This document shows, in pieces, positions 1 through 32,899 of a stretch of 32,899 bases of DNA. A program made the position numbers and the translations under genes. Source of the DNA: Gemmatimonadota bacterium (lineage in GTDB: Bacteria; Gemmatimonadota; Gemmatimonadetes; Gemmatimonadales; Gemmatimonadaceae); assembly GCA_947462095.1 (NCBI GenBank), contig CANHNQ010000027.1, positions 1 through 32,899 of the forward strand, read 5' to 3'. Under the pieces are notes generated by a model. The model was not told where the DNA came from and ran no database searches. It saw nothing but the letters and a program-made list of their open reading frames with translations. Position 1 is the first letter of the stretch. Each line of letters starts with the position of its first letter.

Positions 1-107
1 CGCTGCTTGTGCTTGGGGTTGCGCTTGCAGATGATGCGAGTCACGCCCTGTCGCTTCACGACTTTGCAGTGCTCACAGATCGGCTTTACGCTGCTCCGAA
101 CTTTCAC
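1..107 (-). CDS. rpmJ: 50S ribosomal protein L36 (3' end cut off by window edge)
   Basis: Reading leftward from a GTG at 107, the product begins [15 protein letters not shown] and continues through [18 protein letters not shown], the typical small zinc-ribbon protein L36 of the large ribosomal subunit. The ligand set of C11, C14, C27 and H33 is complete. Thirty-five codons are visible; only the last one or two codons and the stop lie outside the window. The family is 37-38 residues long, so the gene is essentially whole. The GTG start is supported by a Shine-Dalgarno AAGGTGA four to five bases upstream and by exact family alignment at the N-terminus. The usual infA neighbour is not upstream here; instead there is a structured 190-base spacer after pyrF. 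Confidence 0.95.
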
Positions 108-259
108 GGGTCACCTTGGCGCTCACGCGCCAACGGAGCCTCCCGCACCGGATTACGCCGGCCGGCTGGACTCCCCATGCGTCCATCGCTCATGAAGCAT
201 CGCGTTACCGCGATTCCGCGCACGAGCGAAGCAAATGTGGCCAGCGGATTGGCCTAGAA
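108..259 (-). promoter_or_regulatory. Structured leader of rpmJ with GNRA-capped hairpins
   Basis: I find no gene in this stretch, but the minus strand folds well. Positions 116-133 form a perfect 7-bp stem capped by GTGA, with its 3' arm running into the Shine-Dalgarno of rpmJ. Positions 199-214 form a perfect 6-bp stem capped by GTAA. Both loops fit the GNRA tetraloop rule. A third 5-bp stem lies at 239-254. The stems are read directly; a regulatory role, such as ribosomal-protein feedback, is inference. I could not pick a convincing promoter here. Confidence 0.45.
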
Positions 260-281
260 TCTCGCCCGAAAACGGGCAAGA
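260..281 (-). terminator. Hairpin after pyrF, possible terminator
   Basis: On the minus strand, 18 bases past the pyrF stop, a 9-bp stem (one U-G pair) encloses a UUUU loop. No U-run follows, so it is a weak intrinsic terminator or an RNA-stability hairpin separating pyrF from rpmJ. Confidence 0.4.
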
Positions 282-298
282 CCCTCATCCTAGTGGAC

Positions 299-1069
299 TT
301 AGACGGCTCCCGCAAGTGACGCGGCAACCAGCTCCATCGCGGCGACCGGGTCGGACGCCCCTGTGACCGCACGGCCGAGGATCAACCAGCGCGCACCGGC
401 GCCCGCGGCCGCTTGGGGGGTCATGACCCGACGCTGGTCGTGTGCCTCGCCACCCGGCAGGCGAATGCCCGGAATGAGGAGCCCGAGGGCATCACCGTAG
501 GCAGACCGAACCGCTGCCGCCTCATGACCGGAGCAGACGATGCCCACCCCGCCACCATTCCGGACGAGGCCAGCCAGTCGCACCACTTCCCCGGTGACAT
601 CGACGCCATCGCGTCCCCACGCCTCACCGATCCCCGCGGCATCCATGCTGGTGAGGATCGTGACCCCGAGAATTCCGCAGCCCCCCGCCGCCGCACCGGC
701 TGCGCCCTCAGCTGCGCCCTCAGCTGCGCCCTCAGCTGCGCCCTCGACCGCCGCCCGGATCATCTCCGAGCCGCCGGACGCATGCACGGTGAGCAAAGAG
801 GCGCCGTGGCGCGCCACGCTGCGGGCCGCGCCACGCACGGTGTTGGGGATATCGTGGAGCTTGAGGTCGACGAAGACCAACTTGCCGGCGTCGCGCAGCC
901 AGCGCACGATCCCGGGGCCCTCGGCCGCAAACAGCTCCAGTCCCACTTTATAAAACCCGCAGGCGTCGCCGAGACGGGAGACCATCGCTTGTGCCGCGCG
1001 CGCGTCAGCGACGTCGAGCGCGACGATCGGGGTGACCGTTGCAGGGACGGTCGGGGAATTCTCAGCCAT
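299..1069 (-). CDS. pyrF: Orotidine 5'-phosphate decarboxylase
   Basis: A 256-residue enzyme of pyrimidine synthesis converting OMP to UMP in the cytoplasm. The family motif is clear: VDLKLHDIPNTV with catalytic D68, K70 and D73, preceded by IVALDV and YKVGLELF, and followed by the phosphate-binding end (GIRLPGGE, ILGRAVTGASDP). I chose the ATG at 1069 because it overlaps the pyrD stop as ATGA and places IVALDV at the usual distance; an in-frame start further upstream would run into pyrD. The oddity is an insertion of about four Glu-Gly-Ala-Ala units at residues 109-124, encoded by a 12-bp tandem repeat, in the segment before the LGVTILTS strand. It should be an exposed loop, so function is probably kept. 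Confidence 0.95.
   Translation of the reverse strand: MAENSPTVPATVTPIVALDVADARAAQAMVSRLGDACGFYKVGLELFAAEGPGIVRWLRDAGKLVFVDLKLHDIPNTVRGAARSVARHGASLLTVHASGGSEMIRAAVEGAAEGAAEGAAEGAAGAAAGGCGILGVTILTSMDAAGIGEAWGRDGVDVTGEVVRLAGLVRNGGGVGIVCSGHEAAAVRSAYGDALGLLIPGIRLPGGEAHDQRRVMTPQAAAGAGARWLILGRAVTGASDPVAAMELVAASLAGAV
699..746. repeat. 12-bp tandem repeat inside pyrF
   Basis: Almost four exact copies of the unit GCTGCGCCCTCA (plus-strand reading) stand head to tail. Being a multiple of three, gain or loss of a unit adds or removes four residues (EGAA) without a frameshift. The identical DNA, not just similar protein, points to recent slippage expansion. Confidence 0.9.
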
Positions 1070-2013
1070 CACGAGGGCCACTCCAGTGTGCCGATGATCG
1101 TACGCAAGTCCAGGACCCCTTCCCGCGCCGCCCACGCGGCCAGTTGACGGGCGATGCGCTCCGGCGCGCGGGGATCACGCAGTGCCGCCGTCCCGACGCC
1201 GACCAGCGAGGCGCCGGCGAGCAGATACTGAGCGGCGTCGGTGCCGGTGCTGATACCGCCGAGTCCGATGATCGGGACACCGGGGAGCGCCTGACGGACC
1301 CGCCACGTGGCCAAGAGGCCCATGGGGAGCAACGCCGGACCGCTGACGCCGCCGGTCCCGAATCCGATCTTGGGTTTACGACGGGACGCGTCGATGACGA
1401 GTCCGGGCATGGTGTTCACCAGCGTCAGCCCCGTGGCACCATGTTCCATCGAGACGCGTGCGGCATCCACGACGCCGGCGCCCAGCGTCGGCGACAGCTT
1501 GACGAAGATGGGACGGGAGGTCTTCGCGCGTGAGGCGCGGACCAAGGCCGCGAGCGCGACCGGATCGGCACCGAATTCCATGCCCCCCGCCTTGACGTTG
1601 GGACAGCTGACATTGAGCTCGAACGCGTCCACGCCCGGCTGCCCGTCGAGTCCACCGACGACCGTTTCGAAGTCCTCGAGGCTGTTCCCCACCACGTTGA
1701 CGAGCACGCGGGTGCCCGGATATGCGCGGTGGAGCCAAGGCACGTACTCGGCACGGACACTGTCGAGGCCGGGATTCGCGAGGCCGATGGCGTTGATCAT
1801 CCCGCCGGCGAACTCGCTGACCCGGAGCGGCGGTGCGCCGTGACGCGGGGCAACGCTGACCGCCTTGGTGGCGATGCCGCCGATGGCGGCGAGGTCGAGC
1901 ACATCCTCGACTTCCTTGCCAAAGCCCGCCGTTCCGGCGGCGAGGATCACGGGATTTCGGAAGGCCAACCCCGCGACGGCCCACTGTTGCTGTTCACGTG
2001 TTGTTGCGGTCAC
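1069..2013 (-). CDS. pyrD: Dihydroorotate dehydrogenase, class 1 (1B-like)
   Basis: A 314-residue flavoprotein that oxidises dihydroorotate to orotate. The class-1 signature NVSCPNVKAGGMEFG carries the catalytic Cys137; class-2 enzymes have Ser here. GLANPG, VKLSP and GLGGIST complete the FMN barrel. The sequence form matches the NAD-linked 1B catalytic subunit, which normally works with the Fe-S/FAD subunit PyrK; no pyrK lies in the window. The GTG at 2013 is preferred: a GGTGA Shine-Dalgarno sits about six bases before it, overlapping the stop of the upstream lipoprotein gene, whereas longer reading would overlap that gene by 70 bases. The end overlaps pyrF by four bases, so the two are translationally coupled. 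Confidence 0.93.
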   Translation of the reverse strand: MTATTREQQQWAVAGLAFRNPVILAAGTAGFGKEVEDVLDLAAIGGIATKAVSVAPRHGAPPLRVSEFAGGMINAIGLANPGLDSVRAEYVPWLHRAYPGTRVLVNVVGNSLEDFETVVGGLDGQPGVDAFELNVSCPNVKAGGMEFGADPVALAALVRASRAKTSRPIFVKLSPTLGAGVVDAARVSMEHGATGLTLVNTMPGLVIDASRRKPKIGFGTGGVSGPALLPMGLLATWRVRQALPGVPIIGLGGISTGTDAAQYLLAGASLVGVGTAALRDPRAPERIARQLAAWAAREGVLDLRTIIGTLEWPS

Positions 2014-2017
2014 GCGG

Positions 2018-3400
2018 TCACCGAGATCCGGCCGGCTTGGGAGGAAGGCGAAGCTTTCGTAAGCTATCGGACCAGATGCGGACCGCATCCGTCCACTGCA
2101 ATCTCAACAGTTCGGGTGCGCTGACAAAGTCCGGGCGATCGGTTGGATCGTCGCCGCGCAATCGCGCCGCGACGGCGGACCGACTGTGCTCCTCGAGGAC
2201 GCGGCGTTCCCATGCTGCCGCACTATCCGGCTCGAGTAGCGCCGCAGCGTACCAGGCGTGGGGCACCAGCGGAGACGCGGGCGACTCGCGGGCCACGCGC
2301 AAAAAGAGCGCACGCGCCAGGCGCGGTGCGCGCAGCGAGTCCCGTGCGATCTCGGCCGCCAAGTACACGGCGGCGCTCTCGGCATCACGGTGACCCTCCA
2401 GCACCCGGAACAGCAGGAGGCGGTCGGCGACCTGCCGCGCATAGGCGGTCCGCCATACCACGCTGTCCTGCCGCGCCATGAGGGTATCAAGTTCACGCAC
2501 CGAAGCGACGCGGGGCAGATCGAGCAGGGCCAGCCGCGCATGTGCTTCGTGGCCCGTCACGGTGTCGCGCTGTGACAGCGTGCGCGCGGCATAGAGATGC
2601 CCTCTGGCGAGCGAGTCGCGGCCGCCACGTGCGTACATGTCGCCCAACGCAAAGTGCATACGGGCACGGCCGTCATCGCGGACCCGTGCGGCGTCGTATT
2701 GTGCGACGATCCGCTCGGCGGCATCGAGTCGGCCATCCGCGAGTATCTCACGCAGGGCGCGGGTGACGTCTTCACGGTAGTCGCCGAGCCGGGCGCGCTG
2801 CACGAGCAAGGATTCGACGCGGGCATACTCGCGCGCCGACATCGACGCGCTGATGAGCTCCCACTGCAAGACCCCTGCGTCGATGCCGCCAAGATAGGCA
2901 GGGACCGCATCGCGATCGCCCATGCTGAGCGCGGCCCGCGCCGCCCAGAGGCGTGCCTGGCGCGCGAGTTCGCGATCGGCCGAGCGGAACAACGAGTCGA
3001 GGCGTGGCCTGGCATCATTGCTTCGTCCCGCGCGCACCTCGCACGAGGCCAGCGCCAGTCGCGCGCGATCGCGCTCGCCGGCACTCAGCGCGGTCCCAGT
3101 CAACAGCGTGCGCAGCCGCGGCATCGCCCGTTCACACTGCGCGGCCATCGCGCCGCTGCGCGCCGCGATATACACGGCGCGGTTGCGCCACTGCGACTTG
3201 GGGTGGCGCACCAACACCGTTTCAGCGATCACCGCGGACCGTTGAAAGTGGGTGGTCGCCTCCCCCTCATCATCGCGTCGCAGTCTGGCATCCGCGATGC
3301 GCGCCTCGGCCTGCGCGTTGTAAATGCCGTTGTAATACACACAGCCCGAACCGAGCAGCCACGAAGCGAGCGCCATCGTGAGCCGTTGCGCGGCGCGCAT
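2018..3400 (-). CDS. TPR-like repeat lipoprotein
   Basis: A 460-residue exported lipoprotein of unknown function. The N-terminus is a short basic region, a hydrophobic stretch and a lipobox ending in Cys20 (LGSGC). The rest is almost all amphipathic helix rich in Ala, Arg and Asp, with repeating patterns such as AERIVAQYDAA and ARMHFALGDMYARGG that look like degenerate tetratricopeptide repeats, so it is probably a protein-interaction scaffold of the periplasm or outer membrane. The ATG at 3400 overlaps the amidase stop as ATGA, and four bases separate its stop from the pyrD start, so it is sandwiched in one operon. The amidase partner suggests a cell-envelope task; the link to pyrimidine genes is probably only positional. 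Confidence 0.75.
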   Translation of the reverse strand: MRAAQRLTMALASWLLGSGCVYYNGIYNAQAEARIADARLRRDDEGEATTHFQRSAVIAETVLVRHPKSQWRNRAVYIAARSGAMAAQCERAMPRLRTLLTGTALSAGERDRARLALASCEVRAGRSNDARPRLDSLFRSADRELARQARLWAARAALSMGDRDAVPAYLGGIDAGVLQWELISASMSAREYARVESLLVQRARLGDYREDVTRALREILADGRLDAAERIVAQYDAARVRDDGRARMHFALGDMYARGGRDSLARGHLYAARTLSQRDTVTGHEAHARLALLDLPRVASVRELDTLMARQDSVVWRTAYARQVADRLLLFRVLEGHRDAESAAVYLAAEIARDSLRAPRLARALFLRVARESPASPLVPHAWYAAALLEPDSAAAWERRVLEEHSRSAVAARLRGDDPTDRPDFVSAPELLRLQWTDAVRIWSDSLRKLRLPPKPAGSR

Positions 3401-4662
3401 CAATCGTCGCCTCCGACCTTCCGCTCATACTGCTCAAGATAGCGAACGACGGCATCGGCCAACGTGGACGCCAGCTCGCGTTGCCGGCCAGTGTCGGTCA
3501 TGTACTGCGCATCGAGCTTGTTGGTACCGAAGCCGAGCTCCACCAGCACCGCCGGCATGAACGCCGTCACCAACACCCGAAAGCCGGCCTGCTTGACGCC
3601 ACGACTGGGCCCAGGATGAACGCGCTTCAACCCCGCCTGAAGGAGTTCGGCCAACCGTCCTGACTCGCGCAGGTGCTCATTCTGCGCCATGTCGCGCATG
3701 ATGAACCCCAAGGGATCGTCACGCGTGACATCCGCGTCGGTCTCGAAGCGGATCGCTTCGTTTTCCATGGCCGCGACCCGGCGCTCATCTTCGGTCTTGG
3801 CTTCAGCGAGGAAATAGGTTTCAAAGCCGCGCGCTCCGCCGGGATTCGCCCAGCGCGGATTGGCGGCGTTCACGTGAACGGACACGAACAGGTCCGCCTT
3901 TGCCTGATTCGCAATGCGCCCGCGATCGCCCAAGGCGATCAGTGTGTCGGTACTGCGCGTCATGACCACCTGGATCTCACGCTGCTCAAGCGCGGTCCGC
4001 AACTCTTTGGCGAACGTGAGCGTGATGTTCTTCTCGTAGACCTTGTTCGGGACGCCGATCGGTCCGGACATGCCGCTGTCGGGGCCTCCGTGCCCGGCAT
4101 CTACGACGACGACGCGACGACGGAGCGATGCGTTCCGGGCGGCCGGGGCACTGCGGACGTTGTCGACCGGCGCCGACGGTGCGTCAGGACGGGGCGTTTC
4201 GGCGCGAGCGGCGGGGGCGCGCCGGCTCGCGGTGACCGTGGAGAACCGCCGCAACTCGGCCTTGTCCGGATCGAAGAGGACCCCGGTCCCAAGCCGCGGG
4301 AGCAGTTCCGTTGCGAATGCGAGCGGCACGTACACGCGCCCATCGCGCCGGAAGACGCCTGCCCGCAGCGGTATGGTGTCTCCGGCCACCACGACCAGCG
4401 CGCTCCCGGCATCAAGATCGATGCCGATCGTTCCAACCTCGAGACGGTAGCGTCCGTCACCGGTCTCCCTAGTCGCGAACTGCCCACCGAGCGCCGTGGC
4501 CAACGCATCGACACGGACGGCGATGCCGCCTTCCGTGTGCCGCAGCGTGGGAACGGACTGGAGTCGATCGCCAGCACGAACAACAAGCGGCGAAAGGGGT
4601 GGCAACGACGGCGTGACCGCCGACAGCTGGAGAGTGAGTGATAGCGCGCCCAGCAGCAGCAT
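3400..4662 (-). CDS. N-acetylmuramoyl-L-alanine amidase (Amidase_3)
   Basis: A 420-residue zinc amidase that cuts the bond between N-acetylmuramic acid and the stem peptide, acting on peptidoglycan outside the cytoplasm. Residues 1-20 form a signal peptide. Residues 25-140 form a beta-rich region resembling the copper-amine-oxidase N-terminal type domain often found on secreted wall proteins. A Pro/Ala linker follows, and the catalytic domain occupies about 183-412. Zinc ligands are H191 (DAGHGG), E210 (YEKN) and H263 (SVHVNAA); the catalytic Glu is E375 (VELGF). It lies 12 bases after smpB and overlaps the lipoprotein gene downstream. It resembles AmiA/B/C of cell separation, but the exact cellular role cannot be told. 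Confidence 0.92.
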   Translation of the reverse strand: MLLLGALSLTLQLSAVTPSLPPLSPLVVRAGDRLQSVPTLRHTEGGIAVRVDALATALGGQFATRETGDGRYRLEVGTIGIDLDAGSALVVVAGDTIPLRAGVFRRDGRVYVPLAFATELLPRLGTGVLFDPDKAELRRFSTVTASRRAPAARAETPRPDAPSAPVDNVRSAPAARNASLRRRVVVVDAGHGGPDSGMSGPIGVPNKVYEKNITLTFAKELRTALEQREIQVVMTRSTDTLIALGDRGRIANQAKADLFVSVHVNAANPRWANPGGARGFETYFLAEAKTEDERRVAAMENEAIRFETDADVTRDDPLGFIMRDMAQNEHLRESGRLAELLQAGLKRVHPGPSRGVKQAGFRVLVTAFMPAVLVELGFGTNKLDAQYMTDTGRQRELASTLADAVVRYLEQYERKVGGDD

Positions 4663-4674
4663 CAGCTCGGCGGC

Positions 4675-5145
4675 TCAGCGCTTGTTGAGGGCGCGGGCAA
4701 TCTCGCGCTCCGCGTCACGTTTTTTGAGGTCTTCGCGCTTATCGTGCTGCTGCTTGCCACGCACCAGTGCGAGGCGCGCCTTCACGCGGCCGCTTTTGAA
4801 GTACAGATCGAGTGGCACGAGCGTGAGCCCCTGGCGCTCGACGGCGCCGATCAGTCGACGGATTTCGCGGCGGTGCATCAGCAACTTGCGCGTACGGGTG
4901 GGTTCGTGATTGAACACGTTTCCCTGACCGTACGCGCCGATGTGGAGGTTGAGCAAGAACACCTCATTGTCCTTGATCACCCCGAAGGCATCCGTCAGGT
5001 TCGCGCGCCCTTCGCGCAGCGCCTTCACCTCCGTGCCCGTGAGCACGACGCCGCACTCCCAGGTATCCAGGATTTCGTAGTCGTGCCGCGCGCGCTTGTT
5101 GCGCGCAATCAGCTCGGTGGGTTCGTCGGTGTCCTTGTTTGCCAT
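4675..5145 (-). CDS. smpB: SsrA-binding protein SmpB
   Basis: A 156-residue RNA-binding protein that delivers tmRNA to stalled ribosomes for trans-translation. Typical blocks are NKRARHDYEILDTWECGVVL, GTEVKALREGRANLTD, LNLHIGAY and RKLLMHRREI, followed by the lysine-rich C-terminal tail (KREDLKKRDAEREIARAL) that enters the empty mRNA channel. The start ATG at 5145 gives the normal family length. No purine-rich Shine-Dalgarno precedes it; the leader just before the ATG is C-rich. The gene is divergent from a tRNA-Leu. The ssrA RNA gene itself was not found in the window. Confidence 0.96.
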   Translation of the reverse strand: MANKDTDEPTELIARNKRARHDYEILDTWECGVVLTGTEVKALREGRANLTDAFGVIKDNEVFLLNLHIGAYGQGNVFNHEPTRTRKLLMHRREIRRLIGAVERQGLTLVPLDLYFKSGRVKARLALVRGKQQHDKREDLKKRDAEREIARALNKR

Positions 5146-5195
5146 ACTGGGGGGAAAGGTAATACCCGAACACGCACGAAGAGTGCACCATGGCG

Positions 5196-5225
5196 TTGAC
5201 TTCAGGGGCACCTTCGATCTATTCT
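5196..5225 (+). promoter_or_regulatory. Sigma-70-type promoter for tRNA-Leu
   Basis: TTGACT (5196-5201), an 18-base spacer and TATTCT (5220-5225) read as a good housekeeping promoter. The predicted transcript would begin near 5232 and carry about 50 bases of leader, including the inverted repeat at 5243-5272, before the tRNA. Confidence 0.6.
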
Positions 5226-5242
5226 TTACGGCCCTGCTGGAA

Positions 5243-5272
5243 TCGTGTACGAAACGCTCGTCTCGTACACGA
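5243..5272. repeat. Perfect 10-bp inverted repeat in the tRNA-Leu leader
   Basis: TCGTGTACGA (5243-5252) and its exact reverse complement TCGTACACGA (5263-5272) flank a 10-base spacer. The arms end 11 bases before the mature tRNA and lie downstream of the predicted promoter. It could be an operator for a dimeric regulator or a leader hairpin recognised during 5' processing. The repeat is seen directly; the role is inferred. Confidence 0.7.
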
Positions 5273-5283
5273 ATTCAGGTTCT

Positions 5284-5367
5284 GCCGGAGTGGTGGAATT
5301 GGTAGACGCGCTGCGTTCAGGGCGCAGTGTCCGCAAGGACGTGCCGGTTCGAGTCCGGCCTTCGGCA
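5284..5367 (+). tRNA. tRNA-Leu (anticodon CAG)
   Basis: An 84-base tRNA with a 7-bp acceptor stem (GCCGGAG pairing with CTTCGGC, one G-U), a D arm with TGGTAGA, an anticodon stem CTGCG/CGCAG enclosing TTCAGGG (anticodon CAG), a long variable arm typical of class II tRNAs and a T arm with GGTTCGAGTCC. It reads CUG codons, abundant in this high-GC genome. The discriminator is A, as needed for leucine. The 3' CCA is not encoded and must be added by the CCA enzyme. Confidence 0.97.
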
Positions 5368-5385
5368 CTCGATGTTTCGACGAAA

Positions 5386-5422
5386 AACGGGGGAAGGTGG
5401 CGTCAGCCATCCTTCCCCCGTT
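5386..5422. terminator. Terminator hairpin after tRNA-Leu
   Basis: A perfect 12-bp stem (AACGGGGGAAGG and its complement), with a further 4-bp stem inside the loop, begins 19 bases past the tRNA. Only a short TTCT follows on the plus strand. On the minus strand it lies 46 bases beyond the stop of the neighbouring unknown gene, so it may serve both directions. Confidence 0.7.
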
Positions 5423-5467
5423 CTCGTATCCATCGGTGTCGCCGGTTCTCGGTGCAACGGGCGGCGA

Positions 5468-6001
5468 TCAACTCTGGAGAGCAGACGGCCGGATGTCATC
5501 GGGAAGCGAGGCCGCGCCGAACGCGTCACGGAGCGCACCATTGGCCGCCGCCCGGGTGTCGAGCACGAATTCGACGGCACGCTGTAACTGCCCGCTCGAG
5601 GGATCGCTGATCCCCGCCGCGACGACGAGGACGCGTGCCAGTCGCGTGGCCGGCGCCTCCACGCTCCCTCGCACCGCCAGTGCGGCGGTGTAGGCCCGCC
5701 AGCGCTCCCCCCACTCGCGGCCGAGGTCAGCGGACATCTTGGCCTCGCGGCTGATCACCGGCGCCAGCTGGCGCGCGACGTCGGAGGCGGTACGGTCATC
5801 GAGGGCGTCACGTTCGGCGACCATGAGCACGATCGCCCGTTTGGCAAAGGTGAGTTCCCGGGCGGCGATGGATTCGGCGACGCCGAGCGACGCGATCCAC
5901 GCGATGTCGTCCGGCTGGGGCGCACGGAGCAGCCGGTCGAGGTAGTGCGCGGCCCGCCGACTCCGCTCGCGTTGCGCGCGCCACTGCGTCCACAGCCCCA
6001 T
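5468..6001 (-). CDS. Unknown 177-residue cytoplasmic protein
   Basis: I do not recognise this protein. It has no signal peptide or membrane segment and is predicted to be nearly all helical, with many Arg and Ala residues. The N-terminus (GLWTQWRAQRERSRRAAHYL) is strongly basic. It starts eight bases after the stop of the Rrf2-type regulator and ends near the tRNA terminator, so the two form a two-gene unit. The pairing suggests a partner or target of the regulator, but nothing in the sequence shows this. Codon use is like the neighbours, and the tight spacing supports it as a real gene. Confidence 0.65.
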   Translation of the reverse strand: MGLWTQWRAQRERSRRAAHYLDRLLRAPQPDDIAWIASLGVAESIAARELTFAKRAIVLMVAERDALDDRTASDVARQLAPVISREAKMSADLGREWGERWRAYTAALAVRGSVEAPATRLARVLVVAAGISDPSSGQLQRAVEFVLDTRAAANGALRDAFGAASLPDDIRPSALQS

Positions 6002-6009
6002 ACGCCCCG

Positions 6010-6504
6010 TCAGCCCTGCAGAATGGGCAACGCTCCGGGGAGATCCGGAATTGCCTCATACGGCGGCAGCCCCACACGATCCCGCACCGTCGCCTCGTCG
6101 GTGAGGAGATCGCTGAGCTTGACCCCCTCCAGCACCTCATCGATGCGCTGCTGCAGCAGCAACCACACGGGGCGGATGCTGCAGTTCTCGGCGGCGGCAC
6201 ACCGGTCGGCGTCGACCGGATGGCTCACGCAGTGCAGGTCGAAGGTCGTGAGTTCGGACGCCTGAATCACCGCGCGTACGGAGATGTCTTCGGGCGCGCG
6301 GGCGAGCGAGTACCCGCCGCGCGCGCCTCGGGTGCTGTTCACGATGCCGGCGCGGCGCATCCGCAACAGGATCTGTTCGACATAGTCGCCGGGCAGCTTT
6401 TCGCGAGCTGCGACATCCCGTCCCGTCATTGGCCCCGCACCCGCGCGGCGCGCGAGGTGCAAGGCACAAATGAGTCCGTATTCCGCCCACGTCGTAATGC
6501 GCAT
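6010..6504 (-). CDS. Rrf2/IscR-family transcriptional regulator
   Basis: A 164-residue DNA-binding protein. Residues 1-70 form the Rrf2 winged helix: MRITTWAEYGLICALHLAR, a recognition region LPGDYVEQILLRMRRAGIV, and the wing STRGARGGYSLARAPEDI. Residues 90-110 hold C92, C102 and C108, matching the three Cys ligands of the [2Fe-2S] cluster in IscR, NsrR and RsrR, but with spacing C-x9-C-x5-C in place of IscR's C-x5-C-x5-C. It probably senses Fe-S status, nitric oxide or redox state. A promoter placed so that transcription begins at about the ATG suggests a leaderless mRNA. Which member it is cannot be decided. It is followed by the 177-residue unknown. Confidence 0.88.
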   Translation of the reverse strand: MRITTWAEYGLICALHLARRAGAGPMTGRDVAAREKLPGDYVEQILLRMRRAGIVNSTRGARGGYSLARAPEDISVRAVIQASELTTFDLHCVSHPVDADRCAAAENCSIRPVWLLLQQRIDEVLEGVKLSDLLTDEATVRDRVGLPPYEAIPDLPGALPILQG

Positions 6505-6510
6505 CCGTCG

Positions 6511-6539
6511 AGTCTATGGCTCGCAGGTCGTGTGGACAA
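6511..6539 (-). promoter_or_regulatory. Promoter of the Rrf2 gene, probably leaderless transcript
   Basis: Minus strand: TTGTCC (6539-6534), a 17-base spacer and TAGACT (6516-6511), followed by six bases and the ATG. A start site at the usual distance falls on or next to the start codon, and no Shine-Dalgarno fits in the gap. Confidence 0.5.
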
Positions 6540-6550
6540 GTTCCCAGCGC

Positions 6551-6568
6551 AAAAGCCGCCGGGCGGCT
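6551..6568 (-). terminator. Intrinsic terminator of aspA
   Basis: Minus strand: AGCCGC, a 3-base loop and GCGGCT followed by TTTT. The stem begins in the aspA stop codon. It separates aspA from the Rrf2 promoter directly downstream. Confidence 0.6.
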
Positions 6569-8001
6569 CAGCCGCTGGCCGCGGAGCCTCTCCCGCCCGA
6601 TGGAACGCCGATCTCGGTCATTTTGCGGAGGTCAAGGATGGCGTCGAGTTCGTGAGGCGGCAGGATTCCGTCCCTCGCGACCAACTCTCGAATCAGCGTG
6701 CCCTCCCCTACCGAGCGCTTCGCGATCGCCGCCGCCGCCTCATAGCCGATCGTCGGCATCAGCGCCGTGGCGAGGGCCGCCGAGCGCTCGACCCAATGTG
6801 CGCACATGCCGGCGTTGGCGACGATGCCGTCCACACATCGCGTGCCGAACACGGCGATCGCGTTCGTGAGAATCCGCATGGAGAGCAGCACGTTGTGCGC
6901 GATGAGCGGCATCATGACGTTGAGCTCGAGTTGCCCGTGCTCGGCGGCGATCGCGACCGTGGTGTCACATCCAATGACTTGGAAGCACACTTGGTTCACC
7001 ATCTCGGGGATCGACGGGTTGATCTTGCCCGGCATGATGGAGGATCCGGGTTGCACGGCCGGTAGGGTGATCTCATCGAGGCCCGTACGCGGCCCGGACG
7101 CCATCAGACGGAGATCGCTCGCGATCTTCGACAGCTCGATCGCCAGACCGCGAAGCGATGCCGAGAAGGCCGCCGCATCGCCCATGCTCTGCATGAGCTG
7201 AATGCGGTCGCCGCCGATGCGCAGCGTGGTGATGCCGGTGACCGCCCGCAAATGCGTGTTCATCCGTGCCGGGTATTCCGGCTCGACGTTTACGCCGGTC
7301 CCCACCGCAGACCCGCCAATCCCGAGGTCGTTGAGGTAGTCGGCGGCCTCGAGTACGCGCCTTCGAGCTCGTACGAGCGTGCCGGCGTAGGCGGTAAACT
7401 CCTGTCCGAGACGAATCGGCATGGCGTCCTGCAGGTGCGTTCGGCCGGCCTTTACAATACCGTCAAACTCCCTCCCCTTCCGCTCGAGCGCCGCATGCAG
7501 CACGTCGATGGCCGCCAAGAGCGCCGGCATCTGCCCGAGCACAGCCAGTCGGATGTTGGTCGGGATCGTGTCGTTCGTGCTCTGCCCCATGTTGACATGA
7601 TCGTTCGGATGCACGGGCGTGTACGCGCCACGAACGCCGCCGAGCAACTCGTTGGCGCGGTTGGCGAGCACCTCGTTCACGTTCATGTTGTGCGACGTAC
7701 CCGCACCAGCCTGATACGGATCAACGATGAACTGATCACGGTGTTGCCCGCCAAGCACCTCGTCGGCCGCCGCAATGATAGCGTCGGCGCGGCGCGCATC
7801 AAGTCGACCGGTGTCCCGATGCGTCATGGCGGCCGCCTTCTTGATCCACACCTGCGCGATCACGAACGGCTGGAGGGGGCGGAGCCCACTGATCGGGAAG
7901 TTCTGCGCGGCGCGCACGGTTTGTACGCCGTACAGCGCCTCTCGTGGCACCGGGACTTCACCGAGCGAGTCCTTCTCGATTCGAGTGGCCACCGGGTTCA
8001 C
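6568..8001 (-). CDS. aspA: Aspartate ammonia-lyase
   Basis: A 477-residue enzyme of the fumarase/aspartase superfamily, which releases ammonia from aspartate to give fumarate. The superfamily signature GSSIMPGKINP lies at 319-329. The following block (VNQVCFQVIGCDTTVA, then GQLELNVMMP) matches aspartases and not class II fumarases, which have a CCQVMGND-type block there. Other conserved parts are GAGTSHNMNVNEVLAN, QSTNDTIPT and KAGRTHLQDA. Length equals the family norm. The start is ambiguous: GTG at 8001, or GTG at 7992, which has a GGTGA ribosome site six bases ahead. It lies 13 bases after a lipoprotein gene. Fumarase remains a less likely reading. Confidence 0.88.
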   Translation of the reverse strand: MNPVATRIEKDSLGEVPVPREALYGVQTVRAAQNFPISGLRPLQPFVIAQVWIKKAAAMTHRDTGRLDARRADAIIAAADEVLGGQHRDQFIVDPYQAGAGTSHNMNVNEVLANRANELLGGVRGAYTPVHPNDHVNMGQSTNDTIPTNIRLAVLGQMPALLAAIDVLHAALERKGREFDGIVKAGRTHLQDAMPIRLGQEFTAYAGTLVRARRRVLEAADYLNDLGIGGSAVGTGVNVEPEYPARMNTHLRAVTGITTLRIGGDRIQLMQSMGDAAAFSASLRGLAIELSKIASDLRLMASGPRTGLDEITLPAVQPGSSIMPGKINPSIPEMVNQVCFQVIGCDTTVAIAAEHGQLELNVMMPLIAHNVLLSMRILTNAIAVFGTRCVDGIVANAGMCAHWVERSAALATALMPTIGYEAAAAIAKRSVGEGTLIRELVARDGILPPHELDAILDLRKMTEIGVPSGGRGSAASG

Positions 8002-8014
8002 CGCGGGCGTGAGA

Positions 8015-8830
8015 TCAGGGGAATCGCACGATCGTGTCGACGGTCGAGACGATGTGGAGCAGGCTCAGCGAGTCTGGCCGCACTTCCTGCGTGCGCCAAC
8101 GGATCAGTGCCACCGAGCGCAATGCACTCGGAGATGCGAGAAACGCACCAAGCCCGGATGCCGGCACCTGAAATGCGCCATCGTCCTTGACCGCGCAGTA
8201 GATCTGCTCGTTTTGGACCGTGGACGTGGGCGTCGTCGCGTAGCGTACCGAGAGGATGATCGCGGCCGTCGGATCGTTCGTCGCGTTCCACGTCACATCC
8301 AGTGGTGCGCCGGCCGCCGGGATGAGAAGTGGTCTGGGGATGATGGGCTCGGCAAGCTGTACGCTGATCGACGCGGCCGGGAACGTCCCGGCCAGACCGG
8401 GGATGCGCAGGGTTGCCGCGTCTCCCGATGCATAGGACAGCGCGGTCCCGGTGGCGGGCTCGTACCGCGAGAACGCCGTGGAGAACGGCATCGCGACGCT
8501 GGTGCCGGCAAAGGTGAGCGCGAGACTCTCACCGACCTTCAGCGAGCCGCTGGCGGTCCCCGTGGTCGTATCGATATATGCGTAGGCGCACTGATCCCCC
8601 TGCTGGAGCGCGCTGTTGGGCGCCGTGACCGCGAGTCCCTGAAAGAACACGGCGTTGACGGACGCGGTCGCCCGTCCGCCGGGCGCGTTCTTTCCGGTGA
8701 TCGTGACCGCCCCGTAATTAGAGAGCTGCTGGGTGGTGCTCTCCGTGATGCTCGAACAGGCCGTCAGGGCGGCGGCGCCGAGCAGTGCCAGGGAAATCGA
8801 ACGGAATCGGTCCGAGACGAACGGCGACAT
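8015..8830 (-). CDS. Putative lipoprotein, unknown function
   Basis: A 271-residue protein with a clear lipoprotein signal: basic start, hydrophobic core SLALLGAAALTAC and lipid-bearing Cys25. The mature part is rich in Ser, Thr, Ala and Gly, and is predicted beta-strand rich, with no motif I know. The pattern AVTITGKNAPGG, then short hydrophobic strands, is usual for surface beta-sandwich lipoproteins. It starts 29 bases after the hydrolase gene and has a pyrimidine-rich leader without a Shine-Dalgarno. Its neighbour aspA follows closely. Role unknown. Confidence 0.75.
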   Translation of the reverse strand: MSPFVSDRFRSISLALLGAAALTACSSITESTTQQLSNYGAVTITGKNAPGGRATASVNAVFFQGLAVTAPNSALQQGDQCAYAYIDTTTGTASGSLKVGESLALTFAGTSVAMPFSTAFSRYEPATGTALSYASGDAATLRIPGLAGTFPAASISVQLAEPIIPRPLLIPAAGAPLDVTWNATNDPTAAIILSVRYATTPTSTVQNEQIYCAVKDDGAFQVPASGLGAFLASPSALRSVALIRWRTQEVRPDSLSLLHIVSTVDTIVRFP

Positions 8831-8859
8831 GCGAGAACCGGAAGAGGAGAGAACGACGC

Positions 8860-9510
8860 CTAGGCGCCGAGTGGCCGGGCTGTACCGCGCAGAAAGGGAT
8901 TGGACGCCAACTCGCGCCCGATTGTTGTATCAACACCGTGCCCGGGGAATACCCGAGTTTCGGCGCTGAGCGTCGCCATTCTGAGGAGGGACTGCTGCAT
9001 CGCGGTGGGGTCGCAGAGCGGCAGGTCGGTGCGACCAATCGATCCGGCGAAGAGTAGATCGCCGGAAAAGCAGAGGCCGTGGCCGATGAAGGCGACGTGT
9101 CCCGGTGCATGACCGGGCAGATGCCAGACGTCGAATCGGTACTCACCGAGCTGCATGAGCCCGCCTTCGGCGAGATCGTGATCGGCGGGCGGCGGGTTAT
9201 CGATCACGACGCCCCAACGCGCGGCGCTGCTGGCCGCGTTCTCGTACAAGAACGCGTCGGCAGGATGCAGCGAGATCGGAACGGGACGCGCGGCGACGAC
9301 ACCGGCGACACCGCCCACGTGGTCGAAGTGTGCGTGCGTGAGCCAGATGGCCTCGAGGGTGCAGCCGGTTGCATCCACGGCGGCGAGCAAGGCGTCCGCT
9401 TCGTCCCCGGGATCGATCAATACGGCTTTGCCGCTCACAGCATCGGCCAGCAGCCAGCAATTCTCCTGCAGCGGACCCACGGTGAGTTGCTGCAGCGTGA
9501 GGGGGCTCAC
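8860..9510 (-). CDS. Metallo-beta-lactamase-fold hydrolase (glyoxalase II-like)
   Basis: A 216-residue metal-dependent hydrolase. The metal motif THAHFDHVGG (H59, H61, D63, H64) is followed by PGHAPGH, the bridging Asp in FSGDLLF and a last His in FPGHG, as in YcbL/GloB-type hydroxyacylglutathione hydrolases. It lacks the long C-terminal helical domain of true glyoxalase II, so the substrate may be another thioester or lactone. The GTG start at 9510 overlaps the trxB stop as GTGA and places LTLQQLTVGPLQENCWLL, a typical opening, at the front. Coupling to thioredoxin reductase suggests thiol or electrophile metabolism, which is inference. Confidence 0.88.
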   Translation of the reverse strand: MSPLTLQQLTVGPLQENCWLLADAVSGKAVLIDPGDEADALLAAVDATGCTLEAIWLTHAHFDHVGGVAGVVAARPVPISLHPADAFLYENAASSAARWGVVIDNPPPADHDLAEGGLMQLGEYRFDVWHLPGHAPGHVAFIGHGLCFSGDLLFAGSIGRTDLPLCDPTAMQQSLLRMATLSAETRVFPGHGVDTTIGRELASNPFLRGTARPLGA

Positions 9511-10538
9511 GGGAACGTGGCGTCCGGAGTGGCGGGGACGGGGGCTTCCGCCGTTTCCAGGACGGGAGATTCCCCGATGCCATGGTGCGCGAGCCAGCGC
9601 TCCGCCTCGAGCGCCGCCATACAACCGGTTCCCGCCGAGGTGATCGCCTGCCGATAGTAGTCGTCGATGACATCGCCGGCGGCGAAGACACCGGGGACAT
9701 TCGTTTCGGTGCGCCAGGACGACACCTTGATGTACCCGTGTTCCGTGGTGTCGAGCTGTCCCTGCAGGAACTTCGTATTCGGCGTGTGGCCGATCGCCAC
9801 GAACAATCCACCGACTTCAATCTCGCGGACCGCCCCCGTTTCCGTGTCGGTGAGCTGGAGTCCCGTGATGAAATCGTCGCCGAGCACGTCGGTGACCTGT
9901 GCGTTCCAGATCACCCGAACTTTGGGATGATCGAGGACACGACTGGCCATGACTTTCGAGGCGCGGAACGTATCGCGCCGATGAATTACGACGACCTCAC
10001 TTGCGAACTTGGTGAGATACATCGCCTCTTCCATCGCGGTGTCACCGCCTCCCACGACCGCCAGCGTCTTGTTGCGATAGAAGGGCATGGCGCCGTCACA
10101 CACGGCGCAGGCCGACACGCCACCGCCCGAGGTGGCCAGACGCAGTTCGTTCTCAAGGCCGATCCAGCGGGCGGCGGCACCGGTCGCGATCACAACGGCG
10201 TGCGCCGTGATCGGTTCGGAGTAGTTCGGTACGATTCCGAACGGCTTGGACGCGAGGTGCACCTGCTTCACCAGTTCGGACACGACGCGAGCGCCGTGGT
10301 GCACGGCCTGCGCCCGCATGCGGTCCATGAGGTCGGGCCCGCTGATCGCGTCGGGGAAGCCGGGGAAGTTTTCAATATCGGTGGTGAGCATGAGCTGCCC
10401 GCCGGGGAGCTCGGTGCCCACCGGCTCGCCTTCGAAGACGATCGGATTCAGGTTCGCGCGCGCCGCATAGATGGCGGCGGTCCATGCGGCAGGACCGGAA
10501 CCGATGATCACGATGTTTTCGGGACGGGAGTCGGACAT
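9507..10538 (-). CDS. trxB: Thioredoxin reductase
   Basis: A 343-residue flavoenzyme passing electrons from NADPH to thioredoxin. The FAD motif GSGPAAWTAAIYAAR is at 13-27, the redox pair C144-A-V-C147 lies in the ACAVCDG block, the NADPH site is GGGDTAMEEA with HRRD, and the second FAD motif is GVFAAGDV. The C-terminus carries an extra Pro/Ala-rich tail of about 20 residues beyond the normal end. The ATG at 10538 fits the family; the leader before it is all C and T and has no Shine-Dalgarno. The preceding gene is a cysteine-rich Rossmann-like protein ending 23 bases upstream. Confidence 0.95.
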   Translation of the reverse strand: MSDSRPENIVIIGSGPAAWTAAIYAARANLNPIVFEGEPVGTELPGGQLMLTTDIENFPGFPDAISGPDLMDRMRAQAVHHGARVVSELVKQVHLASKPFGIVPNYSEPITAHAVVIATGAAARWIGLENELRLATSGGGVSACAVCDGAMPFYRNKTLAVVGGGDTAMEEAMYLTKFASEVVVIHRRDTFRASKVMASRVLDHPKVRVIWNAQVTDVLGDDFITGLQLTDTETGAVREIEVGGLFVAIGHTPNTKFLQGQLDTTEHGYIKVSSWRTETNVPGVFAAGDVIDDYYRQAITSAGTGCMAALEAERWLAHHGIGESPVLETAEAPVPATPDATFP

Positions 10539-10561
10539 GTCGTCGAGGAGAAGAAGAGAAT

Positions 10562-11314
10562 TCAATCGACCGCCAGCACGCCCAGCGCGCCGTGACAGTG
10601 CGAGACTGTCCCGACGAGCACAGCACAGGGACCTGCAGCGCCCCATGCGGCGAGTTGCCGATCAGCATCCGCGATGGCAGCGGCATCGATCATGCCGACG
10701 CCGTACGTGCGGTGAACGCAGTGAAAGATAACGGGACCGAGGAGCGACGGGTTGTCATCGACGTACCGGCGCATCATCGGCGGCATGCTCCAGTCCCGGA
10801 CGCCACGCGTATGGGGACAGCGCTCCGGTTCAATGCAATTCACCGGGCACATCCATGTGGCGAAGCTCACGTAATGGCGCCCATCGGGCGACGCCCGTTC
10901 CCAGGGCGTGGGGGGAGTCTGTCCGAGCGGAGCAACACGAATGCTCCGTTCGGGCCACCGTTGCCGCGCCCGCCCGATCAACCAGTCGAGACAGACGTGG
11001 GGCATCAGGGGGGAAGGAACCATCGCGTCTCCCGCCAGCGACGCAGGTCCCTGCCCCAACCACTCGGCCACATATGGATCCCATTCGCTCAGGGCGACCG
11101 TGAGTGGCAACCCATCATACGCTCCGGCACCGTGCAATTGAGCCACCCGACACGCGGGGTCGCGATCGACCACCACCACCTCACCGGCCTGCAAGGCACC
11201 TCGACGGGCGGCCCTCGTGAGTTGCTGCGCATACCAGCTGCCGTAGCAGCCGCCGCCCATGATCACGATGCGATTGAAGACCAGTGGCGCCGCGCGTTCA
11301 GCGGTGTCTGTCAC
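10562..11314 (-). CDS. Cysteine-rich Rossmann-like protein, unknown function
   Basis: A 250-residue protein starting with a nucleotide-binding strand-loop-helix, RIVIMGGGCYGSWYA (15-29), and a second strand EVVVVDRDP that ends in Asp, as in NAD(P)- or FAD-binding folds. The rest is unfamiliar: the segment at 152-178 holds C156-x3-C160-x5-C166 with His168, and C199 and C240 sit in FHCVHR and SHCHGA, giving nine Cys in all. This arrangement looks like a metal or Fe-S site. I recall similar conserved proteins without function in other bacteria, but cannot name one. The GTG at 11314 has GAGGGG just ahead. It lies in series with trxB, which suggests a redox role. Confidence 0.8.
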   Translation of the reverse strand: MTDTAERAAPLVFNRIVIMGGGCYGSWYAQQLTRAARRGALQAGEVVVVDRDPACRVAQLHGAGAYDGLPLTVALSEWDPYVAEWLGQGPASLAGDAMVPSPLMPHVCLDWLIGRARQRWPERSIRVAPLGQTPPTPWERASPDGRHYVSFATWMCPVNCIEPERCPHTRGVRDWSMPPMMRRYVDDNPSLLGPVIFHCVHRTYGVGMIDAAAIADADRQLAAWGAAGPCAVLVGTVSHCHGALGVLAVD

Positions 11315-11320
11315 GGCCCC

Positions 11321-12049
11321 TCATCGGCGTAAGTGTCGTCCACCATCGACCGAGAGCACGATGCCCGTTACGTAGGGCGCGTCGACGAGAAAGTGAATCG
11401 CCTGGGTGACGTCGTGCGGCGTCCCCTCTCGTGCCATCGGCACGTCGCGCAGGAAGCGCTGGAGCTGCTCCTCGGACATGTCTTCCGGCGCCAGCACCAG
11501 TCCAGGCGCCACGGCATTGACGCGCACGCGCGGCGCACACGCCGACGCCGTGGTGCGCACCAACTGCGTGAGCGCCGACTTCGTGACTTGGTGCGGGATG
11601 AGTTGCGGGAAGACGGTCTCGAACGCGAGATGATCAGAGACTTGTACAATCGCGCCGCCCTCCCGCATGACTCGAGCGGCGGCCTGTATGAGGAAGAACG
11701 GCGCGCGGAGGTTGATCGCCGACGTCTGCTCCCAATCCTCAGGGGTTACGGCGTCGAAGGGATGACTCACCATGACCGACGCCGAGCTGACGAGGACATC
11801 CAACGCGCCGAACGCGTCCATGGTTGCGTTCACGATACGCTGCGGCGCATGCACGTCGGCCAGATCTTCCTGCACGACCTCGATGCGCACATCGTGCGCG
11901 CGACGCAACTCCCCAGCGAGGGCGGCCGCCGCCGCGGGGGAATGGCCGTGGTGGAGCACGACGTCGTAGCCGCGCACCGCGAAGCTGCGAACGATTTCGG
12001 CGCCCACGCGTCGCGCGCCGCCGGTGACGAGCGCGACGCGATTCGCCAT
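11321..12049 (-). CDS. SDR-family protein with His at the Tyr site
   Basis: A 242-residue short-chain dehydrogenase/reductase fold. The cofactor motif TGGARRVG is at 9-16, the central Asn in INLRAP is near 113, and the Ser of VQVSDH is S138. The catalytic Tyr-x3-Lys motif is changed to H153-Q-V-T-K157. ARR after TGG suggests NADPH preference. Overall form, including HHGHSPAAA, is close to pteridine-reductase-like SDRs (FolM/PTR1 type). With Tyr absent, it may use His as acid or may be a non-catalytic binder. The ATG at 12049 overlaps the upstream stop as ATGA; the next gene starts six bases downstream of its stop. Confidence 0.85.
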   Translation of the reverse strand: MANRVALVTGGARRVGAEIVRSFAVRGYDVVLHHGHSPAAAAALAGELRRAHDVRIEVVQEDLADVHAPQRIVNATMDAFGALDVLVSSASVMVSHPFDAVTPEDWEQTSAINLRAPFFLIQAAARVMREGGAIVQVSDHLAFETVFPQLIPHQVTKSALTQLVRTTASACAPRVRVNAVAPGLVLAPEDMSEEQLQRFLRDVPMAREGTPHDVTQAIHFLVDAPYVTGIVLSVDGGRHLRR

Positions 12050-12942
12050 CAGGCGGTCTCGGCCGCAGCGCGCGCCGCCACGCGTGCTTCCTGCCAGTCG
12101 AGCCAGATCTTCGGCACCAACTGTCCTCCGAGCCGGCGGGGTCCGTCGTGCGTCCCGTGCCAATCGGACCCGCCGCTGGGCAGCAGTCCCGCCTTTTCGG
12201 TGTGGTCGAAGAGACGCTGCGACAGCGAGGGCGGGTGACTCGGATGCAGCACCTCCACCGCATCGAGTCCCATGTCGGCGAGCCGCTGAATGCGCGTGGG
12301 CGTCGCCGAGTCGCCGGGATGGGCCCACACGGCGAGGCCGCCGGCCTGATGCACCAGCGCAATCGCGTCGGCCACGTCGAAGCGCTCCTTCGCCATGTAT
12401 GCTGGTCGACCGAATCCGATCCAGCGATCGAACGCCTCTCGGAAATCGCGGACCCACCCACCGGCAACCATCGCGCGGGCGATGTGCGGACGACCCACCG
12501 CCCCCTTATCGGCCTCGGCGAGCACCGACTCCATGGTGACCGGAATGCTATGCCGATTGAGCACCTCGACAATGCGGAGGGCTCGCTCCACCCGACCGGC
12601 CTGCAGGTCGAGCAACGCCGAGCGCATGGCATCCTGATTCGAGAGGTGGAGGCCCAGCAAGTGCAGTTCGTCCTCATCGAAATGCGAACTGAGCTCGACG
12701 CCCGGGATGATGCGTACCCCGCACTCGACGCCGGCCGCGATCGCCTCCGGCAATCCGTCCACGGTATCGTGATCGGTAAGCGCGATGGCGTACAACATTG
12801 CATCACGTGCTGCTTCGACGACTTTCGCCGGCGACAGCGCGCCGTCGGATGCGGTCGAGTGCACCTGCAGGTCGACGAACTGCGCGGACTCGCCGCGTCC
12901 CGAAACGGTCTCCGGGCCTGAAGTACCCGGCGCGCCGGTCAC
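12049..12942 (-). CDS. PHP-domain phosphoesterase
   Basis: A 297-residue metal-dependent phosphoesterase of the polymerase-and-histidinol-phosphatase family. Metal-binding blocks are DLQVHSTASDG (H28), ALTDHDT, IIPGVELS, HLLGLHL, the late AHPGD and GSDWHG. The order matches the YciV/RNase AM and 3',5'-nucleoside bisphosphate phosphatase group, so a nucleotide or RNA end is the likely substrate. Residues 1-20 are a variable lead. The GTG start at 12942 overlaps the upstream stop as GTGA; no strong ribosome site precedes it, so translation is probably coupled. Cytoplasmic. Confidence 0.87.
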   Translation of the reverse strand: MTGAPGTSGPETVSGRGESAQFVDLQVHSTASDGALSPAKVVEAARDAMLYAIALTDHDTVDGLPEAIAAGVECGVRIIPGVELSSHFDEDELHLLGLHLSNQDAMRSALLDLQAGRVERALRIVEVLNRHSIPVTMESVLAEADKGAVGRPHIARAMVAGGWVRDFREAFDRWIGFGRPAYMAKERFDVADAIALVHQAGGLAVWAHPGDSATPTRIQRLADMGLDAVEVLHPSHPPSLSQRLFDHTEKAGLLPSGGSDWHGTHDGPRRLGGQLVPKIWLDWQEARVAARAAAETA

Positions 12943-13205
12943 GAGCGGTAGCCCGCCTCTGGAGAACGCGCGCCCGGCTGCGACGTTTGGAACAGGTCGA
13001 CGAGCTGCGCGCTGTCGAGCTCGGCCAGCGATTGCTCCCGGGCGCGGGTTCCCACGGGCGAGTACCGCGTGACGCGCACTTCGCGGTTGTCGCCCGTTCC
13101 GGCTACAAAGATCAATCCGAACTCATCGCCGACGTACTGGGTGAGGAATCCGGAGGGGTATACCTGCCATTCGCGTCCCTCGACCGTAATACGTCGAGCG
13201 GGCAT
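12939..13205 (-). CDS. Small unknown protein, 88 residues
   Basis: I do not recognise a named family. The protein opens MPARRITVEGREWQVYPSG and is mostly beta-strand to residue 50 (FGLIFVAG, REVRVTRYSP), then a helix (SLAELDSAQLVDLFQTSQP) and a tail. It has a textbook AAGGAGG ribosome site six bases ahead of the ATG at 13205, the best in this operon, so it is certainly translated. Its GTGA overlap with the PHP gene couples the two. Cytoplasmic; role unknown. Confidence 0.75.
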   Translation of the reverse strand: MPARRITVEGREWQVYPSGFLTQYVGDEFGLIFVAGTGDNREVRVTRYSPVGTRAREQSLAELDSAQLVDLFQTSQPGARSPEAGYRS

Positions 13206-13206
13206 A

Positions 13207-13452
13207 TCAGCCTCCTTGTACTTCGCGCCAGAGTCCTGGCACCGCGCCGTGTTCATGGGCCGCGGCGATAGCATCCTCGCTCGCGGCCTCCGTGAACTCG
13301 ACGAAACGGCCGGAATCGGTGGCGTGTTCAAAGACCCAAAAATGTGCTGGTACGGCCGCGGCACGCGCCCGACGGCTGTCGAGAGCCGCCAGATAGGCTT
13401 CTCGCTCCGCCCGGGCGACGACCCGCTCCTGCATTGCCAGCACGCGTGCCAT
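13207..13452 (-). CDS. Small unknown protein, 81 residues
   Basis: A short soluble protein with a basic helical N-terminal half (QERVVARAEREAYLAALDSRRAR) and a beta-alpha half (HFWVFEHATDSGRFVEFTEA, then DAIAAAHEH). The second half resembles the small ferredoxin-like dimers seen in many unknown operon proteins, but I cannot place it. The ATG at 13452 lies seven bases after the E2 stop and its stop is one base before the next gene, which supports it as real. A later Met at residue 7 is an alternative start. Confidence 0.65.
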   Translation of the reverse strand: MARVLAMQERVVARAEREAYLAALDSRRARAAAVPAHFWVFEHATDSGRFVEFTEAASEDAIAAAHEHGAVPGLWREVQGG

Positions 13453-13459
13453 CACGGAC

Positions 13460-14797
13460 TCAGAACCCAGTTTCGGGCACGGACTCCAGCGTCTTCTTGA
13501 GATCGGCCATGAACCGATCCGCATCGGCCCCGTCGATCACCCGATGATCGAACGACAGCGAAAAATACGCACACGTGCGAATCGCGAGGGTGTCTTCGCC
13601 ATCCGGACCCGTAATGACCTTCGCCCGCTTCTCGATGGCGCCCAGGCCAAGGATGGCGGTGGTGCCCACGGGAATGATCGGCGTGCCGAACAGCGAGCCG
13701 AAGACGCCGGGATTCGTGATGGTAAACGTTGAATCCTGCACATCGGTCGGATTCAGCTTCTTGCTTCGCGCGCGCGCGGCAAGATCGTTGGTACCGCGCG
13801 TGAGACCGGTGAGCGACATCTCGTCGGCGTGCTTGAGCACGGGCACGATGAGACCGGTCGGTTCGAGGGCCACGGCGATGCCGAGATTGATCTGCTTGCG
13901 CAGAATCACGTCGTTGCCGGCGACCGCCGCGTTGAGCGTGGGATGGCGCTTGAGCTGCGTGCACACCGCCTGCAGAATGAACGGCAGGTAGGTGAGCTTT
14001 TGGCCGGATTGCGCCTCGAACTCCTTGCGCATGGCGGCGCGGATGCGCGCCACACGTGTGAGATCGATCTCGAAGAACGACGTCACGTGCGTTGCCACCT
14101 TGATGGCGAGCGCCATGTGATCGGAGGTGAGCTTCCGGATCTTCGACATCGGCTCAACGACATCACCGGGCCACGGCGTGGGCAGTGGACCGCGGTGTTC
14201 GACACCAGCGGGCGCGTGCATCGACGCCCCGGCAACCGGCGCCGCGGTGGCGGCAGGCTTGGCCGCCAGGAACGCGTCGAGGTCCTTGCGCGTGACACGA
14301 CCGGCAATGCCGCTGCCGCTCACGCCGGCGATCTCGACCCCGTGTTCCGCCGCCATCTTGCGTACGAGCGGCGAGGATTTGGTGCGCACGCGCTCCTCGA
14401 ACGAGCCCGCGGGTGCCGCGGGCACCGCCGGCGTGGCCGAGGGCGCGACCGGCGCGGACGGTGTGACCGCCGCCGCGGCTGTGGGTGCCGACGCGGGGGC
14501 CGCGGCAGCAGCGGGAACGCTCGGCGCTGCGGCGGGTGCGATCGCGGCGGCCGCGGCGTCCGTTTCCAGCCGCGCGACGACGGTCTGAATGGCGACGGTC
14601 TGCCCCTCACCGATCAGGATCTCGAGCAGGATACCGGCCGACGGCGACGGTATCTCGGCATCGACTTTATCGGTGGAGATCTCGAAGAGCGGTTCGTCAC
14701 GCTTGACGTTGTCGCCGACCTTCTTGAGCCACCGCGACACGGTTCCTTCCGCGATGGACTCGCCCATCTGCGGCATGATGACATCTACACGAGCCAC
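13460..14797 (-). CDS. Dihydrolipoamide acyltransferase E2 of a 2-oxoacid dehydrogenase
   Basis: A 445-residue core subunit. Residues 1-78 form one lipoyl domain with the lipoylated Lys44 in EISTDKVDAEIPSP. An Ala/Pro-rich flexible linker runs from 80 to 130, and the E1/E3-binding domain is at about 139-176. The acyltransferase domain runs to the end with the catalytic H418 in HRVIDGADADRF. The DKV form of the lipoyl motif is usual in branched-chain and 2-oxoglutarate complexes; the E1 alpha/beta genes upstream exclude the single-chain 2-oxoglutarate type. The GTG at 14797 has GAGGATGA ahead, inside the end of the membrane-protein gene. Substrate: branched-chain 2-oxoacids or pyruvate. Confidence 0.92.
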   Translation of the reverse strand: MARVDVIMPQMGESIAEGTVSRWLKKVGDNVKRDEPLFEISTDKVDAEIPSPSAGILLEILIGEGQTVAIQTVVARLETDAAAAAIAPAAAPSVPAAAAAPASAPTAAAAVTPSAPVAPSATPAVPAAPAGSFEERVRTKSSPLVRKMAAEHGVEIAGVSGSGIAGRVTRKDLDAFLAAKPAATAAPVAGASMHAPAGVEHRGPLPTPWPGDVVEPMSKIRKLTSDHMALAIKVATHVTSFFEIDLTRVARIRAAMRKEFEAQSGQKLTYLPFILQAVCTQLKRHPTLNAAVAGNDVILRKQINLGIAVALEPTGLIVPVLKHADEMSLTGLTRGTNDLAARARSKKLNPTDVQDSTFTITNPGVFGSLFGTPIIPVGTTAILGLGAIEKRAKVITGPDGEDTLAIRTCAYFSLSFDHRVIDGADADRFMADLKKTLESVPETGF

Positions 14798-14801
14798 TCG
14801 A

Positions 14802-15110
14802 TCATCCTCGATCTGAAGAAGCAGCGTCGGCCGCGCGATCCGCGCGACGCAAACGCCATAAGGCGAGAATCGGCAGCGTTATCGCGCCGAAGGCACCACC
14901 ATACCCAGCGTACACCCACCAATCACACGCCGGCAATCCCGCCATGGGGGTGCAACGTGCGAAGAATCCGAGCAACTTTCCGATGCCGACGCCTACCATC
15001 GCGCCACTGACCGCACCGACAAACACCGAAAAACATCCCACGCCGATGTTGCGACCCACACGGTCTTCGGGGAGGGGTGTCTGAGCACCGCCAGCAGAGG
15101 TCGTTGTCAT
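14802..15110 (-). CDS. Small membrane protein between E1-beta and E2
   Basis: A 102-residue protein with two predicted membrane helices (about 21-50 and 65-86), a Pro-containing loop with C53 and C62, and a basic C-terminus (WRLRRADRAADA). No family recognised. The ATG at 15110 overlaps the E1-beta stop as ATGA, and E2 starts four bases beyond its stop, so it is inserted within the dehydrogenase operon. It could be a membrane anchor or an unrelated passenger. Nothing in the sequence decides this. Confidence 0.7.
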   Translation of the reverse strand: MTTTSAGGAQTPLPEDRVGRNIGVGCFSVFVGAVSGAMVGVGIGKLLGFFARCTPMAGLPACDWWVYAGYGGAFGAITLPILALWRLRRADRAADAASSDRG

Positions 15111-16084
15111 CAATACGCAGTCAGGCGCCGGACCGCTCGAACGATATCGGCAGTCTGCGGCAACACGTAATCTTCAAGGGCCGGAGCGTACGGAAGCGGG
15201 ATATCCGCCGCCGTCACGCGCAACACGGGCGCGTCGAGCCACTCGAAGCAGGTTTCGTTCACGCGCGCGGTAATCTCACCAGCGATCCCCCCCGTGCGTG
15301 TGTCCTCATGCACGATGAGCAGGCGATTGGTCTTCTTCACGGTCCGGAAAATCGCCTCGTCGTCCATCGGTGCGAGCGACCGGAGATCGATCACTTCAAC
15401 GGAGATGCCGTCGGCGGCGAGGATGTCAGCGGCCTCAAGGGCTTTCCAGACGGTCGACGCATAGGTCACGATCGAGACGTCCGCCCCCTCGCGCGCCACA
15501 CGCGCCTTGCCGATCGGCACCACGTGATCGCCGTCGGGCATGACATCCTTCACGCGCCGATACAGGTACTTGTGCTCGAAGAAGAGCACGCAGTCCTCGT
15601 CGCGGATCGCCGCCTTCATGAGCCCCTTCGCATCCGCCGCCGTGGACGGATAGACGATCTTGAGACCGGGGGTGTGCAGAAACCCGGCTTCCGGGTTCTG
15701 CGAGTGAAACGGGCCGCCCCGCACGTAGCCCCCACTCGGACCGCGCACGACCATCGGGCACGGCAGGAACGCGCGATATCGCGCGGTCGCGACGTAGTTG
15801 GTGAGCATGTCGTAGGCGTTCGCGATGAAGTCGATGAACTGCATCTCGACCACCGGTCGCAACCCCATGTGCGCGGCACCGGCGGCCGCGCCCACGAGCG
15901 CGATCTCGCTGATCGGCGAGTCGATGACGCGCTGCTCGCCGAACTTCGCCAGCAGCCCTTCGGTCACCTTGAACGCTCCGCCGAACGCCCCGATGTCTTC
16001 GCCCATGCAGAAGACATTCCGGTCACGTTCCATCTCCTCGAAGAGCGCCTCGCGGATGGCTTCGAGGTAGGTGATTTCGGCCAT
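15110..16084 (-). CDS. 2-oxoacid dehydrogenase E1 component, beta subunit
   Basis: A 324-residue partner of E1-alpha in thiamine-diphosphate-dependent decarboxylation. Typical parts are YLEAIREALFEEMERD, MGEDIGAFGGAFKVTEGL, DSPISE with the Glu that activates the cofactor, FIDFIANAYDML, RGPSGG, and the C-terminal transketolase-like domain (VIDLRSLAPMD, VHEDTRTGGIAGEI). Length is usual. Both ends overlap neighbours by four bases. The pattern fits branched-chain 2-oxoacid dehydrogenases slightly better than pyruvate dehydrogenase, but the substrate is not certain. Confidence 0.93.
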   Translation of the reverse strand: MAEITYLEAIREALFEEMERDRNVFCMGEDIGAFGGAFKVTEGLLAKFGEQRVIDSPISEIALVGAAAGAAHMGLRPVVEMQFIDFIANAYDMLTNYVATARYRAFLPCPMVVRGPSGGYVRGGPFHSQNPEAGFLHTPGLKIVYPSTAADAKGLMKAAIRDEDCVLFFEHKYLYRRVKDVMPDGDHVVPIGKARVAREGADVSIVTYASTVWKALEAADILAADGISVEVIDLRSLAPMDDEAIFRTVKKTNRLLIVHEDTRTGGIAGEITARVNETCFEWLDAPVLRVTAADIPLPYAPALEDYVLPQTADIVRAVRRLTAY

Positions 16085-17226
16085 CAGGACTTCGCTCCGC
16101 CGGCATTCCAGGTGCCCCAGCTCTCAGGGCGTTCCTGGCCGTAGGCATCGGCCGTCGCGTCGCGACGGAACCAGAGTGGCTGCTCGACCGGTGGATCGGC
16201 GTAGACACCCATCAGGGCTTCGCGCGCGTCCGGCGTGCCGGACAATTCGGCGAGGTCGGTCGCCTCGTCGATTTCGCGGAGGATCCGCGCATCAATCGCC
16301 TCGATCTCACTTGCCGCCACGCCGAGGTCGGTTCGCAGCACCCTGACATAGCGATCGATCGGATCGTTTTCCTCGGCCCACTTCTCGATTTCGCCGGGCG
16401 GGACATACGACTGATTGTCGTGTTCGGCGTGTCCTTTCCGGCGATAGGTAATGAGCTCGACGAGCGCGACGCCGTGACCGGCGCGCGCGTGGTCGACCGC
16501 CGTCTTCGTGACATCGTACGTGGCCAGGACATCGTTGCCGTCGGCTTGCAGCCCCAGTACGCCGTAGCCGATCGCCTTGTCGACGAAGAACTTCGCTGCG
16601 GACTGCTTGTGCGTGGGCGTGGAGTACGCATACCCGTTGTTCTCGACGACGACGACCAGCGGACACCGCTGCACGGCGGCGAAGTTGATGCCTTCGTGGA
16701 AGGCGCCGGTGCTCGTGGCGCCGTCACCGACATACACGAGCCCCACGCGATCTTCACCACGCATCTTGAACGACATGGTGACCCCGGTCATGACCGGGAC
16801 CATGTCGCCGAGGGGCGAAATCTGTCCGAGGAAGCCACGCGTGACGCCGGCCTCGCCGATGTCGCCGAAGTGGATATTGAGCTCGCGGCCACGCGTGGGT
16901 GAGTCGGCCTTGGCCATGTACTGCTTTAGGACTTCGACCGGCGTGGCGCCTTTGACGAGCATGGCGCCGAGGTTACGGATGAGCGGCGACATCACATCGC
17001 GCTGCTCCAGGGCGAAGCAGCTGCCGACCGCGTCGGCCTCCTGGCCGAGCGAGCGAAAGAGTCCGCCGACGACCTTGGTTTGCCGATACAGGTTGACGAG
17101 GCGCTCTTCGAGTTGTCTCGTGAGCTTCATCCAGTAGTACAGCTCGAGCTTCCGCTCGCGCGAGAGGGCGTCGCTGGGACGCGCTTCAACGGCCGGAACG
17201 TCACGGCCGGTGCGCGCTTGGGGCAT
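16084..17226 (-). CDS. 2-oxoacid dehydrogenase E1 component, alpha subunit
   Basis: A 380-residue subunit that binds thiamine diphosphate. The cofactor motif runs from GDGATSTG (168-175) to ENN (195-197). LYRQTKVVGGLFRSLGQEA near 47-65 and the active-site region (SPTRGRELNIHFG, then ISPLGDMVPVMTG) are typical. A substrate-loop region (YRRKGHAEHDNQSYVPP) follows. It opens the E1-alpha, E1-beta, membrane protein, E2 order and overlaps the upstream small gene as ATGA. No E3 (lipoamide dehydrogenase) gene is in the window, so E3 must be supplied from elsewhere. Branched-chain 2-oxoacids or pyruvate are the likely substrates. Confidence 0.93.
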   Translation of the reverse strand: MPQARTGRDVPAVEARPSDALSRERKLELYYWMKLTRQLEERLVNLYRQTKVVGGLFRSLGQEADAVGSCFALEQRDVMSPLIRNLGAMLVKGATPVEVLKQYMAKADSPTRGRELNIHFGDIGEAGVTRGFLGQISPLGDMVPVMTGVTMSFKMRGEDRVGLVYVGDGATSTGAFHEGINFAAVQRCPLVVVVENNGYAYSTPTHKQSAAKFFVDKAIGYGVLGLQADGNDVLATYDVTKTAVDHARAGHGVALVELITYRRKGHAEHDNQSYVPPGEIEKWAEENDPIDRYVRVLRTDLGVAASEIEAIDARILREIDEATDLAELSGTPDAREALMGVYADPPVEQPLWFRRDATADAYGQERPESWGTWNAGGAKS

Positions 17227-17519
17227 CAGTATCCGGCCTCGATCGTGTGTCGGGGATCAGCCGTCCGGTGGACGGCGTTGAAGAAGCGCTTCACGTTCTT
17301 GTCGAGACGACTCTCACCCACCTGGTCGGTGTCGGCTTCCACGACCGTGTAGTGTCCGCCTTCCATCTTCACCGAGACTCTGAGCGCGCCGAGCGTCCCG
17401 CTGTAACTGCGGGACCGTGCGTCGCCGGCCCCACGGGAGAGTCCGAGCGCAGCGAAGAAGCGATCGGCCGACGTCAGCACCGTGTCGGGTGTGAGCGAGG
17501 TCCGATGGAAGTGCCGCAT
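17226..17519 (-). CDS. Small unknown protein, 97 residues
   Basis: A soluble protein with a helical start (SADRFFAALGLSR), a strand pair (SGTLGALRVSVKMEGGHYTVVEADTDQ) and a closing helix (SRLDKNVKRFFNAVHRTADP). The layout is similar to small membrane- or lipid-interacting domains of unknown role, but no named family comes to mind. Its stop overlaps the E1-alpha start, and its start is two bases after the lipoprotein stop. The conserved tight packing supports it as a gene. Confidence 0.65.
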   Translation of the reverse strand: MRHFHRTSLTPDTVLTSADRFFAALGLSRGAGDARSRSYSGTLGALRVSVKMEGGHYTVVEADTDQVGESRLDKNVKRFFNAVHRTADPRHTIEAGY

Positions 17520-17521
17520 GC

Positions 17522-18046
17522 TCAGTTGTCCTTGCGCGTGCTGTCCTTTGCGCGCGGTGGTGGTTCGGGCGGCCGAGACGTGGACGGTGGGGAGAAGTCA
17601 CCAGGTTCTTCGGCGGCCAGGATGTCCTGCGTCCAATCGGGCGTCTTCTGCAACACCTTGGTGGAGTCGAGCCGGAACTGAATCGCCATGGCCCACATAC
17701 CGGCCGTGACGAACATCAGGTTGCTGCGATAGGTCCCCAATTCCTCAGTGGCCGCGAGCCCGTTGGAGACAGTCTTTCGATCGCGATTGGTGCCGAAGAT
17801 GCGTCCCTCGCCCCCCTGGATCGGGAGGCCGCTATTCACATCGTGGACCATCACGCGCCAGTAGATCGGTTCGAGCGCCCGCGTCGGCTTGGTCTCAGGG
17901 GAGACGCGAATGACGAAATCCTCCGTCTTGAAGCGGAGTTCATTCGTTGGTGGTGGGCTGCCCCCGCCTCCGCAGCCGGCCATAACGAGGCCGGCTGCGG
18001 CGAGTGCGACCACGCGACGGAGACGACGCGTGCGCTCGGCGATCAT
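17522..18046 (-). CDS. Putative lipoprotein following inositol-phosphate synthase
   Basis: A 174-residue lipoprotein. The signal has a strongly basic start (RTRRLRR), a core VVALAAAGLVMAGC and lipid Cys25, followed by a Gly/Ser/Pro spacer. The mature part (FKTEDFVIRVSPE, IYWRVMVHDVNSGLPIQGGEGRIFG, YRSNLMFVTAGMWAMAIQF) reads like a small beta-sandwich. The C-terminus is Pro-rich and basic, so probably disordered. The ATG overlaps the ino1 stop as ATGA. A role with inositol lipids is only suggested by position. Confidence 0.75.
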   Translation of the reverse strand: MIAERTRRLRRVVALAAAGLVMAGCGGGGSPPPTNELRFKTEDFVIRVSPETKPTRALEPIYWRVMVHDVNSGLPIQGGEGRIFGTNRDRKTVSNGLAATEELGTYRSNLMFVTAGMWAMAIQFRLDSTKVLQKTPDWTQDILAAEEPGDFSPPSTSRPPEPPPRAKDSTRKDN

Positions 18047-19374
18047 TGATAGTATTCCAGCCCGAGGTGCGTGATCTGCTCTTCGCCCATCAGGTGTCGG
18101 AGCGTGTTCTTCAACTTGGTCTGCTGAATGAACAGATCGTGTTCCGGCTGGAGCCCAGGCGCCGTCTGCGGGGCCTTGTAGTAGAAGCTCAACCACTCCT
18201 GAATCCCCTTCATGCCGGCGCGCATCGCGAAGTCCGAGAAGAGCGCGAGGTCGAGCACCATCGGCGCGGCGAGAATCGAGTCACGGCACAGGAAGTTGAC
18301 CTTGATCTGCATCGGGTAGCCGAGCCACCCCTTGATGTCGATGTTGTCCCAGCCTTCCTTGTTGTCGCCGCGCGGCGGGTAGTAGTTGATGCGCACGACG
18401 TGCGAAAAATCCTTGTACAGCTCCGGATACACCTCGGGCTGCAGAATCGTGTGCAACACGGAAAGCTTCGACGCTTCCTTCGTCTTGAAGGACGCCGGAT
18501 CGTCGAGTACTTCGCCGTCGCGGTTGCCGAGGATGTTGGTGGAGTACCACCCTTCGAGACCGAGCATGCGCGCCTTGAGGCCCGGCGCGATGATCGTCTT
18601 CATCCACGTCTGGCCGGTCTTGAAGTCCTTACCGGAAACGGGTACGCCCTTCGCGATGGCGAGGTCGAGCAGCGCCGGGAAGTCCGCGGAGAGATTCGGC
18701 GCGCCATTGCAGTACGGGATGCCTTCCATGATGGCGGCATAGGCGTAGAGCATGCTGGGTGCGATCGCATCATCGTTCTCGTCCATCGCCTTTTCGAACG
18801 CTTCGATGGTCTGATGCTGCGGCCCCGAGCTGATGAACGTCTCGGTGGATCCGGTCCACACCATCACGCCACGCGTCGCGCCACTGCTCTGCATCACGTT
18901 GCGGATGTCGGCACGGATCTGCTCAGCGAGGTCACGCTTGTTCTTGCCCGTCTTCACATTGGTCGCGCGCGTGATGCGCGTGACGTAGCGGCTCTCAAAC
19001 ACGGCCGGCATCGGCTTGATGCTCTTGAGGAAATCGGCGATCGGTTCGATGTCCGACTTGTCGAGCACGCCCGCGTTCATGGCCGACTCGTAGGCGGTAT
19101 CCGGGATGGGATCCCAGGCGCCGAACACGATGTCGTCGAGCTTCGCGAGCGACACGAAATCCTTGATGAGCGGGCTGCGCCCGTCGGTGCGCTTGCCGAG
19201 GCGAATCGTCGCCATCTGAGACAGCGAACCGATGGGGACCGAGAGTCCGCGGCGCACGCGCTCAACGCCAGCGATAAACGTGGTGGCGACGGCGCCGAGA
19301 CCCGGCGTGAAGATGGCAAGCTTCCCCGTTGCCGGGGCTGGGGCCGCGGCATTACCGCGAGTCGAGTCGGACAC
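18043..19374 (-). CDS. ino1: myo-Inositol-1-phosphate synthase
   Basis: A 443-residue NAD-dependent enzyme converting glucose 6-phosphate to 1L-myo-inositol 1-phosphate. The nucleotide motif FTPGLGAVATTF is near the start. Typical later blocks are VFGAWDPIPD, MVWTGSTETF, FPALLDLAIAKGVPVSGKDFKTGQT, GWYSTNILGNRDGEVL and VRINYYPPRGDNKEGWDNIDIKGWLG, with the Lys-rich active site around KDFKTGQT. The GTG at 19374 is preferred: it is five bases after the upstream stop, GGAG lies ten bases ahead, and a longer reading would enter the transferase gene. The direct neighbour is a CDP-alcohol phosphatidyltransferase, a typical pairing for inositol-phospholipid synthesis. Confidence 0.94.
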   Translation of the reverse strand: MSDSTRGNAAAPAPATGKLAIFTPGLGAVATTFIAGVERVRRGLSVPIGSLSQMATIRLGKRTDGRSPLIKDFVSLAKLDDIVFGAWDPIPDTAYESAMNAGVLDKSDIEPIADFLKSIKPMPAVFESRYVTRITRATNVKTGKNKRDLAEQIRADIRNVMQSSGATRGVMVWTGSTETFISSGPQHQTIEAFEKAMDENDDAIAPSMLYAYAAIMEGIPYCNGAPNLSADFPALLDLAIAKGVPVSGKDFKTGQTWMKTIIAPGLKARMLGLEGWYSTNILGNRDGEVLDDPASFKTKEASKLSVLHTILQPEVYPELYKDFSHVVRINYYPPRGDNKEGWDNIDIKGWLGYPMQIKVNFLCRDSILAAPMVLDLALFSDFAMRAGMKGIQEWLSFYYKAPQTAPGLQPEHDLFIQQTKLKNTLRHLMGEEQITHLGLEYYQ

Positions 19375-19379
19375 TGCGT

Positions 19380-20003
19380 TTATTCTCCGGGGGAAGTGGT
19401 CGTGCGATACACAAAATTGATGCGCTGAAACACCGTAATCCACGCCGTCACCGCCAGCAGACTGACGATGCCGGCGAGAATCCAGCCGTTGAGCGCCAAG
19501 CCGAAAAAGGCTTGCGGAGCGGAGAGGAGCGTGATGCGTTCGGGGCGCTGCAGCATGCCGACTTTCGCATCGACGCCAAGCCCTTCAGCTCTGGCGCGCG
19601 TGTATGACGTGAGGAAGGTAGCGATAAGGGCCGCCAGCGTGACCAGCACCATGGGCTGGCTGGCGTGCACCGGGTGGGTCGCGTAGAACACCAGCAGACC
19701 GCCGAAGAGGAAGCCGTCGGCCACGCGGTCAAGGGTCGAGTCGTAGAACGCGCCAAAGACCGTACTCTGCCCCGTGCGGCGGGCGACGTTCCCGTCGAGC
19801 ACGTCAAAGAGTGCGGTCAGGCCGAGAAACCAGCCACCGGCGCTGATGTGCCCGGAGGCGAAGATGACCCCCGCCGTGCAGGTACAGATCGTGCCGATAG
19901 TGGTGATCGTGTTGGGGCGCACGCGTCGCGCAACGAGCCAGTCCGCCACGGGGGCGATGACTCGCATGTATCCGCGCTGGACGGCGCTCCAGAGTGATGG
20001 CAT
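19380..20003 (-). CDS. CDP-alcohol phosphatidyltransferase, probably phosphatidylinositol-phosphate synthase
   Basis: A 207-residue membrane enzyme that joins a CDP-activated lipid to an alcohol. The full family motif DG-x2-AR-x8-G-x3-D-x3-D is present in LFDVLDGNVARRTG followed by FGAFYDSTLDRVAD. About five to six membrane helices are predicted. The substrate alcohol cannot be read from the motif, but the gene is coupled to ino1 only five bases downstream, so inositol 1-phosphate is the best guess, as in the actinobacterial and Bacteroides inositol-lipid pathways. Phosphatidylglycerophosphate synthase is the alternative. It is the first gene of the inositol unit, 61 bases after namZ. No clear Shine-Dalgarno. 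Confidence 0.88.
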   Translation of the reverse strand: MPSLWSAVQRGYMRVIAPVADWLVARRVRPNTITTIGTICTCTAGVIFASGHISAGGWFLGLTALFDVLDGNVARRTGQSTVFGAFYDSTLDRVADGFLFGGLLVFYATHPVHASQPMVLVTLAALIATFLTSYTRARAEGLGVDAKVGMLQRPERITLLSAPQAFFGLALNGWILAGIVSLLAVTAWITVFQRINFVYRTTTSPGE

Positions 20004-20064
20004 CTCGATAACGCTGAGGTAACGGAATAGTATCTAGCCGTGGAAAGCTAGAACTCCCCTTGCA

Positions 20065-21405
20065 TCAACGGTAGAGATAAAAGCGTCGGGCGTCCTTTTC
20101 GAACGCAATAACCGCCGGCAGCTGGCGATCCATCACGGCATCCGGGTCGGCGCCGCCCAGCAGGGCCTCCCTGACGCGGCCCGACCCCAGCCGCTGGTCG
20201 AAGCCGGCCGGGGTAACCCGGAGGGAGTCCTTGTGCACGAGGGCGAGGGCCCAGAGGATGGCCGCGCCGACGCGGGCAGGCTGCAGCCGATCGCGGTCGG
20301 TGACCTCGATGCGGATCCCGGGAATCGACTGCCCAGCGAATTTGCCATCGCCGGGCTTATTCGGGGTGAAGCGCTCCGCCTTGAATTTGACGCCGGTGAG
20401 CGAGAGGTCCTCGAGGATCCGGGTCACCGAGTCGGCGCGAAGCCAGGAGGCGCCGACTCGCTGGAACGGTTCGTCGGTGCCACGTCCAACGGACACGTTG
20501 CTCGACTCGAACGGAACGAGTGCCGGATAGAGCAGCGCGCTGGTGACGTTCGGCATGTTCGGTGAGGGGCGGACCCACGGCAGCGAGGTCTCGTCGAACC
20601 ACATGCTGCGACGCCAGTTCTTCATCGGCACGACCGTCAGTCGAGTCCCGAGCTTGAACTGGGCGTGGAACAGCCGCGCCATCTCGCCCATGGTGAGTCC
20701 ATGCCGGAGCGGCATGGGATACAGCGCGAAGCCGTTCGTCCGGTTCCCCGCGACGGGCATGTCGCCGTTGGCCAAGGCGGAATCGAGCAGCGCTCCCTCG
20801 ACGCGAGCGCCGGTGATCGGGTTGGGCCGATCGAGGACCAGAACCGGAATGCCGCGCTTCGCGCCCGCCTGCATCGCGTAGAGCATGACACCGACATAGG
20901 TCCAGGTGCGGGTGCCGATATCCTGAAGGTCGACGACGAGCACATCGACATCGGTGAGCAGACTCTCCGGCGGCGCGACCGTGCGATTCTGGTACAGCGA
21001 GTGGATGGTCAGCCCGGTCTTCGCGTCCTTCTCATCACTCAGGTTCGGACGATCCGCGGTTCCCGTCGCGCCATGCTCCGGCGCGAAGAGACGCACCAAT
21101 TTTACGCCGGCGCGTTGGGCGCGCGGGTCAGCCGCGAGGAGATCGATCGACCGATGCCCCTTCTCATCCACGCCGGTCTGATTGGTCACGAGGGCCACGC
21201 GCTTGCCGGCGATGAGCTTGATGCTATCGTCCAGCAGCACAGAAATCCCGGGACGGACCTTGCGGTTCCGGTTCCCGAGCGGCATTCCATCCGGACCCTC
21301 GTCGAGCGTCGGCACATTGTCGGGACGACCGCGGCCGGCACATCCCGCGAGCGGCGGGCCGAGACACACCACAGAGAGCAGCACCAGCGACTTGATGGCC
21401 TTCAC
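20065..21405 (-). CDS. namZ: Exo-beta-N-acetylmuramidase NamZ-type lipoprotein (DUF1343, GH171)
   Basis: A 446-residue lipoprotein. The signal MKAIKSLVLLSVVCLGPPLAGC ends in lipid Cys22. The mature part is the DUF1343 fold: KRVALVTNQTGVD, LFAPEHGATG (Glu and His conserved), VDVLVVDLQDIGTRTWTY, LVLDRPNPI, and FVSVGRGTDEPF-like SNVSVGRGTDEPFQ. The Bacillus subtilis member (YbbC) is known to release MurNAc from the non-reducing end of peptidoglycan chains. Here it should act outside the inner membrane. The GTG at 21405 has a strong GGAGGTGA ribosome site. It is divergent, with 63 bases between, from a beta-lactamase-like gene, echoing the ybbC/ybbE pairing of Bacillus. Confidence 0.9.
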   Translation of the reverse strand: MKAIKSLVLLSVVCLGPPLAGCAGRGRPDNVPTLDEGPDGMPLGNRNRKVRPGISVLLDDSIKLIAGKRVALVTNQTGVDEKGHRSIDLLAADPRAQRAGVKLVRLFAPEHGATGTADRPNLSDEKDAKTGLTIHSLYQNRTVAPPESLLTDVDVLVVDLQDIGTRTWTYVGVMLYAMQAGAKRGIPVLVLDRPNPITGARVEGALLDSALANGDMPVAGNRTNGFALYPMPLRHGLTMGEMARLFHAQFKLGTRLTVVPMKNWRRSMWFDETSLPWVRPSPNMPNVTSALLYPALVPFESSNVSVGRGTDEPFQRVGASWLRADSVTRILEDLSLTGVKFKAERFTPNKPGDGKFAGQSIPGIRIEVTDRDRLQPARVGAAILWALALVHKDSLRVTPAGFDQRLGSGRVREALLGGADPDAVMDRQLPAVIAFEKDARRFYLYR

Positions 21406-21468
21406 GCCTCACCTCCAGAAGATCCCGCTGCGCTCAGGTCGCGCAGCACCCCGCCCATTCGCGAACAC

Positions 21469-22752
21469 ATGACCCGTCCGGATCCCTACCCCCCTGCTCG
21501 CCTGTCCAGTCCTTCCGGCTGCGGCGCTGCCTGCACGAACGCACTGAATCGCGCCTTTCTCAAGCGGCGCGCGGCCTTGATGTTCGGGATGGCCGCCACC
21601 GCAGGGGTCCTGCTCGGGTGCGCTCATGGCGGCTCGGGCACGCGCGACCTCCCCCCGGTGCCGGGGATTGCGCGCGACCAAGCGCTCCGTCTCGGCGACA
21701 GCGTTCGCGCGGTGCTGACGCGGGCGATTGCCGACAGCGCCTTTCCCGGCGCCTACGCGGCCGTCGGCACCGCCGACGGGATCATCGTCGAGTACGGGGT
21801 GGGGCGCCTGGACGCGACCGACGGCACCCGGCCTTCGGCCACCACGATCTGGGATCTGGCCTCGCTCACCAAAGTGATCGGCACGACGAGCGCCATGATC
21901 CAGCTGGTCGGTTCAGGGCGGGTCGCCCTTGATTCACCGGTGGTGCGGTACCTGCCCGGCTGGACGGCCCCGGGCGCCGAACGCATCACGGTGCGCGATT
22001 TGTTGTCGCACTCCTCCGGGATGCCGGCGTGGCGCGCGTTGTACAAAGAGGCGAGTACGCCAGAGGAAGCCGAGCAGCAGCTGTTTGCGACCTCCCCGGA
22101 TACCCTGCCGGGTGTGCGGTATGTGTATAGTGATCTCGGCTTCATTCTGCTGGGGAAGCTGGTCGAACGGGTGAGCGGCGAACGGCTCGCGCAGTACGAC
22201 TCGGCGCACGTCTTCGCCCCGCTAGGCATGACGGACACGCGCTACCTCCCGGCGGCGGGATTGCTCCCGCGCATCGCCCCGACCGAGGAGGACCCGTGGC
22301 GCGGACGGAAGGTGCGTGGCGAAGTGCATGACGAGAATGCGGTCCGCCTGGGGGGCGTGTCCGGGCATGCCGGGCTGTTCTCCACCGGTCAGGATCTGAC
22401 GCGGTTCGCCCGGATGTACCTCCGACGCGGCACGCTGGACGGTGTCCGGGTCTTCGATTCGTCGGCGGTGGCGACGTTTACGCGGTTGCAGGACTCGACG
22501 ATCTCGCGCCGTGCGCTGGGGTGGGAGACACCGACCGGAGGCAACTCGGCCGGCGTCCGACTGTCTCCGCAGGCGTTCGGCCATACCGGGTTCACCGGCA
22601 CGTCGCTGTGGATGGATCCGACGCAGGGTGTGTTCGTGCTGCTGCTGACGAACCGGGTCAACCCAACGCGCGAGAATCGCAAGATCGGCGGAGTCCGCAC
22701 GGCGCTGGCGGACGCCGTGGTTGGTGCGTTGCGAGGTGTGCCGGGGCGATGA
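21469..22752 (+). CDS. Serine beta-lactamase-fold lipoprotein (YbbE/AmlE-like)
   Basis: A 427-residue protein of the class C beta-lactamase/esterase family. The active-site set is complete: S132-L-T-K135, Y220-S-D222 and H372-T-G374. A lipobox (GVLLGC, Cys51) follows a hydrophobic stretch and KRR pair, so it is anchored in the envelope. The segment before it is unusually long, so translation may begin later than the ATG at 21469, but no better start with a basic lead is visible; a Tat-type signal is possible. Such proteins are often peptidases or esterases acting on peptidoglycan, and a homologue (YbbE) sits with NamZ in Bacillus. It begins the plus-strand salvage block. Confidence 0.88.
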   Translation: MTRPDPYPPARLSSPSGCGAACTNALNRAFLKRRAALMFGMAATAGVLLGCAHGGSGTRDLPPVPGIARDQALRLGDSVRAVLTRAIADSAFPGAYAAVGTADGIIVEYGVGRLDATDGTRPSATTIWDLASLTKVIGTTSAMIQLVGSGRVALDSPVVRYLPGWTAPGAERITVRDLLSHSSGMPAWRALYKEASTPEEAEQQLFATSPDTLPGVRYVYSDLGFILLGKLVERVSGERLAQYDSAHVFAPLGMTDTRYLPAAGLLPRIAPTEEDPWRGRKVRGEVHDENAVRLGGVSGHAGLFSTGQDLTRFARMYLRRGTLDGVRVFDSSAVATFTRLQDSTISRRALGWETPTGGNSAGVRLSPQAFGHTGFTGTSLWMDPTQGVFVLLLTNRVNPTRENRKIGGVRTALADAVVGALRGVPGR

Positions 22753-22775
22753 CCGTGGAATCGGGTGACGCTTTC

Positions 22776-22804
22776 TTGAACGGGAGCGATTCACTCGCTA
22801 TTTT
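22776..22804 (+). promoter_or_regulatory. Sigma-70-type promoter before erpA
   Basis: TTGAAC (22776-22781), a 17-base spacer and TATTTT (22799-22804), then about 100 bases of untranslated leader to the erpA start. The AT-rich patch stands out from the GC-rich surroundings. It gives erpA and possibly the nagB-SSS-kinase genes a promoter separate from the beta-lactamase-like gene. Confidence 0.5.
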
Positions 22805-22914
22805 GCATACAGCTAGACGCGACGCTGTCCCGGTTGCCGATCGCGGGTGCGATTGGGTGCGGGCGGCGCGCTCCATCAGGCCGGGGTGTCAGCCGGCCGC
22901 TTCGGAGGACAGCA

Positions 22915-23271
22915 ATGAGCACGATGCAGCAGCCGGATGTCATGGTGGTTCTCACGTCCACGGCCGCGACGGAAGTTCGCAAGTTCATGGAAGCGGAGGG
23001 CGTGACGCCCGAACAGGGTGGCCTTCGCGTGTCGGTGATGCCGGGCGGATGCAGCGGCTTCAAGTACGGGCTGGTGATCGAGGACAAGCACGCGGAAGAC
23101 GACACGATCTTCGAGCTCGAGGGGATCAAGCTGTTCGTGGATCCGTTTTCGGCGCAGTATCTCAGCGGCACCACGATCGACTACGTCACGTCGATGCAGG
23201 GATCGGGCTTCACCTTCAAGAATCCGAACTCAACCGGCGGCTGCGGTTGCGGCAGTTCATTCTCGGCCTGA
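22915..23271 (+). CDS. erpA: A-type iron-sulfur carrier (ErpA/IscA family)
   Basis: A 118-residue carrier that receives Fe-S clusters from the scaffold and passes them to target enzymes. The three ligand cysteines are C46 (PGGCSGF) and C110/C112 (GGCGCGSSF), in the canonical C-x(n)-C-G-C layout. The body (LTSTAATEVRKFMEAEG, LRVSVMPGG, KLFVDPFSAQYLSGTTIDYV) is typical. GGAGG seven bases ahead supports the ATG at 22915. Its place inside the amino-sugar block is odd: no known step of that route needs an Fe-S protein, so it may only be a positional neighbour under its own promoter. Confidence 0.93.
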   Translation: MSTMQQPDVMVVLTSTAATEVRKFMEAEGVTPEQGGLRVSVMPGGCSGFKYGLVIEDKHAEDDTIFELEGIKLFVDPFSAQYLSGTTIDYVTSMQGSGFTFKNPNSTGGCGCGSSFSA

Positions 23272-23295
23272 GCCGGCGAGCCAACACCTATTTCT

Positions 23296-25260
23296 ATGAA
23301 TATGGCCTCCGGTTCTCCGGTGGCCGCTGAAGGTTCGCAGGCCCGCACGCTCGAGTCGAGCGGCGGGCCTGCGCGCGTCAGTGGCACCAGCTTCGTGCAC
23401 CCCGACATCAATGGCACGGTGCGCGAGCGAATTTCCACGATCATCATCGATGAGCACGGCGCCATGGCGCGGCTGGTGGCCGGGCGCATCGCGACGCTGA
23501 TGCGTGAGCGCGCGGCGACGGGTCGCCCCATCGTGCTGGGGCTCGCGACGGGGTCGACGCCGATCGGCGTGTATCGCGAGTTGATCCGCCTGCATCGCGA
23601 GGAGGGGCTGAGCTTCGGGCACGTGATCTCGTTCAATCTGGACGAGTACTACCCGATGGCGCCGGACAGCATTCATTCCTACCACCGGTTCATGTGGGAG
23701 AATCTGTTCTCCCACGTCGACGTTGATCCCGCGAACGTGCACATCCCTGACGGTGCGCTCGATCGGTCGGAGATCGATGCCGCCTGCGCGCGGTATGAGG
23801 CGGCGATTGTGGCAGCCGGTGGTGTGGACTTCCAGCTGCTCGGTATCGGCAAAACGGGACATATCGGCTTCAACGAGCCGGGCTCCGGGGAGCACAGCCG
23901 GACGCGCGTGGTCCATCTGGACTCGGTGACGCGCCGCGATGCGGCCGCGGATTTCTTCGGCGAGGACAACGTGCCTCGCGAAGCGATCACGATGGGGATC
24001 GCGACGATCCTGCAGGCGCGTGAAATCGCGATTCTGGCCACGGGCGAGCACAAAGCCGGTATCGTGCGTCGGTCGGTGGAGGGCGAGATCGATCGCGCCG
24101 TCGCGGCAACGTTCCTGCAGCGTCATCCCAACACGACATTCTATGTGGACGATGCGGCGGCGGCGGAGCTCACACGGGTCGCGACGCCGTGGCTGATCGA
24201 CGACGTCCGTTGGGACGATGCCCTCGCGGTGCGCGCGGTGACGTGGCTGGCCGGGCGCTGCCAGAAGGCGATTCTCAAGCTGACACAGCACGACTACGAC
24301 GAACACTCGATGTCGTCTCTTGTGGCACGGCACGGTTCCCCAGGGGCGGTGAACGGACTCGTGTTCAACGTGCTCGGTGCGAAGATCCGTGGAAAAAGCA
24401 AACTACCGCGCGGCATGAAGACGCTGTGTTTTTCGCCGCACCCAGACGACGATGTGATCTCGATGGGTGGTATTCTCCGCAAGTTTGTGGAGAACGAGAA
24501 CGACGTGACGGTGGCGTACATGACGAGCGGCAACATCGCCGTGTTCGATCACGATGTGCGTCGCTACATGGATTTTCTGGTGCGTCTCGATCACGAACGG
24601 ATCGGCGAAGGTACCGCCGTGCGACAGCTGGCGGACACGGTGCACGCGTTTCTCGAGGCCAAGCATCCCGGGCAAGTCGACATCCCCGAGGTGCAGGATA
24701 TCAAGCGCATCATCCGCGAGTCGGAAGCGGTGAGTGGCATTGAAGTGATGGGACTCACACGAGGGCACGCGCGCTTCCTGAACCTGCCGTTCTACCAAAC
24801 GGGGAAGGTCCGGAAGGATCCGATCGGCCCGGCGGATGTGGCCATCGTCGCCGAGCTGCTCCGGGAGTTTCAGCCCGAGATCATCTTCGTGGCGGGCGAC
24901 CTGTCAGACCCGCATGGCACCCACCGCATGTGTAAGGAAGCGATCGACCTCGCTCTGCTGGAGGTGTACGGTGGCCCGCAGGCGCCGGCCGCCCCGCAGG
25001 TGTGGCTGTACCGAGGCGCGTGGCAGGAATGGCCGGTGACGGAGGCCACGGTGCTGGTGCCGCTGTCACAGGAAGAACTGACGCTGAAGATTCAGGCCAT
25101 TTTCAAGCACCAATCGCAGAAGGATTCCGCGCCATTCCCCGGACAGGATGCCCGGGAGTTCTGGCAGCGCGTCGAGCAGCGCAACAAGGCGACATCGGCC
25201 CAACTCGACCAACTCGGCCTTGCCGAGTATTTCGCCATGGAGGCGTATGTCATCGCGTGA
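23296..25260 (+). CDS. nagB: Glucosamine-6-phosphate deaminase fused to PIG-L/LmbE deacetylase domain
   Basis: A 654-residue two-domain enzyme. Residues 45-330 are a NagB domain: LATGSTP at 83-89, active-site FNLDEYYP with D116, then GIGKTGHIGFNEPGS with H189 and E194, equivalent to H143 and E148 of E. coli NagB; the E. coli D141 position is T187. Residues 372-654 are a PIG-L (LmbE) zinc deacetylase domain: SPHPDDD at 380-386 and SDPHGTH at 537-543 give the metal ligands. The NagB half turns glucosamine 6-phosphate into fructose 6-phosphate and ammonia. Long NagB proteins of this type are, from memory, common in Bacteroidota. The PIG-L part may remove the acetyl group of GlcNAc-6-P first, standing in for NagA; this is inference. 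The next gene follows after 15 bases. Confidence 0.93.
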   Translation: MNMASGSPVAAEGSQARTLESSGGPARVSGTSFVHPDINGTVRERISTIIIDEHGAMARLVAGRIATLMRERAATGRPIVLGLATGSTPIGVYRELIRLHREEGLSFGHVISFNLDEYYPMAPDSIHSYHRFMWENLFSHVDVDPANVHIPDGALDRSEIDAACARYEAAIVAAGGVDFQLLGIGKTGHIGFNEPGSGEHSRTRVVHLDSVTRRDAAADFFGEDNVPREAITMGIATILQAREIAILATGEHKAGIVRRSVEGEIDRAVAATFLQRHPNTTFYVDDAAAAELTRVATPWLIDDVRWDDALAVRAVTWLAGRCQKAILKLTQHDYDEHSMSSLVARHGSPGAVNGLVFNVLGAKIRGKSKLPRGMKTLCFSPHPDDDVISMGGILRKFVENENDVTVAYMTSGNIAVFDHDVRRYMDFLVRLDHERIGEGTAVRQLADTVHAFLEAKHPGQVDIPEVQDIKRIIRESEAVSGIEVMGLTRGHARFLNLPFYQTGKVRKDPIGPADVAIVAELLREFQPEIIFVAGDLSDPHGTHRMCKEAIDLALLEVYGGPQAPAAPQVWLYRGAWQEWPVTEATVLVPLSQEELTLKIQAIFKHQSQKDSAPFPGQDAREFWQRVEQRNKATSAQLDQLGLAEYFAMEAYVIA

Positions 25261-25275
25261 TGCCGGTGTGACCTC

Positions 25276-26808
25276 GTGACCGGCCGATTCAGTCTTCTCG
25301 ATCTGCTCGTACTGTTGCTGTATCTCGGCGGCACCACGGCACTGGGGATGTGGATCGGTCGGTCACAGCGCTCGACCAGCGACTATTTCGTCGCCGATCG
25401 GGCCATTCCGTGGTGGGCGGTGCTGTTCTCGATCGTGGCGAGCGAGACATCCGCCCTCACGTTTATCAGCATCCCGGGACTGGCCTATACGGGAAACCTC
25501 GGCTTTCTCGAAGTCGTGGCCGGTTACATCGTGGGTCGCATCGTGGTGGCCTACACGCTCCTCCCTCGCTACTTCGCCGGCAATCTGGTCACGGCGTACG
25601 CGTTGCTGGAGACGCGGTTCGGCCTCGGCACCCGGCGCTTCACGTCGATCGTGTTCATGATCACGAGAGCCATGGCCGATGCCGTCCGAGTCTTCGCCAC
25701 GGCGATTCCCGTGGCGCTGATCATCGGCCCCGTCATGCCGAAGGAGTACACGATGCCGGCCGCGATCGTCGTCCTCGGCGTGCTGACCGTGATTTACACC
25801 TACCGCGGCGGCATGAAAGCGGTGGTGTGGACCGAACTCCTGCAGGCGAGCATCTACCTGATGGGCGGGATCTCGGCGATCGTGCTGATCGGACAGGCCG
25901 TCGATGGTGGATGGACGACGATCCTCGCGCAAGCGGGAGCGGCCGGCAAGCTGCAGGGGATCGACTGGTACACCGGTTTCGACCGTGCTCACACGATGTT
26001 CGCCGGCATCATCGGCGGCGCATTTCTGGCGATGGCCTCGCACGGCACCGATCAGATCATCGTGCAACGTTTGCTCTCGAGCCGCTCGTTGAAGCAGGCG
26101 CAGGTGGCCATCATCGGCAGCGGGTTCGCCGTGTTCGCACAGATGTCACTCTTCCTGATGGTGGGGCTGGGGCTGTGGGTCGTGTACGGGGGACAGAGTT
26201 TCGCCACGGCCGATCAGATCTTCCCGACGTTCATCATCGAGCGGATGCCGCACGGGTTGATCGGGCTGATCGTCGCGGCGATCATCGCGGCGACCATGAG
26301 CACGCATTCCGGCGCCATTAACGCATTGGCGGCGTCGTCCACGTACGATATCTATCTTCCGTTCACCGGCCGGTCGGCGGACGATCCCCGGACACTTCGC
26401 GTGAGCAAGCTGTTTGCCTTGGCATGGGGCATCGCACTGACAGCGGGCGCGCTCATGTTCAAGGAACAGGGCACGCCCGTGGTCGTGATCGCGCTATCGA
26501 TCGCTTCGTTCACGCAGGGCGGCCTGCTCGGTGGATTCTTCCTTGGCCTGTTCTGGTCGCGCGCGATTCAACGGGATGCGATCCTCGGCATGAGCGTCGG
26601 CATCAGCTGCATGGCCTTTGTTGTGTTCGCGAAACAGATCGTGGCGGCGTACCCGTCCATGGAGCCCACGTTGCATGGCGTGGCGTCGATTGCCTGGCCG
26701 TGGTACGTACTGATCGGTCTGTGCATCACCTTCGTGACGGGCGCCGTCTCTTCTTTCACTCACCCGGCGCCTGCCGCGCCGCGCGCCATTCAGGGGAATC
26801 GTTCATGA
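25276..26808 (+). CDS. Sodium:solute symporter (SSS family), probable amino-sugar importer
   Basis: A 510-residue inner-membrane transporter with about 13 helices. Family marks are the opening LLDLLVLLLYLGGTTALGMW, YFVADRAIPWWAV, the inner-helix segment RGGMKAVVWTELLQ, and HGTDQIIVQRLLSSRSLKQAQ. The SSS family moves sugars, amino acids or sialic acid with Na+. The substrate is not readable from sequence, but the gene lies directly between nagB-PIG-L and a sugar kinase with which it overlaps by four bases, so GlcNAc or MurNAc is most likely. In Tannerella forsythia an SSS protein (MurT) imports MurNAc beside a BadF-type kinase (MurK). The GTG start at 25276 gives the normal N-terminus. Confidence 0.9.
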   Translation: MTGRFSLLDLLVLLLYLGGTTALGMWIGRSQRSTSDYFVADRAIPWWAVLFSIVASETSALTFISIPGLAYTGNLGFLEVVAGYIVGRIVVAYTLLPRYFAGNLVTAYALLETRFGLGTRRFTSIVFMITRAMADAVRVFATAIPVALIIGPVMPKEYTMPAAIVVLGVLTVIYTYRGGMKAVVWTELLQASIYLMGGISAIVLIGQAVDGGWTTILAQAGAAGKLQGIDWYTGFDRAHTMFAGIIGGAFLAMASHGTDQIIVQRLLSSRSLKQAQVAIIGSGFAVFAQMSLFLMVGLGLWVVYGGQSFATADQIFPTFIIERMPHGLIGLIVAAIIAATMSTHSGAINALAASSTYDIYLPFTGRSADDPRTLRVSKLFALAWGIALTAGALMFKEQGTPVVVIALSIASFTQGGLLGGFFLGLFWSRAIQRDAILGMSVGISCMAFVVFAKQIVAAYPSMEPTLHGVASIAWPWYVLIGLCITFVTGAVSSFTHPAPAAPRAIQGNRS

Positions 26809-27755
26809 GTGCCGGACCTCTCGACCCGACACCACTCGTCGTTGGCGTTGACGGCGGCGGTAGCCGTACCCGCGTTGTTCTGGCGGATGCGGCCGGCCGT
26901 GTGCTGGCGCGCGTAGAAGGCGCCGGAACGGCGCTGACGCCGGGCCATGAAGGCGTCGCCGCTGACATCATCAAGGCGCTGATTGCCGATGTATTGACGT
27001 CAGCCGATCGCACGGAAACGCGCCCTGCCGTGTGTGTGGTCGGTGTCGCCGGCGCCGGACAGGAGCGTGCGGCGCAGGCGCTGTGGTCGGCGCTGGCGTC
27101 GCGACGCGTCGCCGACGACGTCTCGGTGCAGGCCGATGCGACCATCGCGATGGACGACGCGTTCGGCGATTCCGCCGGCGTGCTGCTGATCTCCGGCACC
27201 GGGTCGGTCGCGTACTCCCGCGCACCGGACGGACGACTCGAGCGTTGCGGCGGGTGGGGACCGAATATCGGCGACGAAGGGAGCGGTGCCTGGCTGGGGC
27301 GTCGCGCGCTGAGCGTGATCACCGCGGCGCACGACGGCCGCGAGCCGGACACGGCGCTCACGGGGGCGATCCTCACGGCGCTGGAGCTCGAGTCGCTCGA
27401 TGAGCTGATCCCGTGGGCTGCCGAGGCAACACCGGGACAGTTTGCGACACTCGCTCCGGTGGTCGCGAAGGTCGCGTCGACAGGCGATCTCCGCGCGAAT
27501 GCGTTGATCAGTTTCTGCGTGGAAGAGCTGTCACTGCACATCCGCACGTTGGCGCGTCGCTGCTTCATGGACGAGCGTGCCGCGATTCCTGTGGCGTTTG
27601 CCGGCGGTCTGCTGTCAAAGGGCTCACTGGTGCGGAAGCGACTTGAGCAGCGGCTCAAGAGCGCCGTCCCCGGCGCCACCGTTCGCGCGGACGAGGTCGA
27701 CGCGGCGCGCGGTGCGGTCCGGCGCGCGCGGCGTCTGCTGGGCGTCGAGGTCTAG
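26805..27755 (+). CDS. BadF/BadG/BcrA/BcrD-type amino-sugar kinase
   Basis: A 316-residue ATP-dependent kinase of the ASKHA fold. The phosphate-1 motif VVGVDGGGSRTRVVLAD is near the start, then GVAGAGQ, DATIAMDDAFG, the phosphate-2 motif LLISGTGSVAYS, and GGWGPNIGDEGSGAWLGR, typical of N-acetylglucosamine and N-acetylmuramic acid kinases (NagK/MurK type). FAGGLLS forms the adenosine site. It phosphorylates the sugar brought in by the upstream symporter; GlcNAc, MurNAc or glucosamine cannot be told apart. The ATG overlaps the symporter stop as ATGA. It is the last gene of the plus-strand block and is followed by the 24-bp hairpin. Confidence 0.9.
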   Translation: MSAGPLDPTPLVVGVDGGGSRTRVVLADAAGRVLARVEGAGTALTPGHEGVAADIIKALIADVLTSADRTETRPAVCVVGVAGAGQERAAQALWSALASRRVADDVSVQADATIAMDDAFGDSAGVLLISGTGSVAYSRAPDGRLERCGGWGPNIGDEGSGAWLGRRALSVITAAHDGREPDTALTGAILTALELESLDELIPWAAEATPGQFATLAPVVAKVASTGDLRANALISFCVEELSLHIRTLARRCFMDERAAIPVAFAGGLLSKGSLVRKRLEQRLKSAVPGATVRADEVDAARGAVRRARRLLGVEV

Positions 27756-27815
27756 CGGCCCGCCCGTTCGGGGTGCACAATCGCCCTGCGCTCGTCGCTG
27801 GACAGCGTATGGGCT

Positions 27816-27868
27816 CCACAACGCAACGAGGCGCCGCTCAGACAGAGCGGCGCCTCGTTGCGTTGTGG
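27816..27868. terminator. Perfect 24-bp hairpin between convergent genes
   Basis: The two arms (27816-27839 and 27845-27868) are exact complements around the 5-base loop AGACA. It lies 60 bases after the kinase stop and 14 bases before the end of the convergent symporter gene, so it serves as a two-way terminator or transcript stabiliser. No T-run follows on either strand. The arm length is far above what termination needs. Confidence 0.8.
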
Positions 27869-27882
27869 CCACCCGATCTCAC

Positions 27883-29166
27883 TCAAGCCAGAGCGGCTTC
27901 CTCGGCGGGGATATTCAGCTCGCCTTCCCAGCGGGCCATGACCGCCGTGGCGAGGCAGTTACCCAGCAGATTAACCGACGTGCGGGCCATGTCCATGATG
28001 GCGTCGACGCCAAGAATCAGCGCGATCCCTTCTAGCGGCAGATTGAACTGCGCGAGGGCTCCAGACAGGATCACCAGGGATGCGCGCGGCACGGCGGCCA
28101 CGCCCTTCGAGGTGAGCATGAGCGTGAGCATCATCAGCAACTGAGTACCGAGCGGCATGTCGATCCCCGCGGCCTGCGCGACGAAAACGGAGGCGATCGC
28201 GAGATAGAGCGTGCTGCCATCGAGGTTGAACGAGTAGCCGGTGGGCAGCACGAATGACACGATGCGGCGCGGTACGCCGAACTTCTCCATGGCCTGCATG
28301 GCCTGCGGAAAGGCGGCTTCGCTGGATGCCGTGGAGAAGGCAATGAGCCATGGCTCCTTCACCGTGCGCCAGAAGCGCATGATCGGGATGCGCGCGATCA
28401 GTGCAACCGGCACGAGCACGATCACGACGAAGACGATCAACGAGACGTATAACGTGCCGACGAGCTTGCCGAGACTGAGCAGCACCCCCAGCCCGCTCTT
28501 GCCGACCGTGACGCCGATCGCGGCACCGATACCGATCGGGGCGTACGCCATCACGATGCCGACAAACTTGAACATCACTTCACTGAGTGACTGGAGACCG
28601 TCCAGCATCATCTTCTTGGACGCGCCTTCAACACGGGAGAGGGCGACGGCGAAAATGATCGCAAAGAAGACGATTTGCAGCACCTCGTTCTGGGCGGCGG
28701 CTTCGAAGAAGCTTTGCGGAACGGTGTGTTCGAGGACGGAGGCGAACGTCGGCGTTTTCGCGGCGAGCGCTTTGAACTCCTCCGTGCTCCCGGCCGCCGG
28801 CGCGATCGAGAGACCAAGGCCGGGCTTCACGAAATTGACGGCAATCAAACCGATCGCGAGCGCGGCGGTGGTCACCACTTCGAAGTAGATGATCGAGCGC
28901 AGGGCGAGCTTGCCGACCTTCTTCATGTCGTCGCCGTGTCCTGCGATGCCGACCACCAGGGTGCTGAACAGCAGCGGCACGATCAACGACTTGATCATGC
29001 GCAGGAAGATGTTCGCGAAGGGCTTGAGGTTCGGCGCGAAATCGGGCGCGAGCCAGCCGATCAGGATACCGAGGATCATCGAAATGATGATCCATGCCGA
29101 GAATCCGATCCCGAGGAATCCCTTGCTCGGTGCCGCCGACGACGCGCTGGATGACTGATGAGCCAT
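27883..29166 (-). CDS. Dicarboxylate/amino acid:cation symporter (DAACS)
   Basis: A 427-residue inner-membrane transporter of the GltP/DctA family, moving glutamate, aspartate or C4-dicarboxylates with Na+ or H+. Marks are IKSLIVPLLFSTLVVGI, the Ser-rich re-entrant hairpin STASSEAAFPQAM, the motif PTGYSFNLDGSTLY and the second hairpin LTSKGVAAVPRAS, followed by a helix with the conserved Asp/Arg of DMARTSVNLLGN. The ATG at 29166 matches the family; longer frames have no membrane-protein features. The leader has no clear Shine-Dalgarno. It follows the APC permease by 35 bases and may be co-expressed. Confidence 0.92.
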   Translation of the reverse strand: MAHQSSSASSAAPSKGFLGIGFSAWIIISMILGILIGWLAPDFAPNLKPFANIFLRMIKSLIVPLLFSTLVVGIAGHGDDMKKVGKLALRSIIYFEVVTTAALAIGLIAVNFVKPGLGLSIAPAAGSTEEFKALAAKTPTFASVLEHTVPQSFFEAAAQNEVLQIVFFAIIFAVALSRVEGASKKMMLDGLQSLSEVMFKFVGIVMAYAPIGIGAAIGVTVGKSGLGVLLSLGKLVGTLYVSLIVFVVIVLVPVALIARIPIMRFWRTVKEPWLIAFSTASSEAAFPQAMQAMEKFGVPRRIVSFVLPTGYSFNLDGSTLYLAIASVFVAQAAGIDMPLGTQLLMMLTLMLTSKGVAAVPRASLVILSGALAQFNLPLEGIALILGVDAIMDMARTSVNLLGNCLATAVMARWEGELNIPAEEAALA

Positions 29167-29201
29167 AATGCTGGTTTGAGGAGACGTGGTACGGCGGGGA
29201 A

Positions 29202-30695
29202 CTATTCGGGTGACACCGGTGCGTTCCCGCGACGCAGCACCGAGTGCTTGTACCCGTAGACGAAGTAGAGCGAGAGACCGATCATCATCCAGATCGCGAA
29301 GGCCTTCCAGGCGCTCGACGGCAAGCCGCGCATGACGAACACGCAGGCGCCTGCCCCGCCGAGTGTCACGAACCACACGAAGGGGACGCGGAACGGCCGA
29401 TGCCGATTGGGCTCTCGGATACGCAGGACGAGCACCCCGATGCACACCACGGCGAACGCAGCGAGGGTGCCGATGTTGGTGAGGTCGTAGGTGGCGGCAT
29501 CATCGGCGAGGAGCGAGCCGAGAGCGACGGCCACCCCGGTGATGATGGTGGTAACGTGGGGCGTGCGCGTTTTCGGATGCAACTTGGCCGCGAACTTGGG
29601 CAGCAGGCCATCGCGCGCCATGGCGTAGAAGATGCGCGGCTGGCCGTACTGGAACACCAGCAACACCGCCGACATCGAGACCACGGCACCGGCCGCTACG
29701 ATCCAGCTGGCGGTGGAGAGGCCCGCGATCGAGAGCGCCTTGGCCAATGGGTCACTGCTGCGCAGCTGATCGTAGGGTACGAGCCCCGTGGCGACAAATC
29801 CGACGATGACGTAGATGAGCGTGCACACGGCCAGCCCACCGAGAATGCCGATGGGCAAATTGCGCTGCGGATTCTTGGTCTCTTCGGCCGCGGTGGAAAT
29901 GGCGTCGAAGCCGATGTACGCAAAGAAGACGATGGCGGCGCCTTGGTGAATGCCGCGGAATCCGTTCGGGGCGAACGGCTTGTAGTTCGCGGGATCGATG
30001 TGCATCCCGCCGACAATCACGAACAGCGCCAGCACGAGCAGCTTGATCACGACCATGATGTTGTTGGCGCGGGTGCTCTCCTTCACGCCCTTGAGCAACA
30101 ACAGGGTGATTGCCACCACGATACCGAACGCCGGCAGGTTCACCAGCACGGGGATACCAGCGATGTGCGGCGCCGAGTCCATCAGCGCCCGGATCGCGGG
30201 GTCGCCACTGGCCTTGACGTTCCAGTAGCCGTGCGTCAGCCATCCGGGGAGGTCGATGCCGAATCCAGAAAGCAACGACGTGAAGTAGCCGGACCATCCG
30301 ATCGCGACGGCAACATTACCGACCGCGTATTCGAGGATGAGCGCCCAACCGACAATCCACGCCACGATCTCACCAAGGGTGGCATACGAATACGCGTATG
30401 CGCTGCCCGCCTGAGGAATCATGGCCGCGAGTTCGGCGTAGCACAGCGCGGCGAGACCACACACCGCACCGAGCAACACGAACGAGAGGACGAGCGCGGG
30501 GCCGGCGCCGTATCGGATGACGGTGCCGTCGGCGAGCGTCTCACCCGCGGCCGCCGTTCCGAGCGATGAAAAGATGCCAGCGCCGATCACGGCGCCGATG
30601 GCAAGCATGACGAGGTCGCCGGCGCCGAGCGTACGGCGCATGCCAGTGCCGCCTTCGTCGGCGGTAGCGATCGGCTTTCGATCAAACAGCCCCAT
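29202..30695 (-). CDS. APC-family amino acid permease (cationic amino acid type)
   Basis: A 497-residue inner-membrane transporter with about 12-14 helices. The APC opening IGAVIGAGIF, the AALCYAELAAMIPQAGSAYAY segment, FFAYIGFDAISTAAEE and KNPQRNLPIGI motifs are characteristic of the CAT branch (YfnA/YhdG type). Substrate within the amino acids is uncertain. A GAGGG ribosome site precedes the ATG at 30695. The C-terminus is polar and ends close to the dicarboxylate symporter gene; the two may form one nutrient-uptake unit. Confidence 0.91.
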   Translation of the reverse strand: MGLFDRKPIATADEGGTGMRRTLGAGDLVMLAIGAVIGAGIFSSLGTAAAGETLADGTVIRYGAGPALVLSFVLLGAVCGLAALCYAELAAMIPQAGSAYAYSYATLGEIVAWIVGWALILEYAVGNVAVAIGWSGYFTSLLSGFGIDLPGWLTHGYWNVKASGDPAIRALMDSAPHIAGIPVLVNLPAFGIVVAITLLLLKGVKESTRANNIMVVIKLLVLALFVIVGGMHIDPANYKPFAPNGFRGIHQGAAIVFFAYIGFDAISTAAEETKNPQRNLPIGILGGLAVCTLIYVIVGFVATGLVPYDQLRSSDPLAKALSIAGLSTASWIVAAGAVVSMSAVLLVFQYGQPRIFYAMARDGLLPKFAAKLHPKTRTPHVTTIITGVAVALGSLLADDAATYDLTNIGTLAAFAVVCIGVLVLRIREPNRHRPFRVPFVWFVTLGGAGACVFVMRGLPSSAWKAFAIWMMIGLSLYFVYGYKHSVLRRGNAPVSPE

Positions 30696-30718
30696 GGGCC
30701 CTCGGATCGGGGGGAGAA

Positions 30719-30752
30719 GCGCGCCGGGTGGGGAGAGCGGGCGCGGGCGCGC
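30719..30752 (-). terminator. Possible terminator hairpin after tonB
   Basis: GCGCGCC arms of 7 bp enclose a 20-base loop on the minus strand, and TTCTCCCC follows. The long loop and very high GC make this weak. The remaining spacer between tonB and the permease gene (30696-30800) shows no other feature that I can support. Confidence 0.3.
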
Positions 30753-30800
30753 GGGTACATCGTGGGCGCAAGCTACTGTCGGGTCGCGCGTACGGCGAGC

Positions 30801-31640
30801 CTACAGCGAGTACGTGATTTCGGCTTTGCCGCGGACCGGGATGCCCTGCGCATTGACAGCGGGGCGAAAGCGGATGGCGACGAGCGCCTCGCGAAGCTTG
30901 CGGTTGTAGGCGCCGTCCTTGGTCGGCGTAAATTGCAGGTCGAGAACCTTGCCGGTCGAGTCGACTTCGAAGACGACGATGACGGTGCCCTTGGCTTTAT
31001 TCGGGACGGGCAGCGGAGGCAGGAAGAGCTCGGTGGGTGCTGGCGGATAGACCGTGCCGGGGCCACCGCCGGTCCCGGGCCCCACGCTGGTGCCCTTCCC
31101 GGCGCCAACACCCGATCCGACCCCTCCCCCACTCCCCGGACCTGCTCCGGCACTTCCATCGGATCCAGCACCGCCGCCGGAGCCCGTCACCGCCGACTTG
31201 GCGTCGACGGGGTTGGCTGCGGTCGGCTGCGTGGGCGCCGCTGGCGGCTGCGGCGGCGGCGGCTTGATCACCGGCGGCGGCGGTGGGGGCGGAACGATCG
31301 GATTGACCGTGGGCGGCGTTCTGACGGGCGGCGGCGGCGGCGCCGGCGCCACGCGCACGAACTGGAGGCGCTCCTGCTTGGCCATACCGCCGGTGCCGCG
31401 GTTGCCACCACCACCACCGCCGGCTGGGCCGCGTCCTCCAGCGCCCAGCACCTCGCGGATCATCTCCGGCGAGGTGAATGGTACGATGAGCAACAGAATG
31501 ATCAGGAGGTGAATCCCGATACTGATCAACAGACTACGAATCCGGCGCTGGTTGCCCACTGGCACGCCCACGGGGGGTCGATAGCGCGGGCGTTCCGGCG
31601 GCGGGAGGTCGTCGGTATCTGGTCGTGACGGAGGCGTCAT
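30801..31640 (-). CDS. tonB: TonB-family energy-transducing protein
   Basis: A 279-residue envelope protein linking the proton-driven ExbB/ExbD motor to outer-membrane receptors. A cytoplasmic Pro-rich lead is followed by one membrane helix (about 37-56) with the S40-x3-H44 motif of TonB. The periplasmic linker (65-215) is Gly-rich, then Pro-rich, then Gly/Ser-rich. The C-terminal TonB domain is at 215-279 (GTVIVVFEVDSTGKVLDLQF, then ALVAIRFRPAVNAQGIPVRGKAEI). The leader before the ATG at 31640 is CT-rich without a Shine-Dalgarno. It follows exbB-exbD-exbD but is set apart by 125 bases with two hairpins. Confidence 0.9.
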   Translation of the reverse strand: MTPPSRPDTDDLPPPERPRYRPPVGVPVGNQRRIRSLLISIGIHLLIILLLIVPFTSPEMIREVLGAGGRGPAGGGGGGNRGTGGMAKQERLQFVRVAPAPPPPPVRTPPTVNPIVPPPPPPPVIKPPPPQPPAAPTQPTAANPVDAKSAVTGSGGGAGSDGSAGAGPGSGGGVGSGVGAGKGTSVGPGTGGGPGTVYPPAPTELFLPPLPVPNKAKGTVIVVFEVDSTGKVLDLQFTPTKDGAYNRKLREALVAIRFRPAVNAQGIPVRGKAEITYSL

Positions 31641-31676
31641 TGAGAATCGAGAGGTGAGACCTATCCAACGTACTAC

Positions 31677-31705
31677 GGCGGACGATCCCTTTGGGTTCGC
31701 CCGCC
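31677..31705 (-). promoter_or_regulatory. Hairpin 2 in the exbD-tonB spacer
   Basis: On the minus strand a 9-bp stem (one G-U) with an inner 3-bp stem CCC/GGG around an AAA loop. It is nearer to tonB, 36 bases before its start. No U-run follows. It may slow RNA decay, pause transcription or adjust tonB level relative to exbB/exbD. Confidence 0.5.
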
Positions 31706-31732
31706 GTCGTCACGACGCGGATCTCGTGGGTG

Positions 31733-31760
31733 GGCGCGTTCCCGAGTCCGGGGACGCGCC
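31733..31760 (-). promoter_or_regulatory. Hairpin 1 in the exbD-tonB spacer
   Basis: On the minus strand GGCGCGT pairs with ACGCGCC, and inside it CCCG pairs with CGGG around GACT, with one C-A mismatch. It begins five bases past the exbD stop. No U-run follows, so read-through into tonB is expected. Confidence 0.5.
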
Positions 31761-31765
31761 ACACA

Positions 31766-32173
31766 TCACTTCGGCGGAACGCCGATGACCTTTACCCCGG
31801 CGCCACGGGCCTGGTCCATCGCCCAGATCACGGCGGAGTACTTCACCGTAGTGTCACCCTTCACGAAGATGATCTTCTCGGGACGGGGATCGTAGATGGA
31901 CTTCAGCTTCTCAAGGAGCTTGGCCTTTTCGATGGGCTCCTTGTTGACCGCGTACTTGTCGTCGGGGAGGACTTCAAGCACGATCTGATCGGGGTTCACC
32001 TGGGTCGACGGCGGCTGCGGCGTCGGATCAGGCAACTGCGTGTCGATGGCCTTGCGGCTCATCGGAATGATCATCATGAAGATGATCAGCAACACGAGCA
32101 ACACGTCGATCATCGGCGTGACGTTCATGTCGTTGTTCAGATTCGAGCCACCGCTCGGTGCGGACATGCCCAT
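31766..32173 (-). CDS. exbD: ExbD/TolR-family protein, second copy
   Basis: A 135-residue motor subunit with one membrane helix and a periplasmic domain. The helix NVTPMIDVLLVLLIIFMMIIP carries the proton-carrying Asp in the TPMIDV motif. The periplasmic part ends VKVIGVPPK. The ATG at 32173 has GGGGAG nine bases ahead; Met3 is an alternative. Two bases separate it from the stop of the other ExbD. The two copies are divergent in their periplasmic part (this one has a Pro-rich spacer), so they are probably not interchangeable. Confidence 0.92.
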   Translation of the reverse strand: MGMSAPSGGSNLNNDMNVTPMIDVLLVLLIIFMMIIPMSRKAIDTQLPDPTPQPPSTQVNPDQIVLEVLPDDKYAVNKEPIEKAKLLEKLKSIYDPRPEKIIFVKGDTTVKYSAVIWAMDQARGAGVKVIGVPPK

Positions 32174-32175
32174 GG

Positions 32176-32637
32176 TTAATTACTCCCCGGCCTGATGCGG
32201 TCGCTCTCGACGAGCGATTCCGTATTCGGTGTCTGATCCGTGATGAGTGCGGCGACGCGCACACCAGACCGCGAGAGGCGATCAAGGGCATCGACGACCT
32301 TCACGTACTCGAGGTCCTTATGGGCCTTGACGTACATGATGTAGTCCTCGCGCTCCTTCAGATAAATCTCACCGACGAGGGCTTCGAGGTCCTCGTTGCG
32401 AATCCGATTCTTGTTGAGATAGTACCGACCCTGATCGTCGATGCCGAGCACCTGATCACCATCTTCTTCCGGGTGGGGCTTGAGGTTCTGCCCTTCCGGC
32501 GGGACCGCTGTGAAGCCCGCGTTGATCTGCGGGATCGTGATCATGAAGATGATGAGCAGAACAAGCATCACGTCGATCATGGGCGTCACGTTGGGTTCGG
32601 CCTTTACGCCACCCCCAGTGCTGACACTCATTCCCAT
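32176..32637 (-). CDS. exbD: ExbD/TolR-family protein, first copy
   Basis: A 153-residue ExbD-like protein with the same helix pattern (NVTPMIDVMLVLLIIFMITIP, Asp in TPMIDV) but a longer periplasmic part with the acidic insert HPEEDGDQVLGIDDQG and a C-terminal tail reaching about 20 residues past the usual end. The ATG at 32637 is supported by AGGAG seven bases ahead, and lies 72 bases after exbB. With the second copy, it forms the exbB-exbD-exbD pattern common in Bacteroidota-like TonB systems, where the two ExbDs may form a heterodimer in the motor. Confidence 0.92.
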   Translation of the reverse strand: MGMSVSTGGGVKAEPNVTPMIDVMLVLLIIFMITIPQINAGFTAVPPEGQNLKPHPEEDGDQVLGIDDQGRYYLNKNRIRNEDLEALVGEIYLKEREDYIMYVKAHKDLEYVKVVDALDRLSRSGVRVAALITDQTPNTESLVESDRIRPGSN

Positions 32638-32709
32638 GGCGCGACTCCTAGCGTTGAGCCTTCCGGTATGGCGCCCCGAACGGAGCGCCAACCAGAGGAC
32701 CGATCGTGA

Positions 32710-32899
32710 TTACTGCGAGATCGACTGCTGACCGGCGGTGTTGAACTCACGCGTGAAGCGGGACCGACCGAACTCACCCGAGACGCCCTTGATGAGGTAG
32801 TCGATCATTTCCTTCGACGTGTAGGTCATTTCGGCCGTGAGGTTGTCAATCTTCGTCTGGAAGAAGTTGAACGCCCACACGGCGGGAATGGCGACGCCG
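32710..32899 (-). CDS. exbB: ExbB/TolQ/MotA-family proton channel, C-terminal part only
   Basis: The last 62 residues are visible, with the start beyond the window. The GVAIPAVWAFNFFQ segment is the third membrane helix of ExbB/TolQ, which lines the proton path together with ExbD. After it comes the cytoplasmic tail KIDNLTAEMTYTSKEMIDYL, typical of the family, and a short polar end SISQ. The gene ends 72 bases before exbD, in the usual order exbB-exbD. Confidence 0.85.
   Translation of the reverse strand, partial: GVAIPAVWAFNFFQTKIDNLTAEMTYTSKEMIDYLIKGVSGEFGRSRFTREFNTAGQQSISQ

Follow-up and report, generated by a model that had tools for sequence, protein, structure and literature searches.

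A block of five genes in a Gemmatimonadaceae genome, conserved among its relatives, very probably serves the release, import and use of cell-wall amino sugars. The window (the whole 32,899-nucleotide stretch of DNA analysed) encodes a NamZ-type muramidase, a beta-lactamase-fold lipoprotein, a NagB–PIG-L fusion, an SSS-family symporter and a BadF-type kinase, and domain profiles agree with the identities and coordinates proposed for these genes in an earlier note, which overlooked an IscA-like gene inside the block (22915–23271, forward strand). We lean slightly towards a more specific reading, in which the block is a peptidoglycan amino-sugar salvage unit that needs neither a PTS nor NagA, the latter being replaced by the fusion's PIG-L domain. 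This reading draws, at the level of sequence, on gene content and conservation, on the lack of both NagA and an amino-sugar PTS, on the presence of murQ, anmK and nagZ, and on intact motifs. The genes and domains are as follows:

20065–21405, reverse strand: NamZ-type exo-beta-N-acetylmuramidase, predicted lipoprotein (PF07075, 231.9 bits; PF20732, 123.5 bits)
21469–22752, forward strand: serine beta-lactamase-fold lipoprotein, PBP4B/AmiE-like (PF00144, 203.7 bits)
22915–23271, forward strand: A-type Fe-S carrier, IscA/ErpA-like (PF01521, 69.9 bits)
23296–25260, forward strand: NagB–PIG-L fusion, proposed GlcN6P deaminase and GlcNAc6P deacetylase (NF002557, 899.9 bits)
23431–24201, forward strand: NagB (deaminase) domain of the fusion, residues 46–302 (structural match to 1dea and 2bkv)
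24412–25257, forward strand: PIG-L (zinc deacetylase) domain of the fusion, residues 373–654 (PF02585, 64 bits)
25276–26808, forward strand: SSS-family Na+:solute symporter, proposed MurNAc/GlcNAc importer (SSF; TIGR00813, 192.4 bits)
26805–27755, forward strand: BadF/NagK-type sugar kinase, proposed dual MurNAc/GlcNAc 6-kinase (PF01869, BcrAD_BadFG, 120.6 bits)

The beta-lactamase-fold gene is divergent from namZ, 15 nt separate the fusion from the SSS gene, and the SSS stop and kinase start share an ATGA. Chance does not explain the arrangement, which is seen repeatedly within the family and in other families as well. The kinase was found in 32 of 32 family genomes, with one clear copy each. 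Kinase and fusion occur together in 93 phylum genomes and are no more than 4 kb apart in 35 of these; in 15 of the 44 family genomes that carry the fusion, the kinase is not found that close. Of 61 loci with room, 43 have the SSS gene directly downstream of the fusion and 39 have the kinase. Many genomes also show linkage of NamZ to the block. The interpretation in the earlier note is supported in part: the Na+ symporter and kinase route for peptidoglycan amino sugars holds up, and, the block being strongly conserved, a full nagA/murQ/PTS set without conservation of the block is not what these genomes hold.

The same pattern could reflect ordinary chromosomal synteny of unrelated genes, given that the flanks (pyruvate-dehydrogenase-type genes, INO1, PIPS, IscA, DAACS and APC) are also kept in order on both sides across the family, and that the IscA gene lies within the block itself. 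Counts from this family-wide comparison of neighbours are lower bounds, since its gene caller missed the window's own beta-lactamase-fold gene. In other families of the class, however, genes for NamZ, GH3, the beta-lactamase fold, the fusion, the SSS symporter and the kinase cluster in varying subsets without INO1/PIPS/IscA flanks, which largely refutes a synteny-only explanation. Because the core set clusters there without the Gemmatimonas surroundings, the linkage is probably functional; as relatives also have GH3 and the beta-lactamase fold joined in one protein, and the SSS and kinase reading frames overlap, we consider synteny of unrelated genes very improbable. The IscA-like gene precedes the fusion at 47 of 70 loci and is not part of the cluster in other families; it is a conserved passenger in Gemmatimonadaceae.

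Bacteria normally take the committed step of converting GlcNAc-6P to glucosamine-6P with NagA. The absence of nagA, initially claimed for the window, extends in profile searches to the genome, its relatives and the phylum: TIGR00221 exceeded its cut-off in none of 160 phylum genomes vs 7 of 14 control genomes, the genome carrying the window being 82% complete and the 31 relatives tested alongside at least 90% complete. Since this model missed B. subtilis and Bacteroides ihuae at 1e-15, leaving its sensitivity doubtful, we built a second, independent profile from 12 sequences, including NagA of Listeria, Staphylococcus and Parabacteroides. It gave just partial matches of 35–38 bits in Gemmatimonadaceae, while its top matches in four positive-control genomes reached 163–407 bits, and we thus rejected the idea that NagA was merely missed by one model. 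Four phylum genomes do carry NagA-like proteins, together with a stand-alone NagB and without the fusion.

The fusion itself, present in 104 of 160 phylum genomes, matches NF002557 (PRK02122) over its full length and far above the curated cut-off (899.9 vs 384 bits), with Glucosamine_iso and PIG-L domains both detected. The model of its NagB domain aligned to 1dea with Z 36.4 and to 2bkv with Z 36.3 (VIA-align), and that of its PIG-L domain to BshB with Z 18.0 and to Pyrococcus Dac with Z 17.5. Residues D116, H189 and E194, which correspond to catalytic D72, H143 and E148 of E. coli NagB, are kept in 84 of 84 copies. The position of E. coli D141 is occupied by T187 in all 84 Gemmatimonadota copies read, a criterion that is not decisive because the B. 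subtilis enzyme has Asn there. The HPDD motif and the HxxH-type second motif of PIG-L zinc deacetylases are similarly well kept (SPHPDDD in 80 of 84 copies, GDLxDPHGTH in 84 of 84). In the proposed pathway, the PIG-L domain would deacetylate GlcNAc-6P instead of NagA and feed the fused NagB domain, which would deaminate GlcN-6P to fructose-6P. We judge the chances to be evenly balanced that the fusion is a bifunctional GlcNAc-6P deacetylase and GlcN-6P deaminase, and as such a non-orthologous replacement of NagA across Gemmatimonadota. If so, wall-sugar salvage without NagA in a phylum would close a gap in the pathways of many environmental genomes, and the annotation of the fusion as “glucosamine-6-phosphate deaminase” would need correction. 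A search of open-licence papers (subscription journals being outside its scope) found no literature on PIG-L acting on GlcNAc-6P or on NagB–PIG-L function.

Comparison with Bacteroidota fusions of the same PRK02122/NF002557 family, which share the architecture, 43–52% identity and the zinc motif, brings in a plausible though less probable alternative: the PIG-L domain may deacetylate another GlcNAc compound or regulate NagB, with GlcNAc-6P passing to an unrecognised enzyme, e.g., directly towards UDP-GlcNAc. In Parabacteroides distasonis, the fusion is directly downstream of two nagA genes, and the two Bacteroidales fusions inspected have decayed NagB catalytic residues alongside a retained PIG-L; because nagA can adjoin the fusion and NagB is sometimes degenerate, PIG-L may act on another substrate in these bacteria. 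Likewise, 41 of 160 phylum genomes encode the kinase with neither the fusion nor NagA, and hence without a recognised deacetylase, so that the kinase can persist without fusion-based deacetylation. In Gemmatimonadota, by contrast, NagA is absent, the NagB residues are intact, and the SSS and kinase genes adjoin the fusion. PIG-L is thus joined to the enzyme that acts next and placed beside the kinase in a NagA-less phylum; its PDB relatives, BshB and Dac, are GlcNAc deacetylases, and the four genomes with NagA-like proteins are those noted above as having no fusion, all of which argues for the replacement of NagA by PIG-L.

Upstream of these steps, the NamZ and PBP4B/AmiE-like lipoproteins would trim wall fragments outside the cytoplasmic membrane to yield free MurNAc and GlcNAc. 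Both NamZ domains are complete, PF07075 (NamZ_N) and PF20732 (NamZ_C) aligning almost end to end, and PDB entry 4k05 matches residues 49–445 (E=1e-53); the predicted activity is exo-release of MurNAc. The beta-lactamase-fold gene has two possible starts (21469 or 21580), and the top NCBIfam match of its product is PBP4B (PRK03642) at 147 bits, under the cut-off of 385. Lipobox-like N-termini were recognised by eye in both proteins (LAGC in NamZ, LLGC in the beta-lactamase-fold protein). In relatives, a GH3 NagZ-like enzyme accompanies NamZ or takes its place.

Free sugars would then enter with Na+ through the SSS symporter, which scored over the TIGR00813 cut-off (192.4 vs 184 bits) and whose top PDB match, 5nv9, is entered as a putative sodium:solute symporter; its predicted substrate is MurNAc, GlcNAc or both. 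The lack of an amino-sugar PTS had been claimed for the window, and we found no EIIC, of the MurP, NagE or any other type, in the whole genome. No EIIC of any kind was found in 25 of 32 family genomes; among the other 7, the single EIIC examined was glucose-specific and was discarded as an amino-sugar PTS. The earlier note had also listed murQ as missing, which is true for the window alone: the genome has murQ on another contig (G000:C4:31304-32173; 357.7 bits, over the cut-off of 302), with anmK and a GH3 gene resembling nagZ after it, and we therefore rejected a murQ-less genome. The whole-genome check thus recovered murQ and a nagZ-like gene, and neither nagA nor an amino-sugar PTS. Across the family, murQ was over the cut-off in 107 of 118 genomes, with anmK adjoining it. 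MurQ, from this separate operon, would convert MurNAc-6P to GlcNAc-6P.

The BadF/NagK-type kinase would link import to these reactions by phosphorylating both sugars to MurNAc-6P and GlcNAc-6P. The best PDB match to its profile is CaMurK of Clostridium (8zo3; 208 bits, model Z 33.2), which acts on both MurNAc and GlcNAc (PMC5790795). Tannerella MurK is far more distant (~30 bits, Z 24), and a strict MurNAc kinase of the Tannerella type was rejected. D111 and the GDE motif are conserved. At the lactyl-binding positions of a MurNAc kinase (PMC10465942), S133-P134-L135 and T94 of Tannerella MurK correspond to G149-G150-W151 and A110, with no bulky charged residue, and because G149, G150 and A110 are small, MurNAc stays among the candidate substrates. 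A rather unlikely alternative is that the symporter and kinase take GlcNAc only, from chitin or peptidoglycan, and that MurNAc is salvaged solely as anhydro-MurNAc via murQ–anmK–nagZ. The top NCBIfam match of the kinase is indeed a GlcNAc kinase (NagK_SO3507, 106 bits, far below the cut-off of 370), human NagK and a putative C. violaceum NagK are among its close structural neighbours, and anmK beside murQ offers an independent supply of MurNAc-6P. Yet NamZ, a type of enzyme that releases MurNAc rather than GlcNAc, is found with the block, and both the dual specificity of CaMurK and the small residues at the lactyl-discriminating positions favour a kinase that takes both sugars.

The resulting PTS-free route would join Bacillus-type release enzymes with a symporter and kinase. 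In B. subtilis, murQ-murR-murP-amiE-nagZ-ybbC(namZ) form one cluster (PMC5061867), and the block resembles it in having NamZ, an AmiE-like beta-lactamase fold and, in relatives, a GH3 NagZ beside uptake, with MurQ acting downstream. It differs in that an SSS symporter and ATP kinase replace the PTS protein MurP, murQ belongs to a different operon, with anmK and nagZ, the block has no murR, and the NagB–PIG-L fusion is included while NagA is absent. Of the parallel with Tannerella forsythia murTKQ drawn in the earlier note, the adjacent SSS and BadF-type genes and the lack of a PTS hold, with MurQ again encoded in the genome and the symporters alike at the level of the SSS superfamily, whereas the kinase groups with CaMurK/NagK and murQ is outside the operon. 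Finally, relatives (L191, L192) combine GH3 and beta-lactamase domains in a single protein, like RmNag3 of Rhodothermus marinus, a GH3–beta-lactamase fusion; the window instead has NamZ as its glycosidase and a separate, unfused beta-lactamase-fold gene.

The gene block read in the earlier note as NamZ-type muramidase, beta-lactamase-fold lipoprotein, NagB–PIG-L fusion, SSS symporter and BadF-type kinase was confirmed in this Gemmatimonas-type draft genome (82% complete, 3.64 Mb), an IscA-like gene being the sole omission:

20065-21405, minus strand: namZ
21469-22752, plus strand: beta-lactamase-fold lipoprotein gene, divergent from namZ
22915-23271, plus strand: IscA-like gene (A-type Fe-S carrier), inside the block
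23296-25260, plus strand: NagB–PIG-L fusion gene
25276-26808, plus strand: SSS symporter gene
26805-27755, plus strand: BadF/NagK-type kinase gene

The last three genes are closely packed, and the symporter stop overlaps the kinase start. The IscA-like gene, with no evident amino-sugar link, keeps its position in 47 of 70 loci, and many relatives carry before it, after the beta-lactamase-fold gene, a second, distant SSS-family symporter (~600 aa; L053:6783-8660, L058:5791-7629 and others) that is absent from the window. Adjacent inositol-phosphate-synthase-like (INO1) and phosphatidylinositol-phosphate-synthase-like (PIPS) genes adjoin the block (18043-20003, minus strand); this pair, conserved across Gemmatimonadaceae, probably serves inositol phospholipid synthesis. 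A second namZ copy (44% identical; L050:9565-10368, on contig G000:C124 of the same genome), cut by the contig end, lies near a chondroitinase-B-like gene.

The named near relatives of this genome belong to Gemmatimonas and to further Gemmatimonadaceae; most are metagenome-assembled genomes. Across 160 Gemmatimonadota genomes, the kinase was detected in 134, the fusion above cut-off in 104, and both together in 93. The two lie within 4 kb of each other in 35 genomes, including 29 of the 44 fusion-bearing Gemmatimonadaceae. Among 80 named loci picked for the fusion, 61 had room to see neighbours, with the symporter downstream in 43 and the kinase in 39. Because flanking genes are likewise kept within the family, the block could reflect mere synteny. 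However, loci from other families of this class (L187, L190, L191, L192) have fusion, symporter and kinase together without INO1, PIPS or IscA, joined by GH3 and beta-lactamase-fold genes in L187, L191 and L192 and also by NamZ in L187 and L192. This co-occurrence argues for a functional unit. Several relatives have GH3 next to the beta-lactamase fold or joined with it in one protein; R. marinus RmNag3 is a known example of the fused form (PMC6987092).

The kinase model (pLDDT 92) is nearest to the Clostridium kinase CaMurK with GlcNAc (8zo3, Z 33.2), followed by human NagK (Z 31.2), and more distant from Tannerella MurK (Z 24.1); profile searches agree (CaMurK 208 bits vs Tannerella MurK ~30 bits). 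CaMurK phosphorylates both MurNAc and GlcNAc (PMC5790795). Where Tannerella MurK binds the lactyl group (S133-P134-L135 and T94; PMC10465942), the block kinase has G149-G150-W151 and A110, none of them a bulky charged residue of the kind that would keep MurNAc out. Given this and the CaMurK kinship, a dual MurNAc/GlcNAc range is our best guess.

The lack of murQ noted for the window does not extend to the genome, where murQ lies on another contig (G000:C4:31304-32173; 357.7 bits vs cut-off 302), followed by anmK and a NagZ-like GH3 gene whose product shows no clear signal peptide. Of 118 family genomes, 107 have a murQ scoring above cut-off, and in all 32 tested for anmK this gene adjoins murQ. 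A conventional cytoplasmic anhydro-MurNAc recycling route thus appears to exist alongside the block. The lack of a PTS noted for the window was borne out: no EIIC was found in this genome or in 24 more of the 32 searched, and the single EIIC read among the seven carriers is of the glucose type. Some Gemmatimonadaceae have a glucose-type EIIBC beside an enzyme I-like frame (L181:28-3336, genome G015).

Beyond gene identity, we infer the following steps from family knowledge and genomic context. MurNAc and GlcNAc would be released by NamZ, the AmiE-like beta-lactamase-fold protein and, in relatives, GH3, taken up by the symporter and phosphorylated by the kinase; MurQ would cleave MurNAc-6P, the PIG-L domain would deacetylate GlcNAc-6P, and the NagB domain would deaminate GlcN-6P. 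The kinase-based salvage route proposed earlier is partly supported: it stands as regards missing NagA and PTS, and needs amending for murQ. In working, the block resembles the Bacillus MurNAc recovery cluster (PMC5061867), with the PTS swapped for symporter plus kinase as in Tannerella murTKQ (PMC5790795), but it belongs to neither, since murQ lies outside it, its kinase falls in another clade and the usual GlcNAc-6P deacetylase, NagA, is missing. Replacement of NagA is the one new claim, and is testable.

The NagA profile TIGR00221 gave nothing above cut-off in 32 family or 160 phylum genomes, with weak matches (E<1e-15) in only four of the latter, all in one distant family. Since at this threshold it also missed B. 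subtilis and Bacteroides ihuae, the result was checked with another profile, made from 12 NagA sequences drawn from several phyla; this yielded only partial family matches (35-38 bits), and its top scores (163-407 bits) came from the same four distant genomes. The two profiles agree on the absence of nagA, which the earlier note had recorded for the window. The four NagA-like genomes have stand-alone NagB and no fusion (Fisher value 0.014, which is not independent evidence because they are so few and from one lineage); the phylum-wide absence of NagA, unlike that value, is independent evidence.

The fusion model (mean pLDDT 81; pTM 0.58, so relative domain placement is not trustworthy) aligns with NagB structures at Z 36; its residues 373-654 align with BshB (Z 18.0) and with diacetylchitobiose deacetylases of Pyrococcus (Z 17.5). 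Across 84 Gemmatimonadota copies, NagB residues D116, H189 and E194 are invariant, the E. coli D141 position is always Thr, and the two PIG-L motifs occur in 80 and 84. The family is already known (PRK02122/NF002557) and annotated as a deaminase; we found no open-licence paper testing its PIG-L domain. In work on Flavobacterium johnsoniae, expression of a NagB from a chitin locus failed, and the authors assumed that NagA was a separate protein (PMC5127042).

The kinase occurs without NagA or fusion in 41 of the 160 genomes (including G001, G009, G017, G019, G021, G023, G032 and G110), where GlcNAc-6P must have another fate. In Parabacteroides distasonis (L163:2818-7331, a plasmid record), two nagA genes lie directly upstream of the fusion. 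This fusion and that of Bacteroides finegoldii (L161:2902-4893), the two Bacteroidales copies read, have lost NagB catalytic residues and kept the PIG-L motif. Taken together, these three observations suggest that in some lineages the PIG-L domain may have a different substrate. The two Bacteroidales proteins may be misnamed as ‘glucosamine-6-phosphate deaminase’.
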